This document shows positions 1-64,000 of a stretch of 64,000 nucleotides of DNA, in pieces. The number at the start of each line of letters is the position of its first letter. Positions within the stretch are counted from its first letter, which is position 1. Below the pieces are notes generated by a model, which searched no databases, was not told the DNA's origin, and saw only the letters and a list, made by a program, of their open reading frames with translations. The DNA is from Arthrobacter sp. APC 3897 (GTDB taxonomy: Bacteria > Actinomycetota > Actinomycetes > Actinomycetales > Micrococcaceae): NCBI RefSeq assembly GCF_030407495.1, contig NZ_JASDDG010000006.1, forward strand, positions 21,880 to 85,879, in the 5' to 3' direction. The translations under genes and the position numbers were made by a program.

Positions 1-155
1 AGATGGGAACGTCCTCGGTGCGCTTCGACTTTGAAATGTGGCGCCGCGCCGATGAGACGCTCGTGGCACGGGCATCCAATTGGCTTGTCACGGTTTCACC
101 CGATCAGCGACCCATCCGGATTCCCGATGTTCTGCGGAAGTGTCTGGCCGGCTAG
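1..155 (+). CDS. Acyl-CoA thioesterase-like protein, C-terminal end (5' part outside window)
   Basis: An open frame whose codons begin at position 3 runs from the window edge to a TAG at 153-155. The roughly 50 visible residues (GTSSVRFDFEMW... then VARASNWLVTVSP... ending IPDVLRKCLAG) resemble the last strands and tail of single-hotdog 4-hydroxybenzoyl-CoA/acyl-CoA thioesterases, which typically end in a proline-rich IPDxLR segment. The frame converges with, and overlaps by 60 bases, the 3' end of the metallo-hydrolase gene on the other strand. A thioesterase fits the acyl-CoA locus that follows. The identification rests on a short tail only, so the family is probable rather than certain. 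Confidence 0.55.
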   Translation, partial: MGTSSVRFDFEMWRRADETLVARASNWLVTVSPDQRPIRIPDVLRKCLAG

Positions 156-1211
156 GCCTTCATGCCGGGCCAGAAGTACCTCCAGGAGCCCGCTTCGTGC
201 CAGGTTCAGGTGCATTTCGGTCTGGCGCAGGGCAGAGTTCAGGTAGAAACCCTCGAGCCGGTCCCGGCTGGGTGTCCAGCGCAGACGCTGCGCATAATCC
301 CAGACGGGCGCGTTTCCCATCTCCGCACCCAGTGCCGCAACGGTGCGGGTACGCCGCAGATGATGCGCGGCGATGGCATCCACCCGTGCCGCCAGGCCCC
401 GAAACCGGTACTCGTGCCCGGGCAGGACCTCATACTCCTCATAGCGGCGCATCAGCTGCAGTGAGGCCAGAAAGTCGGGGAGCGGCTCGGCGCCGGGCAG
501 GACGCCCAGGCCAACGCCGGAATAGATCTGCGGCAGAACATGGTCGCCGCCGTAGACCACGCGCCGTTCACGGTCCACGAAACACAGGTGTCCGCCGGTA
601 TGGCCGGGAGTGGAGAGGGCCGTCAGGCAGTGGCCGTCAAGCTCCAGAACGTCTCCGTCCTCAAGGAGAAGATCTGGTTCAATGTCCGCGAACAGCGGCG
701 CCCGGCCGAAGGAAGCTCGAAGCTCGGCACGTCGTCCGGCGGGTACGCCCCAACCGTCAAGAACGCGGTCATACGCCTCCAGGTCCCGGCGCCAGGGACC
801 CAGCTGATGGGTCAGGACAGCCCGCTCAGCTCGGGACAGCACCACCTTTGCCCCGGTGATGTCCCGAAGCGTCCCCGCGATTCCAAGATGGTCCGGATGG
901 TGATGAGTGGCGATGATCGTCGACAGCCCGTCCAGCGAAACTCCGATTGTCCGCAGGTTGCCGCGCAGGGCGTCAAGGTTCTCCGCCGAGTCCCAGCCCG
1001 GGTCCAGCAGATGGAAGGATGAGTCGCCGGAAAGCAGAACATAGCTGAGGGTGTATCTGACGCCGCCGTCGGGGATTGGCGACGCGATGGCCCACACATT
1101 CGGGGCCACCCGTTCCGGCGGCGGTAGTTCCCGGGCCCGCAGTGCTGCCAGCTGACCTGCGCTCGTGGGGTGGATCCGGGCAGCTTCCATCTTGCCCCGC
1201 GCGGCGTTCAC
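96..1211 (-). CDS. MBL-fold metallo-hydrolase
   Basis: A 371-residue metallo-beta-lactamase-fold hydrolase. The metal motif HxHxDH is at residues 103-108 (HHHPDH). Further ligands are His204 (TPGHTGGH), Asp223 (YGGDH) and His266 (LPGHE), so both zinc sites look intact. A C-terminal extension of about 100 residues is typical of the glyoxalase II-like/thioesterase branch with a helical tail. The ATG overlaps the TGA of the upstream gene (ATGA), so translation is probably coupled; an internal Met at residue 8 is an alternative start. It is the last gene of a minus-strand operon with an EthD-like protein and an IclR regulator, opposite an acyl-CoA degradation operon. A thioester or lactone substrate from that pathway is a reasonable inference, not proven. 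Confidence 0.85.
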   Translation of the reverse strand: MNAARGKMEAARIHPTSAGQLAALRARELPPPERVAPNVWAIASPIPDGGVRYTLSYVLLSGDSSFHLLDPGWDSAENLDALRGNLRTIGVSLDGLSTIIATHHHPDHLGIAGTLRDITGAKVVLSRAERAVLTHQLGPWRRDLEAYDRVLDGWGVPAGRRAELRASFGRAPLFADIEPDLLLEDGDVLELDGHCLTALSTPGHTGGHLCFVDRERRVVYGGDHVLPQIYSGVGLGVLPGAEPLPDFLASLQLMRRYEEYEVLPGHEYRFRGLAARVDAIAAHHLRRTRTVAALGAEMGNAPVWDYAQRLRWTPSRDRLEGFYLNSALRQTEMHLNLARSGLLEVLLARHEGLAGQTLPQNIGNPDGSLIG

Positions 1212-1978
1212 CAGTCAGTCCACGGAACAATGGAGCGCAGGGGTGAGGAGAACAGCACCTCGCCGGCACCGGCGGGGGCCGCGGAATCGGAACTGATCCG
1301 GCGTTCCGTTTCCTCAATCGCTGCTCCGGTTGGCTCCGGATCCCCGTCAAGATAGAGCATCCGGATGCGCAGCCCTCCTGGCGGCTCCTCCACCACGCCG
1401 CCGAACGGCAATGAGCTGTGCCGCTGCGGGTGGCTAAAGGAAAAGGTCCAGGCTCCAGCCACCCCGTCTACCTCCAGCAGATGCGGTATCAGCGTAGTGT
1501 CCTCCCACGCGAAGCTGTCATGTGTTTGCCGGCCGTGCGGCTCGGCGTAACGGGTCAGGGTGATGTGCAGACCTCGGTTGGGGCGGTAAGGCAGCACATC
1601 GGGGCCAACCAGCACCCGCGGCGCCGCGTAGCCCTTCACCGGACGGAAGAATGCCAGCAGCGGTCGCCGCACACCGGGGATGATGGGACCGCGTCCCCAC
1701 TGAAAGGAAGCTTCACCGAGGGCGTCCCACGCGGCCACGCTTTCCTGGACGGGCGGCCGGAACCAGTACATGGCCACGTAATCCGTGGCCGCCAAGCCGG
1801 AATCCTGCGCCGGGGCGGCCTGATCACGGTGAACCCGCGCCCACCTGTCGCCCCAGGCAACTCCGGGCAGCGCGAGGTTCTCCGGCCGGTGGTCCAGCTG
1901 ATGCCAGCGGTTGTAGGCAGCGTGGGATCCGGGATCCGTGAGTTCAACGAAGGAAAAAAATGCCAAGTCGGCAAGCAT
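1208..1978 (-). CDS. EthD/dimeric alpha-beta barrel-like protein, function unknown
   Basis: A 256-residue protein without signal peptide or membrane segment. It begins FFSFVELTDPGSHAAYNRWHQLDHRPEN, a strand-helix pattern with a conserved H-x-x-D-H that resembles ferredoxin-like dimeric alpha-beta barrel proteins (EthD/DUF4286-like). A second similar half (residues about 125-230, LHITLTRYAEP...) suggests an internal duplication. Such proteins often sit in catabolic operons and may act on or bind ring intermediates, but no reaction is assigned. It lies between the IclR regulator (35-base gap) and the metallo-hydrolase (4-base overlap). Confidence 0.7.
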   Translation of the reverse strand: MLADLAFFSFVELTDPGSHAAYNRWHQLDHRPENLALPGVAWGDRWARVHRDQAAPAQDSGLAATDYVAMYWFRPPVQESVAAWDALGEASFQWGRGPIIPGVRRPLLAFFRPVKGYAAPRVLVGPDVLPYRPNRGLHITLTRYAEPHGRQTHDSFAWEDTTLIPHLLEVDGVAGAWTFSFSHPQRHSSLPFGGVVEEPPGGLRIRMLYLDGDPEPTGAAIEETERRISSDSAAPAGAGEVLFSSPLRSIVPWTDW

Positions 1979-2013
1979 GGCTACCTCATCTAGCTAACAT
2001 TTGTTTGGCAAGG

Positions 2014-2751
2014 CTAGCAGTGCCCGGCGCGGAACGCGGCTGCTGTCGAATCAGCGGCACGCAGCAGGAGGGGACTGACTGACTGCACGGGGATGCTTCC
2101 CCTGCGGGCCAGGGAGATTGCTCCGACGGGTCCCTCGTCTCCCAAAATAGCGGCGCCCACGGAGCTCACGCCGCTTGGGCGGGTACTGCCGTCCTGGAAA
2201 GCAATGCCCTGGCGCCGCCGGACCGAACTGAGCCGGCGGTTCAGTTCACTGCGTCCGGAAGCACGTTCCACCCCTGCCCCGGCGATGACGGAATCCACCT
2301 GCGCAGCGTCCAGCCAGGAGAGAATCGCCATGCCGGAGGCGGACTCCGGAGCATAAATCCGGGTTCCGATCCGGGTACTCACTCCTGCCTGGCCTTCGGC
2401 CCCGGTCCTGTCTACGTAATCAATAAAACCGCCGCGCAGGATGCCCAGGTGAGCGACCATCCCCGTGGCCGCAGCCAGATCAATGAGCTCCGGACGCGCG
2501 GCAGCCCGCAGGCCTTCGAAATCAGAGGAAAGGCCCCGGTAGGACAGCCGCGGTCCCAGCACATAGCCCTCGGCATCATGCTGCACCCAGGCACGGTCGG
2601 TCAGCTGGCTGAGCAGGCGGAACGCCGTTGACCGCGGCAGCCCGGTAATGCCGGCAACATCCTCCAGCAACAAATAGCCGGGCGCCTCGCTGAGGCAGTC
2701 CATGATGAGCGTGATCCGCTCCAGCACCCCTGTGCGCACTGCGCCTGCCAT
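2014..2751 (-). CDS. IclR-family transcriptional regulator
   Basis: A 245-residue regulator. The N-terminal winged helix-turn-helix covers residues about 15-70 (LEDVAGITGLPRSTAFRLLSQL is the recognition region). The C-terminal IclR effector domain covers about 75-245 (VAHLGILRGGFIDYVDRTG...). IclR proteins are dimeric repressors or activators that sense small carboxylic or aromatic metabolites. The gene is divergent from the acyl-CoA ligase operon across a 188-base gap and heads its own operon with two downstream genes, so it most likely controls both directions by binding in that gap. Confidence 0.92.
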   Translation of the reverse strand: MAGAVRTGVLERITLIMDCLSEAPGYLLLEDVAGITGLPRSTAFRLLSQLTDRAWVQHDAEGYVLGPRLSYRGLSSDFEGLRAAARPELIDLAAATGMVAHLGILRGGFIDYVDRTGAEGQAGVSTRIGTRIYAPESASGMAILSWLDAAQVDSVIAGAGVERASGRSELNRRLSSVRRRQGIAFQDGSTRPSGVSSVGAAILGDEGPVGAISLARRGSIPVQSVSPLLLRAADSTAAAFRAGHC

Positions 2752-2939
2752 CCCTTCCTCCCGCTCCCGTCATCAGGCCTGTCACGGCCCGGCATTTGTG
2801 CCGGCCCGGTTACGCCAAGCAAAACACATTCAGGACCGGGCAGCGCGGGGCTGATTCCACCCAGTGGGACCGGAACCAAGCGCGCGGAAACTTCGCCTAG
2901 CGTGAAGCGAAACGTGTAGAGACAACAGGAAAGGATGCC
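2752..2939. promoter_or_regulatory. Divergent promoter region between IclR gene and acyl-CoA ligase operon
   Basis: This is the only untranslated space between the two divergent operons, so both promoters and any IclR operator must be here. A CCCAGTGGG near-palindrome lies at about 2859-2867. The ligase start is a GTG at 2940 preceded by an AGGAAAGG ribosome-binding site at about 2927-2934. No convincing -35/-10 pair stands out by eye. Confidence 0.45.
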
Positions 2940-4643
2940 GTGCGAACGTACGCAGAAGTGGTGAGAAGCCGCGCGCAGGACGAGCATGAGGGCCTTCGCT
3001 TCGAGGGGCGGAGCTGGAGCTGGGCCCAGGTCATCGATGAGGCGTCCACCCGGGCCGCGATCCTCGGGACCATTGAGCCGGGCATCGGACGCAGTCAGGT
3101 CCATGTGGGGGTTCTGCTGCAGAACACCCCCGACTATGTTTTCTGGCTTCTGGCGGCAGCACTGAGCGGCGACGTGATTGTTGGCATCAACCCGACACGG
3201 CGCGGTGCCGAGCTCACGCATGACATGCAGCACGCGGACTGCGATCTCCTGATCAGCGAGCCGCTCTACTTGGCAGCCGATGACTGCCCCGAACTGCCGG
3301 TGCCTGCAGAGCGCATCTTCGACGTGGAGTCCGGTGATTACGCCCGGCTGCTCGAATCCCATGCCGGAGCTCCCCTGCCCGGAGAACTGCCGGATGCAAC
3401 CTCGCTCTACCTGCTGCTGTTCAGCTCCGGATCCACCGGTGCCCCCAAAGCCGTCATCTGCACCCAGGGCCGCCTGGGCACAGTAACCCCCAGCCTCACG
3501 GAGCGCATTTCACTGCACCGCGGGTCTGTCAGCTACCTGCACCTGCCGCTGTTCCACGGCCACGGCATCATGATGAACCTGGCCACCGCCGCCGAAGCCG
3601 GGGCAACAGTGGTCATGGTGCGCAAGTTCTCTGCCAGCCGTTTCGCCCGTGACATCCGCGAGCACAAAGTGACGTTCGTAAACTACGTTGGGCGCGTCCT
3701 GAGTTACATTCTCGCCCAGCCGGAAGATCCGGCCGACGCCGACAACTGCCTAGAAGCAGTGTTTGGCTCCGAGGCATCTCCGGCCGAAGCGGAGAGCTTC
3801 CGCAGGCGGTTCGGCTGCGAGGTCCGTGAAGGCTTTGGATCAAGCGAGGGCATCATCCGCATCGTTCCCGTACCGGGCACCCCTGCCGGCGCCCTGGGCC
3901 TGCCCGCCGCCGGCATGACAGTGGAGATCCGCTCGGCCGACGGCGCGGAGTGCCCCCGGGCAAGGTTCGACGAGACCGGACGTCTCCTCAACGCCGAGGA
4001 AGCCATCGGGGAGATTGTTGTGGTGGGGGCAGGCCCGCGCTTTGAGGGTTATTACAACAATCCCGAGGCAATGGCTGAACGCCTTCGGTTCGGCGGAGAG
4101 GACTTCTGGACCGGGGACCTCGGGTACCGCGATGAGGAGGGCTACTTCTACTTCGGCGGCCGAACCTCGGACTGGCTGCGGGTGGACGGCGAGAACTTCG
4201 GCACCGCTCCCGTTGAACGCATTATCTCGCGCCACCCGGCGGTCTCGGGGGTTCATGCCTATGCCGTGCCTGACCCGCTAACGGGCGATCAGCTCATGTG
4301 CACCCTGGTGCTCCATCCGGGTGCCGAATTCGATCCCGCTGATATGGCGGCCTTCCTCGATGCCCAGCCGGACCTCGGCACCAAATGGCGTCCCGCGTTT
4401 ATCCGGGTGGTCGACCAGGCACCGACCACTGCCAACGCCAAAATCGACAAGGCTCCGCTGCGCAGGGTGGCCTGGGAAGCCGGGAACGTCTGGTGGGCCC
4501 GAAGCCGCAGCAGCGCGTATCTCCGCATGGAGGATGCAGACCGCGAAGCCCTGCGCAATCAATTCATCGCTGCGGGGCGCATCAATTCCCTGCCGGCAGC
4601 ATCTGCGGCCCTTGTAGAAACTGCAGGAGCTGGTACCCGATGA
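2940..4643 (+). CDS. Acyl-CoA synthetase (AMP-forming, FadD-type)
   Basis: A 567-residue ANL-superfamily ligase that would adenylate a carboxylic acid and transfer it to CoA. The ATP-binding P-loop FSSGSTGAPK is at residues 161-170. The hinge and aryl/acyl motif YFYFGGRTSDWLRVDGENF is near 400-418, and the catalytic lysine segment TTANAKIDK is near 500. GTG is the start, with AGGAAAGG upstream. It is the first gene of the plus-strand operon and overlaps the next gene by ATGA. By analogy with the FadD enzymes that feed the igr pathway, it probably activates a branched side-chain acid before the dehydrogenation, hydration and retro-aldol steps encoded downstream. The exact substrate cannot be read from sequence. 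Confidence 0.9.
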   Translation: MRTYAEVVRSRAQDEHEGLRFEGRSWSWAQVIDEASTRAAILGTIEPGIGRSQVHVGVLLQNTPDYVFWLLAAALSGDVIVGINPTRRGAELTHDMQHADCDLLISEPLYLAADDCPELPVPAERIFDVESGDYARLLESHAGAPLPGELPDATSLYLLLFSSGSTGAPKAVICTQGRLGTVTPSLTERISLHRGSVSYLHLPLFHGHGIMMNLATAAEAGATVVMVRKFSASRFARDIREHKVTFVNYVGRVLSYILAQPEDPADADNCLEAVFGSEASPAEAESFRRRFGCEVREGFGSSEGIIRIVPVPGTPAGALGLPAAGMTVEIRSADGAECPRARFDETGRLLNAEEAIGEIVVVGAGPRFEGYYNNPEAMAERLRFGGEDFWTGDLGYRDEEGYFYFGGRTSDWLRVDGENFGTAPVERIISRHPAVSGVHAYAVPDPLTGDQLMCTLVLHPGAEFDPADMAAFLDAQPDLGTKWRPAFIRVVDQAPTTANAKIDKAPLRRVAWEAGNVWWARSRSSAYLRMEDADREALRNQFIAAGRINSLPAASAALVETAGAGTR

Positions 4644-5200
4644 CAACTGCCCAGCATGTACTGAGCGCCGAGGATCTTCAGCGGTTCGCGGGAACCGTGG
4701 CAGAGCCTCCCCGGGTGGCCCGTTACGGAGTCTCGGAGGCTATGATCCGCAACTGGGCCGAGGCCCTGGATGACCGGAACCCGGTCTATGTCGACGAGGC
4801 AGCGGCCCGGGAGACCGGCCGCACCGGCATCATTGCTCCCCCGGCCATGGTCTCCACCTGGGTGATGTCCGGCTACCGCCGCTGGCGCGACGTGCAGCGC
4901 GCCCGGGCTGAGGGCGTGGTTGAAGCGACCCCGTACGCCGAACTGCTGTCCCTGCTGGACCAGGCCGGTTACACCTCGGTGGTGGCCACGCAGATGGAGC
5001 AGGACTACGAGCGTGAACTGACCATGGGAACGCAGGTCAGCTGCCACATCACCATCGACTCCATCGCCGGCCCCAAGAAGACCGGGCTCGGCGAGGGGTT
5101 CTTCCTCGTCCTGGGCAAACGGTATGTGGACGCCGAACAGAACACCATCGCCACCGAAAAGTTCACGCTGCTGCGGTTTCGGCCCAAGGAGGACTCATGA
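4640..5200 (+). CDS. MaoC-like hotdog protein (ChsH2 N-terminal-domain-like)
   Basis: A 186-residue single-hotdog protein similar to the N-terminal, non-catalytic-type MaoC half of mycobacterial ChsH2 (FAS1-DH-like region). It includes AEALDDRNPVYVDEAAA and the IIAPPAMVSTW motif near residue 70. In characterised ChsH1-ChsH2 hydratases this half packs against ChsH1 to form the enoyl-CoA hydratase. ATG at 4640 overlaps the ligase stop (ATGA), and its own stop overlaps the next start. Unlike mycobacterial ChsH2, the DUF35 domain is not fused here but is the next gene. The canonical MaoC Asp/His dyad is not evident in this subunit, so the partner gene at 5643 likely supplies catalysis. Confidence 0.82.
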   Translation: MTTAQHVLSAEDLQRFAGTVAEPPRVARYGVSEAMIRNWAEALDDRNPVYVDEAAARETGRTGIIAPPAMVSTWVMSGYRRWRDVQRARAEGVVEATPYAELLSLLDQAGYTSVVATQMEQDYERELTMGTQVSCHITIDSIAGPKKTGLGEGFFLVLGKRYVDAEQNTIATEKFTLLRFRPKEDS

Positions 5201-5646
5201 CCATCCCCGGCACTGTTGTTCCGCACCTGGTGCGGACGCATGACAACGTCTTCTGGTTCGACGGCGCTGCGGAGGGCCGCCTGCTCGTGCAGCGGTGCAC
5301 TGACTGCGAAACGCTGCGCCATCCGCCCGCGCCCAGCTGTCCCCACTGCCGGTCCTTTGACTGGGACTCGGTTGAGTCCTCACGGCAGGGAACCCTCCAC
5401 AGCTGGACCGTGGTGCACCACCCCCGGGATCCGGCCTTCACCTACCCGCTCCTGGTGGGGCTCGTGGACCTGGATACCGGCACCCGGCTGGTGGCGGACT
5501 TTGAGCCCACCGACCACGATGCGCTCGCCGTCGGCTGTCCGGTGGAGGTCTACTTCGCCGAACACGCCCACGGCGAGATCCTCCCCCGCCTGAGGCTCCG
5601 GTCCGGACACGGGGAAACAGACGTTACTCAGCAAGGAGTGTCATGA
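5197..5646 (+). CDS. DUF35 zinc-ribbon/OB-fold protein (ChsH2 C-terminal-domain-like)
   Basis: A 149-residue Zn-ribbon plus OB-fold acyl-CoA-associated protein. A rubredoxin-like zinc ribbon, CTDCETLRHPPAPSCPHC, lies at about residues 34-51. The OB domain (GTLHSWTVVHHPRDPAFTYPLLVGLVDLDTGTR...) follows. DUF35 domains bind thiolase-fold partners; in the steroid side-chain system the ChsH2 DUF35 domain complexes with Ltp2 to form the retro-aldolase. ATGA overlaps on both sides indicate strict co-translation with the MaoC proteins. Here the domain is an independent polypeptide, a gene split relative to the mycobacterial fusion. Confidence 0.88.
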   Translation: MTIPGTVVPHLVRTHDNVFWFDGAAEGRLLVQRCTDCETLRHPPAPSCPHCRSFDWDSVESSRQGTLHSWTVVHHPRDPAFTYPLLVGLVDLDTGTRLVADFEPTDHDALAVGCPVEVYFAEHAHGEILPRLRLRSGHGETDVTQQGVS

Positions 5647-6050
5647 GCAGCAACGGATTCACGCCGGGAGAACCGCTTCCGGTGCTGGACGTCCCGATCG
5701 ACCGCGCCTTCATCGTTGCCGGGGCCATCGCTTCGCAGGACTTCGAAGATGTGCACCACGATCCGGATGCGGCCATCAACCGGGGAACACCGGACATCTT
5801 CATCAGCATCAACACCACCAACGGCGTTGTGGGACGCTACGTCACGGACTGGGCCGGACCGGCTGCGCGGCTGCGCTCGGTCTCCCTGCGTCTGGGAATG
5901 CCGCTGCACCCCGGAGACGTCCTGCACCTGACCGGAGAGACCGTTGCCGCGGATGACGCAGGGACCACAGTGAAAGTCACCGGGTCGCATGCCCGCGGCA
6001 TCCACGTCACGGCAACAGTGAACCTGACCCGGCAGGAGGCTGCGGCATGA
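5643..6050 (+). CDS. MaoC-family enoyl-CoA hydratase subunit (ChsH1-like)
   Basis: A 135-residue hotdog hydratase. The catalytic segment SQDFEDVHHDPDAA at about residues 28-41 carries the Asp and His of the MaoC hydratase motif. A following INTTNGVVGRYVTDWAGP segment is characteristic of ChsH1-like proteins. It is expected to pair with the product of the gene at 4640 and hydrate the enoyl-CoA made by the dehydrogenases at 7243 and 8441. The start overlaps the DUF35 stop and the stop overlaps the thiolase start. Confidence 0.87.
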   Translation: MSSNGFTPGEPLPVLDVPIDRAFIVAGAIASQDFEDVHHDPDAAINRGTPDIFISINTTNGVVGRYVTDWAGPAARLRSVSLRLGMPLHPGDVLHLTGETVAADDAGTTVKVTGSHARGIHVTATVNLTRQEAAA

Positions 6051-7225
6051 GCGGCTTCTCGGGAAAGGCAGCAATAGCCGGGATCGGCGCCACCGAATTC
6101 TCCAAGGATTCCGGACGCAGTGAATGGCGCCTCGCCTGCGAGGCAGTGCTGGCCGCGCTCGCCGATGCGCAGATCCCGGTTGAGGAAGTTGACGGCTTCT
6201 CCCTGTTCTCCATGGAAAACAATCCCGAGATTGCCGTGGCCCGGGCACTGGGGATCCCCGAGCTCAAGTTCTTCAGCCGCATCCCGCACGGCGGCGGAGG
6301 CGCCTGCGCGCCCGTCCAGCAGGCGGCCATGGCAGTAGCCAGCGGGGTTGCGGACGTCGTCGTCGTTTACCGCGCCTTCAACGAGCGTTCCGGACACCGT
6401 TTCGGTTCCGGTCCCCCGCAGTTTGCCTACGCCACCACCACGGACCAGGAATACCGCAACTGGATCAACCCGTACGGGCTGCTCACCCCTGCGGCGCAGG
6501 AGGCATTCCTCGCCCGGCGCTACATGCAGGAGTACGGCGCCACCAGCGCTGACTTCGGGCAGATCTCCGTGCTGTCCCGCAAACATGCGGCGAACAATCC
6601 GCTGGCCTGGTTCCACAACCGTCCCATCACCCTGGAGGACCACCAGGCTTCCCGGATGATCGCGGACCCGCTGCGGCTGCTGGACTGCTGCCAGGAGACC
6701 GACGGCGGGCAGGCGCTGGTGATCGTCAGTGCCGAACGCGCCCGCGACCTTCCGCATCCCCCGGCCATCATCACCGCCGCCGCGCAGGGCGTAGGTCCGC
6801 AGCAGATCTCCATGAGCAGCTATTACCGGGACAATATCGACGAAATGCCCGAAGTCGAACTGGTGGCACGGCAGCTGTGGCAGCAGGCCGGCCACGGCCA
6901 GGAAGGTATTGACGCCGCCATCCTGTATGACGCGTTCACCCCCATGGTCCTGCTGCAGCTCGAAGAATACGGATTCTGCAAGCGCGGCGAAGCCAAGGAC
7001 ATGATTGCCGACGGCCAGCTGGAACTCACCGGTTCGCTGCCCATCAACACCCACGGCGGCCAGCTCGGCGAGGGGTACCTGCACGGAGTGAACGGCATCG
7101 CCGAGGGCGTACGCCTGATCCGCGGCACCTCGGTCAACCAGCCGCCCAAGAATCTCGCGAATGTGCTGGTCACCGGCGGTTCACCCGTGCCGCACAGCGC
7201 CCTCATCCTTGCTACCGACCACTGA
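6047..7225 (+). CDS. Thiolase-fold lipid-transfer protein (Ltp2-like retro-aldolase)
   Basis: A 392-residue thiolase-superfamily protein of the SCP2-thiolase/lipid-transfer type. It opens KAAIAGIGATEFSKDSGRSEWRLACEAV and has GGGGACAPVQQAAMAVASGVADVVVVYRAFNERS near residues 83-113. It contains the C-terminal NTHGGQLGEGYLHGVNGIAEGVRLIRG block near 325-352. Ltp2-type proteins in association with a DUF35 partner cleave a beta-hydroxyacyl-CoA to a ketone plus propionyl-CoA instead of performing a CoA-dependent thiolysis. Its overlap with the ChsH1-like gene and proximity to the DUF35 gene support that role here. Confidence 0.87.
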   Translation: MSGFSGKAAIAGIGATEFSKDSGRSEWRLACEAVLAALADAQIPVEEVDGFSLFSMENNPEIAVARALGIPELKFFSRIPHGGGGACAPVQQAAMAVASGVADVVVVYRAFNERSGHRFGSGPPQFAYATTTDQEYRNWINPYGLLTPAAQEAFLARRYMQEYGATSADFGQISVLSRKHAANNPLAWFHNRPITLEDHQASRMIADPLRLLDCCQETDGGQALVIVSAERARDLPHPPAIITAAAQGVGPQQISMSSYYRDNIDEMPEVELVARQLWQQAGHGQEGIDAAILYDAFTPMVLLQLEEYGFCKRGEAKDMIADGQLELTGSLPINTHGGQLGEGYLHGVNGIAEGVRLIRGTSVNQPPKNLANVLVTGGSPVPHSALILATDH

Positions 7226-7242
7226 AGCCCCCAGGAGTGACA

Positions 7243-8460
7243 ATGAATCCAGATCTTTCACCTGAATCGAAGCAGCTGCGCGCGGAGCTGCGCGCCTACT
7301 TCGCCAGGATCATCAGCGCCGACGACGCCCGTGACCTCGTGGAACAGACCGAAGGCGGCCCGACCTTCTCACGGATCCTGAAGCAGATGGGCGCCGACGG
7401 CTGGCTCGGCCTGGGCTGGCCCACGGAATACGGCGGGCGGGGCGAGGACCCCGAAGCACAATTCGTGTTCTATGACGAAGTGATCCGGGCCAACGCCCCC
7501 CTGTCCCTGGTCAGCCTGAACACGGTGGCTCCCGCCCTGATGAAACACGGTACCCGGGAACAAAAGGAATTCTTCCTCCCGCCGATCCTGGCCGGTGAGC
7601 TGATGTTCGCCATCGGCTACTCGGAGCCCGGTGCCGGTACCGACCTCGCCTCGCTGCGCACCACGGCGCGGATCGAAGGCGATGAACTGGTCATCAACGG
7701 CAACAAGCTCTACACCAGTGCCGCTATCTTCGCTGACTGGATCTGGCTCGCTGTGCGCACCGACCCTGATGCACCGCGTCACAAGGGCATTTCGGTGGTC
7801 ATGGTGCCCACCACCGCCCCCGGATTCTCCGCCACCGAAATCCACACCGTGGGAGGCATCAGCACCGCCGCCACCTACTACGAAGATGTCCGGGTACCCC
7901 TGAGCAACGTCGTCGGCGAACTCAACGGCGGCTGGCGGATGATCACCAACCAGCTCAACCATGAGCGTGTTGCCCTGGCAGCACGGGGCGGGATCGCCAA
8001 CGAGCTGTTCAGTCAGGTCCTGGACTGGGCCCGCACCGAACCGTACGGCGAGGGACACGTCCTGGACCTGCCCTGGGTGCGCTCCACACTCGCCGAGGTC
8101 TACGCCTTGCTCTCCGCTGCCGAACTGGTGAACCTTCGCCTGGTGGCAGATGTCGCGGGCGGCACGCTGGCCGGCGGAGACGCAGCCGCAGCGAAGGTGA
8201 TCGGAACGGAAACGGTAGTGGAGGTGTACGGCAAGCTGCAGGACGTGCTGGGTGTGGCAGGCCTGCTGCGTCCGGGATCCCGCGGTGCAGCCATCAGCGG
8301 GCGGGTTGAGACACTGGCCCGCCGTGCGCAGAACAATACCTTCGGTGGCGGCAGCAACGAGGTCCTGCGGGATCTTGTTGCCGCCAAGTCACTGGGAATG
8401 ACCGTGGCGGTCCGCCGCCAAGAGAAGAAGGAAGAGGCACATGCAGTTCGAACTCGATGA
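7243..8460 (+). CDS. Acyl-CoA dehydrogenase, catalytic subunit (ChsE2/FadE29-like)
   Basis: A 405-residue FAD acyl-CoA dehydrogenase. The start is ATG 7243, with AGGAG at 7233-7237; the GTG six bases upstream lies in that site. It has the FAD-binding block AIGYSEPGAGTDLASLRTTA near residues 124-143. The likely catalytic glutamate is Glu241 in QLNHERVA, the position used by the FadE29 class. The C-terminal GGGSNEVLRDLVAAKSLG motif is also typical. In igr-type systems two different dehydrogenase polypeptides form an alpha2-beta2 heterotetramer. The next gene overlaps by 20 bases and encodes the probable partner. Confidence 0.9.
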   Translation: MNPDLSPESKQLRAELRAYFARIISADDARDLVEQTEGGPTFSRILKQMGADGWLGLGWPTEYGGRGEDPEAQFVFYDEVIRANAPLSLVSLNTVAPALMKHGTREQKEFFLPPILAGELMFAIGYSEPGAGTDLASLRTTARIEGDELVINGNKLYTSAAIFADWIWLAVRTDPDAPRHKGISVVMVPTTAPGFSATEIHTVGGISTAATYYEDVRVPLSNVVGELNGGWRMITNQLNHERVALAARGGIANELFSQVLDWARTEPYGEGHVLDLPWVRSTLAEVYALLSAAELVNLRLVADVAGGTLAGGDAAAAKVIGTETVVEVYGKLQDVLGVAGLLRPGSRGAAISGRVETLARRAQNNTFGGGSNEVLRDLVAAKSLGMTVAVRRQEKKEEAHAVRTR

Positions 8461-9562
8461 GGATCTGCGCGAAGCAGCCCAGCTGGCAGAGGAAGTCTTC
8501 ACACAGATGGCCGCCACCACGCGGGTGAGGGACGTCGAGCGCGAAGAAGGCGGGCACGACGAGGCACTGTGGAAAGCCCTCGCGGACACGGGAATCCTGG
8601 GGCTGGCCCTGCCCGAAGAACACGGCGGTTCCGGTCTGGGCGTGCTCGGGCTGGTAGCAGTGCTGGAGCAGCAGGGCCGGCGGGTTGCCCCGGTTCCCTT
8701 CGCTGCCGCCGTCGCCATGGCCGCACTCCCGATCTCCTGCTGGGGAACGGACGCGCAGCGGGACCGCTGGCTGCCCGGGTTCCTTGACGGATCACTCCTC
8801 ATTGCCGGAGCCATTGACGCGGCCGTTGACGGCGACAATGCCGTGCGCGGCGAACGCGACGGCAGCGGGTGGCGGATCTCCGGCACCCTGCTGGCGGTCC
8901 CGGGTGCCGGCAACGCGGCTGCCCTGCTCGTTCCGGTGAAGACCGACGACGGCGTGATCGCCGTCATCCTGCCGGTGGACCGGGAAGGGGTCAGCCGCGA
9001 GGCGGTGTCGCTGACAAGCCACGGCGCGGCGGCCGGCGTGGTGCTGGACGCGGTGCGCGTGGAAGATGACGAAGTGCTCACCGGCGGATCCATGCCGGTG
9101 CAGCAGGCACGCATGCTCGGACGCATCGCGCTGGCAGCAGTCCAGGCGGGAGTCTGTGAAGAAGCCATCGCCATCACCGCGGCCTACACGTCCGAGCGCA
9201 TCCAGTTCGACCGTCCGCTTTCGGCCAACCAGGCTGTCTCGGCCCGCGCCGCCGATGCACATCTTGATGCCGAGCGCATCAAGCTCACCACCCGCCGGGC
9301 CGCCTGGCTCGTTGACCAGGGAGGCGACGGCGCGGAATCCGCATCACTCGTTGCCTCCTGGTGGGCAGCACACGGCGGCCTTCGCGTTGTGCTGGCAACC
9401 CAGCATCTGCACGGCGGCATGGGCGCGGACATCGATTACCAAATCCACCGCTACTTCCTGTGGGGCCGGCAGAACGCATACTCGCTGGGCAGCGCTCCGG
9501 CTCTGATGTCCGAACTCGGATCAATGCTGGAAACCGTACCGATGATCGGAACCCCGGCGTAA
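8441..9562 (+). CDS. Acyl-CoA dehydrogenase, partner subunit (ChsE1/FadE28-like)
   Basis: A 373-residue acyl-CoA-dehydrogenase-fold protein, more divergent than its neighbour. It has GLALPEEHGGSGLGVLGLVAVLEQQGRRVAPVPFAA near residues 47-82 but a degenerate middle domain and no clear LNHER-type catalytic glutamate. It retains TSERIQFDRPLSANQAV near 247-263 and AWLVDQGGDG. These are features of the FadE28-type subunit that completes the FAD site of a heterotetramer. The gene overlaps the previous one by 20 bases and is last in the operon. A strong terminator lies 8 bases past its stop. Confidence 0.87.
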   Translation: MQFELDEDLREAAQLAEEVFTQMAATTRVRDVEREEGGHDEALWKALADTGILGLALPEEHGGSGLGVLGLVAVLEQQGRRVAPVPFAAAVAMAALPISCWGTDAQRDRWLPGFLDGSLLIAGAIDAAVDGDNAVRGERDGSGWRISGTLLAVPGAGNAAALLVPVKTDDGVIAVILPVDREGVSREAVSLTSHGAAAGVVLDAVRVEDDEVLTGGSMPVQQARMLGRIALAAVQAGVCEEAIAITAAYTSERIQFDRPLSANQAVSARAADAHLDAERIKLTTRRAAWLVDQGGDGAESASLVASWWAAHGGLRVVLATQHLHGGMGADIDYQIHRYFLWGRQNAYSLGSAPALMSELGSMLETVPMIGTPA

Positions 9563-9570
9563 CACTCCGA

Positions 9571-9613
9571 AAGCCTCCGGCCGGCTGCCCTGACAGGCGC
9601 CGGCCGGAGGCTT
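9571..9613. terminator. Bidirectional intrinsic terminator between convergent genes
   Basis: A perfect 15-base inverted repeat: AAGCCTCCGGCCGGC at 9571-9585 and its complement at 9599-9613, with a 13-base loop. It sits immediately after the dehydrogenase stop (9562) and its right arm overlaps the TAA of the convergent ABC-F gene, so it probably ends both transcripts. Confidence 0.75.
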
Positions 9614-11204
9614 AGGCGACCCGCAGGTCGATCTCGCCGGGCCGGGCGCCGCCGGCCCCGAATACCAGATGGCGGTTGGCGATCTTGTCGGTGAAGAACC
9701 TGTCGTGGCTGACCACCACCACGGCTCCCGGGAAGTGCAGCAGCGCCCGCTCCATCACCTGGGTGCTGGAGAGGTCCAGGTGGTTGGTGGGCTCATCGAG
9801 CAGCAGCACCGAGGCGCCGGAGAGCAGGCACTGGGCCATGGCCACCCGCGCCTTCTGCCCGCCGGAGAGGTTGCCGATCTTCTGCTTCAGGTCCGCCTCG
9901 GAGAACTGGAACATGGTCAGGAACCGGTTGACGGATTTCTTCGTGGCGGTCAGAGCGAGGCTGTCCGGCATGGCGTTCACCGAATGGGTGACGGTGTCAC
10001 CGTCGTCGAGCTCCGCCAGCACCTGGTTGTAGGAGACCATTTTCGCGCCGTTGGCCCAGACAACCTTGCCGGCGTCGGCTTTCTCTTCGCCCGTCAATAC
10101 ACGCAGCAGCGTCGTTTTCCCGCTGCCGTTGGAACCGAGGACCACCAGCCGGTCCCCGCGCCGGATTTCGAAACTCAGGTCCTGGAACAGCGTCCTGTCA
10201 CCGTAGGACTTGCCCACGGACTCCACCCGGAACAGGTTGTCCTTGACGTGCAGACCGCCGTAGATTTCCGTGATGATCTGGTCCACGGGGCGCGGAGCGC
10301 GGGCTTTCTTGATTTTCGCCAGCCTGCCGCCCAGGCCGTCGCTGCCGGCTTTCGCCGCCTCGCGCCGGTCGGAAATGCCCTCGGCTTCGAAAGCCAGCAA
10401 CTCGGACTCATGGACAAACTGGGTCTGCAGCGCCTTGAGCCGGAACTGTTTTTGGATAACGTACTCGCCGAAATTACCGGGATATTCGTGCAGGTGGTAG
10501 TTCTCCACCTCAATAATGCGGGTCACCACGGCGTCCAGGAACTTGCGGTCGTGGGAGACGACGACGGCGGCGCCGCGGAAATCGCGGAACCAGCCTTCCA
10601 GCCACTCCACGCCGGCAACATCAAGGTAGTTGGTGGGTTCATCCAGCAGCAGCACGTCCGGTGCCTGCAGCAGAATCTTGGCCAGGGCGGCACGGTTGCG
10701 CCAGCCGCCGGAGAGGGCATCGATGGGGCAGGTGCGGTGCGCCGCGCTGAACCCGAGGGTGGTCAGTGCCGCGTCGATCCGGCGCGGATAATCCCAGCCG
10801 TCCAGCCGGTCCATGGTTTCGAACAGTTCCGACTGCCGGCGGATCAGCTTATCCAGTGCCTTGGGTTCGGGATCCGCGGCAATCGCCTCGTCAATGGAGG
10901 CAAGCTCGGCTTCAGCGGCTTTGATCTCCACGAACAATGCGTCAAGCACCTCGGTGATGGTGGATTCACCGTTGAGCTCGGAGAACTGGGAGAAGTAGCC
11001 AATTTTCAGTCCCGGCTCCACGCTGACCGTGCCGGAGTCCGGCTGAACCTGCTCCAGAATCAGTTTCAGCAGAGTGGATTTACCCGAACCGTTTTTGCCG
11101 ATCAGCCCCACCCGGTCCTTCGGCTCCAGCCGGAAAAACGCTTCACGCAGGATCTGTGTCTTATCGAAGCCAACGTTGACGTCCTGCAGCCTGATCAGGC
11201 TCAT
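9612..11204 (-). CDS. ABC-F family ATPase
   Basis: A 530-residue soluble protein with two ABC nucleotide-binding domains and no membrane segments. Domain 1 has GKNGSGKST near residue 39, LSGGWRNRAALAKILLQ and DEPTNYLD. Domain 2 has GSNGSGKTT near residue 350, LSGGQKARVAMAQCLLSG and DEPTNHLD. A charged linker lies between them. ABC-F proteins act on ribosomes (translation factor or antibiotic ribosome protection). ATG at 11204 is chosen because AGAGGAA precedes it and the conserved sequence begins there; a longer upstream frame exists but is not conserved-looking. It is monocistronic. Confidence 0.9.
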   Translation of the reverse strand: MSLIRLQDVNVGFDKTQILREAFFRLEPKDRVGLIGKNGSGKSTLLKLILEQVQPDSGTVSVEPGLKIGYFSQFSELNGESTITEVLDALFVEIKAAEAELASIDEAIAADPEPKALDKLIRRQSELFETMDRLDGWDYPRRIDAALTTLGFSAAHRTCPIDALSGGWRNRAALAKILLQAPDVLLLDEPTNYLDVAGVEWLEGWFRDFRGAAVVVSHDRKFLDAVVTRIIEVENYHLHEYPGNFGEYVIQKQFRLKALQTQFVHESELLAFEAEGISDRREAAKAGSDGLGGRLAKIKKARAPRPVDQIITEIYGGLHVKDNLFRVESVGKSYGDRTLFQDLSFEIRRGDRLVVLGSNGSGKTTLLRVLTGEEKADAGKVVWANGAKMVSYNQVLAELDDGDTVTHSVNAMPDSLALTATKKSVNRFLTMFQFSEADLKQKIGNLSGGQKARVAMAQCLLSGASVLLLDEPTNHLDLSSTQVMERALLHFPGAVVVVSHDRFFTDKIANRHLVFGAGGARPGEIDLRVA

Positions 11205-11394
11205 TCGGGATTTCCTCTCGGGGTGGGAACTGGTGAACGGTGCCGGCGGACGGATGGGCCGCGCGGCGGGTATTGCACCCGTTGACCAGCCACTCATCCT
11301 ATCTGCTGCGGCCGTCCCTGTTCGGAGCGCGGCCGCAGCGCCATACTGTACATTCCATGGCAGATTCACCTTTACCGATGAAGAGAGGTGCTCG

Positions 11395-12216
11395 ATGTCC
11401 GACGCGACAGCCCTTGTGTCCGGCCTGGGAATGGGCGAATCGGCACGCTGGCACGGCCAGGAACTGTGGTTTGCCGACTGGCTGGCGGGCACCATTTCCG
11501 CTCTCGACGCGGCTGGGAACGTTCGGCGGGTTGCCGGCGTGCCGTCAATGCCGATCTGCTTTGACTGGCTGCCGGACGGGCGGATGGCGGTGGTCTCCGG
11601 CAGTGATGCAGCCGTCCTGCTGGAGGTGCCGCACGCCGGGCTGGTCCCCCTGGCGGATCTGCACGGAATCTCCGGGCACCCGTGGAATGAAATAGCGGTC
11701 CATCCCTCGGGCAACATCTATGTCAACGGCATCGGCTACGACTATTCCGGGCAGGCCGTTCCCAACGGACCCATTGCCCTCATCCGGCCGGACGGCTCCG
11801 CGGAACAGGTTGCCGGCGGCCTGGCCTTCCCCAACGGCATGCTGGTGAGCGGGGACGGCAGCACGCTGGTGGTGGCCGAATCCAACGGCGGGCGGCTGAC
11901 CGCTTTTCCTATCCGGGACGACGGAACCCTGGGAGCAGGCTCGCTGTGGGCTGATCTTGCCGGCGGCGCCCCGGACGGGATCTGCTGGGACGGCACCGGC
12001 GGGATCTGGTTTGCCGAGGTCCCCGGGGAACGCTGTGTCCGGGTGGCACAGGGCGGCTCGGTGCTTGAAACGGTCCGGCTTGACCAGGGCTGCTTCTCCT
12101 GCGCTGCCGGCGGCGAGGACGGCGGGCTGCTGTTCATGCTGACGGCGCAGTGGCCTGACGTCATGGATCCGGCTGCCGAACACACCGGCCGAGTTATGGG
12201 GCTCAGAGTGAAGTAG
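11395..12216 (+). CDS. SMP-30/gluconolactonase-family hydrolase
   Basis: A 273-residue six-bladed beta-propeller protein of the SMP-30/gluconolactonase/LRE family. The metal-ligand regions are recognisable: GMGESARWH near residue 12 (Glu), NGMLVSGDGSTLVVAES near 147 (Asn) and PDGICWDGTGGIWFAE near 193 (Asp). Members hydrolyse sugar or other lactones using a divalent metal. The ATG is preceded by AAGAGAGG (about 11380-11388). It is followed, after a 120-base gap, by a TetR regulator. The substrate is unknown. Confidence 0.85.
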   Translation: MSDATALVSGLGMGESARWHGQELWFADWLAGTISALDAAGNVRRVAGVPSMPICFDWLPDGRMAVVSGSDAAVLLEVPHAGLVPLADLHGISGHPWNEIAVHPSGNIYVNGIGYDYSGQAVPNGPIALIRPDGSAEQVAGGLAFPNGMLVSGDGSTLVVAESNGGRLTAFPIRDDGTLGAGSLWADLAGGAPDGICWDGTGGIWFAEVPGERCVRVAQGGSVLETVRLDQGCFSCAAGGEDGGLLFMLTAQWPDVMDPAAEHTGRVMGLRVK

Positions 12217-12280
12217 GCGCGGGCGGGATATCTTTGGGGTGAGACGGCCGCCGGGTCTTCAACCGGCCGCTGTTACGCTG

Positions 12281-12304
12281 GTTGCTGATCGCTCATTCAG
12301 TAAC
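12281..12304. promoter_or_regulatory. Candidate TetR operator upstream of the TetR gene
   Basis: The 24-base imperfect palindrome has half-sites GTTGCTGA and TCAGTAAC. It matches 19 of 24 positions of the perfect palindrome upstream of the acyl-CoA dehydrogenase at 14540-14563. It lies 33 bases before the TetR start, a position suited to autoregulation. Confidence 0.6.
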
Positions 12305-12336
12305 ATTTCCCGCCTGCAGAATACGGAACAACGGCC

Positions 12337-12918
12337 ATGACTGATACAGCACAACGGCTGCTCTCCTCCGCCACTGCTGCCTTCGCTGCAAAAGGTTTTC
12401 ACGGCACCACCACACGGGACATCGCCTCCGGCGCCGGAGTGACCCCCGGAGCGGTTTATGTACACCACAAGTCCAAGGAAGATCTGCTCTACTGCATCTC
12501 CAAGGTGGGACATGAAAAAACCCTGGATCTGGTGCGGTCCAGTACAGGTAAGTTCAAGGACGACAGCCCGGCGGACCGGATGGCCGCCCTGGTGCGGAAC
12601 CTGGTGGAGTGGCAGGCGGCCAACCACACCAGCTCACGGGTAGTGAACTTCGAACTGCCGGCGCTGAGCGGCGAGCACCTGGCCGAAGTCCTCCAGATGC
12701 GCCATCAGGTGGAGGAAGAATTCCGGTCCATCGTCGACGACGGCCTGAAACAGGGTGTGTTTAACGTTCCGGACGCGAACATGGCAGTGGTGACTCTGCT
12801 GTCCCTGTGCATCGACGTTGCCCGCTGGTACCGCGGCGACGGACGGCTCAGTGCGGCGGAAATCGGTGAGCATCACTCTCTTATGGCTCTGCGGCTGCTC
12901 GGAGCAGATCACCGCTGA
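12337..12918 (+). CDS. TetR-family regulator (fatty-acid/acyl-CoA type)
   Basis: A 193-residue TetR protein. The helix-turn-helix is at about residues 27-48 (TTRDIASGAGVTPGAVYVHH, then KSKEDLL), followed by a helical ligand domain with a C-terminal TetR_C-like segment. A near-copy of its own upstream palindrome is found over the promoter of the acyl-CoA dehydrogenase gene at 13239-14519. The half-site TCATTYAG resembles the TGAATGA/TCATTCA operator of Bacillus FadR. It is therefore likely an acyl-CoA-responsive repressor of that enzyme and of itself. Confidence 0.88.
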   Translation: MTDTAQRLLSSATAAFAAKGFHGTTTRDIASGAGVTPGAVYVHHKSKEDLLYCISKVGHEKTLDLVRSSTGKFKDDSPADRMAALVRNLVEWQAANHTSSRVVNFELPALSGEHLAEVLQMRHQVEEEFRSIVDDGLKQGVFNVPDANMAVVTLLSLCIDVARWYRGDGRLSAAEIGEHHSLMALRLLGADHR

Positions 12919-13238
12919 GGGATGCATACCCCGTTTTGATTCCTGCCCCCGGCTGACCCCTCCCCGTCATGGAGAGTTGTGATGGGTGTGTGGAAGTGCG
13001 CCAGTGAGGTGATTTTATATGTGCCGCGGCGATTCTTGGCTATATCCAGATAATTTTATATGACTGGATAGGAGTGGATACAACAGCTTCCCGAAGTAAC
13101 CGCGCAAAAAGGAGGGCGGCGCTGATGCGCCGCCCTCCTTTTCCGTACCCTCCCGCTACTGCGTTCGCACTACGAGCCGCCCGCTACTCTGCTTCCGGCA
13201 CTCTGCTTCCGGTGCTCCCCTCCTGCACGGGCTTCCGG
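12919..13238. other. Intergenic region with terminator and a small inverted repeat
   Basis: No gene is supported here. The sequence holds an AT-rich patch with two GATTTTATAT/AATTTTATAT copies, an inverted repeat TATCCAG (13043-13049) / CTGGATA (13064-13070), and the terminator at 13107-13142 described separately. Confidence 0.6.
13107..13142. terminator. Strong bidirectional terminator
   Basis: A perfect hairpin: GGAGGGCGGCGC (13111-13122), a TGAT loop and the complementary arm (13127-13138). It is flanked by an A-run on the left and a T-run on the right that extend the pairing, so it can work on both strands. It lies between the convergent TetR and acyl-CoA dehydrogenase genes. Confidence 0.85.
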
Positions 13239-14519
13239 TCATGCGAACGCCGAGAAGCCCGTGATGTGCCGGCCAAGAATCAGGGACTGCATGCTGTCGG
13301 TGCCCTCATAGGTGAAGACCACCTCCATGTCCGTGAGGTGCCGGGCAACATGGTTTTCCAGGAGCAGTCCGTTGCCGCCCATAATGTCCCGTGCCTCCGA
13401 GCAGACCCACCGGCCCTGGCGTGCAGCAAACATCTTGGCCATGGAGGCCATGGGGCTGGTCATGGTGCCTTCATCGGCCAGCTCGTTGAGGCGGAAACAC
13501 GTCAATTTGATCGCGGTCACTTGTGCCAGCATGTTCGCCAGTTTGTTCTGTACCAGCTGGAACCGGCCAATTTCCTTTCCGAACTGCACCCGGGTCCTGG
13601 CGTACGCCACGGCAATCTCGTACGCCGCAACCGCGTGCCCAAGCGCCTCCCACGCCACTCCCCCGCGGGTGGCCGCCAGCACCTTGTTGACATCTTTGAA
13701 CGAGTTGCAGTTCTCCAACCGGTTTGCTGCGGGAATCCGCAGGTTATCGATGGTGATATTCGGCTGCAGTACGGCGCGCTTGCCCATTTTGCCGGTGATC
13801 ACCTTGGCGTTGTATCCGGCCGGATGGTTGCCGTCCGCATCCTTTTCCATCACGAAGGCCTTCACCGCACCGTCGGCTTCATCACGGGCGTAGATGATGA
13901 CGACGTCGGCGAAGCTTGCGTTGCCGATCCACCGCTTGCTGCCGTTGAGGACGTATTCGTCTCCCTCGCGACGCGCAGAGGTCTCCAGCGACACGGAATC
14001 TGAACCGTGCTCCGGCTCGGTCAGCGCAAAGGCGCCGATTTTTTCAAACCTGGCCATGGGGGGCAGCCAGCGCTGTTTCTGTTCCTCGGAGCCCAGCATA
14101 TCGATGCTGCCCATGGCCAGGCCGGAGTGCACGCCGAAAAACGTGTTGATGGATCCGTCCCCGCGGGCCAGCTCAGCAGCAGCCGTGGATGCCGCCAGCC
14201 GGGTCAGTCCGGGGCACCCGTAACCCTGGATGGTTCCGCCGGCAATATTCAGGGCAGCGAGTTTCGGAATCAACTCGTACGGAACCTCGGCACGCTCCCA
14301 GTAGTCATTGATGACCGGCAGAAGATCCTCATCCACAAAGGCACGCACCCGGCGCTGGACATCCCTGGCCTGCTCATCGAGGAGGTTGTCCAACAGATAC
14401 AGGTCGCTGTCGACGTCCCGGACCGCGGTCGGATCAAAACTGAACCCGGCGGCCCCCGGGGCTCCTGCCACATCGCCCGGGTTAGTGAGTTCCGATGGGT
14501 TTGCAATTCCTGCGGTCAT
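13239..14519 (-). CDS. Acyl-CoA dehydrogenase (glutaryl-CoA-dehydrogenase-like)
   Basis: A 426-residue flavoprotein of the GCDH branch. It has the FAD/substrate block FALTEPEHGSDSVSLETSARR near residues 166-186, RVQFGKEIGRFQLVQNKLA near 310-328, and the C-terminal catalytic-glutamate motif FTYEGTDSMQSLILGRHITG near 397-416. Whether it decarboxylates glutaryl-CoA or simply oxidises another short acyl-CoA cannot be decided by eye. A promoter and a perfect palindromic operator lie directly upstream, implying TetR control separate from the MetE-like gene before it. Confidence 0.9.
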   Translation of the reverse strand: MTAGIANPSELTNPGDVAGAPGAAGFSFDPTAVRDVDSDLYLLDNLLDEQARDVQRRVRAFVDEDLLPVINDYWERAEVPYELIPKLAALNIAGGTIQGYGCPGLTRLAASTAAAELARGDGSINTFFGVHSGLAMGSIDMLGSEEQKQRWLPPMARFEKIGAFALTEPEHGSDSVSLETSARREGDEYVLNGSKRWIGNASFADVVIIYARDEADGAVKAFVMEKDADGNHPAGYNAKVITGKMGKRAVLQPNITIDNLRIPAANRLENCNSFKDVNKVLAATRGGVAWEALGHAVAAYEIAVAYARTRVQFGKEIGRFQLVQNKLANMLAQVTAIKLTCFRLNELADEGTMTSPMASMAKMFAARQGRWVCSEARDIMGGNGLLLENHVARHLTDMEVVFTYEGTDSMQSLILGRHITGFSAFA

Positions 14520-14533
14520 GTCGGCTCCGGCCT

Positions 14534-14567
14534 ACTCGGTTACTAAACGATCATTTAGTAACCGAGT
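14534..14567. promoter_or_regulatory. Perfect palindromic TetR-type operator
   Basis: A 14-base perfect inverted repeat, ACTCGGTTACTAAA (14534-14547) and its complement (14554-14567), with a 6-base centre. It overlaps the -10 box and the expected transcription start of the acyl-CoA dehydrogenase promoter on the minus strand. That is the classic position for repression. The core 24 bases match the site upstream of the TetR gene at 12281-12304. Confidence 0.75.
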
Positions 14568-14593
14568 ATGTCCACGGTCCCGGACGCCGTCAA
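14565..14593 (-). promoter_or_regulatory. Sigma-70-like promoter of the acyl-CoA dehydrogenase gene
   Basis: On the minus strand TTGACG (14588-14593) and CATACT (14565-14570) are separated by exactly 17 bases. The operator described at 14534-14567 begins inside the -10 element. Confidence 0.6.
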
Positions 14594-14603
14594 GAGTGCC
14601 GCA

Positions 14604-15842
14604 CTACCTGTTCAGAGACGCCCCGGCGAACAGGCGCTGACCGGCAAGCTGAGCTCCCCGGCCCAGCGACTCGAGTTTCGCTGCGGCAATATCCGGGTGG
14701 ATCCGCCCGCCCAGGCCGCAGTCGGTTCCGGCAATGACGTTCTCCCTCCCCACGAGCCCGGCGAAGCGCTCAATGCGCTGCGCCACCAGTTCCGGATGCT
14801 CCACCACGTTGGTGGCGTGGGAAACGACCCCGGGAATCAGGACCTTGCCCTCCGGCAGCTGCCTGTCACGCCAGATGGTCCACTCGTGCTCGTGCCGGGC
14901 ATTGGCTGCTTCAAAGGAGTAGGCGCCGGCATTGATCCGCAGGACCAGGTCCACAATGGCGCTGAACTCGATGTCGGTGGTGTGCGGTCCGTGCCAGGAG
15001 CCCCAGCACACGTGGAAACGGATCTGTTCCTCCGGCAGCCCGCGGAGCGCATAGTTCAGAGCCTCGACGCGGATTTCGGTGAAGCGAAGGTAATCCTCCA
15101 CGCTCGGCTCCGGATTGATTTGATCCCAGTTCTCGGCAATGGAGGGATCATCAATCTGCACCACGAGACCGGCATCGACGATGGCCTTGTATTCCTCCCG
15201 AAGGACGTCGGCCCACGCAAAGATGAATTCTTCTTCGCTGCCGTAGTAGTCATTGCCGATGCGGCTGGCCGATCCGGGCGACAGGGCCGTGATAAAGCCG
15301 GTGGGCAGATCCGCTGCTGCCAATCCTGATTTGAGATTGTCAATGTCGCCGGCCAGGGCAGCATGGCCGGTATAGCTGATGGGTCCGGTAGCCGCGGGAA
15401 ACGAGGTGGCGTTCCGGCCCAGCTGAATTCCGCTTTCCGGATCCGAATAAGCGGCGGCAAATCTGGTCCAGTCCCTCCGGTCAGCGAATGACGTCAGCCG
15501 GACGTTCCCGGGTTCGCTGCGCACCGGGCCGGCGGTGATGGGATTGAACTCGGTGAGTTCCAGACCTGCGGTGCGCTGGAAGCTGTAGGTCCACCACGCC
15601 CCGTAATCCACCGGGCTGGACATTGCCTTGCCGTATTCGCCGTCGCCCGGAATGGTGATGCCCAGATCCTTTTGCCGCTGCACCAGATCGATGACGGCTC
15701 CGGTAAGCAAACCGTCGAATGCGGTGTTCCGTTCCAGGGTGAATCCGTCGGCCGCAAAAGTCCGTGCGGCATTGGCGGCTATCAGTTCCGGCGTCCGGGG
15801 CAGGGAGCCGGCGTGGGTGGCGGGAATGTGGTCATGCGTCAT
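14604..15842 (-). CDS. MetE C-terminal-domain-like protein (cobalamin-independent methionine synthase family II)
   Basis: A 412-residue zinc TIM-barrel protein similar to the catalytic half of cobalamin-independent methionine synthase. It begins THAGSLPRTPELIAAN. It has the zinc motif HVCWGSWHGPHTTDIEF near residues 280-296 (His and Cys ligands) and TDCGLGGRIHPDIAAAKL near 380 (third Cys). It lacks the MetE N-terminal domain. Members transfer methyl or related groups to or from thiols; some serve in demethylation or degradation of thioethers. ATG 15842 follows GAAGGAAA. It is upstream of and co-directional with the acyl-CoA dehydrogenase, but that gene has its own promoter. Confidence 0.82.
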   Translation of the reverse strand: MTHDHIPATHAGSLPRTPELIAANAARTFAADGFTLERNTAFDGLLTGAVIDLVQRQKDLGITIPGDGEYGKAMSSPVDYGAWWTYSFQRTAGLELTEFNPITAGPVRSEPGNVRLTSFADRRDWTRFAAAYSDPESGIQLGRNATSFPAATGPISYTGHAALAGDIDNLKSGLAAADLPTGFITALSPGSASRIGNDYYGSEEEFIFAWADVLREEYKAIVDAGLVVQIDDPSIAENWDQINPEPSVEDYLRFTEIRVEALNYALRGLPEEQIRFHVCWGSWHGPHTTDIEFSAIVDLVLRINAGAYSFEAANARHEHEWTIWRDRQLPEGKVLIPGVVSHATNVVEHPELVAQRIERFAGLVGRENVIAGTDCGLGGRIHPDIAAAKLESLGRGAQLAGQRLFAGASLNR

Positions 15843-16219
15843 GAGGTTTCCTTCCATCGTTCCTGCCGTTAGCACCTTTCCGGAACGGAAGTCCGGGGGA
15901 AGCTGCAGCGTCGCGGAGGCAGGTCTCTCAGCTGCTCTGGATGGTGTGGGTAAGGCTATATCCACTGGCAGCGCGCGGGGCGCCCCCTCCCCGGCGGGTG
16001 CCGGGTGCCGTGCGGAGGGGCTCACGTCCCAGCATGCACGTGCGGCCGGACAAAACCCAGTGGAACGTTATATGACGCCTGGAAGCCGACATATGGCGGA
16101 ATGTTGCAGGGAAAAGACATCCGGACAGACCGCCGCCGGAGCCCGCAGCAGTGACCTCGGATCTGCATACATGATCCGAGGTCCCTTCCGGGACGGCCGG
16201 CGGAAACTATCCGGACAGT
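15843..16219. other. Intergenic region, no gene supported
   Basis: It contains the presumed promoter of the MetE-like gene and the Lsr2 terminator near its right end (16153-16183). No conserved-looking reading frame was found. Confidence 0.5.
16153..16183. terminator. Hairpin terminator downstream of lsr2
   Basis: A perfect 11-base inverted repeat: GACCTCGGATC (16153-16163) and GATCCGAGGTC (16173-16183), with a 9-base loop. It lies 37 bases past the lsr2 stop. There is no T-run, which is common for actinobacterial terminators. Confidence 0.6.
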
Positions 16220-16552
16220 TCAGCTTTGGGCCGCGTTGTACGCGTCCCGGATTTCCTGGCTGATACGGCCGCGGGCGCTGGGTTTGTAGCCGTTTGCAAT
16301 AGCCCATTCGCGAATCATTCGGCTGTTGTCGCTGCGCGGGGCACTCTCGCGCCGGGCGCTGCGCCCGCTGGAACCGCCCCGAAGCCGGCGCCCGCTGGAG
16401 ATATAGGGGCTCAGCTTTTCCCGAAGCTCAGCAGCGTGCTCCGACGTCAGGTCAATTTCATATTGCGCCCCGTCCAGGCCAACTTTCACCGTTTCCTGCG
16501 CGTCTTCGCCGGTTAGGTCATCAATCAACAGCACTTGGGTTTTCTGAGCCAC
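16220..16552 (-). CDS. lsr2: Lsr2-family nucleoid-associated protein
   Basis: A 110-residue H-NS-like xenogeneic silencer of actinobacteria. The N-terminal dimerisation domain covers residues 1-60 (QKTQVLLIDDLTGEDAQETVKVGLDGAQYEIDL...). A basic Ser/Gly/Arg linker follows. The C-terminal AT-hook-like DNA-binding domain (IREWAIANGYKPSARGRISQEIRDAY, about residues 79-104) contains the core RGR. The protein binds AT-rich, often acquired, DNA; the low-GC island at 57-60 kb would be a natural target. Confidence 0.95.
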   Translation of the reverse strand: MAQKTQVLLIDDLTGEDAQETVKVGLDGAQYEIDLTSEHAAELREKLSPYISSGRRLRGGSSGRSARRESAPRSDNSRMIREWAIANGYKPSARGRISQEIRDAYNAAQS

Positions 16553-16763
16553 GTGATTTCTCTCTTTTCCGCTAATTCTGAACCACCCCTGTCAATCAGT
16601 TTAGTCAGTCGGCCTCTCTGGAATAGGCTGCCGGGCACATTTCGCTTTCAGCCTGCACAAGTAATTCTTCGCAGTCGTTTCACTACTGCCGGCGAATCGG
16701 TCTGAGTATCCGCAAAACGGATTCCCTCCAACCTTTGCGCAACGGCATCCGCGGCACGGGCGT

Positions 16764-18272
16764 TTAGTGGACGCTCACGCCGTCGGGCAGTTCATTGGTG
16801 GGCCGGCGTACAAAGAAGGAGGCGGCCAGGGCTACCAGCGAAATCACTGCACCCCAGAAGAATGCTGTGTGCACACCGGCTGCGGCGGCCGGAATGCCCG
16901 CAGCGCCGTCGTTGACCGCAGCAGCGGTTCCGGCGGTCATCAGAGTGATGAAGACTGCTGTGCCGGCGGCACCGGCCAGCTGCTGAAGGGTGTTGATGAT
17001 CGCGCTGCCGTGGGAGTAAAGGGACTTGTCCAGGGAGCCCAGGGCCGAGGTAAACAGCGGCGTGAAGATGAAGCCCAGGCCGGTGTTGAGCAGGCAGTGG
17101 AGCACGATGACCAGAGGTACCGGGCTGTTTTCGTCCAGCGTGGTCATGCCCCACAGCGCACCGCTGAGTACCAGCGCGCCGGGGATCACCAGCGGACGGG
17201 GACCGAACTTGTCGAACAGTCCTCCGACAATGGGGGAAAGGATGGCCATGACGGCGCCTCCGGGCAGGAGCAGCAGCCCGGTGTTCAAAGTGCTGAGGCC
17301 CAGGACATTCTGCAAATAGAGCGGAAGGACGATCAGGCAGCCGAACAGTGCCATCATGCTCACCAGGACCAGGACAATGGCGACAACAAAGGGCTTGCTG
17401 GCGAAAGTGCGGAGGTCCATGAGTGCGCTGTCGGTGCGCTGGAGCGCCAGCTGGCGGAAGACAAATCCGGCCATGGCCAGGGCCCCGGCGGTCAGGGGAA
17501 TCCACAGCGGCATCAGGGCCTCGCCCTGGGCGGCTTCGCCGATGCTGCTCAGGCCAAAGATCAACCCGCCGAAGGCCACGGTGGACAGCACGATCGACAA
17601 CACGTCAAAGGGAACCTTCTTGGGTTCGGTCAGGTTTTGCACCTTGAGCGCACCCACCACCAGGGAGAGCACGGCGATCGGCAGGACCAGCCAGAACATC
17701 CAGCGCCAGTCCAGGGCATTGAGGATGATGCCGGAAACGGTGGGGCCAATGGCGGGGGCGACGGCGATGACTATCGAAATGGTGCCCATCATGCGTCCGC
17801 GGCGGTGGGCCGGAACGGCATTCAGCACGGTGGTCATCAGCAGCGGCAGCATGATGGCGGTTCCGCCGGCTTGGATAATGCGGCCGCCAAGCAGGGTGCC
17901 GAAACCCGGTGCCAGCGCCGCCAGCAGTGTCCCGGCACTGAAGAGCGACATGGCGGTCATAAAGAGACCGCGCATGGAAAACCGCTGGAGCAGGAAACCT
18001 GTGGCGGGGATTACCACGGCCATGGTCAGCATGAACCCGGTGGTCAGCCACTGGGCGGTGCCGGCGGTGATATTCAAATCAGCCATCAGGCGCGGAAGTG
18101 CAACGCTCATGATGGTTTCATTCAGGATGACCACGAAGGACGAGACGAGCAGCAACCCGATCACGGTCTTGGTGCGCGTGTCCAGGGCGTCGGGATTGGC
18201 CGGCCTGCGGCCTTTCGCTTCGGCGGACGACGGCGGCGCGGATGTGGCGACGGAAGACGAGTCAATGCTCAA
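16764..18272 (-). CDS. MFS drug exporter, DHA2/EmrB type
   Basis: About 502 residues with 14 predicted membrane segments. It has the DHA2 hallmarks: LNETIMSVALPRLMADL in helix 1, GRIIQAGGTAIMLPLLMTTVLNAVPAHRRGRMMG (motif A/B region) and AVAPAIGPTVSGIIL (antiporter motif C). It likely exports hydrophobic or cationic drugs by proton antiport. Start choice is uncertain: a TTG at 18272 (MSIDSSSVATS...) puts a short cytoplasmic tail ahead of helix 1, while a TTG at 18371 would add 33 residues. It is monocistronic. Confidence 0.85.
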   Translation of the reverse strand: MSIDSSSVATSAPPSSAEAKGRRPANPDALDTRTKTVIGLLLVSSFVVILNETIMSVALPRLMADLNITAGTAQWLTTGFMLTMAVVIPATGFLLQRFSMRGLFMTAMSLFSAGTLLAALAPGFGTLLGGRIIQAGGTAIMLPLLMTTVLNAVPAHRRGRMMGTISIVIAVAPAIGPTVSGIILNALDWRWMFWLVLPIAVLSLVVGALKVQNLTEPKKVPFDVLSIVLSTVAFGGLIFGLSSIGEAAQGEALMPLWIPLTAGALAMAGFVFRQLALQRTDSALMDLRTFASKPFVVAIVLVLVSMMALFGCLIVLPLYLQNVLGLSTLNTGLLLLPGGAVMAILSPIVGGLFDKFGPRPLVIPGALVLSGALWGMTTLDENSPVPLVIVLHCLLNTGLGFIFTPLFTSALGSLDKSLYSHGSAIINTLQQLAGAAGTAVFITLMTAGTAAAVNDGAAGIPAAAAGVHTAFFWGAVISLVALAASFFVRRPTNELPDGVSVH

Positions 18273-18388
18273 GAGGGTGGAGTCCTGTTCACGGAGTTTG
18301 GCGTTTAAAACGGGCCTGGCCCGGGGTGCAATCTTATGCGGGCCCCGCACGGGACCCGCAAACGGACGCAACCTGCGCCGCGGCCGGT

Positions 18389-20878
18389 TTATTCCCGCAC
18401 CGGCCGCAGGGCAACACGTGTGGCAGCGGCGACGGAGCCCAGGCCCAGTGCCGCCGTCGTCCCTGCCAGAGCGAAGAAAGTGCCCGGAACAACGGTGGGA
18501 ACAGGCTGCCCGGAAACGCTGAAGGCTATGCCGAGCAGCGGGGGCAGGGAAAGCAGGATTCCCAGCATTACTGCCGTGGCCACCATCAGTGCCGCCTCAA
18601 CGCCCGTCATCCTGCGCAGCTGCCGGTCCGTGGCGCCCAGCGCACGCAGCAGCATGAGTTCCGGGCGGCGGCGGGCCGTTGCCATGACCAGACTGTTGAC
18701 CACGGACAGGCCAACATATCCCAGCAGGACCAGCAGTCCAACTACTGAAATCCATGACTGCGCGCTGCGTTCCGCGGCACCGGCGGCGCCCAGGGCGTCA
18801 CGGTCCAGCACCGTCAGCCCCAGCTCTTCCACGGCGGCAACCAGTTCGCTGTCCGCACCGGTGTCCGCGGAGATGAGCACGTAGTCGTTAAGTCCCGAGG
18901 TGGTGTGTTCCCGCAGGGTTCCGTTGCCAACGGCGAGGTCACCGAACCCCAGCCCCCGTTCGTAGGTTGCCACAACGACGGCGGATGCCTCGGTGCCGTC
19001 CCCGTAGTGAAAGGAGAATTTTCCTCCCACCCCGGTGCCGGCTGACCGGGCCAGCTCCTTACTGAGCGCTACGGTGCCGGGCTCTGCCAGCCGTTCCAAT
19101 GAACCTTCGCCGGCGCCTGGATCCAGCGTTGAGGACAGGTGCTCTGCGCCCACGCCGGAAATCATATAGGTCTCCACTGTGTCTTCCATCCCCAGGAAGG
19201 TGGTCTGCGCGAGAACCGCGGACCGGGCTACGGGGGTTGCCGCGTCCACGCCGGGTATTTCCGCAATTCGTGCGGCAACATCAGCGGAGATCCCGGCGGG
19301 CGCGGAGACCAGGTAGTCGGCAGTGACTGAATCACGGGACTGCTGCGCTGCTTCGGCCTCCACCGTGGGTGCCGTGAACAGTTGGACCGATCCCAGAGCC
19401 ACCGCCAGCGCCAGCGGAACCATGCCTGCGGCCAGCCTTCGGGGAAAGGCAGCAGTGCCGGCCTCGGCCAGAACCATGGAAGCGGACGTGCTGCGGCGCA
19501 GCAGCGGCCGTACCGCGTCAAGGACACCGGTCACTATCCGGGGACCCAGGACTCCCGCCCCGATAATCAGCAGCAGGGCACTTGACGCGGCCGCCGTCAG
19601 CCCCGCCGGTCCGGGAACAGCCAGCGGGGTGAGCGCTGCGCCCAGTCCGGTTCCCAGCAGGACCAGTCCGGCGACGGTCCGCCTGCGGCCCAGCACGTGG
19701 TTTTCGGTGACCGCGTCACGCAGGGCCGCGGCGGGGGTTGCCCGGACGGCGCCCCGGGCAGCGGTGAGCGACGCTCCGGCTGCGGCGGCCATGCCCAGCA
19801 CTATGGCTGCGAGCGCCGGGAGCGGGCTGTAGGCCAGGGCAAAGTCTGCGGGGATAATCCCGCCGGATACAAACTGCCGTGCCAGCAGCCGTGCCAGCCA
19901 GAATCCGGGCAGTGCGCCCAGGAAACCGGCAACTCCGGCCACAAGTGTCACTTCGCGCAGAATGATCCCCAGCGTCTGCCTGGTACCGGCGCCCACCGCA
20001 CGCAGGAGTGCGAACTCCCGGCGGCGCGACATGATGGACAGCGACAGGGTGCCCGCCGTGACAAAGACCGCCGTCATGACCGCAGTCCCGGCCAGGGAGG
20101 CGCTGAGCAGCAGCAACATGGACCGCCCGGCGGCGCCGCCCGCGGCCTCCGCATCTGCGCGGCGGTCTCCCGTGTACCCGACAACTCCGTCCACTTCCGC
20201 TTCGATGGCGGCTGCCAGTTTCCGCGGGTCAGTGCCCGGTTCCGCGATCACCCCCACCGTAGTGACGGCGCCGGCGTGCGTCCACAGGGTATCGGTCCCG
20301 GAGGAACTGAGGAAAACGGCGGGTTCGCCGGAGACATCTCCCCTGTCCGCAGAACTCCCGCCGGCAGCAGCAATTCCGGTGACCGTGTACCGGGCCGGTT
20401 CTCCCCCATGGGAGAGCTCGATGCTGGAACCCGGACTTATCCCGAAGGAACCGTCCAGCACCACCTCGTCCGCTGCCTGCGGAGTGCGGCCGGAGAGCAG
20501 CGTGTAGGGTGCCAGCACCGCCGATTCCCATGCGGCGGCCTCGATACGCTGCCCCCCTGCGGTAGCCAGCGGGATGCTCACGTTCCCCACCGCCTGTTCC
20601 ACCCCGGGCACCGAAGCAATGTCGGCCACTTTGTCCTTCGCGAGCAGCACGCGCTCGTGAAAGGGCACGGCAAGGTCTTCGGGCACGGGCATGGCCTGCG
20701 GAGCTCCGATGACGACGTGGGCACCGGCCAGGCGCTGGGGCGCGGTGCCGCCGCGCAGTCCCGATTCGATCAGGACCCCCATGGCGGTGATAAGGCCGGC
20801 GCACAGGAACACGGCAATGAAGACACCCGCAAAGCCGCCGCGGTTGTGCCTGATGGATGACAGGGCAAGAGCAAACAT
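18389..20878 (-). CDS. ABC transporter permease, FtsX/MacB-like
   Basis: An 829-residue permease with an N-terminal membrane segment (ALSSIRHNRGGFAGVFIAVFLCAGL), a large extracytoplasmic MacB-PCD-like domain, and two FtsX-type membrane domains (near residues 260-400 and 700-829). This is the long two-FtsX architecture found in actinobacterial peptide or antibiotic exporters. ATG 20878 is preferred over the overlapping GTG at 20884 because GGGGGAG lies 8 bases upstream. Translation is coupled to the ATPase. The NarL-type two-component pair on the opposite strand probably controls it. Confidence 0.9.
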   Translation of the reverse strand: MFALALSSIRHNRGGFAGVFIAVFLCAGLITAMGVLIESGLRGGTAPQRLAGAHVVIGAPQAMPVPEDLAVPFHERVLLAKDKVADIASVPGVEQAVGNVSIPLATAGGQRIEAAAWESAVLAPYTLLSGRTPQAADEVVLDGSFGISPGSSIELSHGGEPARYTVTGIAAAGGSSADRGDVSGEPAVFLSSSGTDTLWTHAGAVTTVGVIAEPGTDPRKLAAAIEAEVDGVVGYTGDRRADAEAAGGAAGRSMLLLLSASLAGTAVMTAVFVTAGTLSLSIMSRRREFALLRAVGAGTRQTLGIILREVTLVAGVAGFLGALPGFWLARLLARQFVSGGIIPADFALAYSPLPALAAIVLGMAAAAGASLTAARGAVRATPAAALRDAVTENHVLGRRRTVAGLVLLGTGLGAALTPLAVPGPAGLTAAASSALLLIIGAGVLGPRIVTGVLDAVRPLLRRSTSASMVLAEAGTAAFPRRLAAGMVPLALAVALGSVQLFTAPTVEAEAAQQSRDSVTADYLVSAPAGISADVAARIAEIPGVDAATPVARSAVLAQTTFLGMEDTVETYMISGVGAEHLSSTLDPGAGEGSLERLAEPGTVALSKELARSAGTGVGGKFSFHYGDGTEASAVVVATYERGLGFGDLAVGNGTLREHTTSGLNDYVLISADTGADSELVAAVEELGLTVLDRDALGAAGAAERSAQSWISVVGLLVLLGYVGLSVVNSLVMATARRRPELMLLRALGATDRQLRRMTGVEAALMVATAVMLGILLSLPPLLGIAFSVSGQPVPTVVPGTFFALAGTTAALGLGSVAAATRVALRPVRE

Positions 20879-20880
20879 GT

Positions 20881-21642
20881 TCACCGCTCCCCCAGGTAGG
20901 CCACACGCTCGGTAATGTCCCGGACGCTGGCGTTGGCCATGCTTCCGTCCAGCTGACCGTCGGCGAGGAACAGGACGTTGTCCGCCGAACAGGCCGCCGC
21001 CGGATCATGGGTCACCATGACCACGGTCTGCCCAAGATCGGTCACCGTGTGCCGCAGCAGGTCCAGGACCTGCCGGGCGGCGGCGGAATCCAGGGCACCG
21101 GTGGGCTCGTCCGCGAAGACGGCGTCGGGCCGCGTGATCAGGGCCCGTGCAATTGCCGCCCGCTGCTGCTGTCCGCCGGACAGTTCCTGCGGCTTCCGTT
21201 CCTCCAGACCGGTCAGTCCCACAGCTTCCAGGACGTACTGAAGCCAGTCCTGTTCCACACTGCGCCCTCCCAGCAGCAGCGGCAGGATCACGTTGCGGGC
21301 AACGGAGAGCTGGGGCAGCAGGTTATAGGACTGGAAGACAAACCCTACGTGGTCGCGGCGGAAAGCCGGCAGGGTCCTCCTGCGCAGGCGCGACAGGTCG
21401 GTGGATCCCAGCAGCACCCGGCCGCTGTCCGGGGTGTCCAGGCCGGCCGCGCACTGCAGAAGCGTGCTCTTGCCGGAACCGGAGGGCCCCATGACAGCGG
21501 TAAAGGTTCCGGCCGGCACAGACAGGGAAACCTCCCGAAGGGCCGGAACGCGGGCAGTTCCGGTGCGGTAGCTCTTGGACACCGCCTCCAGCCGCAGGGC
21601 AATCGGTTCCGGGGCGTCACTGGTATCGGTATACACGGGCAT
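20881..21642 (-). CDS. ABC transporter ATP-binding protein (MacB/LolD type)
   Basis: A 253-residue ABC ATPase. The Walker A is GPSGSGKST at about residues 54-62, the signature LSGGQQQRAAIARAL near 158 and the Walker B VFADEPTGALD near 180. It energises the FtsX-like permease encoded just downstream. Both diverge from a sensor kinase/response regulator operon, the usual layout for cell-envelope-stress or antimicrobial-peptide export modules. Confidence 0.93.
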   Translation of the reverse strand: MPVYTDTSDAPEPIALRLEAVSKSYRTGTARVPALREVSLSVPAGTFTAVMGPSGSGKSTLLQCAAGLDTPDSGRVLLGSTDLSRLRRRTLPAFRRDHVGFVFQSYNLLPQLSVARNVILPLLLGGRSVEQDWLQYVLEAVGLTGLEERKPQELSGGQQQRAAIARALITRPDAVFADEPTGALDSAAARQVLDLLRHTVTDLGQTVVMVTHDPAAACSADNVLFLADGQLDGSMANASVRDITERVAYLGER

Positions 21643-21799
21643 TGTCCTTCGCTCGGTCCGGCGGCCGGTTGCCGCCGTTATTCGCTGTCTCCGACGCTAC
21701 GGAGAAGACCTGCCCGGTCCGATACGGCCTGCACCCCAATCGGAGGTATAGCTGGCTATACCCCTCACGGAACCGGAGCAGGGCATAATCGGGCAGGTG

Positions 21800-23107
21800 A
21801 TGCTTCCTGCCCGGCCCAGCCTTGAGACCCGTCTGAGCGCCGTTCGTTTCCTCCTGCGTGAAATGCTGGCCTGGCCTGCATCGCTGGGAGTCCTTGTAGC
21901 CGGCGTCGTCCTGCTTCCGTTTCTGCCCCTGGGCGTGGGCCTGTATCCCGTTCCCCGCCTGCTGGCAGTTCTGAACCTGCTGGCGTCCCGGGCCCAGGCG
22001 CGTGCCTGCGCCTACGGCTCCGCCGTGGTGCCCTTTGACCGCCGGCGGCTGGCAGACAGATATACCTTCGGGGAACTCGCGGCGCTGGTGAGCGCACCCG
22101 AAACCAAGCGCGATGTGTCCTGGCTGTTGTTCCACGCAGCGTTCGCCCTGCTGGCCGGCTGCCTGGCCGCGGGGCTGCCGCTGGCCGCACTGCTCTACGT
22201 CGTTGCGGCACCGTTTTGGACACTGTTCCCCTCCGATATGCCGCTGGAGCTGGCCTTTCCGGTGACCGGCTGGCCGGCAGCAGGAGCCACCGTCCTGCTG
22301 GGCCTGGTTTACGGATACGCGGCCTGGCTGCTGCCGCCCTGGCTGGCGCGGCGGCTCAGCGGCGGAACGCTGGGCATTCTTTCGCCCCGCCGGTACGACG
22401 AGCTCTCCCGCAGGATCCAGGATCTGTCCACTGCCCGGGCCAGCGCCCTGACTGCCCATGCCGCTGAGTTGCGCCGAATCGAAAGAGAACTGCACGACGG
22501 CGCCCAGAACCGGCTGGTGGGGGTGGTGATGATGCTCGGGCTGGCCCAGCGCGCAGCAGAGACCGATCCGGCCGCCGCTGCGCCGTTCATCAGCCGCGCA
22601 CAGGATGCGGCTACAGAGGCGCTGGCCGGACTGCGCGAGGCCGTGCACGATATCTATCCGCCCATCCTTGATGAGCTCGGGCTGGGCGGAGCCGCTTCGG
22701 CCCTGACCAGCCGCTCCCCTATCCCGTGTGCCCTGGACGCGCACGGCCTGCTGCGCGCTCCGGCCGCCGTGGAATCAGCCGCATACTTTGTCCTGGCCGA
22801 GGCGCTCACCAACGCCGCAAGGCATTCCAACGCCTCCCGCATCGAGGTGGTCCTGCGCACGGAGGCAATCCCGCACGAGGATGTGCTGGTGGTCCGGGTG
22901 CGGGACGACGGCGGCGGCGGGGCTGCACTTCCGCCGTCGCCCGGCAGCGGCTCCGGCAGCGAATCCGGGACAGGCAGCGAATCCGGCGGGGGCACCGGGC
23001 TGGCGGGAATTGCACGCCGGGCCTCAGCCTTTGGCGGGAAGCTGATCCTCACCAGCCCGCCGGGCGGGCCAACCGATCTAAGAGTGGAACTGCCATGCGC
23101 CTTTTAA
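21800..23107 (+). CDS. Sensor histidine kinase, NarL/DesK-type
   Basis: A 435-residue membrane kinase with about four to six N-terminal hydrophobic segments forming a sensor region (residues 10-190). The HisKA_3 motif RELHDGAQNRLVG has the phospho-acceptor His232, and the HATPase motif is NAARHSNASRIEVVLR near 337. The ATP lid contains an unusual Gly/Ser/Glu-rich low-complexity insert between the DDGGGG and GGTGLAGI boxes (about residues 375-396). The start is ATG 21800 (a GTG three bases earlier is equally possible). Its 3' end overlaps the response regulator by 13 bases. Confidence 0.9.
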   Translation: MLPARPSLETRLSAVRFLLREMLAWPASLGVLVAGVVLLPFLPLGVGLYPVPRLLAVLNLLASRAQARACAYGSAVVPFDRRRLADRYTFGELAALVSAPETKRDVSWLLFHAAFALLAGCLAAGLPLAALLYVVAAPFWTLFPSDMPLELAFPVTGWPAAGATVLLGLVYGYAAWLLPPWLARRLSGGTLGILSPRRYDELSRRIQDLSTARASALTAHAAELRRIERELHDGAQNRLVGVVMMLGLAQRAAETDPAAAAPFISRAQDAATEALAGLREAVHDIYPPILDELGLGGAASALTSRSPIPCALDAHGLLRAPAAVESAAYFVLAEALTNAARHSNASRIEVVLRTEAIPHEDVLVVRVRDDGGGGAALPPSPGSGSGSESGTGSESGGGTGLAGIARRASAFGGKLILTSPPGGPTDLRVELPCAF

Positions 23108-23739
23108 TCGCCGAAGACGATGCCCTGCTGCGCGCGGGCCTGGAGCTGCTGCTGCAGGGCGAGGGCTTCGAAGTGGTCGGTTCGGCCAACAACGCCGAGG
23201 ATCTGCTCGCCGCTTTTGAACCAGGGAGCGCCGACGGTGCGGTCCTGGATGTCCGGATGCCGCCGTCGTTCACCAATGAGGGGCTGCGCGCCGCGCTGGA
23301 CCTGCGTGCGCAGGTGCCGGACTTTCCGGTCCTGGTCCTGTCCTCCTATGTAGAGGACAGATATGCCAGCCGGCTGCTGGCCTCCGGTGCACAGGGCGTG
23401 GGCTACCTCCTGAAGGAACGCGTGGGCAAGGTGGGTGATTTCGTAGACGCCCTGAGGCGTGTCCTGGCCGGAGGAACGGTGATGGATCCGGAAGTCATTG
23501 CCCAGCTCTTCAGCCGGCGCGGCACGCAGGACCCGGTGCGGTCGCTGACCCCGCGGGAATTCCAGGTGCTGGGACTGGTGGCCGAGGGGCTGGGCAATAC
23601 CGCCATTGCCCAGGCCATTTCCGTTTCCGAAACGGCTGTCAGCAAGCACATCGGTAATATCTTCGCGAAACTCGGGCTTTCTCCGTCAGACAGCGGCCAC
23701 CGCCGGGTACTGGCCGCTTTGGCGTACCTGCGTTCCTAA
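23095..23739 (+). CDS. LuxR/NarL-family response regulator
   Basis: A 214-residue regulator. The receiver domain has phospho-acceptor Asp52 (AVLDVRMPP) and acidic pocket EDD at 7-9. A C-terminal LuxR helix-turn-helix lies at about residues 148-205 (LTPREFQVLGLVAEGLGNTAIAQ..., SETAVSKHIGNIFAKLGL). It overlaps the kinase gene and probably activates the divergent ABC exporter at 18389-21642. Confidence 0.93.
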   Translation: MRLLIAEDDALLRAGLELLLQGEGFEVVGSANNAEDLLAAFEPGSADGAVLDVRMPPSFTNEGLRAALDLRAQVPDFPVLVLSSYVEDRYASRLLASGAQGVGYLLKERVGKVGDFVDALRRVLAGGTVMDPEVIAQLFSRRGTQDPVRSLTPREFQVLGLVAEGLGNTAIAQAISVSETAVSKHIGNIFAKLGLSPSDSGHRRVLAALAYLRS

Positions 23740-24279
23740 TCGCCGGGAATGTGCCGAAATCCTGCAACTCTGTGCCGCCCAAAAAATTCTGGACTCTCTG
23801 CCCTGATTTCCCGCACAGCGCAACCGGGCGGAGGAAATGTGTTTTATCCGGGGAATGTGACTAGTGTTGATAAAGGGAATTTTGTGTCATGGGGACCGGG
23901 AGAACCGACGGCGGGGACCACGGGTCGCTGCCGGCAGAACAGGGGCGGCCGTGCTGACAGGATCCGGCGCGGACAGGCGGCTGAGGCTTCAGCCTGTGAC
24001 CTGGTCCACGGATACGCGGAGTTGACCCCGTCACGCCGCAGGCCGGAAGGATTCGCCCGTCCGACGGTTCCGGCGGCTGATCACGGGTGTTCGTGAAGTT
24101 CCCGCACCGCCGGGGTCGAGCGGCTGGGCTGCCTACTGTGCCACCGGCCACCGATACCCTCCAGCGGCCCCGATCACGCACCTCTGCGGCGTCCGTTACT
24201 AAATAGTTACCTTCCCGTAATCGGCTTGTACTGTTGAAGCCATGCCGTTACCTGAAACGGCGCCCTTGGCTTGTTACCT
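23740..24279. other. Intergenic region upstream of riboswitch, no gene supported
   Basis: The region follows the response regulator. Open frames here lack conserved features and a ribosome-binding site. The far end contains GTTACTAAATAGTTAC at about 24195-24210 and a TGTACT -10-like box near 24228, plausibly the promoter of the riboswitch transcript. Confidence 0.5.
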
Positions 24280-24453
24280 AGCTCTGCCGCTGGTCAAGGT
24301 CCACAAATTTCACTCTTCGGCAGAGGCGGGGGAACCACTTACGGGTTCCTTTGAATCCTTGGGGTTAAGTCGGCCGAGGTTTTCTTCGGCGGGCCGGATG
24401 ACTCCCATCCGCATCCGACAGCTCACCTCGCAGGTATCGGGAGAGGTAACTCT
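24280..24453 (+). ncRNA. c-di-AMP riboswitch (ydaO-yuaA class)
   Basis: The leader of the LysM-NlpC/P60 gene carries the conserved ydaO-yuaA blocks. A stem CTCTGCCG (24282-24289) pairs with CGGCAGAG (24318-24325). This is followed by GGGGGAACCAC (about 24328-24338), TTGGGGTTAAGTC (24359-24371), a CGGATG/CATCCG hairpin (24395-24411) and ATCCGACAGCTCACCTCGCAGG (24413-24434). In actinobacteria this class precedes resuscitation-factor and NlpC/P60 genes and switches them off when c-di-AMP is bound. Boundaries are approximate. Confidence 0.88.
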
Positions 24454-25335
24454 ATGTTGAACAATACTCGTGGACGTCACAGCGCCGGAAACACCGGAGT
24501 GTGGGCCGCAATCGCAAACACCGCAAGCGGCAAGGCCCGCACCGTGGGCAGCGCCGCTGCAGTTCTCGCGGCAGGCTCCGGCCTGGTGCTGAGCATGGCC
24601 GGCCCCGCCTCGGCAGGCGTCACCGCCAACGACTCAACCGAGTCTTACAGCGCTCCTGCTGCTGTAGCCGCTCCTGTGGAAACTCCGGCACCTGCCGCAG
24701 CTGCCACCGGATCAACCCACGTTGTCCAGCCGGGTGACACCCTGAGCGCAATTTCAGCCACCTACGGCGTCAGCCTGGACAGTGTCCTGGCCCTGAACGG
24801 CCTTGCGCTGGAATCCATCATCTACCCCGGTGACGTCATCACGTATGCCGGCGGCGCAGTTGCCGAGGTAGCCCAGGCTGCCTACGCTGCACCGGCTGAG
24901 GCCGTCTACGCCGCACCGGTGGAAGCCAGCCCGGCCGCAGCCGACTTCAGCACCTTCAGCACCCCGGTGTCCTCCGTGACTCCGGCTGCTTCCACGGGTA
25001 CAGCTGTCGGCGGCACGAACTCCATCATGCTGAACTCCGCCTACGCCCAGATGGGCGCCGCCCAGGACTGCACCGTCCTGGTGGAGGTTGCCCTCCGGGC
25101 AGCCGGCCACTCGGTGGGCGATCTGGCTCCGGCACAGCTGGCTGCCTACGGTACCCCGGTATCTGACCCCCAGCCCGGTGACATCGCCTACTACGCCGAC
25201 GGCGGCATGGGCCTTGCCCACATCGCCATCTACGTTGGTGACGGCCAGGCCATCCACAGCGGATGGAACGGCAACCAGACGGTTCAGCAGAGCGCCAACG
25301 TCGGTTCCGGTGCTGTCTACTACCGCGTAGCGTAA
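24454..25335 (+). CDS. Secreted LysM - NlpC/P60 peptidoglycan endopeptidase
   Basis: A 293-residue exported protein. A long signal peptide is cleaved near GPASAG (about residue 54). A LysM domain lies at about 90-132 (STHVVQPGDTLSAISATYG...). An Ala/Pro/Val-rich spacer follows, then an NlpC/P60-type domain at about 190-293 with Cys206 (QDCTVLVE), His256 (LAHIAIYVGDG) and a third polar residue near the AIHSGW segment. It hydrolyses cell-wall peptide stems. The first Cys motif is DCTVL rather than the usual DCSGL. It is monocistronic, riboswitch-controlled and followed by a perfect terminator. Confidence 0.92.
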   Translation: MLNNTRGRHSAGNTGVWAAIANTASGKARTVGSAAAVLAAGSGLVLSMAGPASAGVTANDSTESYSAPAAVAAPVETPAPAAAATGSTHVVQPGDTLSAISATYGVSLDSVLALNGLALESIIYPGDVITYAGGAVAEVAQAAYAAPAEAVYAAPVEASPAAADFSTFSTPVSSVTPAASTGTAVGGTNSIMLNSAYAQMGAAQDCTVLVEVALRAAGHSVGDLAPAQLAAYGTPVSDPQPGDIAYYADGGMGLAHIAIYVGDGQAIHSGWNGNQTVQQSANVGSGAVYYRVA

Positions 25336-25402
25336 GCACGCACCAATAGCTCCCACCGGAGTGCGGGAAGCGAACGGACCTGCGCTCCGATGGATGTAGT
25401 AG

Positions 25403-25439
25403 GGAAACGCCCGGCCAATTGGCCGGGCGTTTCCTTTTT
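25403..25439 (+). terminator. Intrinsic terminator of the NlpC/P60 gene
   Basis: A perfect 14-base inverted repeat, GGAAACGCCCGGCC (25403-25416) and its complement (25421-25434), with an AATT loop followed by TTTTT. The whole 32 bases are palindromic, so it may also work for the convergent small gene. Confidence 0.88.
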
Positions 25440-25487
25440 AATGAGGGCACATCTTCGGTCAGTGGCGTGCCGGCCGAGGCCTGACAG

Positions 25488-25970
25488 TCAGGCCGCGGGC
25501 TGCTCTTCCGTGGTTGAGTCTCCGCCGTTCCCGCCGTCTTCATGGTGGTCACCGTCTTCATGGTGGTCACCATGGCCGCGGCCGTCCCTGTCTCCGTGCC
25601 GGTCCTTCGCCGGACGGTCGTCCGCCGGGCGGTCGTCCGGGGTACCTTCCCCGGTAGTGCCGTCCTGGAGTTCCTGCCCGTCATCCTGAGGCTCGTTTCC
25701 GCCGCCGCGCATCTTGTCGCCGCCGTCGCCCCTCTCCTTTTCCGGCTTGGATTCAGCATCCTTGTCCGTGTCCCGGTCCTGCTGGTTCTCCTCCGGGTTC
25801 TCCTCCTGCTGCCGGTTCTCCTGCTGCTCAGTCACTGATGCCTGTTCCTGGTCAACACCGTTGTCACCAGTGGCCAGGCCGGCAAAAAAGGCACCACCGA
25901 GCAGTGCCAGACCTCCCACAACGCCAAGAATCCAACCCAGCGGGCCTCGAACCTTATCCCGGAAAGCCAT
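25488..25970 (-). CDS. Small membrane-anchored acidic protein, function unknown
   Basis: A 160-residue protein with one N-terminal membrane helix (residues 11-32, GWILGVVGGLALLGGAFFAGLA). It then has a highly charged, disordered tail rich in Glu, Asp, Gln and His. The tail ends in two exact GDHHED repeats encoded by an 18-base direct repeat at 25536-25553 and 25554-25571, which could bind metal. No known domain was recognised. It lies 98 bases downstream of, and co-directional with, an OmpR-type two-component pair and may be its target. Confidence 0.7.
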   Translation of the reverse strand: MAFRDKVRGPLGWILGVVGGLALLGGAFFAGLATGDNGVDQEQASVTEQQENRQQEENPEENQQDRDTDKDAESKPEKERGDGGDKMRGGGNEPQDDGQELQDGTTGEGTPDDRPADDRPAKDRHGDRDGRGHGDHHEDGDHHEDGGNGGDSTTEEQPAA

Positions 25971-26067
25971 TGTGTTTGTTCACCTCCATATAGTCGTTCA
26001 CCTACACAACTATTCTCGGAGCCGATTCTTCGAGGATTCTTAGACTTCCACTGCTCCTGCCCGCCGC

Positions 26068-27336
26068 TCAGGCCGGGGAATGCTCCCGTGCTGCCGGCAA
26101 CCGCACTTCCAGCACACCCCCCGAGCCGTTCACTGCCGGCAGGGCCTGGACGCTGCCCCCGTACCGTGCCGCAATTTCCGCCACGAGGGCCAGTCCCAAG
26201 CCGTAGTGCCGCGGCCCTGATGTTTCGTCTGTCCGGTCGCGGGCCGAGGCAAACCGTTCAAAGGCCTGCCTGCTGAAACCGGGAGGAAAACCCGGGCCGT
26301 CATCGGACACACGAATGACCGCTTCCCGGCCGCTTTTTCGAACCGAGAAGCGCACCCGTGAACGGGCATACTCCAGGGCGTTATCGCCAAGGGCCGTAAA
26401 TACCCGCTGCAGTGCGAACTGTCCGCCCCGCACCGGCACCTGCGGATCAGGGGCGTCCAGTTCCAGCACCAATCCCCGCCGATGAGCCGCCGGCTGCAGG
26501 GAGTTGACGGCGGAGCCGGCCAGTTCCACCAGGTTGATCTCCTCCAGGGGGCCCGTGTGCCGGGGATCGGCAGACATCAGCAAGTCTTCGAGGATCCCGT
26601 TGAGCACCTTGGTGTCCTCCACCACCTCGTCGGCAGCGTGAACCGCGGCGTCCCGGAACCGGGGTTCCACTGCCTCTGCGGACAGACGGCGGCGAAGCAT
26701 CTGGGCACGCATGCTCAGGAGCGTGAGCGGTGTCCTCAATTCATGGCTGGCATCAGCAACGAAACGCCGCTGCAGGGCCAGGGCTTCGGCCATCGGCCGC
26801 ATGGCAGCCCGCGCCGCCCAGGCCGACAGCGCGCCGGCGGCGATCCCTGCCGCCAGAACCGACACCACCAGTGCCAGGGCCAGACGGCGCAGCTGCTCAG
26901 CCGCGTCCCCCGTATCGACTGCCGCCTGCACCACATCACCTCCGCGGCGGACAGTGAGGACTTCATAGCTACGGTCCCCTGCAGTCACCAGGTCCCGCCG
27001 GGATTCTCCGCTTGCTGCAACGTCGGCCAGCGCCTCTTCGTCAGGCAAACCCGAAGGCATATTGCGGGACACAGCCAGCCGGCCGTCGTCGTACACGGCC
27101 AAAAACACATCCAGCGGAACGTCCCGCGGAGACTTGGAATCCACCGCTGAAAGCAGGGTCTGCTCAGCAGCGCTCCTGGTCTGGGTGGACACCAGTCCGT
27201 ACACGAGGACGGCAGCCAATCCCAGCAGGACCACCGTCAGTGCGGTGAACTGCACTGCCAGGCGCAGTGCGGCGCGGCGCAGTTCAGCCTCCTCCAGGCT
27301 GCGCGGTTTCCCGCTCAGCCGCCGCCGGATTCTCAT
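26068..27336 (-). CDS. Sensor histidine kinase, OmpR-partner type
   Basis: A 422-residue kinase. It has two membrane segments (about residues 32-52 and 150-172) bounding a periplasmic sensor loop. The HisKA box VADASHELRTPLTLLS carries His198. The HATPase domain has the N-box DNALEYARSR and the G-boxes DDGPGFP and GLGLALVAEIA. It overlaps the response regulator stop by 4 bases, so the pair is co-translated. The signal is unknown. Confidence 0.92.
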   Translation of the reverse strand: MRIRRRLSGKPRSLEEAELRRAALRLAVQFTALTVVLLGLAAVLVYGLVSTQTRSAAEQTLLSAVDSKSPRDVPLDVFLAVYDDGRLAVSRNMPSGLPDEEALADVAASGESRRDLVTAGDRSYEVLTVRRGGDVVQAAVDTGDAAEQLRRLALALVVSVLAAGIAAGALSAWAARAAMRPMAEALALQRRFVADASHELRTPLTLLSMRAQMLRRRLSAEAVEPRFRDAAVHAADEVVEDTKVLNGILEDLLMSADPRHTGPLEEINLVELAGSAVNSLQPAAHRRGLVLELDAPDPQVPVRGGQFALQRVFTALGDNALEYARSRVRFSVRKSGREAVIRVSDDGPGFPPGFSRQAFERFASARDRTDETSGPRHYGLGLALVAEIAARYGGSVQALPAVNGSGGVLEVRLPAAREHSPA

Positions 27337-28001
27337 GGCCCGGTACCGAGCCGATAACCGATCCCGCGCACCGTCAGGACTGTTTCCCTGCCGAGCTTGC
27401 GCCGGAGGTAATGCACATAGGTGTCCACCACGCCGTCGTCGTCGGCCTCAGGAAAGACCGCGTCCAACAGGTCAGCCCGCGGAAAAACCTGGCCGGGCCT
27501 GCGGGCAAGGTGTTCCAGCAGGGCACTCTCACGCTCCGAGAGCACCACCACGTTTCCGGCGTCTGTTGTTACCGTGCGGCCGGCGGTGTCGAGCACGCCG
27601 CCGGGCACGGGCAGAACAGGAACCCGGGTGATGTTCCGGCGCCGCAGTGCACGAAGCCGGGCCAGGAGTTCGTCAATGTCAAAAGGCTTGGCCAGGTAGT
27701 CTTCGGCTCCGCGGTCCAGTCCCTCGACGCGGTCCGCGGGGTTGCCCAGGGCGGACAGGATGAGGGCCGGTGTCAGCACCCCGCGGCTGCGGAGCCGGGT
27801 CAGCACATCCAGCCCCTCGATGGCGGGCAGTCCACGGTCCAGGAGCAGAACGTCGTAGGGGCGGGTGAGACCTTCGTGGAGTGCGCGCTGGCCGTCAAAA
27901 GCCAGGGTGACGGCATAGCCCTCCGATTCCAGGAGGTCCGCCAGCATCCGGGACAGCTGCCGGTCATCTTCCACGACGAGAATCCGGGGTCGGTCCGTCA
28001 T
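27333..28001 (-). CDS. OmpR/PhoB-family response regulator
   Basis: A 222-residue regulator. The receiver domain has EDD at 11-13 and phospho-acceptor Asp55 (VLLLDRGLP). The C-terminal winged helix (about residues 125-220) ends VDTYVHYLRRKLGRETVLTVRGIGYRLG. It is first in the operon with the kinase and, possibly, the acidic membrane protein at 25488. Confidence 0.94.
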   Translation of the reverse strand: MTDRPRILVVEDDRQLSRMLADLLESEGYAVTLAFDGQRALHEGLTRPYDVLLLDRGLPAIEGLDVLTRLRSRGVLTPALILSALGNPADRVEGLDRGAEDYLAKPFDIDELLARLRALRRRNITRVPVLPVPGGVLDTAGRTVTTDAGNVVVLSERESALLEHLARRPGQVFPRADLLDAVFPEADDDGVVDTYVHYLRRKLGRETVLTVRGIGYRLGTGP

Positions 28002-28040
28002 GCCGCGAGTCTATATGCCTGGCTTCCGGCGGACCCGGGG

Positions 28041-29102
28041 TCAGCTCCGGTTTGGCTGCCGGTACCCCTCAACTGGTGGTGCCGCGCTCTCTGTGGAGGG
28101 AGCCTGCGGTTCCCTGCGGCGGGTGGTGAGCAGGACGACGGCGACGGCAACTGCCGCCCCGATGGTGGTTTCCACGGCCCGGTCAATGGTCAGGTCCCGG
28201 ACCGGCTGGGTGGATACGAAGCCGGTCATCAGCAGGGCCACAGGGGTCAGGAACACCATGGCCAGCGCATAGTGCCGGATAACATACATCTCCCCGGCAA
28301 ACTGCAGCAGGGTCAACAGGACAGCCAGCTGCACCGGCGTCCAGTCCGGTTGGAGGAGCAGCGCGGAGAGCAGCACTCCGGCGTAGGTTCCCGCGATGAA
28401 ATGAGCGGCCCGCAGCGGTGCTCGGGCCGTACTTGCGGCAGCAATCGGAGCACAGGCAGCCAGCATCGCCCAGTAGCTGTGTCCGGGACCGGCGACGACG
28501 GCGAGTGAACCGGCCGCTGCCACGGCGGCGACGTATCTGCCCGAATGCTGCAGGATCGCCCGCCAGTTCGGCGGCGGCACGGCAGGCCGGTGCAGGTGCG
28601 GGCTGTGGCGGCGGGCATGGGCGCGCCCGGCAATACCCAGGACGACCGCCGTTACCGCGCCGCCTCCTGCCGCCAGGGCAGCTTCCCCCACGGTTCCCGT
28701 GAAGGGCGCAGCGGCCGTTGCGGTGAAAGCGAAGATGTAGGTGAACGGTCCGGCGGGCCGGACCCGCAGATAATCGGCGGCAACGGAAATGATGCCGGCA
28801 ATGACTGTGGCGGCGGCAACAACTTCCCAGTCGCTTCGACCGGCCAGGGACATGGAGACACCGGCAGTCACGGTCAGGATCATGAGTACACCGGACTGTG
28901 CCTGATGCCGGAGCCGGCGCCAGTGGGGTTCGCTGCGGCCAAAGACTCCTGTCAGCGAACCGAAAATGGCGCACATGGTCAGGTCCGTACGGCCGAGGAG
29001 AATCAGCACCAGTAACGGGATCAGGAGGCCGGCGGCAACCCTCACCGCCGGGAATCTGTGGCCGCGGCCTGCCGGGACCGCCAGGAAGTCTCGAATTGCC
29101 AC
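28041..29102 (-). CDS. FUSC-family/aromatic acid exporter-like membrane protein
   Basis: A 353-residue integral membrane protein with about ten hydrophobic segments in two five-helix blocks (residues 20-150 and 190-330), separated by a basic His/Pro linker (AHARRHSPHLHRPAVPPP). The arrangement is that of FUSC_2/fusaric-acid-resistance-like proteins. The family exports aromatic or other organic acids, but no substrate is inferable. It is monocistronic. Confidence 0.8.
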   Translation of the reverse strand: MAIRDFLAVPAGRGHRFPAVRVAAGLLIPLLVLILLGRTDLTMCAIFGSLTGVFGRSEPHWRRLRHQAQSGVLMILTVTAGVSMSLAGRSDWEVVAAATVIAGIISVAADYLRVRPAGPFTYIFAFTATAAAPFTGTVGEAALAAGGGAVTAVVLGIAGRAHARRHSPHLHRPAVPPPNWRAILQHSGRYVAAVAAAGSLAVVAGPGHSYWAMLAACAPIAAASTARAPLRAAHFIAGTYAGVLLSALLLQPDWTPVQLAVLLTLLQFAGEMYVIRHYALAMVFLTPVALLMTGFVSTQPVRDLTIDRAVETTIGAAVAVAVVLLTTRRREPQAPSTESAAPPVEGYRQPNRS

Positions 29103-29165
29103 CCCATAAGCCTATGAGCAGACCGCGCTGCAGCCGCGGAGCCACCCACGTGATGCCGGTCGCAG

Positions 29166-31871
29166 CTACATCCTCGCCTTGGTTTTTGCCGTGGCCTTCG
29201 CTGACCAGGGATCCTCGGGCCAGGGATGCTTGGGATACCGGCCGCGCATTTGCGCCCGGACCTGCTGATACGGCCCGGCCCAGAATGAAGCCAGGTCATC
29301 CGTGACGGCGAGGGGCTGGCGTGCCGGTGAGAGCAGGTGGAAGAGCACCGGCACCCTGCCCTGAACCACCCGCGGGGTTTCCGCCCAGCCGAAGCACTCC
29401 TGCAGCTTGACGGCCACAACCGGCCTGCCATCCTCGTCGTCGGGGTCCGGATAACCAATCCGTACCTGGGATCCGCTGGGAACGGCCAGCCGTTCCGGCG
29501 CCAGCTCTGCCAGCCGGGATGCCTCGGGCCAGGGCAGCAGCCGGCGCAGCGGCTCGGTGAGATCGATGCCGTTTACGGAGGCACCTGCGGCGAGCGCGTT
29601 GAGTTCCGGTGCCAGCCAATCGTCCAACCTTGCCAGCAGCGCCGATTCCGAGACATCCGGCCACGGATCCCCCAGCTCCCGGTGGATCAGGGCCAGGCGG
29701 CGGCGGAGGGAATCCGCGGCGGGAGAGAACCCGATGACGCCGAGGCCCTCCGTCGCCACAGCACGTGCCACGGCCGGTTTCCCCTCCTCAGCAGACGGAC
29801 GGACAGGCGTTGAGGACAACACGATCGCGCCCAGCCGGCGTTCCCGCCGGGCCGTGACCCGGCCGGAGACGAATCGTGCCTCCATTGTGTCCGTGAGCAG
29901 GTGCCGTGCCGCGGCAGCAGCAGCTTCCTCACTCAACGGTGCCGCGGCACGGATGACGGCACCCGTTCCCGCTGCGTCCCTTCCCTGGGCGCGGGTCACT
30001 TCGGCAACTGCCAACCATTCATGGCCTGTCAGCGGACTGCCCGCCGGCAAGCCTGCGCGTGTCCCTGAGGAGAGCAGATAGCGCTCAGGTCCTTCGCCGG
30101 GCACCCGCCGGGCTATGCGGTCCGGAAACGCGAGCCCGATCACGAAGCCCACGGCGTCGGCGGCTGCCACATCAACAGGTTTCTCCCGGGCCGGTTTCTC
30201 TCTGCGGGCTGTTCCGTTGCGCGGAGCTGCTTCGCCACGCCGGGCAATGGACTGCATGCGCCGTACGTCCTCCGACCAGCGCCGCTCTCCGGCATCCCGT
30301 CCCGAGCGCAGCGCGGTGAGAAGGCGCGTGAGGTCGGCACCCGGCGCGCGGTGGTCTCCGGCAACCAGGGCCACGGTCTCGGCCGCCGGACGAGCGCCAA
30401 CCACACCGGACCCGTCCAGCAGTGCCCGCGCCAATCTGGGGTCGGCAGGGATTCCTGCCAGCGTTTTACCGAGCGGTGTGGCGGCGCCGGAGGCTTCCAC
30501 CGCACCAAGGTCCCGCAGCACGCTTTGGGCGTCTGCCATGGCGGTGCGCGGCGGTGTATCCGGCAAAGCCAGTCCTTCACCGCCCGGTGCACCCCAGCAG
30601 GCCAGCACCAGGGTTGCAGCCGTCAGGTCCGCGACGGAGATCTCCGGTGTTTGATGCGCGGGTGCGGCTCCGAAGGTTCGTTCGTCGTAGCACCGGATGA
30701 CTCGCCCCGGCCCCTGGCGGGCAGCGCGTCCGGCGCGTTGTTCCGCGGAAGCCCGGGAACAGGATACGGTCATCAGGCCCGACATGCCGCGCACTGCATC
30801 CCGGCGCGGTTCCCGGGCCAGGCCGGAATCGATGACCAGACGCACACCCGGAACCGTCAGGGAGGATTCAGCCAGACTGGTGGAGACGATAATGCGCGGC
30901 TTGTCACCGGCTGACCTCCCGGAGACAGCTCTGTCCTGTTCCCTCGGATCGATTTGTCCATGCAGCTCCAGCACCTCGGTTCCGGTGCCTGCCCGGCTGC
31001 GGATGCGTGCGGCCACTGCGGAAACTTCCCAGGCGCCCGGCACGAAGACAAGGGCGTCGGCCTCCGGGTTTTCGGCCAGCAGCTCGTTGTGTGTTTCGGC
31101 AGCTGTATCAGCCACGTGCTGCAGGAAACTGCGGGTCACTCCGTGCTCGTCCAACCGCAGGGACGGCGCCGGAACCCACCGGACGTCCAGCGGATACAGT
31201 GCCGAGGAGCAGCCGACGACGGGAACCGGGCCGTCCCCGAATCCCCCGCTGCCGTTTGCGCCGCCAATCAGCGCAGCAAAGCGGGGTGCATCCAGGGTGG
31301 CCGACATGGCCACAAGGGTGAGGTCGTCGCGCAGCTGCCGGACTTCAGTGAGCATGCCCAGCAACAGATCCGTTTCCAACCCGCGCTCGTGGACCTCGTC
31401 CAGGACCACAGCAGCGGTGCCGTCCAATCCCGGATCGGCCAGCAAACGGCGCAGCAGGATCCCCGGGGTGACGAATTCGATGACCGTTTCCGGCCCGGTG
31501 TGGCTTTCACCGCGGACGGTGTAGCCGACCCTGCCGCCCAACCGGCTCCCGTCCAGCACTGCGAGCCGGCGCGCTGCCGACCTCGCGGCCACCCGGCGCG
31601 GCTGGGTCACGATAATCCGCGACTGCGGCTCAGCGGGAGCTTTGTTGATGAGCAGATTGGCCAGCAGCGGCGGAACCAAGGTTGTTTTACCGGTCCCCGG
31701 CGGCGCCTGGACCACGGCCGCGTTCCTTCCGTTCAGCGGGTCCAGAACGGCCTCCAGATCCGGCAGCGCCTCGGCGAAGACCAGTCCCGAGCCGATGTGC
31801 TGCAGGTTGAACGGAGGCCGGGCCGGGGCGTTTGGCCGGTCCGGATTGCCGGTTGAATGCTGTGTGCTCAC
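29166..31871 (-). CDS. hrpB: ATP-dependent RNA helicase HrpB
   Basis: A 901-residue DEAH-box helicase. It has motif [15 protein letters not shown] (near residue 53), Ia [16 protein letters not shown], motif [17 protein letters not shown], motif [15 protein letters not shown] and motif [13 protein letters not shown]. The long C-terminal HrpB-specific region ends near [27 protein letters not shown]. Bacterial HrpB is a non-essential helicase of uncertain RNA substrate. The GTG at 31871 is preceded by GGGAG, and homology starts there; the upstream extension looks non-coding. Confidence 0.92.
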
Positions 31872-32446
31872 CGGTCCATTCTCCCGTGTCCGGCAGGAGT
31901 GGTGGTGACCACCGTGTGCCTGCTGTCCGGGCATGGCGGCCGGTGTGTTCTCCGGTGTGTCCCGTTGGTCCGTGTCCCGTGTACCGCGCGGGCGGTGTCC
32001 CGCGCAGCCCGGGCAGTGCTCATCGTTACTGCAATTCCAGCAGTTTGGTCCCGCACTGCTATGAACCGTGCCAAGCCCTTCGGCACCAATCGTGCCTTCG
32101 CATCCATGGCTGTTAGCCGCCCTGCCCCGGCAACCGCATACAACCGCCGCAGCCTTCCACGCCAACCCTGCGCGGGCCTGCGCCGCAGCCGCCGCTGACT
32201 TTAATTCCTCCAGCAACCGAATCTCGTTGCATCCGCTCACCACCCGCTCACCAGCCTCCAGCGATATCCGGTCGACAGCCGGGCTTTCTCCGGGGCGGCC
32301 GAGATGAGCGCTGCGAACCGGGAAACCCGCTTCGAGGAGATGCTGACCGGGACGGCACCTTTGTCATACATTCGCCTCAACGTTAAAACCACCCTCAACG
32401 CTAGAACCACCCTCAACGCTAGAACCACCGAAGAGAAGAAGGCCCC
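31872..32446. other. Intergenic region between divergent hrpB and the DUF4334 gene
   Basis: No gene is supported. The right end holds three tandem 18-base repeats (described separately) in the leader of the DUF4334 gene. The rest is GC-rich sequence with several GTGTCCCG-type near-repeats but no clear hairpin or promoter. Confidence 0.5.
32375..32428 (+). repeat. Three tandem 18-base repeats in a gene leader
   Basis: The unit is CCTCAACGCTAGAACCAC. Copies 2 (32393-32410) and 3 (32411-32428) are identical, and copy 1 (32375-32392) differs at two positions. The array ends 18 bases before the GTG start of the downstream gene. Confidence 0.9.
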
Positions 32447-33496
32447 GTGGACTCCCCTCACGTTCCCATCCCCGTTCGACTGTTCCCCGGATGGGCTGAA
32501 TCTCCGGTCTGGCTTTCTGACGGCCCCGTCAGTTTCGGGGACTCGCACCTCAGCGAACAGCTCAAAACGGACCTGGCCGGCTGGGAAAACCGCTACTACG
32601 CCTCAATCACCGGCGCGGCTCCCGGCAGCAGGCGCACAAGGCTAAAGCCTACGAACCGGGCTCACGGAGAGCAGGGAAGAACGCTGGCCGCTCACCTTGC
32701 AGCAGAGCTGGGAAATGACTTTGTTGTGGAGTTCGAGAACAGCAGTGGAAAGCACCGCAGCATCCGAAGCAGTTCGCCGGCAACAAATCCTGCGGCCGCG
32801 GGAGCCTTCACCGCCAGATATAGGGACGCACAGTCCGAAGCCGAAACGCTCGAGCGTGCCGGTGGACCTTTGAACGCCCATGCACCGCTGTCCGGTGCCC
32901 AACTCGGCAGTTCCTCTGGCACCAGCCCCAACGCAGCGAGCCCCACCGGCGGCCTCACCCCGGCATTGGCCGGACTGAACTGCCTCAGCACCGGAACCAG
33001 CTCCGCTGAGGCCCTGGCGTTTTTTGACTCCCTTCCTCCGGTTGGCATCGATGAGCTCAGCGGTTCATGGCAGGGGGCAGAAGTGCCAACCGGCCATCCC
33101 CTCGACGGTGTACTGGGCAGCTTAGGCTGGCAGGGGAAGAAATTCGAGGGCGCCGAGGCCGCACACCCACTGGTCTTCAGCGGCAGGGACGGCAGCCTCT
33201 TCGAGGTGAATCCGCGGTTTGTTCCGCTTCGGACAGCCCTAAGGCTCGGCCCCGTCCTGCGCCGTCCGGCCGTTGGCCGCGTCATCAGCCCGCTGCTGCG
33301 GCTGCTCCGAACAACCCGACCAAGGGCACGGGTCCGCCTGATGGAATACCGCGGCACAGTGTCGGCCACCATGATCTACGACGCCCTGCCCATCAACGAT
33401 GCCTTCCGCAGAGTGGACGCGGACAACCTGCTGGGAGCGATGGACATGCCCGGACCCCATCCTCCCTTCATGTTTACGCTGGCGAGGATCAGCTAG
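32447..33496 (+). CDS. GXWXG/DUF4334 protein with N-terminal extension
   Basis: A 349-residue soluble protein. The C-terminal half is a GXWXG domain (ELSGSWQGAEVPTGHPLDGVLGSLGWQGKKFEGAEAAHPLVF, about residues 204-245) followed by a DUF4334 domain (MEYRGTVSATMIYDALPINDAFRRVDADNLLGAMDM, about 300-335). Functions of these domains are unknown. The first roughly 100 residues (VRLFPGWAESPVWLSDGP...LAAELGNDFVVEFEN) look like a separate small module, joined by a Ser/Ala-rich linker. The start is GTG 32447 with AGAAGG upstream. Confidence 0.72.
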   Translation: MDSPHVPIPVRLFPGWAESPVWLSDGPVSFGDSHLSEQLKTDLAGWENRYYASITGAAPGSRRTRLKPTNRAHGEQGRTLAAHLAAELGNDFVVEFENSSGKHRSIRSSSPATNPAAAGAFTARYRDAQSEAETLERAGGPLNAHAPLSGAQLGSSSGTSPNAASPTGGLTPALAGLNCLSTGTSSAEALAFFDSLPPVGIDELSGSWQGAEVPTGHPLDGVLGSLGWQGKKFEGAEAAHPLVFSGRDGSLFEVNPRFVPLRTALRLGPVLRRPAVGRVISPLLRLLRTTRPRARVRLMEYRGTVSATMIYDALPINDAFRRVDADNLLGAMDMPGPHPPFMFTLARIS

Positions 33497-33556
33497 CGGG
33501 CAGCACGCCCGGCCCGGTCTCTTGCCCCGCGCCGCCGCAGCTGTGACAGTATCCCT

Positions 33557-34387
33557 GTGCACCGGAACATTCCTGAAGAACGGCTCGCAGCACGGCTCCG
33601 GGCGGCCGGGTGTGTCTTCGCCGAGGAAGAAGCCCGTCTCCTGCTTGCTGAAGCCGTCAAGCGCAGCGCTGAGTCAGCTGGTTTAAAGAACCTCGAACGG
33701 ATGGTGCAGCAACGATGCGCCGGGCTGCCGCTGGAACAGGTCCTCGGTTGGGCCGCATTCTGCGGGCTCCGGGTACAGGTCTTTCCCGGCGTCTTCATTC
33801 CCCGGCGGCGGACGGAATTCCTGGCCGCCCACGCCATCTCGCTGATCAGCGCCCTGGCCAAGCCGGTGCTCATTGAGCTTTGCTGCGGCTCCGGAGCCGT
33901 CAGCCTGGCGATCGCCTCCCGTACCAGCCATTCGCTGGAGGCCTACGCCGTGGACCTCCACCCCGCAGCCGTTGCGTGTGCCCGCATCAACCTGGCGGGC
34001 CGGGCAACCGTTCTGGCCGGCGATCTTTTCAGTGCGCTGCCGCCATCCCTGCCCGGCCGGGCGGACGTCGTCGTCGCGAATGCACCCTACGTCCCCACCG
34101 CACAACTGGACACCCTGCCTCTTGAAGCGCGCGATCATGAACCGGTTGTCACGCGCGACGGCGGCGCTGACGGCCTCACCCTCATTCGGCGCATCATCGG
34201 GTCGGCGTCTGACTGGCTGGCACCCGGAGGTTCGGTACTGGTGGAGTGCAGCGCAGGGCAGGCGCCCGTTGTGGCACAGCTCCTGGCGGCACAGGGGCTG
34301 CGTCCCGAAATCATCACCGGCGGGGACGCCGAGGCAACAATCGCCGTCGGCCGGCGGGCACCCGGTACGGCGGCTGTCCGGAAATAG
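33557..34387 (+). CDS. Putative protein/rRNA N5-glutamine-type methyltransferase (PrmC/HemK-related)
   Basis: A 276-residue SAM-dependent methyltransferase. It has a PrmC-like N-terminal helical domain and the PRRRTE motif (VFIPRRRTEFLAA near residue 76), motif I ELCCGSGAVSLAIA near 112, and motif IV at residues 175-178. Motif IV reads NAPY rather than the canonical NPPY. This places it with the actinobacterial PrmC-related branch of unknown substrate rather than true PrmC. The start is GTG 33557. Confidence 0.83.
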   Translation: MHRNIPEERLAARLRAAGCVFAEEEARLLLAEAVKRSAESAGLKNLERMVQQRCAGLPLEQVLGWAAFCGLRVQVFPGVFIPRRRTEFLAAHAISLISALAKPVLIELCCGSGAVSLAIASRTSHSLEAYAVDLHPAAVACARINLAGRATVLAGDLFSALPPSLPGRADVVVANAPYVPTAQLDTLPLEARDHEPVVTRDGGADGLTLIRRIIGSASDWLAPGGSVLVECSAGQAPVVAQLLAAQGLRPEIITGGDAEATIAVGRRAPGTAAVRK

Positions 34388-34426
34388 GGAAGACTGGAAG
34401 CTCACCATCTTCTAAGGCGGAACCCC

Positions 34427-34693
34427 TTGATTACTCTTCAGCAGGACAATGACGGCTTCATCCGCATGGACCGGCACTACCCCAAGTCCGCCCCGGTCAG
34501 CATCGTTTTCACGGACGGCACCACCGAAGTCCTGACGGGCGCCCGGATCAACAAGGCGTACGACGACGCCCTGGCAGTTTTCCGCGCGAAGAACCGTTTG
34601 GACGCCAAAGGTTTCAACCGCCTCGCGAACAAGCAGGCCCCGGACAACAACAAGATCAATTTCGTTCCGGTTTCCCCCGGGATGGGCGGCTAG
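34427..34693 (+). CDS. Conserved-looking small protein, function unknown
   Basis: An 88-residue soluble protein beginning with a TTG start (MITLQQDNDG...) preceded by AAGGCGG. It contains PVSIVFTDGTTEVLTGARINKAYDDALAVF and no recognised domain, signal or membrane segment. It lies 39 bases after the methyltransferase and is probably co-transcribed. A shorter version from ATG at 34466 is possible. Confidence 0.55.
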   Translation: MITLQQDNDGFIRMDRHYPKSAPVSIVFTDGTTEVLTGARINKAYDDALAVFRAKNRLDAKGFNRLANKQAPDNNKINFVPVSPGMGG

Positions 34694-34699
34694 GACAAC

Positions 34700-37156
34700 T
34701 CAGTACGCGTCCTCCTCAGGAGTCCGTCCCGCCGGAAAATGCCCGGTCATGAGCCGCAGCAGCTCCGGCACCACGGCGGGATGGAAATAGTGGCCCATGC
34801 CGGGCACCGTCACCAGCCGCGAACCGGAAATGGCCGCAGCGGTTGCCGCTCCCCCACTGGGATGCACAATGGGGTCCCGGTCACCGTGGATCACCAGTGT
34901 TGGCGCCTTGATCCCGGCAAGATCGGCCGTCCGGTCCGCTGAAGCGTTAATGGCACCGAGGTGCCGGGAACGTGCTGTTCCGTTGTCCGGATACACGCCC
35001 CGGTCCCAGGCCAGTCCGCCGGCCCGGGCTTCTTCCGCCGGGTCCGCCGGATGCACCCGGCCCGACAGATGGCGCATCATGCCCACGCGGTCCTTGATGA
35101 ATTCCTCCCGTGTCCGCGGCGGCCGGGCGGCAAACCGGCGTTTGGTTGACAGTGCCGCAGCGCCGGTTTTCCGTGCACCGGTGGTGGAGATGATCGAGGT
35201 GAGGGTCAGGACCCGGTCCGGATAATGAGCCGCAACGGATTGGGCAATCATGCCGCCCATGGACATTCCCGCCACATGCGCCCGGTCCACCTGAAGGTGG
35301 TCCAGCAGACCCACCACGTCTTCGGCCATATCTTCAATCCGGTACGCGCCGGGCACCGGTTGGGCCAGCGCCAGCTGCAGCAGGCTGGGCACGGGGTTAG
35401 TCATCCGGCTGGAACGCCCCGCGTCACGGTTATCCAGGCGAATCACCCGGTATCCGGCGGCTGCCAGCCCGTTCACAAACGCAGCGTTCCAGGACAGCAA
35501 ATCCATCCCCAGGCCTGCCACGAGGACCACCGGCTCACCGTCGTCGGGTCCGTCAAGGCGATAGCAGAGCCGGACTCCTGACCCGAGAGTTACAAAGCGG
35601 TCTTCCTCCTGCGTGCCGGGCAGGATCCCCTGCGGACCCGAGAACTGCAGATGCCCATCAACCAGTGCCCCCTTTTGCAGGTCCCGGCGGTCGGCCAAAA
35701 AGTTCATGGTCATGAGCCAGGGCGCCTGTGTTCCCTGCCGCGGCAGGTCAGCCATGCTGCGCTGGATATACCCGGCACCAAAATCCAGCAGCGGCCGCGT
35801 GGGCATGCCCGCCGGCGCCTCGGGAACGGCGGCGGTGTGGCCGAGGCGGTCCATGCGGGTCAGCAGCCGGGAGAACCACCGCGTCAGCAGCCCTACCTTC
35901 AGGGTCCATGACGCGTTGGTGTAGCCGATGGCAAACGCCATGTTCGGGATGCCGCTGAGCATGACGCCCCGGTACGCGACGGTCTCCGTAAGGTTTACCG
36001 GCACGCCGTCCAGCCTCAGCTCCATGCCGCCCAGAATCCGCAGGGACAAGCCGGTGGCGGTCACGACGACGTCGGCTTCCACTTCTTTCCCGGATGCCAG
36101 GCGCACGCCGTGTTCGGTAAACGCGGCCGTCTGGCCGGTGACCATGGTGGCGTTGCCGCTGCCCAGCGCCTTGAAGAAATCACCGTCCGGAACGGCGCAC
36201 AGCCGCTGGTCCCACGGCCGGTAGGGCGGATTCAGGTGCGTGTCCAGGTCAAAGTCCTCCGGCAGCACACGGGACTGGATGCCGCGGATGAGCTTCTGCG
36301 CCTGGGTGGGCCAGCGCTGGCAGAAGGCCCAGATGGCGCGCTGCCGGCGGGCACTGACTTCGGCCATGATCTTTCCGGTGCGTTCGGGTCCGACGACGCC
36401 GCGCAGCCTCCGCGCGATCGGATCCTCCGCGGGGATGGGAAGGATATAGGTGGGGGTGCGCTGGATCATCGTCACCCGGGCACCAAGTTCCACGAGCGCC
36501 GGTACGAGAGTCACCGCGGTGGCGCCGCTGCCGATGACGGCGACCCGTTGGCCGGACACCTCCAGATCTTCCGGCCAGTCCTGCGGATGCACAATCCGAC
36601 CGCTGAACCGCTCACGCCCGGGAATCTCGGGGGTGTATCCCTCGTCGTAGCGGTAGTAGCCGGCAGCGTTGAAGATCCAGCCGGCGGTCAGGTGCAGGGT
36701 TTCTCCGGTGCCCTCAGGCTCGGCCGGCGCTGAGTCCGAAACTGAGTCCGGGCCGGGTTCCGGAGTCCTGGTGCGCTCCACGGTGATGTTCCACCGTGCA
36801 TCCCGGCTGGACCAATCCGCTGAAATCACCTTGTGGTGGTAGCGGATCAGGGCGTCCACGCCGTACTCGGCGGCAGTCTCTTTCAGATAGGACAGGATGC
36901 TCGGCCCGTCCGCAATGGCCTTTTCCTCCAGCCACGGGCGGAAGTCGTAACCGAAGGTGTACAGGTCGGAGTCCGAGCGCACTCCCGGATACCGGAAGAG
37001 GTCCCAGGTTCCTCCTGAACGGCCGCGGGATTCAAGGAGTGCGATGGATCGGCCGGGATGATCGGTGAGCAGCCGGCATGCAGCGCCTATTCCACTCAGC
37101 CCGGCGCCGATGATCAGCACATCCAGGTGTTCCAACGTATTTCCGGATTCCATCAC
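34700..37156 (-). CDS. Baeyer-Villiger-type flavin monooxygenase fused to alpha/beta hydrolase
   Basis: An 818-residue two-domain enzyme. Residues about 10-510 form a class B flavin monooxygenase: FAD motif IIGAGLSGIG (15-24), GGTW (48-51), the Baeyer-Villiger fingerprint FSGRIVHPQDWP (184-195) and the NADPH motif GSGATA (209-214). Residues about 535-818 form an alpha/beta hydrolase with LDNRDAGRSS and nucleophile elbow GMSMGG near 632. The pair could oxidise a ketone to an ester and hydrolyse it in one polypeptide; this is inferred from the domains. GGGAG precedes the first ATG. Confidence 0.88.
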   Translation of the reverse strand: MMESGNTLEHLDVLIIGAGLSGIGAACRLLTDHPGRSIALLESRGRSGGTWDLFRYPGVRSDSDLYTFGYDFRPWLEEKAIADGPSILSYLKETAAEYGVDALIRYHHKVISADWSSRDARWNITVERTRTPEPGPDSVSDSAPAEPEGTGETLHLTAGWIFNAAGYYRYDEGYTPEIPGRERFSGRIVHPQDWPEDLEVSGQRVAVIGSGATAVTLVPALVELGARVTMIQRTPTYILPIPAEDPIARRLRGVVGPERTGKIMAEVSARRQRAIWAFCQRWPTQAQKLIRGIQSRVLPEDFDLDTHLNPPYRPWDQRLCAVPDGDFFKALGSGNATMVTGQTAAFTEHGVRLASGKEVEADVVVTATGLSLRILGGMELRLDGVPVNLTETVAYRGVMLSGIPNMAFAIGYTNASWTLKVGLLTRWFSRLLTRMDRLGHTAAVPEAPAGMPTRPLLDFGAGYIQRSMADLPRQGTQAPWLMTMNFLADRRDLQKGALVDGHLQFSGPQGILPGTQEEDRFVTLGSGVRLCYRLDGPDDGEPVVLVAGLGMDLLSWNAAFVNGLAAAGYRVIRLDNRDAGRSSRMTNPVPSLLQLALAQPVPGAYRIEDMAEDVVGLLDHLQVDRAHVAGMSMGGMIAQSVAAHYPDRVLTLTSIISTTGARKTGAAALSTKRRFAARPPRTREEFIKDRVGMMRHLSGRVHPADPAEEARAGGLAWDRGVYPDNGTARSRHLGAINASADRTADLAGIKAPTLVIHGDRDPIVHPSGGAATAAAISGSRLVTVPGMGHYFHPAVVPELLRLMTGHFPAGRTPEEDAY

Positions 37157-37235
37157 GGGCTCCCTGTCATTGCGTGAATTTCCGTTCGATCAGAAGCTAA
37201 CACGTTGCACCGACGCTACCCCTTAGGATGTGGGG

Positions 37236-37665
37236 ATGCCTGCCGCCGAGATCTGTCAGTACGATCCCGCATGGCCGGTGCTTGCCCGCGCCTGGCTTAT
37301 AAGGATCGAAGCCTCACTCGCCGGGCTGAAGGACTCATCCTCTTTCACTTACGAGCACATCGGCTCGACCGCCGTTCCCGGACTTGCAGCGAAACCCGTC
37401 ATCGACCTCCAGATCCGCACCAAAACCTTGCCGGCGGCAGATGCGGCAGGATTCACCGTTCGGCGACTATGTGCTGGTCTTCCGGGATTGGCTGCGCGAA
37501 AACCCGGACGAAGCACGGAACTACGAAACGGTGAAGCGGACCCTGGCGGTGCAGCACGCTTCGGCCTCCGATTACGACGACCACACCCGCGCAAAGACCG
37601 CCTTCCTGGACAGGGCACAGACCAGAATGGCCGCCGGAGCCGGTTTGGATGAGCGCACCGGTTAG
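37236..37665 (+). pseudogene. Broken GrpB-family (UPF0157) gene
   Basis: GrpB sequence is split between two frames. From 37236 one frame reads CQYDPAWPVLARAW...EHIGSTAVPGLAAKPVIDLQ and matches the N-terminal half. After about 37455 the match continues in another frame as RQDSPFGDYVLVFRDWLRENPDEARNYETVK...AKTAFLDRA to 37665. Roughly 40 residues of the family are missing between them, so an internal deletion of about 100-150 bases plus a frameshift has inactivated the gene. An assembly or sequencing error is the alternative. Confidence 0.8.
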
Positions 37666-37708
37666 ATGACAGCCCGGCTGGGCGACAACCCGCTGGGCGA
37701 CAGTCAGG

Positions 37709-38140
37709 CTAGACGGGCGGCTCGGGATCGTACTGGATGCCGCGGCGGACTTCGCGGGCCCGATCCTCGCCGGCGGGACGGCCAGCGAGAATCCCCGCCG
37801 CCGCATAAACAAGACTGCCGGTGCAGACACTGGTCATCAGCGGAACATCCGAGCGCATGCTGCGGATCCAATCCAGATGCTCCTCATCCTTGGTCAGGGC
37901 GCGGGTGCCGAAACCGCCCGGATGAAGGAACACCTCAAAGTCCGGGGCTTCAGCACGTGACAGATGCGGCGTCATGACCATCCCTTTTGCCGCCGTTACG
38001 GGTTTCCCGTCCGCAGTAACGAGCGCGACGTCGTACCCGTCCTCCGGATAGTGCCGCGTCCAGTAGGCCAGAACTTCCCAGGGCCCGACAGCGTCGAGCT
38101 CCTCCACGCCGTCGAAAAGCAGAATACCCATGTGCTTCAT
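37709..38140 (-). CDS. DJ-1/PfpI-family protein with internal deletion
   Basis: A 143-residue protein, short for the family (usually about 190-230). The N-terminal part is normal: GILLFDGVEELDAVGPWEVL, the glutamate/glycine region FLHPGGFGTRAL, and the nucleophile elbow TSVCTGSLVYAAAGILAGRPA with the conserved Cys near residue 105. It then jumps directly to EDRAREVRRGIQYDPEPPV, the usual C-terminus. About 50 residues that normally follow GRPA, including the TTHW segment with the partner His, are absent in frame. It is probably inactive or altered. GAAAGGA precedes the ATG. Confidence 0.8.
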   Translation of the reverse strand: MKHMGILLFDGVEELDAVGPWEVLAYWTRHYPEDGYDVALVTADGKPVTAAKGMVMTPHLSRAEAPDFEVFLHPGGFGTRALTKDEEHLDWIRSMRSDVPLMTSVCTGSLVYAAAGILAGRPAGEDRAREVRRGIQYDPEPPV

Positions 38141-38165
38141 AGGTTCCTTTCAGGGATCAAATGGA

Positions 38166-38930
38166 CTAACACAGGTACTTCCCGCCGGCCGTGAAAATAA
38201 CCTCAGCCTCCGCCTCCGTGAAGCCGCGCTCCACGAGGGACTCCAGGGCCTGCTCGGGAGTTGGTGCCCTCTCCGGATCGATGCAGGCCACATACCCCGT
38301 GGTGAGGAGCCCTTGGTCGTCAATCCGTTCCGGTGTCAGGGTGGGGGCGCTCCGCCTCACTTCGTCAAAGAAGGCAGTTCCTCTCGGGATTCCGCCGGGC
38401 AGGGGCGGCAGCGACTTCGGCTCGTCCATGGTCACGGTGGCGTAAATGGCAGCCTCCGAATAACTGGCATCCAGCTGATCGGCCACATGCTCCACGTCCA
38501 GTACCCGCCCGGGGATACCAAGGCGGGTGGCCGAGAGGTCGGCCAGGAACCAGTTGTACCCTTGGGCGTAATGCACCAGCTCGTCGCTGCCTCCAGTGCC
38601 TGCGACCAGGTCATAGACAGCAGCCCGGTCTTCGGAAGTTTCGAACCAGAAAACCCCGGCCGAACGTGTGCACATTCTGATTTCTGCCACGGATCCGCCG
38701 CCGTCCAGGAACTCCGCCGTGTGGAAGTAGTCCGGCGGCTCAGGCTCGTCATCGTCGCAGCCCGCCACGGTGTCAACGGCCTGATAAGCGGCGCCCATCG
38801 ATGCATACGTGGCCGTAGCCGTCTCGGTTGCGGTCGCCGTCGGCCCCACCTCTTCGCCGCACCCGGTGGATGCTGCCGCCAGAGCGCAGACACCGGCGGC
38901 CACGGCGTAGGCGCGCACCGAGCGTTTCAT
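38166..38930 (-). CDS. Lipoprotein with DUF732-like C-terminus
   Basis: A 254-residue secreted lipoprotein. A signal peptide ends in the lipobox AASTGC (Cys24), followed by a Thr/Ala-rich linker. The middle region is unassigned. The C-terminal TGYVACIDPERAPTPEQALESLVERGFTEAEAEVIFTAGGKYLC resembles DUF732-type domains with paired cysteines. It would be anchored to the outer face of the membrane. It lies 25 bases upstream of the DJ-1 gene on the same strand; function unknown. Confidence 0.8.
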   Translation of the reverse strand: MKRSVRAYAVAAGVCALAAASTGCGEEVGPTATATETATATYASMGAAYQAVDTVAGCDDDEPEPPDYFHTAEFLDGGGSVAEIRMCTRSAGVFWFETSEDRAAVYDLVAGTGGSDELVHYAQGYNWFLADLSATRLGIPGRVLDVEHVADQLDASYSEAAIYATVTMDEPKSLPPLPGGIPRGTAFFDEVRRSAPTLTPERIDDQGLLTTGYVACIDPERAPTPEQALESLVERGFTEAEAEVIFTAGGKYLC

Positions 38931-39366
38931 GGCGACACCCGTCTGCCGGAGGGAGAATGCTCTTTGTTACGCACATCATGCCACAACCGTGCCCGCTGGG
39001 CTGGCGTGATGTCGCGCGGCCGGGATCCCGGGGCTTTCGTTGCCGAGCAGCACAAACGTATTTGCCATCTCGCTCAGGCCCGCTTCGGCCCGGTCTTCCC
39101 GGGAGCAGGCGTGCTCCCGAGCAAGTGCGTGTTCCGAAGCACGGCTAACGTTTGTGAACGACGTGCCAGTTCCCGGTCCGTGAGGCCGTGGGCCGCCGCC
39201 ATGGCCCACTCGGGCCCCACCAAAATCCCAACTCCGAACAACGAAACAAACATGAGAACTGAACCGTCATTTTTCTGCCGATAATTCCGTGTGCCCCTCC
39301 CAGCCAAGGATTCCGGGGGAACACCGAGAATGCGTGCCCAAGATGCCCAGGGACTCACCGGCCCAG
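38931..39366. other. Intergenic region with one doubtful short frame
   Basis: A 59-codon minus-strand frame at 39074-39253 (MFVSLFGVGILVGPEWAMAAAHGLTDRELARRSQTL...) has a hydrophobic start but no good ribosome-binding site. It may be a small membrane protein or a gene remnant. Nothing else is recognisable. Confidence 0.35.
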
Positions 39367-40302
39367 CTACCGCTGCAGCCGGACCCTTACGGAGACCGCG
39401 GCACAGACGATCACCACAGCTCCGCCCAGCACCGTGGGCCAGGTGAGCTGCTCGCCGATAAGCAGGGCAGCCCAGCAAATGGTCAGCACCGGCTGGACCA
39501 GCTGAATCTGGCTGACCTGGGCCATCGGGCCGATGGCCAGTCCCCGGTACCAGGCAAAGAACCCGAGGAACATGCTGACCACACCGAGATAGGCGAGCGC
39601 CATCCACTCACCTGCTGAGCCCGACGGCGGCTGCCTCACAACCGCAACTCCGGTCAGCACCAGCATCAGCGGTGCTGCGAGGACGAGCGCCCACGACACG
39701 GTTTGCCAGGCTCCGAGTTCCCGCGCCAGCAAACCACCCTCGGCGTAACCGACGGCGGCTGCCGCCACGGCGCCGAAGAGCAGCAGGTCGGACCAGTGGA
39801 GGCCGCCAAGTCCCCCGCCGTGGAGGGCAGCAAAAACCAGCACCGCGGCTGCGCCGGCACCGGCCATGATCCAAAAGAACAGCGGCGGACGTTCATGTCC
39901 CCGCAGGACGGCGGCCACAGCTGTGGCCGCAGGCAGCAGGCCGATGACGACGGCGCCGTGGCTGGCCGGAGCAGTTGTCAGCGCGAAGGATGTCAACAGC
40001 GGAAATCCAAGGACGACGCCGCCGGCCACCAGCGCCAGGCGCGCCCACTGCCGCCGCTGCGGAAAATGCTGCCTGGTCAAAGCCAGGGCTGCCGCTGCCA
40101 GGAGCGCGGCAATAACGGCTCGGGCGGAACCAATGAAGAGCGGAGTGAGTCCGCCGTCCTGCACCGCAATCCGGGTCACCGGCAGGGTCAGGGAAAACGC
40201 CGCAACGCCCAGCAAACCCCACCCCAGCCCGGCCTTCAAGCCGGCGCCGGAAGTGGATAGCGGTGGTGCCTGTCGAAGAGTAGCGCTACTATGCTGTGTC
40301 AT
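39367..40302 (-). CDS. EamA/DMT-superfamily transporter
   Basis: A 311-residue membrane protein with ten predicted helices in two EamA repeats (residues 28-160 and 170-305). Drug/metabolite transporters of this family often export amino acids or purines. Its start codon overlaps the start of the divergent MocR-type regulator (they share CATG at 40300-40303), a pairing that strongly suggests regulation by that protein. Confidence 0.88.
   Translation of the reverse strand: MTQHSSATLRQAPPLSTSGAGLKAGLGWGLLGVAAFSLTLPVTRIAVQDGGLTPLFIGSARAVIAALLAAAALALTRQHFPQRRQWARLALVAGGVVLGFPLLTSFALTTAPASHGAVVIGLLPAATAVAAVLRGHERPPLFFWIMAGAGAAAVLVFAALHGGGLGGLHWSDLLLFGAVAAAAVGYAEGGLLARELGAWQTVSWALVLAAPLMLVLTGVAVVRQPPSGSAGEWMALAYLGVVSMFLGFFAWYRGLAIGPMAQVSQIQLVQPVLTICWAALLIGEQLTWPTVLGGAVVIVCAAVSVRVRLQR
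40279..40290. promoter_or_regulatory. Candidate operator at the EamA/MocR overlap
   Basis: A perfect 12-base palindrome, AGTAGCGCTACT, located 10-21 bases before the MocR ATG and inside the first codons of the EamA gene. A TATGCT -10-like box follows at 40290-40295, so the MocR-type gene may be transcribed as a leaderless mRNA and autorepressed here. Confidence 0.45.
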
Positions 40303-41722
40303 GTCTCACGATAGCAGCAGCGTACGCATCGTCACAGGCCTGCGTGCCTGGATTTCGACGGCGGCGCCGGGTACCCGAATCCCCTCCACCCGTGAGCTGG
40401 TGGCCCAGTACGCCGCCAGTCCGGTGACCGTGCAGAAGGCCCTGCGGACACTGAGCGCGCAGGGGGTCATCGAAAGCCGCCCGGGCGTGGGTACCTTTGT
40501 CCGCGCCGCCCGGACAGCGCGCGCCCACGACTACGGATGGCAGACCGCGGCACTTGGCTCTCCCCAGGCCCGTTTGCCTCAGTTGTCCGCTGCCCTGCGG
40601 ACCGCCCCCCATGACGTCATTGCCCTGCACTCCGGGTATCCCGACCGGGAGCTGCTGCCCGAGCGGCTCGTCCGGGCAGCCTTCACGCGGGCGGCGCGCA
40701 CCAGCGCCGCACTGAGCCGTTCCCCCGCAGCTGGTCTACCTGAATTGCAGGCATGGTTCGCCGCCGAGCTCGAAGCCGCGGCCCCGGCCGGTTCCGCTCC
40801 CCCGGTGGCGTCCGACGTCGTCGTCCTCCCCGGCAGCCAGAGTGGACTCAGCACCGCCTTCCGGGCACTGGTGGGTTCCGGCCGGCCGCTGCTGATGGAA
40901 TCGCCCACATATTGGGGCGCCATCCTCGCTGCGGAGCAGGCCGGGGTGGAGGTCGTTCCGATCCCGAGCGGTGTCAGCGGCCCCGATCCCGACGACCTGG
41001 TGCGCGCCTTCGAGCAGACCGGCGCCCGCGCTTTTTACGCCCAGCCCACTTTTGCCAACCCCACCGGCATCCAGTGGGCGTCGGATCTTTCGGCTGAGGT
41101 GCTCGACGTCGTGCGCCGGTTCGGTGCGTTCCTCATCGAGGACGACTGGGCCCACGATTTCGGTATCACCGCGGACCCGGCCCCCTTGGCGGCGCGGGAC
41201 GACGGCGGACACGTGGTCTACCTCCGGTCGTTGACCAAGAGCGTGTCTCCGGCGGTACGGGTTGCCGGAATTGTGGCCCGTGGACCGGCCCGGCAACGTA
41301 TCCTTGCCGACACCCAGGCGCAGTCCATGTACGTCAGCCCAATTCTGCAGGCGGTGGCACTCGACGTCGTGACCCAGCCCGCGTGGAGAACCCACCTGCG
41401 CGGACTGCGACGGCAGCTGGCTGACCGCCGCGATCTGCTGGCGGCGTCGCTGCGTGAGCATGTGCCCGGGGCTGAGCTGCCGGTCCTGCCGCGCGGAGGG
41501 CTGAACCTGTGGCTGCATCTGCCGGACGGCACCGACCTGCCCCGGCTCGTGAGGGACTGTGAGAGCGGCGGCGTCGTCGTCGGCACCGGAAACGAGTGGT
41601 TCCCGGCCGAGCCCACGGGACCGCATCTCAGACTGAACTATTCCGGGCAGGATCCGGGCGCCTTCCCGGAAGGAGCCCGGATTATCGGCAGCGCCCTGGC
41701 ACGGCAGCAGGGGAAGCCCTAG
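40301..41722 (+). CDS. MocR-family regulator (GntR HTH fused to PLP aminotransferase domain)
   Basis: A 473-residue regulator. The GntR winged helix covers about residues 1-75 (IPSTRELVAQYAASPVTVQKALRTLSAQGVIESRPGVGTFV). A fold-type I aminotransferase domain covers about 110-470, with the PLP lysine in RSLTKSVSPAVRVAG and ANPTG-type substrate loop FANPTGIQW. MocR proteins sense PLP or amino-acid-like ligands and commonly control an adjacent transporter or PLP gene, here the divergent EamA exporter. The stop overlaps the convergent FNT gene by 4 bases (CTAG). Confidence 0.9.
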   Translation: MSHDSSSVRIVTGLRAWISTAAPGTRIPSTRELVAQYAASPVTVQKALRTLSAQGVIESRPGVGTFVRAARTARAHDYGWQTAALGSPQARLPQLSAALRTAPHDVIALHSGYPDRELLPERLVRAAFTRAARTSAALSRSPAAGLPELQAWFAAELEAAAPAGSAPPVASDVVVLPGSQSGLSTAFRALVGSGRPLLMESPTYWGAILAAEQAGVEVVPIPSGVSGPDPDDLVRAFEQTGARAFYAQPTFANPTGIQWASDLSAEVLDVVRRFGAFLIEDDWAHDFGITADPAPLAARDDGGHVVYLRSLTKSVSPAVRVAGIVARGPARQRILADTQAQSMYVSPILQAVALDVVTQPAWRTHLRGLRRQLADRRDLLAASLREHVPGAELPVLPRGGLNLWLHLPDGTDLPRLVRDCESGGVVVGTGNEWFPAEPTGPHLRLNYSGQDPGAFPEGARIIGSALARQQGKP

Positions 41723-42558
41723 CCGCTGCGGCGGGATGCGTCGGGATCGTCGGGAGCCTCCTCGCGGCGTTCCTTGAGGAGTTCTTTCGTGCGGACCAGG
41801 CGCAGGGCAGTCACCAGCACCAGTCCGCCCACCATGTTGAAGAGCAGCGTGTAAGCAAACCAGGTGAGCCATTCAAGGTAGGTGATCCCGGCGCCGGACT
41901 GGATGGCGCCGAAGATCAGCAGGGAATCCAGAATGGAATGGAACATCTGGAGTCCGGCCAGGAGGAAGCCGCCGATCACGGTGGCCACGATCTTGGCCGG
42001 GTCCGAGGAGGTGCCCTGCTGCATGCGGCTCATCAGCGTGATGGTGCTTCCGCCCAGGACCGCCAGCGCAACGGTCTGCAGGGAGAAGGGTGCGTCGGTG
42101 AAGTGCCGGGCTGATTCCTCGATGAGACTCTCCCACTGCGGGAAAGCCTGCATCACAATCCACATGATGATCCACCCGCCGGCAAGGTTGCCCAGCAGCG
42201 TGACTCCCCAGAGCTTGCCGAGCTGACGCAGCCTGGCTTCCTTCGCAATAACGGCTGCCACCGGCATCAGGAAGTTCTCGGTAAAAAGCTCGCTGTGGGC
42301 CAGGAACAGCGCAATCAAGCCCACACTGAAGGCTATTCCGGCCAGGAGATGGTCTCCCGTTTGATGCATCACGGCCAGATAAGCCAGGACGCCCAGTCCC
42401 ACCTCGAGCCCGCCGAACACGCCCGTCACCAGGACGGCACGGAACGTACGGTGCAACCGTTCAGCGCCTTCGGTGACGGTGTTTTCAAAGGACTCCTGCA
42501 GTTCGTCCTCAACGGGAGCTTCCGACTCCCCGATTTCCCTGCGGCGTTGCTCGCTCAT
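41719..42558 (-). CDS. Formate/nitrite transporter-family channel
   Basis: A 279-residue FNT/aquaporin-like pentameric channel protein with six helices. Family segments include GLIALFLAHSELFTENFLMPV near residue 100 and WGVTLLGNLAGGWIIMW near 138. A roughly 40-residue acidic cytoplasmic N-terminus precedes helix 1. This variant (COG2116, YfdC-like) is not clearly a formate or a nitrite channel. It is monocistronic. Confidence 0.85.
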   Translation of the reverse strand: MSEQRRREIGESEAPVEDELQESFENTVTEGAERLHRTFRAVLVTGVFGGLEVGLGVLAYLAVMHQTGDHLLAGIAFSVGLIALFLAHSELFTENFLMPVAAVIAKEARLRQLGKLWGVTLLGNLAGGWIIMWIVMQAFPQWESLIEESARHFTDAPFSLQTVALAVLGGSTITLMSRMQQGTSSDPAKIVATVIGGFLLAGLQMFHSILDSLLIFGAIQSGAGITYLEWLTWFAYTLLFNMVGGLVLVTALRLVRTKELLKERREEAPDDPDASRRSG

Positions 42559-42677
42559 GCCGTTCCCTTCGCTGCGTTTGCATCCTGAACTTCGGACTGC
42601 GCCGGGTACAACACTAAGCCTGCTGACTAAGTTAGGGGGAACGCCGGGAGATCACGGTCCAAACTAGACTGGCAGGC

Positions 42678-43979
42678 ATGGCTTTATCGACGACTGATCA
42701 CGGCACGCGGCCCCGCACCGCGCTCCTCTGGCTGATTCTTGGCCTACCCGCCGCCCTGGCGCTTGTAGTCCTTGGCGCCCAGATCCACGGGCTGGACTTC
42801 ACCGTGTACCGCGAAGGTGCGCTGGCGTTCCTGGGCAGGAGCGAGCACCAGCTGTATGACCCCAGCCTGGTGGAGACGGACACCCGCGGGCTGCCGTTCA
42901 CGTATCCGCCGTTCGCCGCGCTGCTGCTGGCACCTTTTGCTTTCCTGCCCGAAGCCGCCGGGCTGGTGCTCCTGACCGCAACTTCCTGCATCTGTCTTCT
43001 GGCGGTTGCCGTCTTGACGGCCCGCTACCTGCAGCTCAATGATGCCGTCCCCGCCCGGATCCAGGCGGTGCTCGGCGGTCCCGCCGGAATCATTGTCCTG
43101 GCCACGGTGCTGATTGGCCTGCTCGGGCCGTGGCGTGAAGGCCTTGGCTTCGGACAGATCAATCCGATGCTCATGCTCCTGATCGCGGCGGATCTCCTCC
43201 GCCCCGCCGGCCGCGTGCCGCGCGGTCTGCTGATCGGGCTGGCGGCCGGCATCAAGCTCACGCCCCTGGCCTTCGGACTGATTTTCCTGGTGCGCCGCGA
43301 CTGGCGCGCCGTCCTCACCATGGGGGCCGCTTTTGCCGCCACGGTGGCGGCGGGGTGGCTTGCCTCCCCGGCGCAGTCGCGCACCTTTTGGTTCGATGCG
43401 CTCTCAGACCCCAGCCGAGTGGGCGACACCACCGACATGTACAACGTGTCGCTGAACTCGATGATCGCGCATCTGGGCACGCCCGGGGCCCTCCAGCGTC
43501 CGCTGTGGCTGGCGGCCGGTGCCGCCGTCGTCGTGCTGGGTTTCCTGGCCATCCGCCGAGCCGATATGCGCGGGGACACCGTGGCCGCGATCAGCGCCAA
43601 CGCCGTGGTGATGCTGGCGATTTCCCCCATCTCCTGGTTCCACCACTGGGTCTGGATTGCCCTGGTCCTGCCGGCGCTGTGGGTGTCGGTACGACGGCGG
43701 CCGGCCCGGGTGCGCGCGGCGGGAACCGTGCTGGCCGCAGCCATGGTGCCCGTGTTCATGCTCTCTTCCATCACCGTCACGATGACCCTCACCGGCGAGG
43801 TCAGCGGGCAGGGACCTGCCGCTCTGGAGCTGTTCACCAGCCTTGGCGTGATCCTTCCGATCCTGGCCCTGGTTTACTGGGCAACGGATCCTGCCCCGGA
43901 GGCGGGCGGCGCTGAGACGTTGGCCAGGTTCCGTTCAACCCGTCCCCGGAGCGTTGAGGCCCCCGGCCCGGCGAGCTGA
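42678..43979 (+). CDS. Glycosyltransferase family 87 membrane protein (mannosyltransferase-like)
   Basis: A 433-residue polytopic GT87 (DUF2029) protein with about 10-12 helices. The first extracytoplasmic loop contains DFTVYREGALAFLGRSEHQLYDP, which carries the expected catalytic Asp. The family uses polyprenyl-phosphate mannose for lipomannan or PIM elongation in actinobacteria. The 3' end overlaps the convergent DinB-like gene by 106 bases. Confidence 0.85.
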   Translation: MALSTTDHGTRPRTALLWLILGLPAALALVVLGAQIHGLDFTVYREGALAFLGRSEHQLYDPSLVETDTRGLPFTYPPFAALLLAPFAFLPEAAGLVLLTATSCICLLAVAVLTARYLQLNDAVPARIQAVLGGPAGIIVLATVLIGLLGPWREGLGFGQINPMLMLLIAADLLRPAGRVPRGLLIGLAAGIKLTPLAFGLIFLVRRDWRAVLTMGAAFAATVAAGWLASPAQSRTFWFDALSDPSRVGDTTDMYNVSLNSMIAHLGTPGALQRPLWLAAGAAVVVLGFLAIRRADMRGDTVAAISANAVVMLAISPISWFHHWVWIALVLPALWVSVRRRPARVRAAGTVLAAAMVPVFMLSSITVTMTLTGEVSGQGPAALELFTSLGVILPILALVYWATDPAPEAGGAETLARFRSTRPRSVEAPGPAS

Positions 43980-44575
43980 TCCAGATAGGCGGCGCGGCCG
44001 GCCATGCTCATGACCAGGGCAAGGACCGGTCCTGTGACCAGGAATCCGTAGCCCGCGTTGAAGGTGCTGTCCGTTGACCGAAGCTGCAGACCTTCGGCAT
44101 AGGTTTTGCTGGGAACGGCGAAATCCCGGGAGGCAAAGAACTCGGCGACCGGGTCCAGGGCCTCCGGAGCCGGAGTCCGGGGTAACCCCAGCGGCTGGCG
44201 GATGTCCTGGGCATGCACCAGCACTTCACCCAGGTACGCTGCGGTGTGTGCCGAGGGGGCGGTGGTGCTGTTGATGACGGCCCGGAACCCCTGCAGCGTT
44301 TGCGCCGGAGTAAAGCCCAGATGCTCGGCCACCCGCCGCTGGTTATGGACATCGGGACGGAAACGGGCGCTGATCATGCTCCGCATCCACTGCCGCTGGT
44401 TGGTGCTTGCCGCTGCGGTGAGGTGTGCGAGGACCTGCTCAACCGTCCACCCGGTGCACAGCGTGCCGTGCTGCCACTGTTCACCGGAGAGGTTGTCGAG
44501 GTCCTCGGCCAGCTTTGCGCGCTCCGTGTGGATCAGGGCCCACAAGTCCTCTCCGGTGCTTTTCCCTGTGCTCAT
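43874..44575 (-). CDS. Maleylpyruvate-isomerase/mycothiol-dependent (DinB-fold) family protein
   Basis: A 233-residue four-helix-bundle protein of the actinobacterial TIGR03083/MDMPI group. Its N-terminal metal-site region includes WTVEQVLAHLTAAASTNQRQW (His), and a second His lies in GEVLVHAQDIRQPLG. Members are mycothiol-dependent isomerases or transferases, or uncharacterised relatives. ATG 44575 was chosen because conservation starts there; a longer frame begins at 44623. The last 106 bases are antisense to the GT87 gene. Confidence 0.8.
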   Translation of the reverse strand: MSTGKSTGEDLWALIHTERAKLAEDLDNLSGEQWQHGTLCTGWTVEQVLAHLTAAASTNQRQWMRSMISARFRPDVHNQRRVAEHLGFTPAQTLQGFRAVINSTTAPSAHTAAYLGEVLVHAQDIRQPLGLPRTPAPEALDPVAEFFASRDFAVPSKTYAEGLQLRSTDSTFNAGYGFLVTGPVLALVMSMAGRAAYLDQLAGPGASTLRGRVERNLANVSAPPASGAGSVAQ

Positions 44576-44686
44576 GATTTCACTCTCACGTAATGACTGC
44601 GGCGTGTTGTGCTGCGTGCGCACGGCTGCCCCAGTTCTAGCAAACGTCCTGCACCGGCAAAAGGCCCGCCTCCAAAACGGAGCCCG

Positions 44687-45823
44687 TCACCAGCCGATCC
44701 GCCGGCGCTTGTTCCGGATGCTGCCCAGGGGTTCCCAGAAGAAATCAAACGTATCGTTCGGCGAACCCATGAAACGCTGAGAGAAGACGACGCCGATATC
44801 CCCGCCGGGATAGACGGCAGCGCTTACTCCGGAACCGCCGGCCCAGCCCCACATGCCCGGTTCGGACCAGGGCGCGCCCAAACCGATTTGCACAGCTGTC
44901 ATGAAGCCCCAGGACTCGTCGGGGCCGGCCATATCGATCATGCCGGCACGCTGCTGCGAGGTCAGCTGGTCTGCCGTCATCTGTGCGCGGAGTTCAGGCG
45001 GCAGCACGGTGTCATCGGCCAGACCCGCCAGAAACGCCATGTAGTCCGGAACCGTGGAGACCAGGCCTCCGGCAAGGGATCCAAACACCGGCGGAGCCGC
45101 AAACACATCCCGGTAGGATTCCGCTTCCCGCAACCCGGTATCGGTTGCTTCATACACGGCGGGAAACTCCTCCTTCCCGCTGGGGAACCCGGTGCCGGCC
45201 AGCCCAAACGGCCCGGCGAGCCGGTCACCCACCAGCCGGTCCAGCGGCGTGAGCGCAGCCGCGGGAAGGAGTACCGAAAGAACGTCCGCTGATGCGTGGT
45301 ACATCCAGCGGTCCCCGGGCTGATGTGCCAGCGGCAGGTCCGCCACCTGTGCCAAATACTCGGACGGGGGCACCCCGGGCGGATTGGGTCCCCACAAGAG
45401 CTCCCTTGTGGCCGCTGCATAAGGGGTGCGGCCAAAGTCGATGCCGAACCCGGCAGTGAAGGTGAGCAGGTGGCGGACGGTGATTGGACTGCGGGCCGGC
45501 ACGGTGACGGAAAGCGGCGCATCCGGAGTTGCCAGGACGCGCGGGGCGGCCAGCGCCGGAAGCCAGCGGGCGACGTCGTCGTCCAGTCCCAGCGTTCCGT
45601 CCGCCACCAGGGACAGGGCCAGCGCCCCGCCCATTAGCTTGCTCAGTGACGAGATTCGGAACGGAGTGTCCTCGGTCATCGGCGCCGAGGCCGAGGTGTC
45701 GAGGAAACCGGCGGCAAAGATCTCAGTCTCACCGTCAATGCGGATGCCCGCCACCAGTCCCGGGCACCAGCCTGATTCAACGGTTTCAGTAAGCGCGTTC
45801 CACAACGGTGCGGCTCTTGACAT
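44687..45823 (-). CDS. Serine hydrolase, class C beta-lactamase/EstB-like
   Basis: A 378-residue beta-lactamase-fold hydrolase. The nucleophile motif SLSK lies near residues 54-57 (FRISSLSKLMGG), and a second motif YHAS near residue 176 takes the place of YxN. The C-terminal WGWAGGSGVSAAVYPGGDIG region replaces KTG. It has no signal peptide, which favours a cytoplasmic esterase or lactonase over a beta-lactamase or DD-peptidase. It is monocistronic. Confidence 0.83.
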   Translation of the reverse strand: MSRAAPLWNALTETVESGWCPGLVAGIRIDGETEIFAAGFLDTSASAPMTEDTPFRISSLSKLMGGALALSLVADGTLGLDDDVARWLPALAAPRVLATPDAPLSVTVPARSPITVRHLLTFTAGFGIDFGRTPYAAATRELLWGPNPPGVPPSEYLAQVADLPLAHQPGDRWMYHASADVLSVLLPAAALTPLDRLVGDRLAGPFGLAGTGFPSGKEEFPAVYEATDTGLREAESYRDVFAAPPVFGSLAGGLVSTVPDYMAFLAGLADDTVLPPELRAQMTADQLTSQQRAGMIDMAGPDESWGFMTAVQIGLGAPWSEPGMWGWAGGSGVSAAVYPGGDIGVVFSQRFMGSPNDTFDFFWEPLGSIRNKRRRIGW

Positions 45824-45879
45824 GCGTCAACTGTCCGCCAGCGGCAGACGGAAGGTCAACACCAACCCGCCCGGAGGAA

Positions 45880-46770
45880 TCAGTTCGGAATCCGCTCCGT
45901 CAGCCAGTTCAGGATGTCCGGCCAGAGTTTGTCCTTCATCGCGCGCCGAAAGAAACCCATGTGTCCGATGGCGGGAACTCCCGCATCTCCGGGGGTGCAG
46001 CTGAGGAGTTGGACGCGGGCGTTCACCAAATGGCCGAAGAACGGGGCAAGCTGGGCGGGCGTGGCCCACAGATCGTCGCTGAGTCCGACGGCGAGGACAT
46101 CGGTCCTTACCCCGGCGGCCCGTTCGGCAGCGCGCATCCCGGGGTCATCGAAAAAGTACCCGGGCTTGCGGGACCAGCGGCTCCACTCCAGCACCGCGGT
46201 GCCGGGCATGTCCTCCCCCAGCCCCAGCCGCCGTGCCGGAGCGAAGCCCAGCAGCCGTGCGCACATCGGTCCAATGAAACGCAGCACCAGCGTCACCCGG
46301 ATCCGTTCCCTGCGGACTTCGACGGCGCGCGTGACGCCGCCGTGCGAGCCCACGGCCACAAAGCCGGCCAACTTCCCGGTTCCGCTGCCAAGGACCAGGG
46401 ACTGTCCGCCGAGCGAGTGCCCGACGGCGAACTGCGGCAGACCGGAAAAGCGGGCGGCCATCCACTCGGCCGCCGCCGGGACGTCCTGTTCCATCCAGTC
46501 CCGCATCCGCAGGTTCCGGTACTGCTTGGGGCTTCCGGAGGTGCCGATTCCGCGGTAGTCGTAGGTGAGGACTGCGCATCCGTTCTCACACAGGTACTCG
46601 GCAAAGCCGGTGTACAGCCGTTGCGCAACCGCCGTCGCAGAGTGGATCACCACAGCGGCAAGGGGTGCCCCCTCGGACGGCGTGCGCAGGATGCCGGTCA
46701 CCGATCCCCCGGCGGCCACGGGAATGGTGAGCTGCTCGGCGGCGGCCGGGAACGCATTCTTGTTGGGCAT
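45880..46770 (-). CDS. Alpha/beta hydrolase
   Basis: A 296-residue serine hydrolase of the COG4757-like branch. It has LTYDYRGIGTSGSP near residue 65, nucleophile elbow GHSLGG near 108, and a C-terminal Asp/His region (ALSDDLWATPAQL; IGHMGFFRR). A lipase or thioesterase role is possible; the substrate is unknown. ATG 46770 was chosen over the upstream 46803, because the conserved strand begins shortly after. Confidence 0.83.
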   Translation of the reverse strand: MPNKNAFPAAAEQLTIPVAAGGSVTGILRTPSEGAPLAAVVIHSATAVAQRLYTGFAEYLCENGCAVLTYDYRGIGTSGSPKQYRNLRMRDWMEQDVPAAAEWMAARFSGLPQFAVGHSLGGQSLVLGSGTGKLAGFVAVGSHGGVTRAVEVRRERIRVTLVLRFIGPMCARLLGFAPARRLGLGEDMPGTAVLEWSRWSRKPGYFFDDPGMRAAERAAGVRTDVLAVGLSDDLWATPAQLAPFFGHLVNARVQLLSCTPGDAGVPAIGHMGFFRRAMKDKLWPDILNWLTERIPN

Positions 46771-46898
46771 GCGATCAATATACGCACGGGTGCGGCAGCC
46801 CACAGTCTTAGCGGGGAATCTTCGGAGTGGTCAATCGGCAGCAGAACCTGCCGCGGCGGGCCCTTCTGGCAGCGGCGAACGGCTCCTATCGTGGAGGC

Positions 46899-48119
46899 AT
46901 GCCGCATTTGCCGCGCCGGAGGCTCCCGGCGGCCCATATCTCGGATGAGTCCCACCGGGTCACCACCTTTGAACTGTTTTTTGACCTCATGTTCGTGTTC
47001 GCATTTACCCAGGTCACCGGGTTCATGGTGCATGAGCATTCCTTCCCTGGGGTGCTGCAGGGGATGGTCATCCTGGTTCTGCTCTGGTGGTCCTGGGCTC
47101 CCTTTTCCTGGCTCGCGAACCAGGCCCATGCGGATGCCGGCCTGATGCGCTTTGGACTGGCCGCCGTCATGGTGGCAGTCTTCATGGCCGCGCTGGCCAT
47201 TCCGGAGGCGTTTGATGATCTCCGCGGCGGACTCGACGGCCCGGTGGTGCTCGCCCTGACGTACGCGGCGGTGCGGCTCCTCCATCTGGGGCTGTACGTC
47301 TACGCCGCCGGCAACGACCGGCCGCTGCAGCGCCAGATCGGCAAGCTCACCGTTACAGCGGTACTTGGAGCAACCCTGGTTCTGGCCGGGGCACTGCTGG
47401 GCGGACCCGCCCAAACCTGGTTGTGGCTGGCCGGCATGGTGCTGGACACCGTGCTCACTTTCCTGATTTCCCGGCACGGCAACTGGCGGATCCACTCCGC
47501 GGCGCACTGGACCGAACGGTACGGGCTGGTGGTGATTCTGGCGCTCGGCGAATCCATCGTTGCCATCGGCGTCGGTGCTTCCGAGGTGCCGGTGAGTATT
47601 CCGGTGCTGGCCGGAGCGGCGGCGGGCATCTGCCTGTCGATTGGACTCTGGTGGATCTACTTCGATGTCACGGCCATCGCCGCAGAACACCATTTTGCCG
47701 CCCTGCGCGGCTCCGCCCGCTCTTCTGCCGCTGTCGAGGCTTACACGTACCTGCATCTGCCCCTGGTTGCCGGAATTGTCCTCACTGCGGTGGGAGTGGA
47801 AGACGCCCTGGCACATGTGGAGGACGGCAAGGCCCTGAGCGTCCTTGGAGTGTTCACCCTGTTTGCCGGCCCCGCGCTGTATGTGCTCAGCAGTGCTGCC
47901 TTCCGGCGGCGGATGGGCGGGGGCTGGGAGAAGTGGCGCCTCGGGACGGCCGCCCTGCTCCTGGCGGTGCCGGCCGCTCGTCCCCCGCTCAGCCCCCTGA
48001 CAGCACTCCTGCTGGTCACCGCCCTCACCGCCGCACTGGTGGCCGTGGAAAGCCTGCACTATGCCGGGGACAGGCGGCGAATCAGAGGCATGGACGCGGC
48101 AGGGGCCGGGGAATCATGA
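46899..48119 (+). CDS. Low-temperature-requirement protein A (LtrA)-family membrane protein
   Basis: A 406-residue polytopic membrane protein. It begins with the family signature HRVTTFELFFDLMFVFAFTQVTGFM at about residues 20-45, and carries WWSWAPFSWLANQ and ERYGLVVILALGESIVAIG near 215. About eleven helices are visible. LtrA was named from a Listeria cold-growth mutant; its molecular role is unknown. ATG 46899 follows GTGGAGG. The stop overlaps the next start (ATGA). Confidence 0.87.
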   Translation: MPHLPRRRLPAAHISDESHRVTTFELFFDLMFVFAFTQVTGFMVHEHSFPGVLQGMVILVLLWWSWAPFSWLANQAHADAGLMRFGLAAVMVAVFMAALAIPEAFDDLRGGLDGPVVLALTYAAVRLLHLGLYVYAAGNDRPLQRQIGKLTVTAVLGATLVLAGALLGGPAQTWLWLAGMVLDTVLTFLISRHGNWRIHSAAHWTERYGLVVILALGESIVAIGVGASEVPVSIPVLAGAAAGICLSIGLWWIYFDVTAIAAEHHFAALRGSARSSAAVEAYTYLHLPLVAGIVLTAVGVEDALAHVEDGKALSVLGVFTLFAGPALYVLSSAAFRRRMGGGWEKWRLGTAALLLAVPAARPPLSPLTALLLVTALTAALVAVESLHYAGDRRRIRGMDAAGAGES

Positions 48120-48859
48120 CGCCCGCTTCGGAATGGAACGCCGGTCCGGACCGGACCGCGTCGGCGGCGGTGCCTGTGTCGCTGCCCTTCACCGGGAAAT
48201 GGAAGGTGGAGAACAGTCCGCTGCGCCGGGTCCCCAGTCACGGCACCCATCTGCTCGGCAGCACCTACGCCATCGATTTTGTGGGCGTGGACGACGCCGG
48301 GCGAACAGCTCCCGCCGTCACGTGGCGGACGGCGCTCGCCACGGAGCCGCCCGAGCTGTTTTTCGCTTTCGGCCGCCCAGTCCTCGCCCCGGTCAGCGGC
48401 GGCGTTGTGGCAGTGCATGACGGAGAATCCGACCACGAAGCCCGCCGTTCCCGGCTGGCCCTGATCCCTTACCTGCTGGGACAGCCCGCCCGGCTGCGGA
48501 GTGGAATTGGGGCCATCGGCGGCAACTACGTCCTCATTGCCAGGCCCGGCGGCGGCGCGGTGGTGGGGGTGATGCACCTGCGGTCCGGTTCGCTCCGGGT
48601 GCGCCCGGGACAGCAAATCCGCGAAGGCGAACAGATCGGTGAGTGCGGCAACTCCGGCAATTCCACCCAGCCGCACGTGCATGTGCAGGCCATGGACCGG
48701 GCGGATCCGTGGACCGCCCGCGGCCTGCCGCTGGTTTTCCGTTCCTTCTCTGAAAAGCCGGCCGGCGGCACCGCGTTCCTTGCCCGCCGCACAACACTGC
48801 CCCGGGAGGCCTCCATTGTGGAAGCTTCCCGGGGCAGCGGTGACGAGGTCCGGAGCTAG
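48116..48859 (+). CDS. M23-family peptidase-like protein without signal peptide
   Basis: A 247-residue LytM/M23-like protein. The metal motif region is SHGTHLLGSTYAIDF near residues 42-56 (His and Asp), and the HxH motif PHVHVQ is near 189-194. The biotinyl-lipoyl-like fold turns GQQIREGEQIGECGNSGNS are present. M23 enzymes cut peptidoglycan cross-links, yet no export signal is seen, and the spacing of the motifs is wider than in classical LytM. It is translationally coupled to the LtrA gene, which is unusual. Confidence 0.8.
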   Translation: MTPASEWNAGPDRTASAAVPVSLPFTGKWKVENSPLRRVPSHGTHLLGSTYAIDFVGVDDAGRTAPAVTWRTALATEPPELFFAFGRPVLAPVSGGVVAVHDGESDHEARRSRLALIPYLLGQPARLRSGIGAIGGNYVLIARPGGGAVVGVMHLRSGSLRVRPGQQIREGEQIGECGNSGNSTQPHVHVQAMDRADPWTARGLPLVFRSFSEKPAGGTAFLARRTTLPREASIVEASRGSGDEVRS

Positions 48860-50304
48860 ACGCGCGTGCCCGTACCTGCCGAAGAACCGGCCATGGCGTC
48901 ATCGGTGGACACACCGCGCCGCTTGTCGAAGATGGTGGCTCCAACTTCCTGCTCGGCCTGGTTGCGGATACTCAGGTCGATCCCGGGCCGGTCGCGCAGC
49001 ATCATGGTGGCCGCTGCCGCCAGTACGATCATGACCAACAGGTAGGCGGAGACCGCCGTCGTCGAACCGGTGGCCTTGACCAGGGCGGACGCAATGGTGG
49101 GCGCGAAGGCACCGCCAATGATGGCGCCCACAGCGTAGGAAACGGAGACGCCGGAGAAGCGGATGGAGGCCGGGAAAATCTCGCTGTACCACGCTGCCTG
49201 CGGGCCGTAGGTCAGGCCGAGGCCAACCGTGAACAGGGCCAGTCCCAGGAACAGGATCCAGATGTCCCCGGAGTTGATGAGCCAGAACAGCGGGAACACC
49301 GTCAGTGCCAGGCACGCGAACCCAATCAGGTAGGTGTTCTTCCGGCCGATCTTGTCCGCCATGAAGCCGCTGATCAGGGTGAACAGGAACCACAGGGCCG
49401 CGGAGCCGGAGACGGCCAGCAGCACGTCGGTGCGGTCCAGGGCAACCGGGCCGTCCGGGTTGGTGGAGTAGTTCAGGATGAACCCGCCGGTGGTCATGTA
49501 ACCCGCGGCGCTGTTGCCGGCGAACACCAGGGCAGCGAGGATGACCAGCTTCCAGTGGTTCCGGAACAGTTCCACGATGGGCATCTGGGTCTGCTTTTTC
49601 TTTTCCGCGATTTCCTCGAAAACGGGGCTTTCGCTCACGGACATCCGGACCAGGAAGCCCACCACAATGAGCACGATGCTCAGCAGGAACGGTACGCGCC
49701 AGCCCCACTCCACAAACGCGTCACCGGGAGAGATGACACCGGTCATCAGCGCCGTAACGCCGGAGGCCAGCAGCATGCCCAGCGGCACACCGAGCTGCGG
49801 GAAGGAGCCGAAGAGTCCGCGCTTGTTCCGCGGGGCGTGTTCCACGGACATCAGGACCGCACCGCCCCATTCGCCGCCGGCGGAGATGCCCTGGATGATG
49901 CGCAGGAGCACCAGCAGGATGGGCGCCCAGATGCCGGCGGTGGCGTGGGTGGGCAGCAGGCCGATCAGCGTGGTGGCACCGCCCATGAGCAGCAGGGTCA
50001 GGACCAGCATGGCCTTGCGGCCGATCTTGTCTCCGTAATGACCGGCCAGGAACGCGCCGAGCGGGCGGAACAGGAAGCTCAGGCCCACCGAGGCGAAGGT
50101 GACCAGCGTGGCGAATTCCTCTCCGGCCGGCTTGAAGAAGAGCTGGGAGAAAACCAGCCCTGCTGCCGTGGCGTAGATGAAGAAGTCATACCATTCGACG
50201 GTTGTGCCGATCAGGGTGGCTACGGCCACTCTGCGGGTGTCTTGCGTGGGTTTTCCGGGTTTTGCTCCGCCGGCGCGTGGGCCGGCTTTCGCGCTTGTTG
50301 CCAT
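48856..50304 (-). CDS. MFS transporter, metabolite:H+ symporter (MHS) type
   Basis: A 482-residue protein with twelve helices. MHS hallmarks include TLIGTTVEWYDFFIYATAAGLVF near residue 32, GHYGDKIGRKAMLV (motif A) near 87 and SAGGEWGGAVLMSVEHAP near 141. The family takes up organic acids such as shikimate, dicarboxylates or aromatic acids. It is the last gene of the homoprotocatechuate operon (13-base gap after hpaI), so uptake of 4-hydroxyphenylacetate or a related acid is the likely role. Confidence 0.9.
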   Translation of the reverse strand: MATSAKAGPRAGGAKPGKPTQDTRRVAVATLIGTTVEWYDFFIYATAAGLVFSQLFFKPAGEEFATLVTFASVGLSFLFRPLGAFLAGHYGDKIGRKAMLVLTLLLMGGATTLIGLLPTHATAGIWAPILLVLLRIIQGISAGGEWGGAVLMSVEHAPRNKRGLFGSFPQLGVPLGMLLASGVTALMTGVISPGDAFVEWGWRVPFLLSIVLIVVGFLVRMSVSESPVFEEIAEKKKQTQMPIVELFRNHWKLVILAALVFAGNSAAGYMTTGGFILNYSTNPDGPVALDRTDVLLAVSGSAALWFLFTLISGFMADKIGRKNTYLIGFACLALTVFPLFWLINSGDIWILFLGLALFTVGLGLTYGPQAAWYSEIFPASIRFSGVSVSYAVGAIIGGAFAPTIASALVKATGSTTAVSAYLLVMIVLAAAATMMLRDRPGIDLSIRNQAEQEVGATIFDKRRGVSTDDAMAGSSAGTGTRV

Positions 50305-50317
50305 GGGGGATCCTTAT

Positions 50318-51124
50318 TCAGTAACTGGCGCGGGCGTCGTCGTCCGCGGATGAAACATAGGTGGCGGCCAGGGCCTCGCTGCCGCGGGCCAGAAGTGCGA
50401 CGTCGGCGCCTACCAGGATGAAGTCAACGCCGGCCGCGATGTAGCGCCGGGCGGTTGCCTCGGCGAATGCGTTCACGCCCACCGGTTTGCCGGCGGCTTT
50501 GATTTCGCGGATGCAGTGCTCGACGGCGGCCACCACGTCAGGGTGGTCCTGTTGGCCGAGATGGCCCATGGACGCGGCAAGGTCGGACGGGCCGATGAAG
50601 AGCCCGTCCACGCCGTCGACCTCGGCAATGGCCATCACGTTCTCCACGGCGGCTGCCGTCTCGATCTGCACCAGCAGCGTCAGGGTTTCCGCGGCGTTCT
50701 GCAGATACCCGTCGATCCGGTTCCAGCGGGATGCCCGGGCGAGGGCACTGCCCACGCCGCGGATGCCGTGCGGCGGATACTGTACGGCGCGGACCAGGTC
50801 AGCGGCCTGTTCCGGGGTGTCCACCATGGGAATGAGCAGGTTCTGCGCCCCCAGATCCAGATACTGCTTGATCAGCACGGGATCACCCGACGGCGGACGC
50901 ACCACCGGGGCCACCGGATAACCATGGACGGCCTGCAGCTGGGCGAGCAGGGATTCCAGCCCGTTGGGACTGTGTTCGGCGTCGAACAGCAGCCAGTCCA
51001 GGCCGGACCCGGCACAGATCTCGGCGACCAGCTGGCTGCCGGAGCACACCCACATGCCGGTCTGGCGTCCGCCGGCGGCGAGCCGGGCGGCGAAAGATTC
51101 CTCTGGGGCTACTCGAAGCGGCAT
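50318..51124 (-). CDS. hpaI: HpcH/HpaI aldolase (4-hydroxy-2-oxoheptanedioate aldolase)
   Basis: A 268-residue metal-dependent class II aldolase of the HpcH/HpaI family. It has LLFDAEHSPNG (catalytic His and Asp region near residues 43-53), VQIETAAAVENV (metal Glu) and LFIGPSDLAASMG (metal Asp). It performs the last step of homoprotocatechuate meta-cleavage, splitting 4-hydroxy-2-oxoheptane-1,7-dioate to pyruvate and succinate semialdehyde. ATG 51124 lies 16 bases inside the end of hpaH. Confidence 0.9.
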   Translation of the reverse strand: MPLRVAPEESFAARLAAGGRQTGMWVCSGSQLVAEICAGSGLDWLLFDAEHSPNGLESLLAQLQAVHGYPVAPVVRPPSGDPVLIKQYLDLGAQNLLIPMVDTPEQAADLVRAVQYPPHGIRGVGSALARASRWNRIDGYLQNAAETLTLLVQIETAAAVENVMAIAEVDGVDGLFIGPSDLAASMGHLGQQDHPDVVAAVEHCIREIKAAGKPVGVNAFAEATARRYIAAGVDFILVGADVALLARGSEALAATYVSSADDDARASY

Positions 51125-51894
51125 GTGATGGTTCCCAACGGTCCGTAGTCGGCAAGCACGGTGTCGCCCTTGTAGACCCACATGGGCCGGGTGAAGGAGC
51201 CGGCAAGGATGATCTCCCCTGCCTCCAGCGAGGTCTGGTGCGCGGCCAGTTTGTTCGCCAGCCAGTACACTCCGGCGGCCGGGTGGTTCAGCACTCCGGC
51301 CGCGACTCCGGTCTCCTCGATGCCCTGGTTGCGGTAGAGCAGGGCGGAGACCCAGCGCAGGTCAACGTCGGAGGCCTTCACCGGGTTTCCGCCCACCACC
51401 ATGGCGCCCATCGCGGCGTTGTCCGCGATGGTGTCCACGATGGTCCGGCCTTCCATCTCGATCCGGGAATCCAGGATTTCCAGGGCGGGAACCACGTAGT
51501 CCGTGGCGTCCAGGACGTCGAAGATGGTGCAGTGCGGGCCGGCCAGCGGTTTGCCCAGCACAAAGGCCAGTTCCACCTCAATCCGGGGATGGGTGTATTC
51601 ATCCCACTGCACGGTGCAGCCGTTTTCCAGCACCATGTCATCGAGGATGACGCCGTAATCCGGTTCGGTGATGCCGGTGGCGGCCTGCATCGCCTTGGAG
51701 GTCAGGCCGATCTTGTGCCCGGCAAGCCGGCGGCCGGAGGCCAGCAGCCGGTCCGCCCAGAGGTTCTGCACCGCGTAGGAATCCGCGATGGTCATCTCGG
51801 GATAACGGGCGGTCAGCCGCGGAACCGGGGTCCGGGTCCGCTTGGCTTCGACCAGCTCATCGGCCACCGCCTGGAGGGTTGATTTATCTAGCAC
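51109..51894 (-). CDS. hpaH: 2-oxo-hept-4-ene-1,7-dioate hydratase
   Basis: A 261-residue FAH-superfamily hydratase of the HpaH/MhpD type. It carries LAGHKIGLTSKAMQAATGITEPDYG near residues 58-82, the metal-ligand region HPRIEVELAFVLGKPLAG near 103-120 (two Glu) and a later Asp. It hydrates the decarboxylated ring-cleavage product to the substrate of HpaI. It starts 30 bases after hpaD. Confidence 0.92.
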   Translation of the reverse strand: MLDKSTLQAVADELVEAKRTRTPVPRLTARYPEMTIADSYAVQNLWADRLLASGRRLAGHKIGLTSKAMQAATGITEPDYGVILDDMVLENGCTVQWDEYTHPRIEVELAFVLGKPLAGPHCTIFDVLDATDYVVPALEILDSRIEMEGRTIVDTIADNAAMGAMVVGGNPVKASDVDLRWVSALLYRNQGIEETGVAAGVLNHPAAGVYWLANKLAAHQTSLEAGEIILAGSFTRPMWVYKGDTVLADYGPLGTITCRFE

Positions 51895-51924
51895 CGCACT
51901 ACTTTCTGGTTGGAGTGAGCCTGC

Positions 51925-53010
51925 TTAGAGCTGCGAGCCGACCTTGTAATCGGTCTCGTCGCCGCGGGTGTAGGAGAAGCCGTCCGCGCCCACGGTCACT
52001 TCCATTTCCGAGGAATCGGTGCGGGCCACCAGCGGCTGCGGGTTGCCGTCCAGGTCCAGGACCAGGGAGGCCTCGGTGTACCAGGACGGAACCACGGGGT
52101 TGCCCCACCAGTCGCGGCGCTGGTTGTCGTGGACGTCCCAGGTGATGGTGGGGTTGTCCGGGTCGCCGGTGTAGTAGTCCTGCGTGTAGATCTCGATGCG
52201 GTGGTCATCCGGGTCCAGGATGTAGAGGTAGAACGCGTTGGAGACGCCGTGGCGGCCTGGTCCGCGCTCAATCCGGTCGGAGATGCGCAGGGCGCCCATC
52301 TTGTCGCAGATCTGGATGATGTTGTGCTTCTCGTGCGTGGCGAAGGCAACGTGGTGCATGCGCGGGCCGTCGCCGCCGGTGAGCGCGGTGTCATGGACGG
52401 TGTCCTTGCGGTGCATCCAGGCGGCGTAGGTGACGCCGTCGGAATCCTTGATGTCCTCGGAGACACGGAAGCCCAGGTCCTCCAGGTAGGCGCGGCCGCG
52501 GGGAACGTCGGGGGTGACCTGGTTGAAGTGGTCCAGGCGCACCAGCTCGCCGGCGGAGTACAGGTCATAGCGCTGGGTCAGGCGCTCCACATGGTCCACG
52601 TGGTAGAAGAATTCGTAGGGGAAGCCCAGCGGATCCTCCACGCGGACCGAGTCACCCACACCCTTGGTGAAGCCCTCGGCCCGGCGTTCGGTGCGGCAGC
52701 CCATTTCCTTGTAGTAGGCCTCTGCCACGTCCACGTCTTCGGGGGTGCGCACGCGGTAGGCGAAGGACGCGACGGCGGCGACGGGTCCCTTGCGCAGCAC
52801 CAGGTTGTGGTGGATGAACTCCTCGAGGGAACGCAGATAAATGGCGTTCTCATCTTCCTCGGTCACGTGCAGGCCCAGGACGTCCACGTAGAACTCGCGG
52901 GACTTGGCCAGGTCGGTGACCACGAGCTCCATGTAGGCGCAGCGGATAATGTCCGGGGGCTGGATGGACGGCGTGGGGATCGGGTTGGGGTTGATGGCTG
53001 AAACGCTCAT
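51925..53010 (-). CDS. hpaD: Homoprotocatechuate 2,3-dioxygenase (type I extradiol)
   Basis: A 361-residue vicinal-oxygen-chelate dioxygenase. Metal ligands are His161 (RLDHFNQ), His220 (MHHVAFATHEK) and Glu273 (HRIEIYTQDYY). The acid-base His206 (TVHDTA) and Tyr263 are also conserved. They correspond one-for-one, offset by 6, to His155, His214, Glu267, His200 and Tyr257 of Brevibacterium fuscum HPCD. Its close homologue MndD of Arthrobacter globiformis uses Mn(II), so the metal here cannot be told from the ligands. The enzyme opens 3,4-dihydroxyphenylacetate next to the diol. The start is ATG 53010 with AAAGGAG. Confidence 0.95.
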   Translation of the reverse strand: MSVSAINPNPIPTPSIQPPDIIRCAYMELVVTDLAKSREFYVDVLGLHVTEEDENAIYLRSLEEFIHHNLVLRKGPVAAVASFAYRVRTPEDVDVAEAYYKEMGCRTERRAEGFTKGVGDSVRVEDPLGFPYEFFYHVDHVERLTQRYDLYSAGELVRLDHFNQVTPDVPRGRAYLEDLGFRVSEDIKDSDGVTYAAWMHRKDTVHDTALTGGDGPRMHHVAFATHEKHNIIQICDKMGALRISDRIERGPGRHGVSNAFYLYILDPDDHRIEIYTQDYYTGDPDNPTITWDVHDNQRRDWWGNPVVPSWYTEASLVLDLDGNPQPLVARTDSSEMEVTVGADGFSYTRGDETDYKVGSQL

Positions 53011-53055
53011 GGTGTTGTTGCTCCTTTGCAAGAAATGTGGGGAAGAGTTCGGAAC

Positions 53056-54573
<1,518 letters not shown>

Positions 54574-54616
54574 GGGTTTTCCTCTTTCTGCGTTGAAAGT
54601 TCTTGGTGGTTCTGGA

Positions 54617-55309
54617 TCAGATGGGTGACGGGGGCTGGCTTTTTTGGGCCAGGAAGGCGTTGAGCGTGTTGGTGCGGTGCGCGCGGGCGGCGTGCTCGAC
54701 GTCGGACGCCGGGGCGCCGGATTCGATCAGGTTCAGCAGGTTCTCGTGTTCTTCCACCGAGGCGTGAGCCCGGCCCGGCACGTACCCGAAGGTGGAGGTG
54801 CGCATCCGGGCCAGCCGTGTCCATCCCCGGTGGACGAGGTCCAGGATGTGCGGGTTGGGGCAGGGCCCGTACAGCAGGGCGTGGAACTCGGTGTTCAGCT
54901 GGGTGAACCGGATTGGATCGAAGTCCGCCAGCACCTCGCGCATCCGCTTGTTCAGGTCCCGGGCCTGCGCCAGTTCCTCCGCGCCGATGCCCGGAGCGGC
55001 CAGCGCAGTGGCCGCACCCTCGATGATGCTGAGGGTCTGCATGGTGTGCAGGTAGAGATCCGGGTCAATGCCGGCCACCGTGGCACCGACGTTGTGCTCG
55101 AAGTTCACCAGTCCTTCGGCTTCGAGCCGGCGGATGGCTTCGCGCACAGGGACCACGCTGAACCCCATGTCGGTGGCGATGCTGCTGAGCACCAGGCGGT
55201 ATCCTGGGCTCATTGCGCCGCCCAGGATGCGGTCCTTGAGCTGGGCGTAGGCCTGCTCCGACTTGGAACCGGTGCCTGCTTCCGTGCTGCTGCTGGACGC
55301 GGTGCTCAC
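54617..55309 (-). CDS. GntR-family regulator, FCD type
   Basis: A 230-residue regulator. A GntR winged helix covers about residues 17-80 (AYAQLKDRILGGAMSPGYRLVLSSIATDMGFSVVPVREAIRRLEAEGLV). A C-terminal all-helical FCD effector domain with metal-binding His residues (NTEFHALLYG, EEHENLL) follows. The GTG start overlaps the TGA of the FAH-RraA gene (GTGA). It is inside the operon it probably controls, through the palindromes at 56799-56816. Confidence 0.9.
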   Translation of the reverse strand: MSTASSSSTEAGTGSKSEQAYAQLKDRILGGAMSPGYRLVLSSIATDMGFSVVPVREAIRRLEAEGLVNFEHNVGATVAGIDPDLYLHTMQTLSIIEGAATALAAPGIGAEELAQARDLNKRMREVLADFDPIRFTQLNTEFHALLYGPCPNPHILDLVHRGWTRLARMRTSTFGYVPGRAHASVEEHENLLNLIESGAPASDVEHAARAHRTNTLNAFLAQKSQPPSPI

Positions 55310-56781
55310 GCCTGTTCCGCCGCCCAGGCCTCGTACTTTTCCTTCCACGCGGCGTTCATCGGGTAGAGCCCGTCCACGCTGTGGCCGGCCCTGACCATCT
55401 CGGCGATGAACTCTTCCTGGTGTTCCTGGACGATGCAGGCCTCCACCAGTTCCTCGGCGATGGCCGGCGGGATGACCAGGATGCCGTCGTCGTCGGCCAC
55501 AATGATGTCACCGGGCTGGACGGTGGAGCCGCCGCAGGCGATGGTGATGTCCGTGTCCCAGGGGATGTGCCGGCGGCCGAGCACTGCCGGGTGCGGGTTG
55601 GCGCAGTAGACGGGCAGGTCGAAGCTAGCCACCGTGGAGTAGTCGCGGACGCCGCCGTCGGTGATGATGGCTGCGGCGCCGTTGCTGATCGCACGCAGGG
55701 CGAGGATGTCGCCCAGGGTTCCGGTGCCCTTTTCGCCGCGGGCTTCCATGACCAGGACTTCACCGTCGCGGACTGAGTCGATGGCGCGTTTCTGGGCGTT
55801 GTAGCCGCCGCCGTGGGTCTTGAAGAGGTCTTCGCGGTTGGGGACAAAGCGCAGGGTGCGGGCGGTGCCAACCACCTTGCGTCCGGTCTTGGTGCCGGTG
55901 AGGCCGTCGATGGAGACGTTGTTCAGGCCGCGGGCGCGCATCTGCGAGGACAGAGTGGCGGTGGCGACGGATTCCAGCTTGGCCTTCAGCTCCGGGGTGA
56001 GGGTTTTCTGCTCTTCCTCGGGCTTGAGCCCCGCCTTTTCGGCGGAGCCCCACGCTTCTTCGCGCTGCTTGTCGTCAATCTTGGGCTGTGCCCCGAAGGC
56101 GGCCAGCGCCGTCGTGCCCTCCGTGACGGTGGTGGTGAGGCGGCCGGTGGTCTTGCCCGTGCCGGGGACATCCACTTCGATTTCCAGGACGTCGCCGGGG
56201 ACGGCCACGGAGGCGCCAGCCGGGGTGCCGGTGAGGATCATGTCCCCGGGCTCGAGGGTGAGGAGCTGGGAGAGGTCTGCGACCAGCTGACTAAAGGGGA
56301 AAAGCAGGTCTGCGGTGGTGTCATCCTGGGCGAGCTCGCCGTTGACCCAGGTGCGGATGCGCAGTGCTGCGGGGTCCACGTCGGCGGCGTCCAGAATGGC
56401 GGGGCCTACGGGGGTGAAGCCGTCGCCGCCCTTGGAACGGAGGTTGGAGCCCTTGTCGGCCCAGCGCAGATCGTATACGCCCAGGTCATTGCTGGCGGTC
56501 ACTCCCCCGACGTAGCTCCAGGCGTCTTCGACGGAAACGCGGCGGGCGGTCTTGCCGATGATCAGGGCGATTTCGCCTTCGAAGCCGAGCAGTTCGCAAC
56601 CGGCCGGGCGTTCCACCGTGCCGCCGCTGAGGGCGAGGGAAGAGCCGGGCTTGAGGAAGTAGGAGGGCTGCTCCGGGGTGCGTCCGCGTTCTGCCGCCCG
56701 GCTGGGGTAGTTGATGTGGACGGCGATGACCTTACCGGCCTGCTTCAGCGTGTCCGTGGTGGCTACGTTGCTCGGGGACAT
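55306..56781 (-). CDS. Bifunctional FAH-domain (HpaG-like) - RraA-like fusion protein
   Basis: A 491-residue fusion. Residues about 15-225 form a fumarylacetoacetate-hydrolase domain with GFEGEIALIIGKTARRVSVEDAWSYVGGVTASNDLG and a metal-binding Glu/Glu/Asp set, as in HpaG. Residues about 265-465 form an RraA/HMG-aldolase-like domain with GTGTLGDILALRAISNGAAAIITDGGVRDYSTV near 350-378. In E. coli HpaG, two FAH halves decarboxylate 5-oxopent-3-ene-1,2,5-tricarboxylate and isomerise the product; here the second half is RraA-like instead. It is the first gene of the operon, with AGGAG upstream of the ATG. Confidence 0.88.
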   Translation of the reverse strand: MSPSNVATTDTLKQAGKVIAVHINYPSRAAERGRTPEQPSYFLKPGSSLALSGGTVERPAGCELLGFEGEIALIIGKTARRVSVEDAWSYVGGVTASNDLGVYDLRWADKGSNLRSKGGDGFTPVGPAILDAADVDPAALRIRTWVNGELAQDDTTADLLFPFSQLVADLSQLLTLEPGDMILTGTPAGASVAVPGDVLEIEVDVPGTGKTTGRLTTTVTEGTTALAAFGAQPKIDDKQREEAWGSAEKAGLKPEEEQKTLTPELKAKLESVATATLSSQMRARGLNNVSIDGLTGTKTGRKVVGTARTLRFVPNREDLFKTHGGGYNAQKRAIDSVRDGEVLVMEARGEKGTGTLGDILALRAISNGAAAIITDGGVRDYSTVASFDLPVYCANPHPAVLGRRHIPWDTDITIACGGSTVQPGDIIVADDDGILVIPPAIAEELVEACIVQEHQEEFIAEMVRAGHSVDGLYPMNAAWKEKYEAWAAEQA

Positions 56782-57364
56782 GTCTCTCCTGGATCAAGTA
56801 CGAAATCGTATATGATGAGGATTACATGTGTAGTGGGTCACGTCAAGCGGTGGGGCTGCTCCTTACCCAACCGAATCCCCCACCCACTTCACAAACCGAC
56901 GGATGCCGGATGACTAAACCAAAAGTGTCTTACATCAAAGGGCTGCCTCAAGCAGCTCGATGATTAGTTCCAATGCATAGCCGCGAGACACTCAGCGTGG
57001 CCAAGACTGCACGATCGCAGCAGTCTCACTGCCCGGCGTCCCGCAACCCATAGGTTTCAAGACGAGGCGGCGCCGCGCTGCGGGCGGTGGACATACCGCC
57101 AGTTTCCAAGCTGGCAAGCGTGACCTGTCGCCAGCTATCCGCAGGAGCGTCCTCTCCCGGTCCCGGGAGTGTTCCATGACGTCCCCCCATGGGTCAGAAT
57201 CCACTGCACCGCCACATTATCGCGATGTGTGTTTCGTACTTGGATTGTTCCGGCGGGGGACGCAGCTTGGTCTGAGGCGAAACCTTGGGTTGCAAAAGTT
57301 CGTTTTAGACTCCATCTCTACCGCCGTGACGCCGTTACCGGGTGAAGGGGACTACTTTGAGTAG
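56782..57364. other. Intergenic region at left edge of low-GC island
   Basis: It contains the promoter/operator of the homoprotocatechuate operon at its left. The GC content then falls. A 62-codon plus-strand frame at 57176-57364 ends in TAG directly abutting the SIR2-like ATG; it has no recognisable domain and may be only a leader frame. No tRNA, integrase or attachment repeat was found. Confidence 0.45.
56799..56816. promoter_or_regulatory. Candidate GntR operator upstream of the homoprotocatechuate operon
   Basis: Two overlapping palindromes lie 18-35 bases before the first start codon: TACGA-AA-TCGTA (56799-56810) and ATCGTATATGAT (56805-56816, one mismatch pair). The latter resembles the ATnGTATACnAT pattern bound by FCD-type GntR proteins. 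They sit between a TTGACG-like box further upstream and the ribosome-binding site. Confidence 0.5.
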
Positions 57365-58783
57365 ATGACAAGTTCTCCACCGCGTCGCCCTGTTTACGTT
57401 TTGGGCGCAGGGTTTTCAAAAGCGATCAGTTCAGCGATGCCAATCACGAATGAGCTCGGCCAGGCCCTGCGGGCCCGCCTCTCACACGAGGTTGATTTTG
57501 ACTTGTACCCGAACCAAACGTTCGAGGATTGGCTCACGCTACAAATCACTCCCCTCCCCTTTCTGCAAGGGTTTGAAAACTCTCGGCGCTCAGCAAACGC
57601 GGCTCGTGTTATCGCAGAAATTGCTCAAGTACTCGATGAAAAGGTCGAGGACGCATCCTCTAGCGTCAGCGAACTTTGGCTCCAACAACTCGTGGCTCTT
57701 TGGCATGCAGAGCGAGCGGTGGTTCTCACATTCAATTACGACACCCTGCTTGAGCGTGCTGTGAATGACAACCCTCCATCGATCATCGACCCTACGGGAC
57801 ATGCACGCCACATTCTCGGCGATCACGTTGTCTTTCCTGCCCCCTCACCTCCACCCGTCCAGTTAGCTGACGATATGACCGCCAGTCATAGTGACGAATC
57901 CTTCGAGATACTTAAGCTACACGGATCCCTCACCTGGTACTGGGCTGCAAATGACTCCAGCGGATCGACACTTATCAGAGTGCGTGAAAAAAAGGGTTAT
58001 GGGGCGAACACTGCACTGACGACTGAGACAGATTTTCTAGGTATTACAAGCTTGGATCGATATCTGATTCCTCCGATCACTAGTAAAGATGGTTACTACG
58101 GCTCATACCTTGCTAATTCGATTTGGCGTAAGGCCCGTTCCTACATCTCCTCCGCATCTGCTCTAACACTTATCGGTTACTCGCTACCCCCTGAAGACCG
58201 AGCAGCGAGTCAGCTAATGGCTCAGGCCCCTGCTAACACCCCGTTTTACGTAGTCGACCGAGCACCCGGTTCTGTGGACACTCCAGCTTCTGTTCTAGGG
58301 AATCTGACACGCCTCGGCATCAGTGGCAAGGCCGCCGGGACAGGGCCTGAATGTCTGCCCGATTTCGTCTCGAAAAAGATCCAAGAAGCAATTCAACGCC
58401 TGCCTGAGGCTCCTGAGTTCCAGCTTCCCGACAGCAACTCTTGGGATGTTGTGGTCGCAGTAGCTGAAGGTCAGTCTTGGTGGGCATCGGCATTTACCTA
58501 CATGCTCCAATGGAATGAGCAGGAAGGTCACTTCGAGGCCGCCCAACTCGGTTACGACCTGATGACAACCGAGAGGCCATACAGCGAGATTCTAGGGCTG
58601 GAGGCGCCTTCGGCTGGATCAGGTCCTTTGACCGTGGCACAACTCCGGCACCACGTGGACGGCGGTAAGCCGCTTACTTTCAAACGCCCACATTCCAACG
58701 GCATGGCGGTCTGCATAGGCGTAAATAAGCTGACCATACGTTCTAAAGAACTGCTCGAATTGAAATGGGCTCCGTACTCGTAA
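57365..58783 (+). CDS. SIR2-like domain protein, candidate anti-phage effector
   Basis: A 472-residue soluble protein. Residues about 8-285 are a SIR2-like NAD-binding domain: GAGFSKA (14-20), FNYDTLLE (123-130, with Asn124 and Asp126), KLHGS (184-188, His186) and LIGYSLPPEDR (269-279). These match the nucleotide-loop, Asn and catalytic-His positions of defence-type NADases rather than those of zinc-containing deacetylase sirtuins (no CxxC). The C-terminal region (about 330-472) is unassigned. GC and codon usage (many TTT, AAA, TCT) differ from neighbours, indicating transfer. The ribosome-binding site GAAGGGG is about 15 bases from the ATG, so coupling to the preceding short frame is possible. 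Confidence 0.82.
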   Translation: MTSSPPRRPVYVLGAGFSKAISSAMPITNELGQALRARLSHEVDFDLYPNQTFEDWLTLQITPLPFLQGFENSRRSANAARVIAEIAQVLDEKVEDASSSVSELWLQQLVALWHAERAVVLTFNYDTLLERAVNDNPPSIIDPTGHARHILGDHVVFPAPSPPPVQLADDMTASHSDESFEILKLHGSLTWYWAANDSSGSTLIRVREKKGYGANTALTTETDFLGITSLDRYLIPPITSKDGYYGSYLANSIWRKARSYISSASALTLIGYSLPPEDRAASQLMAQAPANTPFYVVDRAPGSVDTPASVLGNLTRLGISGKAAGTGPECLPDFVSKKIQEAIQRLPEAPEFQLPDSNSWDVVVAVAEGQSWWASAFTYMLQWNEQEGHFEAAQLGYDLMTTERPYSEILGLEAPSAGSGPLTVAQLRHHVDGGKPLTFKRPHSNGMAVCIGVNKLTIRSKELLELKWAPYS

Positions 58784-59358
58784 ACACTGCAACCTGCACC
58801 ATACAATCCTATTCTTGGCTTTAGGCGTTGACTCATTCAAAAGTCATAATTCTGGGCTGCCCCTTGCACACTAGGCCACACGTGGCAACTAACCTGAACA
58901 GATTCGATCGTGTGCTGTGCCTTCCTGGTGAAGTCCGGGTGGACGCCCTGACCAGGACGGAGCAGCCATGCAAAGACGCTTTTCCCTATTTCGCTTCTCC
59001 CGAGGCAAGACGGTGGCGTTGCCTCTGATGCCACTCAGTTACTACGTTCTCGAATGGGTAAACAGCTCCTTTGTACCGCGGAAATCCTCCAGCTCCCCTA
59101 CTCGTTGCTCTCAAAGAGCGTCCTCGCGTTCCTTCTTCGGCGGCGTCAGTCAACGCGGCACATGGGCGTCCAAGTGGGGGCTAGGCGGGCTGGATCGGGC
59201 ACGTATGCCACTCCCTAAGGTGCTGGCGGTTGTTATTCCAGATCTGAAAGGCTCCGGCAGCAGGGGCCGCGTAGAGAGTGCGAGCGTGCTATTGCCACCC
59301 GTTTTGTCTTCAGGTTAGTAGACTCAAGGCACGTTCATACGAGGGGGATGGGTTTCAT
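58784..59358. other. Intergenic low-GC region with one doubtful frame
   Basis: A 116-codon plus-strand frame at 58968-59318 starts at an ATG with GGACGGAG upstream (MQRRFSLFRFSRGK...). It is Ser/Arg-rich and shows no domain; coding status is doubtful. Nothing else is recognisable. Confidence 0.35.
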
Positions 59359-59970
59359 ATGGTTTGTACTGCGCGAGTAAAGGGGCACCGGGCAGGGTCC
59401 GCAGCTGGCATGAAGTGTCCTGGTCCTTGCTTTGGTTCGGCCTCCACACAGCCCACCCCACCGCCCTCTCCTTCTCCTTCTCCTTCTCCTTCTCCTTCTC
59501 CTTCTCCTTCTCCTTCTCAGAAGAAAGCAGGGATGATCCGCGATCAGCTAGTAAAGGCTGGGTGGGATGTTGCCCTCTCGAAGGACCTGACTGTCGTTCT
59601 TTGGAATTCCGTTGCCGGTGCTATTACTAAGAGCCCTAACTGGCGCGGAAACTCTGGCCACTGGTTATGCGTGATGCTGGCTGACGCCGTTGATGCCATT
59701 GATCCTGGGACAGTTGCAGAGAATGTGGGGAGCTTATTCGAGGCCGCTCTTGTTGACCGCGGGGTGACGCCATGGGTAGCGGTCATCGTCGGGCGAGGAA
59801 TAGCTAAAGCGACTGAGCAAACACTTTCCACCATGGATCCGGCGGAACAGCTGCGTCTGGGATTGCTTGTTGTCGCCATATGCTTGTGTCCTCGTCCAGA
59901 GAAATGCCCGGAGGAAAACAGACTGACGTTACCCATCTTCCAGTCGACCGTGGAGTTTCCGTCACCTTGA
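59359..59970 (+). CDS. Hypothetical protein with Ser-Pro repeat
   Basis: About 203 residues. It has a short Cys-containing N-terminus (MVCTARVKG..., KCPGPCFG), then (Ser-Pro)8 encoded by a TCTCCT microsatellite, then an approximately 150-residue domain (GMIRDQLVKAGWDVALSKDLTVVLWNSVAGAITK...; SLFEAALVDRGVTPWVAVIVGRGIAKATEQTL...) that I do not recognise. GAGGGGG precedes the ATG. The gene is within the low-GC island and probably acquired. The first 40 residues may not be translated if ATG 59410 is used. Confidence 0.5.
   Translation: MVCTARVKGHRAGSAAGMKCPGPCFGSASTQPTPPPSPSPSPSPSPSPSPSPSQKKAGMIRDQLVKAGWDVALSKDLTVVLWNSVAGAITKSPNWRGNSGHWLCVMLADAVDAIDPGTVAENVGSLFEAALVDRGVTPWVAVIVGRGIAKATEQTLSTMDPAEQLRLGLLVVAICLCPRPEKCPEENRLTLPIFQSTVEFPSP
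59467..59514 (+). repeat. Hexanucleotide microsatellite (TCTCCT)8
   Basis: Eight exact TCTCCT units, followed by a partial ninth (TCTCAG). They are in frame with the hypothetical gene and encode alternating Ser-Pro. A unit gain or loss changes the length by two residues without a frameshift. Confidence 0.95.
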
Positions 59971-60017
59971 TGGTCAGTTCACCATGCCCTATGACTAGGC
60001 CGAAATTCGGTGTGGTC

Positions 60018-60596
60018 TCACGAGATAACGCTGATCGCGGAGATCCCGGAAGATGCGCATGAATATCTCTCCGGTGCCCACATACTCACGCAGCGTCGAA
60101 CCAGGTGCACCCGGCCGGCGCGAAGAATGTCGTCGACTTTCTCATCAATCGCCGCAAGGTAATCGGTGATTTCATCCATGGTCTGCTGCATGGCAACTTG
60201 AGCCATCACTCCCGCCGCACCTGCCAGCAAAGCGGGGTTGGCCAGTTGAGAGGCGGGGCCCTTGGAGAACTGGACAATGGCCCTGATGCCTCCTGACTGC
60301 CCCTTTGCCTGAACTACGCCCATACTGAGCCCCGTTTTGGAGTTTGTCATGAGGCCGTACTTCGTGATGGCCCGGGCAGACTCCTCCGTCAGTTTCACCC
60401 AGCGGCCGGAGCCTGCGGCAAGGTGGGATCCCATTTCTGCGATGCCTGCCGCCTTGCCCAGTTTCGGGCCGATCCGGTTCAGACCGAGATCCCTGGACTG
60501 CAGGTTTTCGGATGCAAGGAACCGCTCAACCGCAACCGGGTCCCCGATGACCGCAAGGCCGTCTCCATCATTGATCAGCTGGATCGAATCATCCAC
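60018..60596 (-). pseudogene. 3'-truncated hypothetical gene at island edge
   Basis: A 192-residue frame. The first roughly 155 residues have the composition and GC of the host (SRDLGLNRIGPKLGKAAGIAEMGSHLAAGSGRWVKLTEESARAI... then MQQTMDEITDYLAAIDEKVDDILRA). They look like the N-terminal part of a longer cytosolic protein. After DDILRA the translation becomes nonsense-like and basic/Cys-containing. Another frame over 59995-60108 reads LREYVGTGEIFMRIFRDLRD..., possibly a fragment of a second gene. The break near 60120 probably marks the island boundary. Confidence 0.6.
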
Positions 60597-60704
60597 CGCC
60601 CGGCTCCCGTGTTCTGAGGAAAATGCTCAATTGCTGGAACATTCTCTCCCGGACACCCCAAATGCCAGGCTCGAATCGCCGCAGGGGGCTACCCCGCCGG
60701 CAGG

Positions 60705-61724
60705 TCAGGGAGTCAGCAGCACCTTGACAGCGCGGCGCTCGTCCATCGCCCGGTAGCCCTCCGCCGCGTCGGCAAGAGGAAGCGTCAGGTCGAAAACCCG
60801 GCCGGGGTCAATCTGCCGGCCCCAGATCCGCTGAATCAGGTCAGGCAGGAAGCGCCGCACGGGAGCTGGGCCTCCGAGCATATGGATCTCGGCAAAGAAC
60901 AATTCCAGCCCGGGAAGAGCGACGTCATGAGAGACGCCCACAAAGCCCATGTGGCCGCCCGGCCGGGTGGAGCGCACAGCCTGCATCATTGACTCCTGCG
61001 TACCCACGGCCTCCACCACCGAATGGGCGCCGAGCCCGTTGGTCAGATCCTTGAGTTCAGCCACCCCGGCGTCACCGCGTTCGGCGATGATGTCGGTGGC
61101 ACCGAAGTCACGGGCGAGCTGCTGGCGCTCGGGGTGCCGGCTAAACGCAACAATGCGCTCGGCGCCGAGCTGCTGCGCCGCAAGGACGGCCAACAGTCCG
61201 ACGGCGCCGTCACCCACCACGGCGACGGTTTTGCCGGGGCCGGCCTCAGCCGCCACGGCACCGAACCAGCCGGTTCCCAGGACATCGGAGGCAGCCATCA
61301 GTGAGGGCAGCAGGTCCGCCGGCGGAGCCTCCGGGGTGGCCACCAGGGTGCCGTCCGCCAGCGGAATCCGGGCGAACTGCGCCTGGGTGCCCAGCGTCCC
61401 CATGGGCACGGCATTGACGCAGCGGCTCTGGTAACCGGCACGGCAGATCTCGCACGTGTTGTCAGAAGCCCAGAAGGAACCCACCACGAAATCCCCGGGC
61501 TTGACGCTCCGCACGTCCGGCCCAACCTCCTCCACCCAGCCGACGTATTCATGTCCCATGGGTGCGGGCCGGACCTCCTCGATGCCCCGGTACGGCCAGA
61601 GGTCCGAACCGCAGATGCAGGTCGCGGCCAGCCGGATCACCGCGTCGGTCGGTTCCTCAATCACGGGATCGGCCCGGTCCTCAACACGGACGTCTCCGGG
61701 GGCATGCAGTACTACGCCACGCAT
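60705..61724 (-). CDS. Zinc-dependent alcohol dehydrogenase family protein
   Basis: A 339-residue medium-chain dehydrogenase/reductase. Catalytic zinc residues are in CICGSDLWPYRG (Cys) and MGHEYVGWVEEVG (His-Glu). The structural-zinc-like loop is DNTCEICRAGYQSRC (three Cys). The Rossmann motif AVVGDGAVGLLAVLAAQ is near residue 170. It oxidises or reduces an alcohol/aldehyde with NAD(P); the substrate is unknown. AGAAGGAG precedes ATG 61724. It is monocistronic, just outside the island. Confidence 0.9.
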   Translation of the reverse strand: MRGVVLHAPGDVRVEDRADPVIEEPTDAVIRLAATCICGSDLWPYRGIEEVRPAPMGHEYVGWVEEVGPDVRSVKPGDFVVGSFWASDNTCEICRAGYQSRCVNAVPMGTLGTQAQFARIPLADGTLVATPEAPPADLLPSLMAASDVLGTGWFGAVAAEAGPGKTVAVVGDGAVGLLAVLAAQQLGAERIVAFSRHPERQQLARDFGATDIIAERGDAGVAELKDLTNGLGAHSVVEAVGTQESMMQAVRSTRPGGHMGFVGVSHDVALPGLELFFAEIHMLGGPAPVRRFLPDLIQRIWGRQIDPGRVFDLTLPLADAAEGYRAMDERRAVKVLLTP

Positions 61725-61824
61725 GGTGTCTCCTTCTGCCGGTGAATTCTCTCCCTTCCAAGAACAGCACCCGCGCAGACGCTCCGGTAGATCCCGGACC
61801 TTTGGTTCGGCCCGTTCGCGGTTT

Positions 61825-64000
61825 TCACGGACGTAGATACCGGCCGGTGATACTGATGGGGCTGCGTGCAACGTCGGCGGGGGTACCGGCGGCGATAATC
61901 CGGCCGCCGTCGGTACCGCCGCCGGGACCGAAGTCGATCAGGCGGTCCGCGTTCATGATCAGGTCCACGTCATGGTCAATGGCGATCACTGTGCCGCCCC
62001 GGTCGATTAGCCCCTGCAGCACATTGAGCAGGACCTGCACGTCCAGCGGATGCAGGCCGATGGTGGGCTCGTCGAGAATGAACACCGTTCCGTGCTGGTT
62101 CCGGTCCAGGTCCGGAGCCAGCTTTAGCCGCTGGGCTTCACCTCCGGAAAGTGCCGTGGTTGCCTCACCGAGGGTGAGGTAGCCCAGTCCCAGGTCGGCC
62201 AGCATGCGGAGACGGGCGGACACCTTCTTCAGATCCGATGTGGCGTCTGCCGCCCGCTCAACCGTCAGAGCCAGCAACTCAGGCAGCGTAAGCCCGGCAT
62301 CCTCATCCCGGCTCTCCCTGCTCCCCTCCCCTGCCCGGTCCATTTCTCCGTGACTCGGCCGGCGGCGGATTTCGTCCGCCGCCGGTGCGTAGCGGCTGCC
62401 GTTGCAATCTGGGCAGACAATCTCCACATCCGGTAGGAACTGCACATCGAGGGAGATCTGACCGGTGCCGTCACAGACGGGACAGCGCAGCGAGCCGGTG
62501 TTGTAGGAAAAGTCCCCCGCCTTCAGGCCGCGTTCCTTGGCCTCCGGGGTTTTCGCATAGGCACGGCGGAGGTCGTCAAAGGCTCCGCTGTACGTAGCCA
62601 CGGTCGAGCGCACGTTGGTCCCCACAGGAGATGCATCCACCATGCTCACGCGGTTTATCCCGTCAGCCTCCAGCGAAACAACATGCCCGGGCAGGGCCGT
62701 GCCCTTGAGCTTGGCGGTGAGGGCAGGAACCAGGCTCTCCAGCACCATGGTCGTTTTCCCCGACCCGGACACCCCGGTCACCACGGTCAGCCGTCCCTGG
62801 GGAATATCCACATCCAGGGCATGGACGGTGTGAAGGGGCAACGTCGCAAGACGAATATGTCCGAGGGCGAACATGCTGCCGGGATCAGGCGGGGTGCGCA
62901 CCCGGATCTTCTCTGCACCGGTAATGAATCCGGCGATCCGCGACCCTGGATTCTCCACCGCTGACGCCAACGGCGCGGAGACCACCACTTCACCGCCCCG
63001 GGCACCGGACCCCGGGCCGATCTCGATGAGCCAGTCAGCTTCCTTCAGCAGCTGAACGTCGTGGTCCACAATCACCACCGAATTCCTGTCCTCCAACAGG
63101 GTGCGCACCACCGCGAGCAGCCCGTCGATGTTCGAAGGATGCAGTCCGATCGAGGGTTCATCCAACACGTACAGCACCCCCGTGGTGCGGCTGCGGACCG
63201 CCCGTGAAAGCTGTACCCGCTGGCGTTCGCCGGTCGACAGCGTTGAGGAAGCACGGTCAAGGGTGAGGTAGCCCAGACCCAGCCGGATCAGCAGCTGTGC
63301 GGCCTCGACCAGCTCGGTTCCGATGCTTCGGGCCATTGACGTCATGGCGGGCGGCACCAATGCCGGAAGGGTTTCCACCCAGGCAGTGACCTCGTCCAGG
63401 CTTTTCGCCGTAGCTGAGGCAAGGTTAATTCCGTCCACCAGCGTGGAGCGGGCGCGTTCGCTCAGCCGGGTGCCGCGGCAGTCGGGACAGGTCTGCACGC
63501 TGAGGAAGCGGTCAATGCGCCGTAGTCCCTTCTCGGTTTCGGCTTTTCGCAGCGCCTGCTCGACGGCGTCGTGGGCGTTGCGGTACGTCATGTTCAGTTC
63601 AAAGAGTTTTCCATTTTTTGACGGGAACAGGATGCGCCGTTTCTCCGGAGGCCCGCGGAAGACGATTTCCCGTTCCCTCTCATCCAGATCCCGAAACGGC
63701 ACGTCCGTGCGCACTCCCATCTCCGCGGCTGCCTGGGAGTTGCCCGCCAGCCCAAACAGAGACCACGGGGCCACGGCGCCCTGATCGATGCTCAGCGATT
63801 CGTCGGGAACCAGGGCGGCGTCGTCGACGTCGCGCACTGTCCCGGTGCCGGCGCAGGTGGGGCACGCCCCTTCACTGTTGAAGGAGAACGATTCGGCGCT
63901 GGGCGGGGGAAACACCGCACCGCACACCGGGCAGGTCAGGCTCCGGTCGAGTGCGACGTCGATGGTCGGCTCCAGATGGTGACCGTTTGGACATTGGTGG
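61825..64000 (-). CDS. UvrA-like excinuclease/ABC ATPase, 5' end outside window
   Basis: At least 724 residues, open to the window edge. The start is not present: the frame reads upstream through EPTIDVALDRSLTCPVCGAVF to position 64000. It contains two ABC modules: signature LSTGERQRVQLSRAV with DEPSIGLHP, then Walker A GVSGSGKTT, signature LSGGEAQRLKLAPDL and DEPTIGLHP. UvrA zinc motifs include CPVC, CPDCRGTRL and CPVCDGTG...CPDCNGSRY. Spacing and divergence suggest the UvrA2/drug-resistance (DrrC-like) class rather than the main UvrA, but this needs the missing N-terminus to decide. Confidence 0.88.
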   Translation of the reverse strand, partial: HQCPNGHHLEPTIDVALDRSLTCPVCGAVFPPPSAESFSFNSEGACPTCAGTGTVRDVDDAALVPDESLSIDQGAVAPWSLFGLAGNSQAAAEMGVRTDVPFRDLDEREREIVFRGPPEKRRILFPSKNGKLFELNMTYRNAHDAVEQALRKAETEKGLRRIDRFLSVQTCPDCRGTRLSERARSTLVDGINLASATAKSLDEVTAWVETLPALVPPAMTSMARSIGTELVEAAQLLIRLGLGYLTLDRASSTLSTGERQRVQLSRAVRSRTTGVLYVLDEPSIGLHPSNIDGLLAVVRTLLEDRNSVVIVDHDVQLLKEADWLIEIGPGSGARGGEVVVSAPLASAVENPGSRIAGFITGAEKIRVRTPPDPGSMFALGHIRLATLPLHTVHALDVDIPQGRLTVVTGVSGSGKTTMVLESLVPALTAKLKGTALPGHVVSLEADGINRVSMVDASPVGTNVRSTVATYSGAFDDLRRAYAKTPEAKERGLKAGDFSYNTGSLRCPVCDGTGQISLDVQFLPDVEIVCPDCNGSRYAPAADEIRRRPSHGEMDRAGEGSRESRDEDAGLTLPELLALTVERAADATSDLKKVSARLRMLADLGLGYLTLGEATTALSGGEAQRLKLAPDLDRNQHGTVFILDEPTIGLHPLDVQVLLNVLQGLIDRGGTVIAIDHDVDLIMNADRLIDFGPGGGTDGGRIIAAGTPADVARSPISITGRYLRP

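Follow-up and report, generated by a model that had tools for sequence, protein, structure and literature searches.

A putative Cas-type steroid side-chain cassette with ChsH2 encoded as two genes in Arthrobacter sp. APC 3897

The window analysed was a stretch of 64,000 nucleotides from Arthrobacter sp. APC 3897 (contig NZ_JASDDG010000006.1, positions 21,880 to 85,879). Seven genes were located on the plus strand at 2940-9562, each at the place and on the strand given by a first-pass annotation made from the DNA alone. The first (2940..4643, GTG start) encodes a CasI-like CoA ligase, similar to steroid-22-oyl-CoA synthetase, for which NF052587 (CasI) was the best of 98 NCBIfam families at 555 bits against a model cut-off of 900. 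This is followed by ChsH2-N, the presumably non-catalytic MaoC half of a hydratase (4640..5200; 4w78_A and 4wnb_A, 119 bits), a stand-alone DUF35 protein with zinc ribbon and OB fold that corresponds to a separated ChsH2-C (5197..5646; PF12172, PF01796; 6ok1_B, ChsH2(DUF35), 127 bits) and a ChsH1-type, presumably catalytic MaoC subunit (5643..6050; 4wnb_B, 122 bits; QDFEDVHHD motif). An Ltp2/CasP-type retro-aldolase (6047..7225) matched 6ok1_A with 533 bits and NF005892 with 636 bits, above the cut-off of 469. The last two genes encode acyl-CoA dehydrogenase subunits, one of ChsE2/CasL type (7237..8460; 6wy8_B, Tcur3483, 441 bits; 4x28_A, 389 bits), with a GTG start and an in-frame ATG at 7243, and one of ChsE1/CasN type (8441..9562; 6wy8_A, Tcur3481, 257 bits; 4x28_D, 176 bits).

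All seven genes had been described as overlapping, which held for five of the six junctions: ligase/ChsH2-N, ChsH2-N/DUF35, DUF35/ChsH1 and ChsH1/Ltp2 are joined by 4-base ATGA overlaps and the dehydrogenase pair by one of 20 bases, but Ltp2 and the ChsE2-type gene are separated by 11 bases. In the structure-sequence search the nearest solved structures of all six non-ligase proteins were steroid side-chain enzymes, namely ChsH1, ChsH2, Ltp2 and ChsE or Tcur3483/Tcur3481; with matches far beyond chance, the proposed correspondence to ChsH2-N, ChsH2-C, ChsH1, Ltp2, ChsE2 and ChsE1 was upheld. Both MaoC proteins best matched chains of the ChsH1-ChsH2 hydratase (4w78, 4wnb), entries which label these chains differently. 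In the alignment ChsH2-N carries NPVY at the place of the VHHD-type motif of ChsH1, residues which we take to distinguish a non-catalytic from a catalytic subunit, and the pair would thereby comprise one of each, as in ChsH1-ChsH2. The DUF35 protein retains a C-x2-C-x10-C-x2-C zinc ribbon. Estimates of dN/dS across 19 gene-by-congener comparisons (0.006-0.243) show purifying selection on the cassette genes.

An IclR-type regulator (2014..2751, minus strand; PF01614, PF09339) is divergent from the cassette across a promoter region at 2752..2939 and likely controls it. Its relatives were found in 4 of 10 named loci of the window clade, the clade of the Ltp2 tree that contains this cassette, and another relative stands at the hsa-like cluster described below (133 bits). 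Four simple KstR/KstR2-like patterns gave no site in the cassette promoter, and by these patterns no common regulator of cassette and ring modules was found; candidate KstR2-like sites, as pattern matches, lie upstream, outside the window. A 256-aa protein encoded at 1208..1978 (minus strand) is conserved beside the cassette or steroid genes, with relatives in five further genomes. It had no Pfam or NCBIfam match at E<=0.001 and its membership of the cassette system is uncertain.

The reported division of ChsH2 into separate ORFs (4640-5200 and 5197-5646) is real. ChsH2 was split in 30, fused in 81 and not scorable in 12 of 123 loci, the last having no usable ChsH2-N and DUF35 pair in the stretch examined and being counted as neither. 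The contig scan kept the best 80 of 583 relatives (592 stretches), so these counts come from a sample biased towards kin of the window, and the fused count includes at least one duplicate, L020 and L098 being apparently one record. Among the matches listed, the split was present in 14/14 window-clade loci from five genera, reaching beyond the Micrococcaceae to Rhodococcus, Amycolatopsis, Tomitella and Nocardioides, and in two other clades. An Ltp2 tree of 58 rows (34 fused and 24 of the 30 split loci, leaving out L009, L015, L017, L049, L051 and L054) recovered at least three split clades, each with support of 100/99 or better. A single origin was not supported, as the three separate clades imply 3 changes on the tree (5-95% range in the bootstrap, 3-3). 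Recruitment of DUF35 from elsewhere, as opposed to fission, was not supported because the same split clades emerge from the trees of DUF35, ChsH2-N and Ltp2; none of these trees placed its protein outside the Chs/Ltp2 clades. Within the family the cassette is patchy, with an Ltp2 match in 12 of 345 genomes; presence was scored at E<=1e-110 in the family and E<=1e-90 in the genus, thresholds at which remoter copies are missed.

By sequence, the bile-acid Cas module (CasI, CasL-CasP) resembles the cassette more than the mycobacterial igr operon for cholesterol does. The igr/Chs enzyme correspondence of the first-pass annotation stands, with the Cas module replacing the mycobacterial operon as nearest counterpart. 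Loci were assigned as Cas-type or cholesterol-type from a tree of 79 loci (the 111 scored, less 32 fused rows omitted by hand) and otherwise by gene layout. With a floor of 35 bits, and in the stretch examined per locus, which for some was cut short, a ligase was found in 19/23 Cas-type against 0/30 cholesterol-type loci. Median phmmer scores for Cas-type and cholesterol-type loci were 119 and 56 for DUF35, 436 and 331 for E2, 221 and 127 for E1, and 549 and 528 for Ltp2, with little difference for ChsH2-N and ChsH1 (127 and 115 each). In the Ltp2 tree the window clade joins the Cas-type rows, the large clade nearest to it, with support of 95/90. The cassette has neither the fused ChsH2 nor the cholesterol-type phylogeny of mycobacterial igr. 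CasM is a single MaoC-DUF35 polypeptide in the Cas module; as its counterpart here is two ORFs, the cassette was classed as a variant that would work like Cas.

The Cas module of Rhodococcus jostii RHA1 (CasI, CasL, CasM, CasN, CasO, CasP; gene names from the available text of PMC8399759), which acts on the C3 chain of cholate, has the same set of enzyme types including the ligase. RHA1 was absent from the compared loci, which included other Rhodococcus. CasM is one gene in RHA1 and two here; the order is E2-H2-E1-H1-aldolase there and ligase-H2N-DUF35-H1-aldolase-E2-E1 here; and the aldolase motif is YDHF there and YDAF here. The cholesterol igr operon of Mycobacterium tuberculosis (ChsE1, ChsE2, ChsH1, ChsH2, Ltp2) has the same reaction order and homologous subunits but a fused ChsH2, and the cholesterol-type examples L020, L025 and L072 have DUF35 without the zinc cysteines kept in the window. 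The igr cluster of Nocardioides (Pimelobacter) simplex (KR76_12325-12345) is also split. In strain ATCC 6946 (L104) the ChsH2-N and DUF35 ORFs overlap by 4 bases, which fits the published table for VKM Ac-2033D, where two genes, KR76_12330 and KR76_12335, stand between chsE2 and chsH1 (PMC7807495, partial text). Unlike the window cassette, this cluster is cholesterol-type, was split independently and retains YDHF in its aldolase. Mycolicibacterium neoaurum also has a stand-alone DUF35 protein, ChsH4, in an operon with the steroid aldolase Atf1, both reported as key genes, though for a C5-chain (HBC) sub-pathway; no split ChsH2 is reported in the accessible portion of that source (PMC10398937). 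Comamonas testosteroni Sal-Shy (9MYR) is likewise an aldolase-DUF35 pair, of weaker homology (137 and 38 bits). Its C3H1 zinc ribbon and YDCY motif (PMC12329534, in part) differ from the C4 ribbon and YDAF found here.

Among the 123 loci, the aldolase motif was YDAF instead of YDHF in 14/14 window-clade members, a feature on which the first-pass annotation had not remarked. Position 296 is Ala in the window clade and His in 106 of 109 loci outside it, and His383 is specific to the window clade; the catalytic Tyr294 and Tyr344 are kept in all 123, including the window. The nearest solved structure, Thermomonospora curvata Ltp2-ChsH2(DUF35) (6OK1), has both tyrosines and the C4 zinc ribbon in common with the window proteins but differs in having His296 in place of Ala and Thr in place of His383, and DUF35 is encoded alone here. 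The absence of the oxyanion-hole His could indicate another substrate. The window clade has members in Rhodococcus, Nocardioides, Amycolatopsis, Tomitella and Arthrobacter.

Genes of C/D-ring type were found on the same contig, approximately 8-25 kb upstream and outside the window (C56:1-20000), and kstD/kshA/kshB/hsaABCD-like genes on a further contig (C23:160000-179999), so that the genome holds the KstD, KshAB and HsaABCD-like genes of a 9,10-seco pathway. KshA_C exceeded its Pfam cut-off; NCBIfam ring-gene matches were below theirs. HsaA, HsaB, HsaC and HsaD scored 371/450, 189/230, 324/450 and 264/400 respectively, and, with CasI, none is thus a curated equivalog; KshB was named by inspection and gene position (its best model was PaaE, 250 against a cut-off of 421). 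Within the genus KshA was present in 4/4 cassette genomes and 1/25 others (Fisher 2.1e-4, congeneric species not being independent), a count that excludes weak matches (E ~5e-4 to 8e-4) in G006, G011 and, as a second match, this genome. Genome G014 has KshA without the cassette. G200, of another genus, has a second-type cassette with no KshA match and no strong HsaC-like match.

No P450 was found at E<=1e-10 in the whole genome, window included, or in genome G019, and no MlaD/Mce at E<=0.001 in the whole genome, window included; none of the five genomes searched gave an Mce match. The side-chain P450 and Mce uptake genes of cholesterol degradation were therefore not detected in this genome, which makes a pre-formed steroid acid likelier than cholesterol. 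The proposal of a pre-formed side-chain carboxylate is borne out by these searches and by a ligase nearest to CasI. The first-pass statement that P450, ring-cleavage and mce genes are missing nearby held genome-wide for P450 and mce; for ring cleavage, the window does contain an extradiol-dioxygenase-like ORF (51925-53031; 64 bits to TIGR03213), 42 kb from the cassette and adjoining an aldehyde dehydrogenase gene. CasG and CasB orthologues were sought in this genome and none was above cut-off (top scores 300 against 750 and 380 against 515); as G001, which has no cassette, scored similarly (312 and 360), these scores give no route to the 22-oate. Elsewhere in the window clade, loci encode a CasG-like ligase (746 of 750) and a steroid 3-ketoacyl-CoA thiolase, the latter above its cut-off (567 against 515).

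Judged from these comparisons, the cassette is quite likely a Cas-type module for detaching the C3 side chain (propanoyl, 22-oate) of a steroid. The ligase would form the steroid 22-oyl-CoA, the ChsE1-ChsE2-type dehydrogenase would introduce the C17-C20 double bond, and the ChsH1 and ChsH2-N MaoC pair would add water. Cleavage by the Ltp2-type aldolase, together with the separate DUF35, would then yield propionyl-CoA and a 17-ketosteroid, which the KstD/Ksh/Hsa-like and HIP-like modules also encoded in this genome would take further. With ChsH2 encoded as two genes, hydratase and aldolase are without a covalent tether; their assembly would be non-covalent, and translational coupling through the ATGA overlaps probably keeps production of the subunits balanced.

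A split arising by assembly or sequencing error, or by decay of ChsH2, deserves virtually no credit: congener G023 does show Ltp2 frame breaks, with ligase and ChsH2-N in one ORF (completeness 94), but the split recurs across the five genera and two other clades described above, the cut within the interdomain linker leaves both domains whole in the alignment, and both halves have dN/dS of 0.056-0.161. It had also been suggested that the free DUF35, no longer tethered to the hydratase, might alternate between hydratase and aldolase and serve both. No evidence of this was found, and we regard it as highly improbable, since in Comamonas the hydratase is active without DUF35 and only the aldolase requires it (PMC12502768, partial text), and in Shy/Sal the domain that co-purifies with the aldolase is DUF35 and not MaoC (PMC11321319, partial text). 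The ChsH2 halves of Comamonas retain activity when expressed apart (PMC12502768). As the need for DUF35 is confined there to the aldolase, the plain reading by analogy is that the free DUF35 would be an aldolase subunit.

The earlier suggestion that the substrate is possibly not a steroid was drawn from local context alone and was dropped on finding the ring genes. In its broader form, with the cassette acting on a non-steroid branched acid (an isoprenoid or some other propanoate that bears a ring) and the steroid genes being unrelated company, it agrees with YDAF and the other clade-specific aldolase residues, the failure of the four KstR/KstR2-like patterns to reveal a site shared with ring genes, the G200 cassette lacking KshA, and a Rhodococcus rhodochrous plasmid on which a split related set lies amid CoA-transferase and hydroxyphenylpropionate hydroxylase-like genes. 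It is nevertheless improbable, given both kinds of ring gene in the genome, one on the same contig, the co-occurrence of KshA with the cassette, and the CasG-like ligase and thiolase of the window clade. The Cas-type reading leaves room for the organism to degrade a whole C24 bile acid itself instead of importing a C22 acid. Amycolatopsis and Tomitella window-clade loci do have C5-chain-type genes, and an SDR and a two-domain MaoC hydratase adjoin the C/D-ring-type genes of G024; CasG and CasB were above cut-off in none of G000 (this genome), G024, G019 and G023, and this extension is conceivable but rather doubtful.

The putative Cas-type cassette is a variant of a known system type, marked by the split ChsH2, which occurs in at least three clades, and by the YDAF/His383 aldolase subgroup. 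A steroid degrader in this tree neighbourhood is unsurprising in itself, as Arthrobacter is already among the predicted steroid-degrading genera (PMC4810484, in part). We suggest, tentatively and with more doubt than conviction, that the window clade forms an aldolase subtype in its own right that has spread horizontally, with His296 lost, His383 in the C-terminal loop gained and DUF35 released; its active site may be rebuilt to take another steroid acid, and its hydratase and aldolase may assemble freely without a tether. In the literature, the tight coupling of these two enzymes by ChsH2-DUF35 is presented as the means of overcoming unfavourable hydration (PMC11321319; PMC8399759, both in part), and this aldolase class is of interest for steroid synthesis (partial text of PMC12329534). 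Within that class, the YDAF/His383 subtype represents natural variation of the active site, and with at least three natural lineages lacking the covalent link, the contributions of linkage, channelling and mere co-expression become testable.

All seven ORFs of the cassette (2940-9562, forward strand) were found as the first-pass annotation had claimed: a ligase, the MaoC half of ChsH2 (ChsH2-N), a DUF35 protein corresponding to its C-terminal half, ChsH1, an Ltp2-type aldolase and the ChsE2- and ChsE1-type acyl-CoA dehydrogenase subunits (E2 and E1). Pfam searches with the seven proteins returned an AMP-binding ligase, a FAS1_DH region, zf-ChsH2 + OB_ChsH2_C, MaoC, a thiolase-fold protein and two acyl-CoA dehydrogenases. 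Against solved structures, both MaoC proteins matched the ChsH1-ChsH2 hydratase best. The aldolase and DUF35 had their top hit in 6OK1 (T. curvata Ltp2-ChsH2 DUF35), and the dehydrogenases hit 6WY8 (Tcur3481-Tcur3483) first and 4X28 next. Adjacent genes share an ATGA overlap at four of the six junctions and overlap by 20 bases at another; an 11-base gap separates the remaining pair. dN/dS ranged from 0.006 to 0.243 across 19 gene-by-congener comparisons, calculated without the ligase and E1 of congener G024. The cassette is a real feature and a variant of a known module.

Loci were classed as Cas-type (bile-acid C3 side-chain modules), cholesterol-type (kin of the mycobacterial igr/Chs genes) or members of the window's aldolase clade. 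A window-like ligase (>35 bits) was present in the examined stretch of 19/23 Cas-type, 4/10 named window-clade and 0/30 cholesterol-type loci. DUF35, ChsE2, ChsE1 and Ltp2 all had greater median scores to Cas-type than to cholesterol-type loci; the medians of ChsH2-N and ChsH1 were near-equal (127 vs 115 for each). The 58-row Ltp2 tree joined the window clade to the Cas-type clade (95/90) and placed a fused-ChsH2 row, Dactylosporangium fulvum, as sister of the window clade (100/99). Among the best 80 of 583 relatives, the named window-clade members were Amycolatopsis circi, A. dendrobii, Tomitella cavernea, Nocardioides alcanivorans, Nocardioides sp. zg-DK7169 and Rhodococcus aetherivorans, R. 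globerulus, R. gordoniae, Rhodococcus sp. IEGM 1379 and sp. CH91, with aldolase identities of 85-87%. This spread across genera suggests horizontal transfer. In R. globerulus, R. gordoniae and T. cavernea, the gene directly 3' of that for the aldolase encodes a DegT/DnrJ-type aminotransferase, identified from the translation at loci L055 (11209-12417) and L056 (11210-12427) and by Pfam at L058 (11258-12469); DegT went unmentioned in the papers listed by a literature search.

That ChsH2 is encoded by two genes was borne out, and the arrangement recurs. Among 123 loci with an Ltp2-type protein, ChsH2 was fused in 81, split in 30 and not scorable in 12. The split loci comprise 14 of the window clade, eight of a second clade from the window's family, seven of a Nocardioides/Pimelobacter clade inside the cholesterol-type part of the tree, and one R. 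rhodochrous plasmid. Within the window's family, 12 cassette loci were found in 345 genomes, all of them split. Parsimony required four split/fused changes on a 79-row tree, three of them forced by starred branches, and three on the 58-row tree, which lacked the plasmid row. The same clades were recovered with DUF35 (58 rows including the plasmid row, four changes) and ChsH2-N (56 rows, three changes). Since the sister and the surrounding Cas-type rows are fused, the simplest reading of these unrooted trees would be fission on the window-clade stem. The cut site falls in the 13-28-residue linker of the ten fused relatives aligned. For the Nocardioides simplex operon, the available part of PMC7807495 tabulates KR76_12330 and KR76_12335 as separate genes without comment; no discussion of split ChsH2 was found in the literature searched, which mostly lay outside subscription papers. 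The reverse of this split was seen in nine cholesterol-type loci (L064, L066, L126, L101, L104, L108, L109, L124, L128), where the ChsE1 and ChsE2 domains share one ORF of 722-817 aa. In congener G023 (L011, L142) the Ltp2 gene carries a frame break and the ligase and ChsH2-N share one ORF; both are probably assembly errors.

In alignment, QDFEDVHHD is kept in the ChsH1-type protein and the matching region of ChsH2-N reads NPVY, as it does in fused relatives. An Asp/His dyad is catalytic in MaoC-type hydratases. The zinc ribbon, C-x2-C-x10-C-x2-C, is kept in the window DUF35; PMC12329534 gives four cysteines as zinc ligands for the T. curvata DUF35 domain and C3H1 for Shy. The zinc-ribbon cysteines are missing from the DUF35 of cholesterol-type ChsH2 in L020, L025 and L072 and retained by the Cas-type and split forms in the same alignment. 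The reaction order would be that of the Cas/Chs model (PMC12502768, PMC8399759), in which the unfavourable hydration step is pulled by the aldolase (PMC11321319). Separately expressed halves of Comamonas ChsH2 kept both activities, with proper complexes seemingly needed for efficient removal (PMC12502768), and in M. neoaurum a stand-alone DUF35 protein, ChsH4, is reported as a key gene along with aldolase Atf1 (PMC10398937). Such precedents make a split in nature plausible on mechanistic grounds; DUF35 would then be a subunit of the aldolase, and the two MaoC proteins would work as a free hydratase. A second stand-alone DUF35 gene adjoins a thiolase-like gene elsewhere in the same genome (contig C16, L004 9944-10375 and 10387-11592), and a similar pair occurs in genome G149 (L163 303-740 and 747-1952). 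Both pairs resemble Atf1-ChsH4 in layout, judged by eye.

The alignment gives the window aldolase and TcLtp2 the same residue numbers as far as 367. Tyr294, the base of TcLtp2 according to PMC12329534, and Tyr344, its acid, are both kept; that paper also reports a 14-fold loss when His at position 296, assigned an oxyanion-hole role, is replaced. Across the 123 loci, all 14 window-clade rows have Ala at position 296; of the 109 other rows, 106 have His, L027 and L031 have Ala and L048 has Pro. At position 383, 14/14 have His and 109/109 Thr, and the Ala296 + His383 pair occurs in 14/14 vs 0/109. Glu152, Phe154 and Ser379 are each likewise found in 14/14 vs 0/109, and an inserted Lys368 in 14/14 vs 1/109. 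YDAF/His383 is an aldolase subtype, its paired change restricted to the window clade within the loci examined. YDAF was without mention in the papers listed by a literature search on such aldolases.

The window lies at 21880-85879 of contig C56. The stretch C56:1-20000 codes for a pair of IpdAB-like CoA-transferase subunits, another subunit of that kind (PF01144), a FabK-type, IpdC-like protein, an EchA20-like crotonase (NF005925), a FadA6-like thiolase (NF005865) and an IpdF-like SDR (NF005880), the last three above cut-off, together with a FadD3-family ligase (607 against a cut-off of 657), dehydrogenases and a TetR regulator. The ipd and fad names were assigned by likeness to the HIP gene set in PMC5380842. 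Sites fitting the KstR2 motif AnCAAGnnCTTGnT (PMC3068626) occur at C56:6947 and C56:20673, and in the G024 and G019 stretches; none lies within the window. C23:160000-179999 encodes proteins like KstD, KshA (PF19298, 276 bits, above cut-off), HsaA, HsaB, HsaC and HsaD. Two further assignments there, a KshB-like reductase and an E/G/F meta-cleavage set, were made by reading the sequence and from gene position. The cassette was found in 4/29 genomes of the genus and a strong KshA match in 5/29, namely those four and G014. HsaC-like matches >330 bits were present in the window's genome, G024, G019, G023 and G149 and not found in G001, G003 and G200, eight genomes being searched. G200, of another genus in the family, has a second-type cassette with no KshA match and no strong HsaC-like match, evidence against strict linkage at the level of the family.

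The 256-aa product of 1208-1978 has no Pfam/NCBIfam match. Its relatives lie close to the cassette in three congeners and ~5.5 kb from KshA in G149, and in Nocardioides sp. zg-DK7169 a relative lies near both the cassette and IpdAB-like genes; it is possibly an uncharacterised steroid-pathway protein. The 818-aa ORF at 34700-37156, flavin-monooxygenase-like in its N-half and an alpha/beta-hydrolase in its C-half, is a possible Baeyer-Villiger monooxygenase-esterase fusion.

At E<=1e-10, P450 counts were 0 in the window's genome and G019, 2 each in G024 and G023, and 5 in G001. No Mce protein was found in the five genomes searched. The proposal that the substrate is a pre-formed side-chain acid is supported; the suggestion that it may not be a steroid is not, given the ring-degradation genes. 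Because the ligase is nearest CasI, the genome has no P450 or Mce matches and ring-degradation genes are present, the gene content points to a ready-made steroid acid. C5-chain genes of CasG/CasB type gave nothing above cut-off in this genome; window-clade loci elsewhere hold a CasG-like protein (746 of 750, L051) and a steroid thiolase (567, above 515, L058). Since RHA1 transiently excretes cholate intermediates and takes them up again (PMC8399759), a C22 acid imported from other bile-acid degraders would be an attractive possibility. Two points merit specialist test: the YDAF/His383 aldolase subtype and the recurring natural lack of a hydratase-aldolase link.
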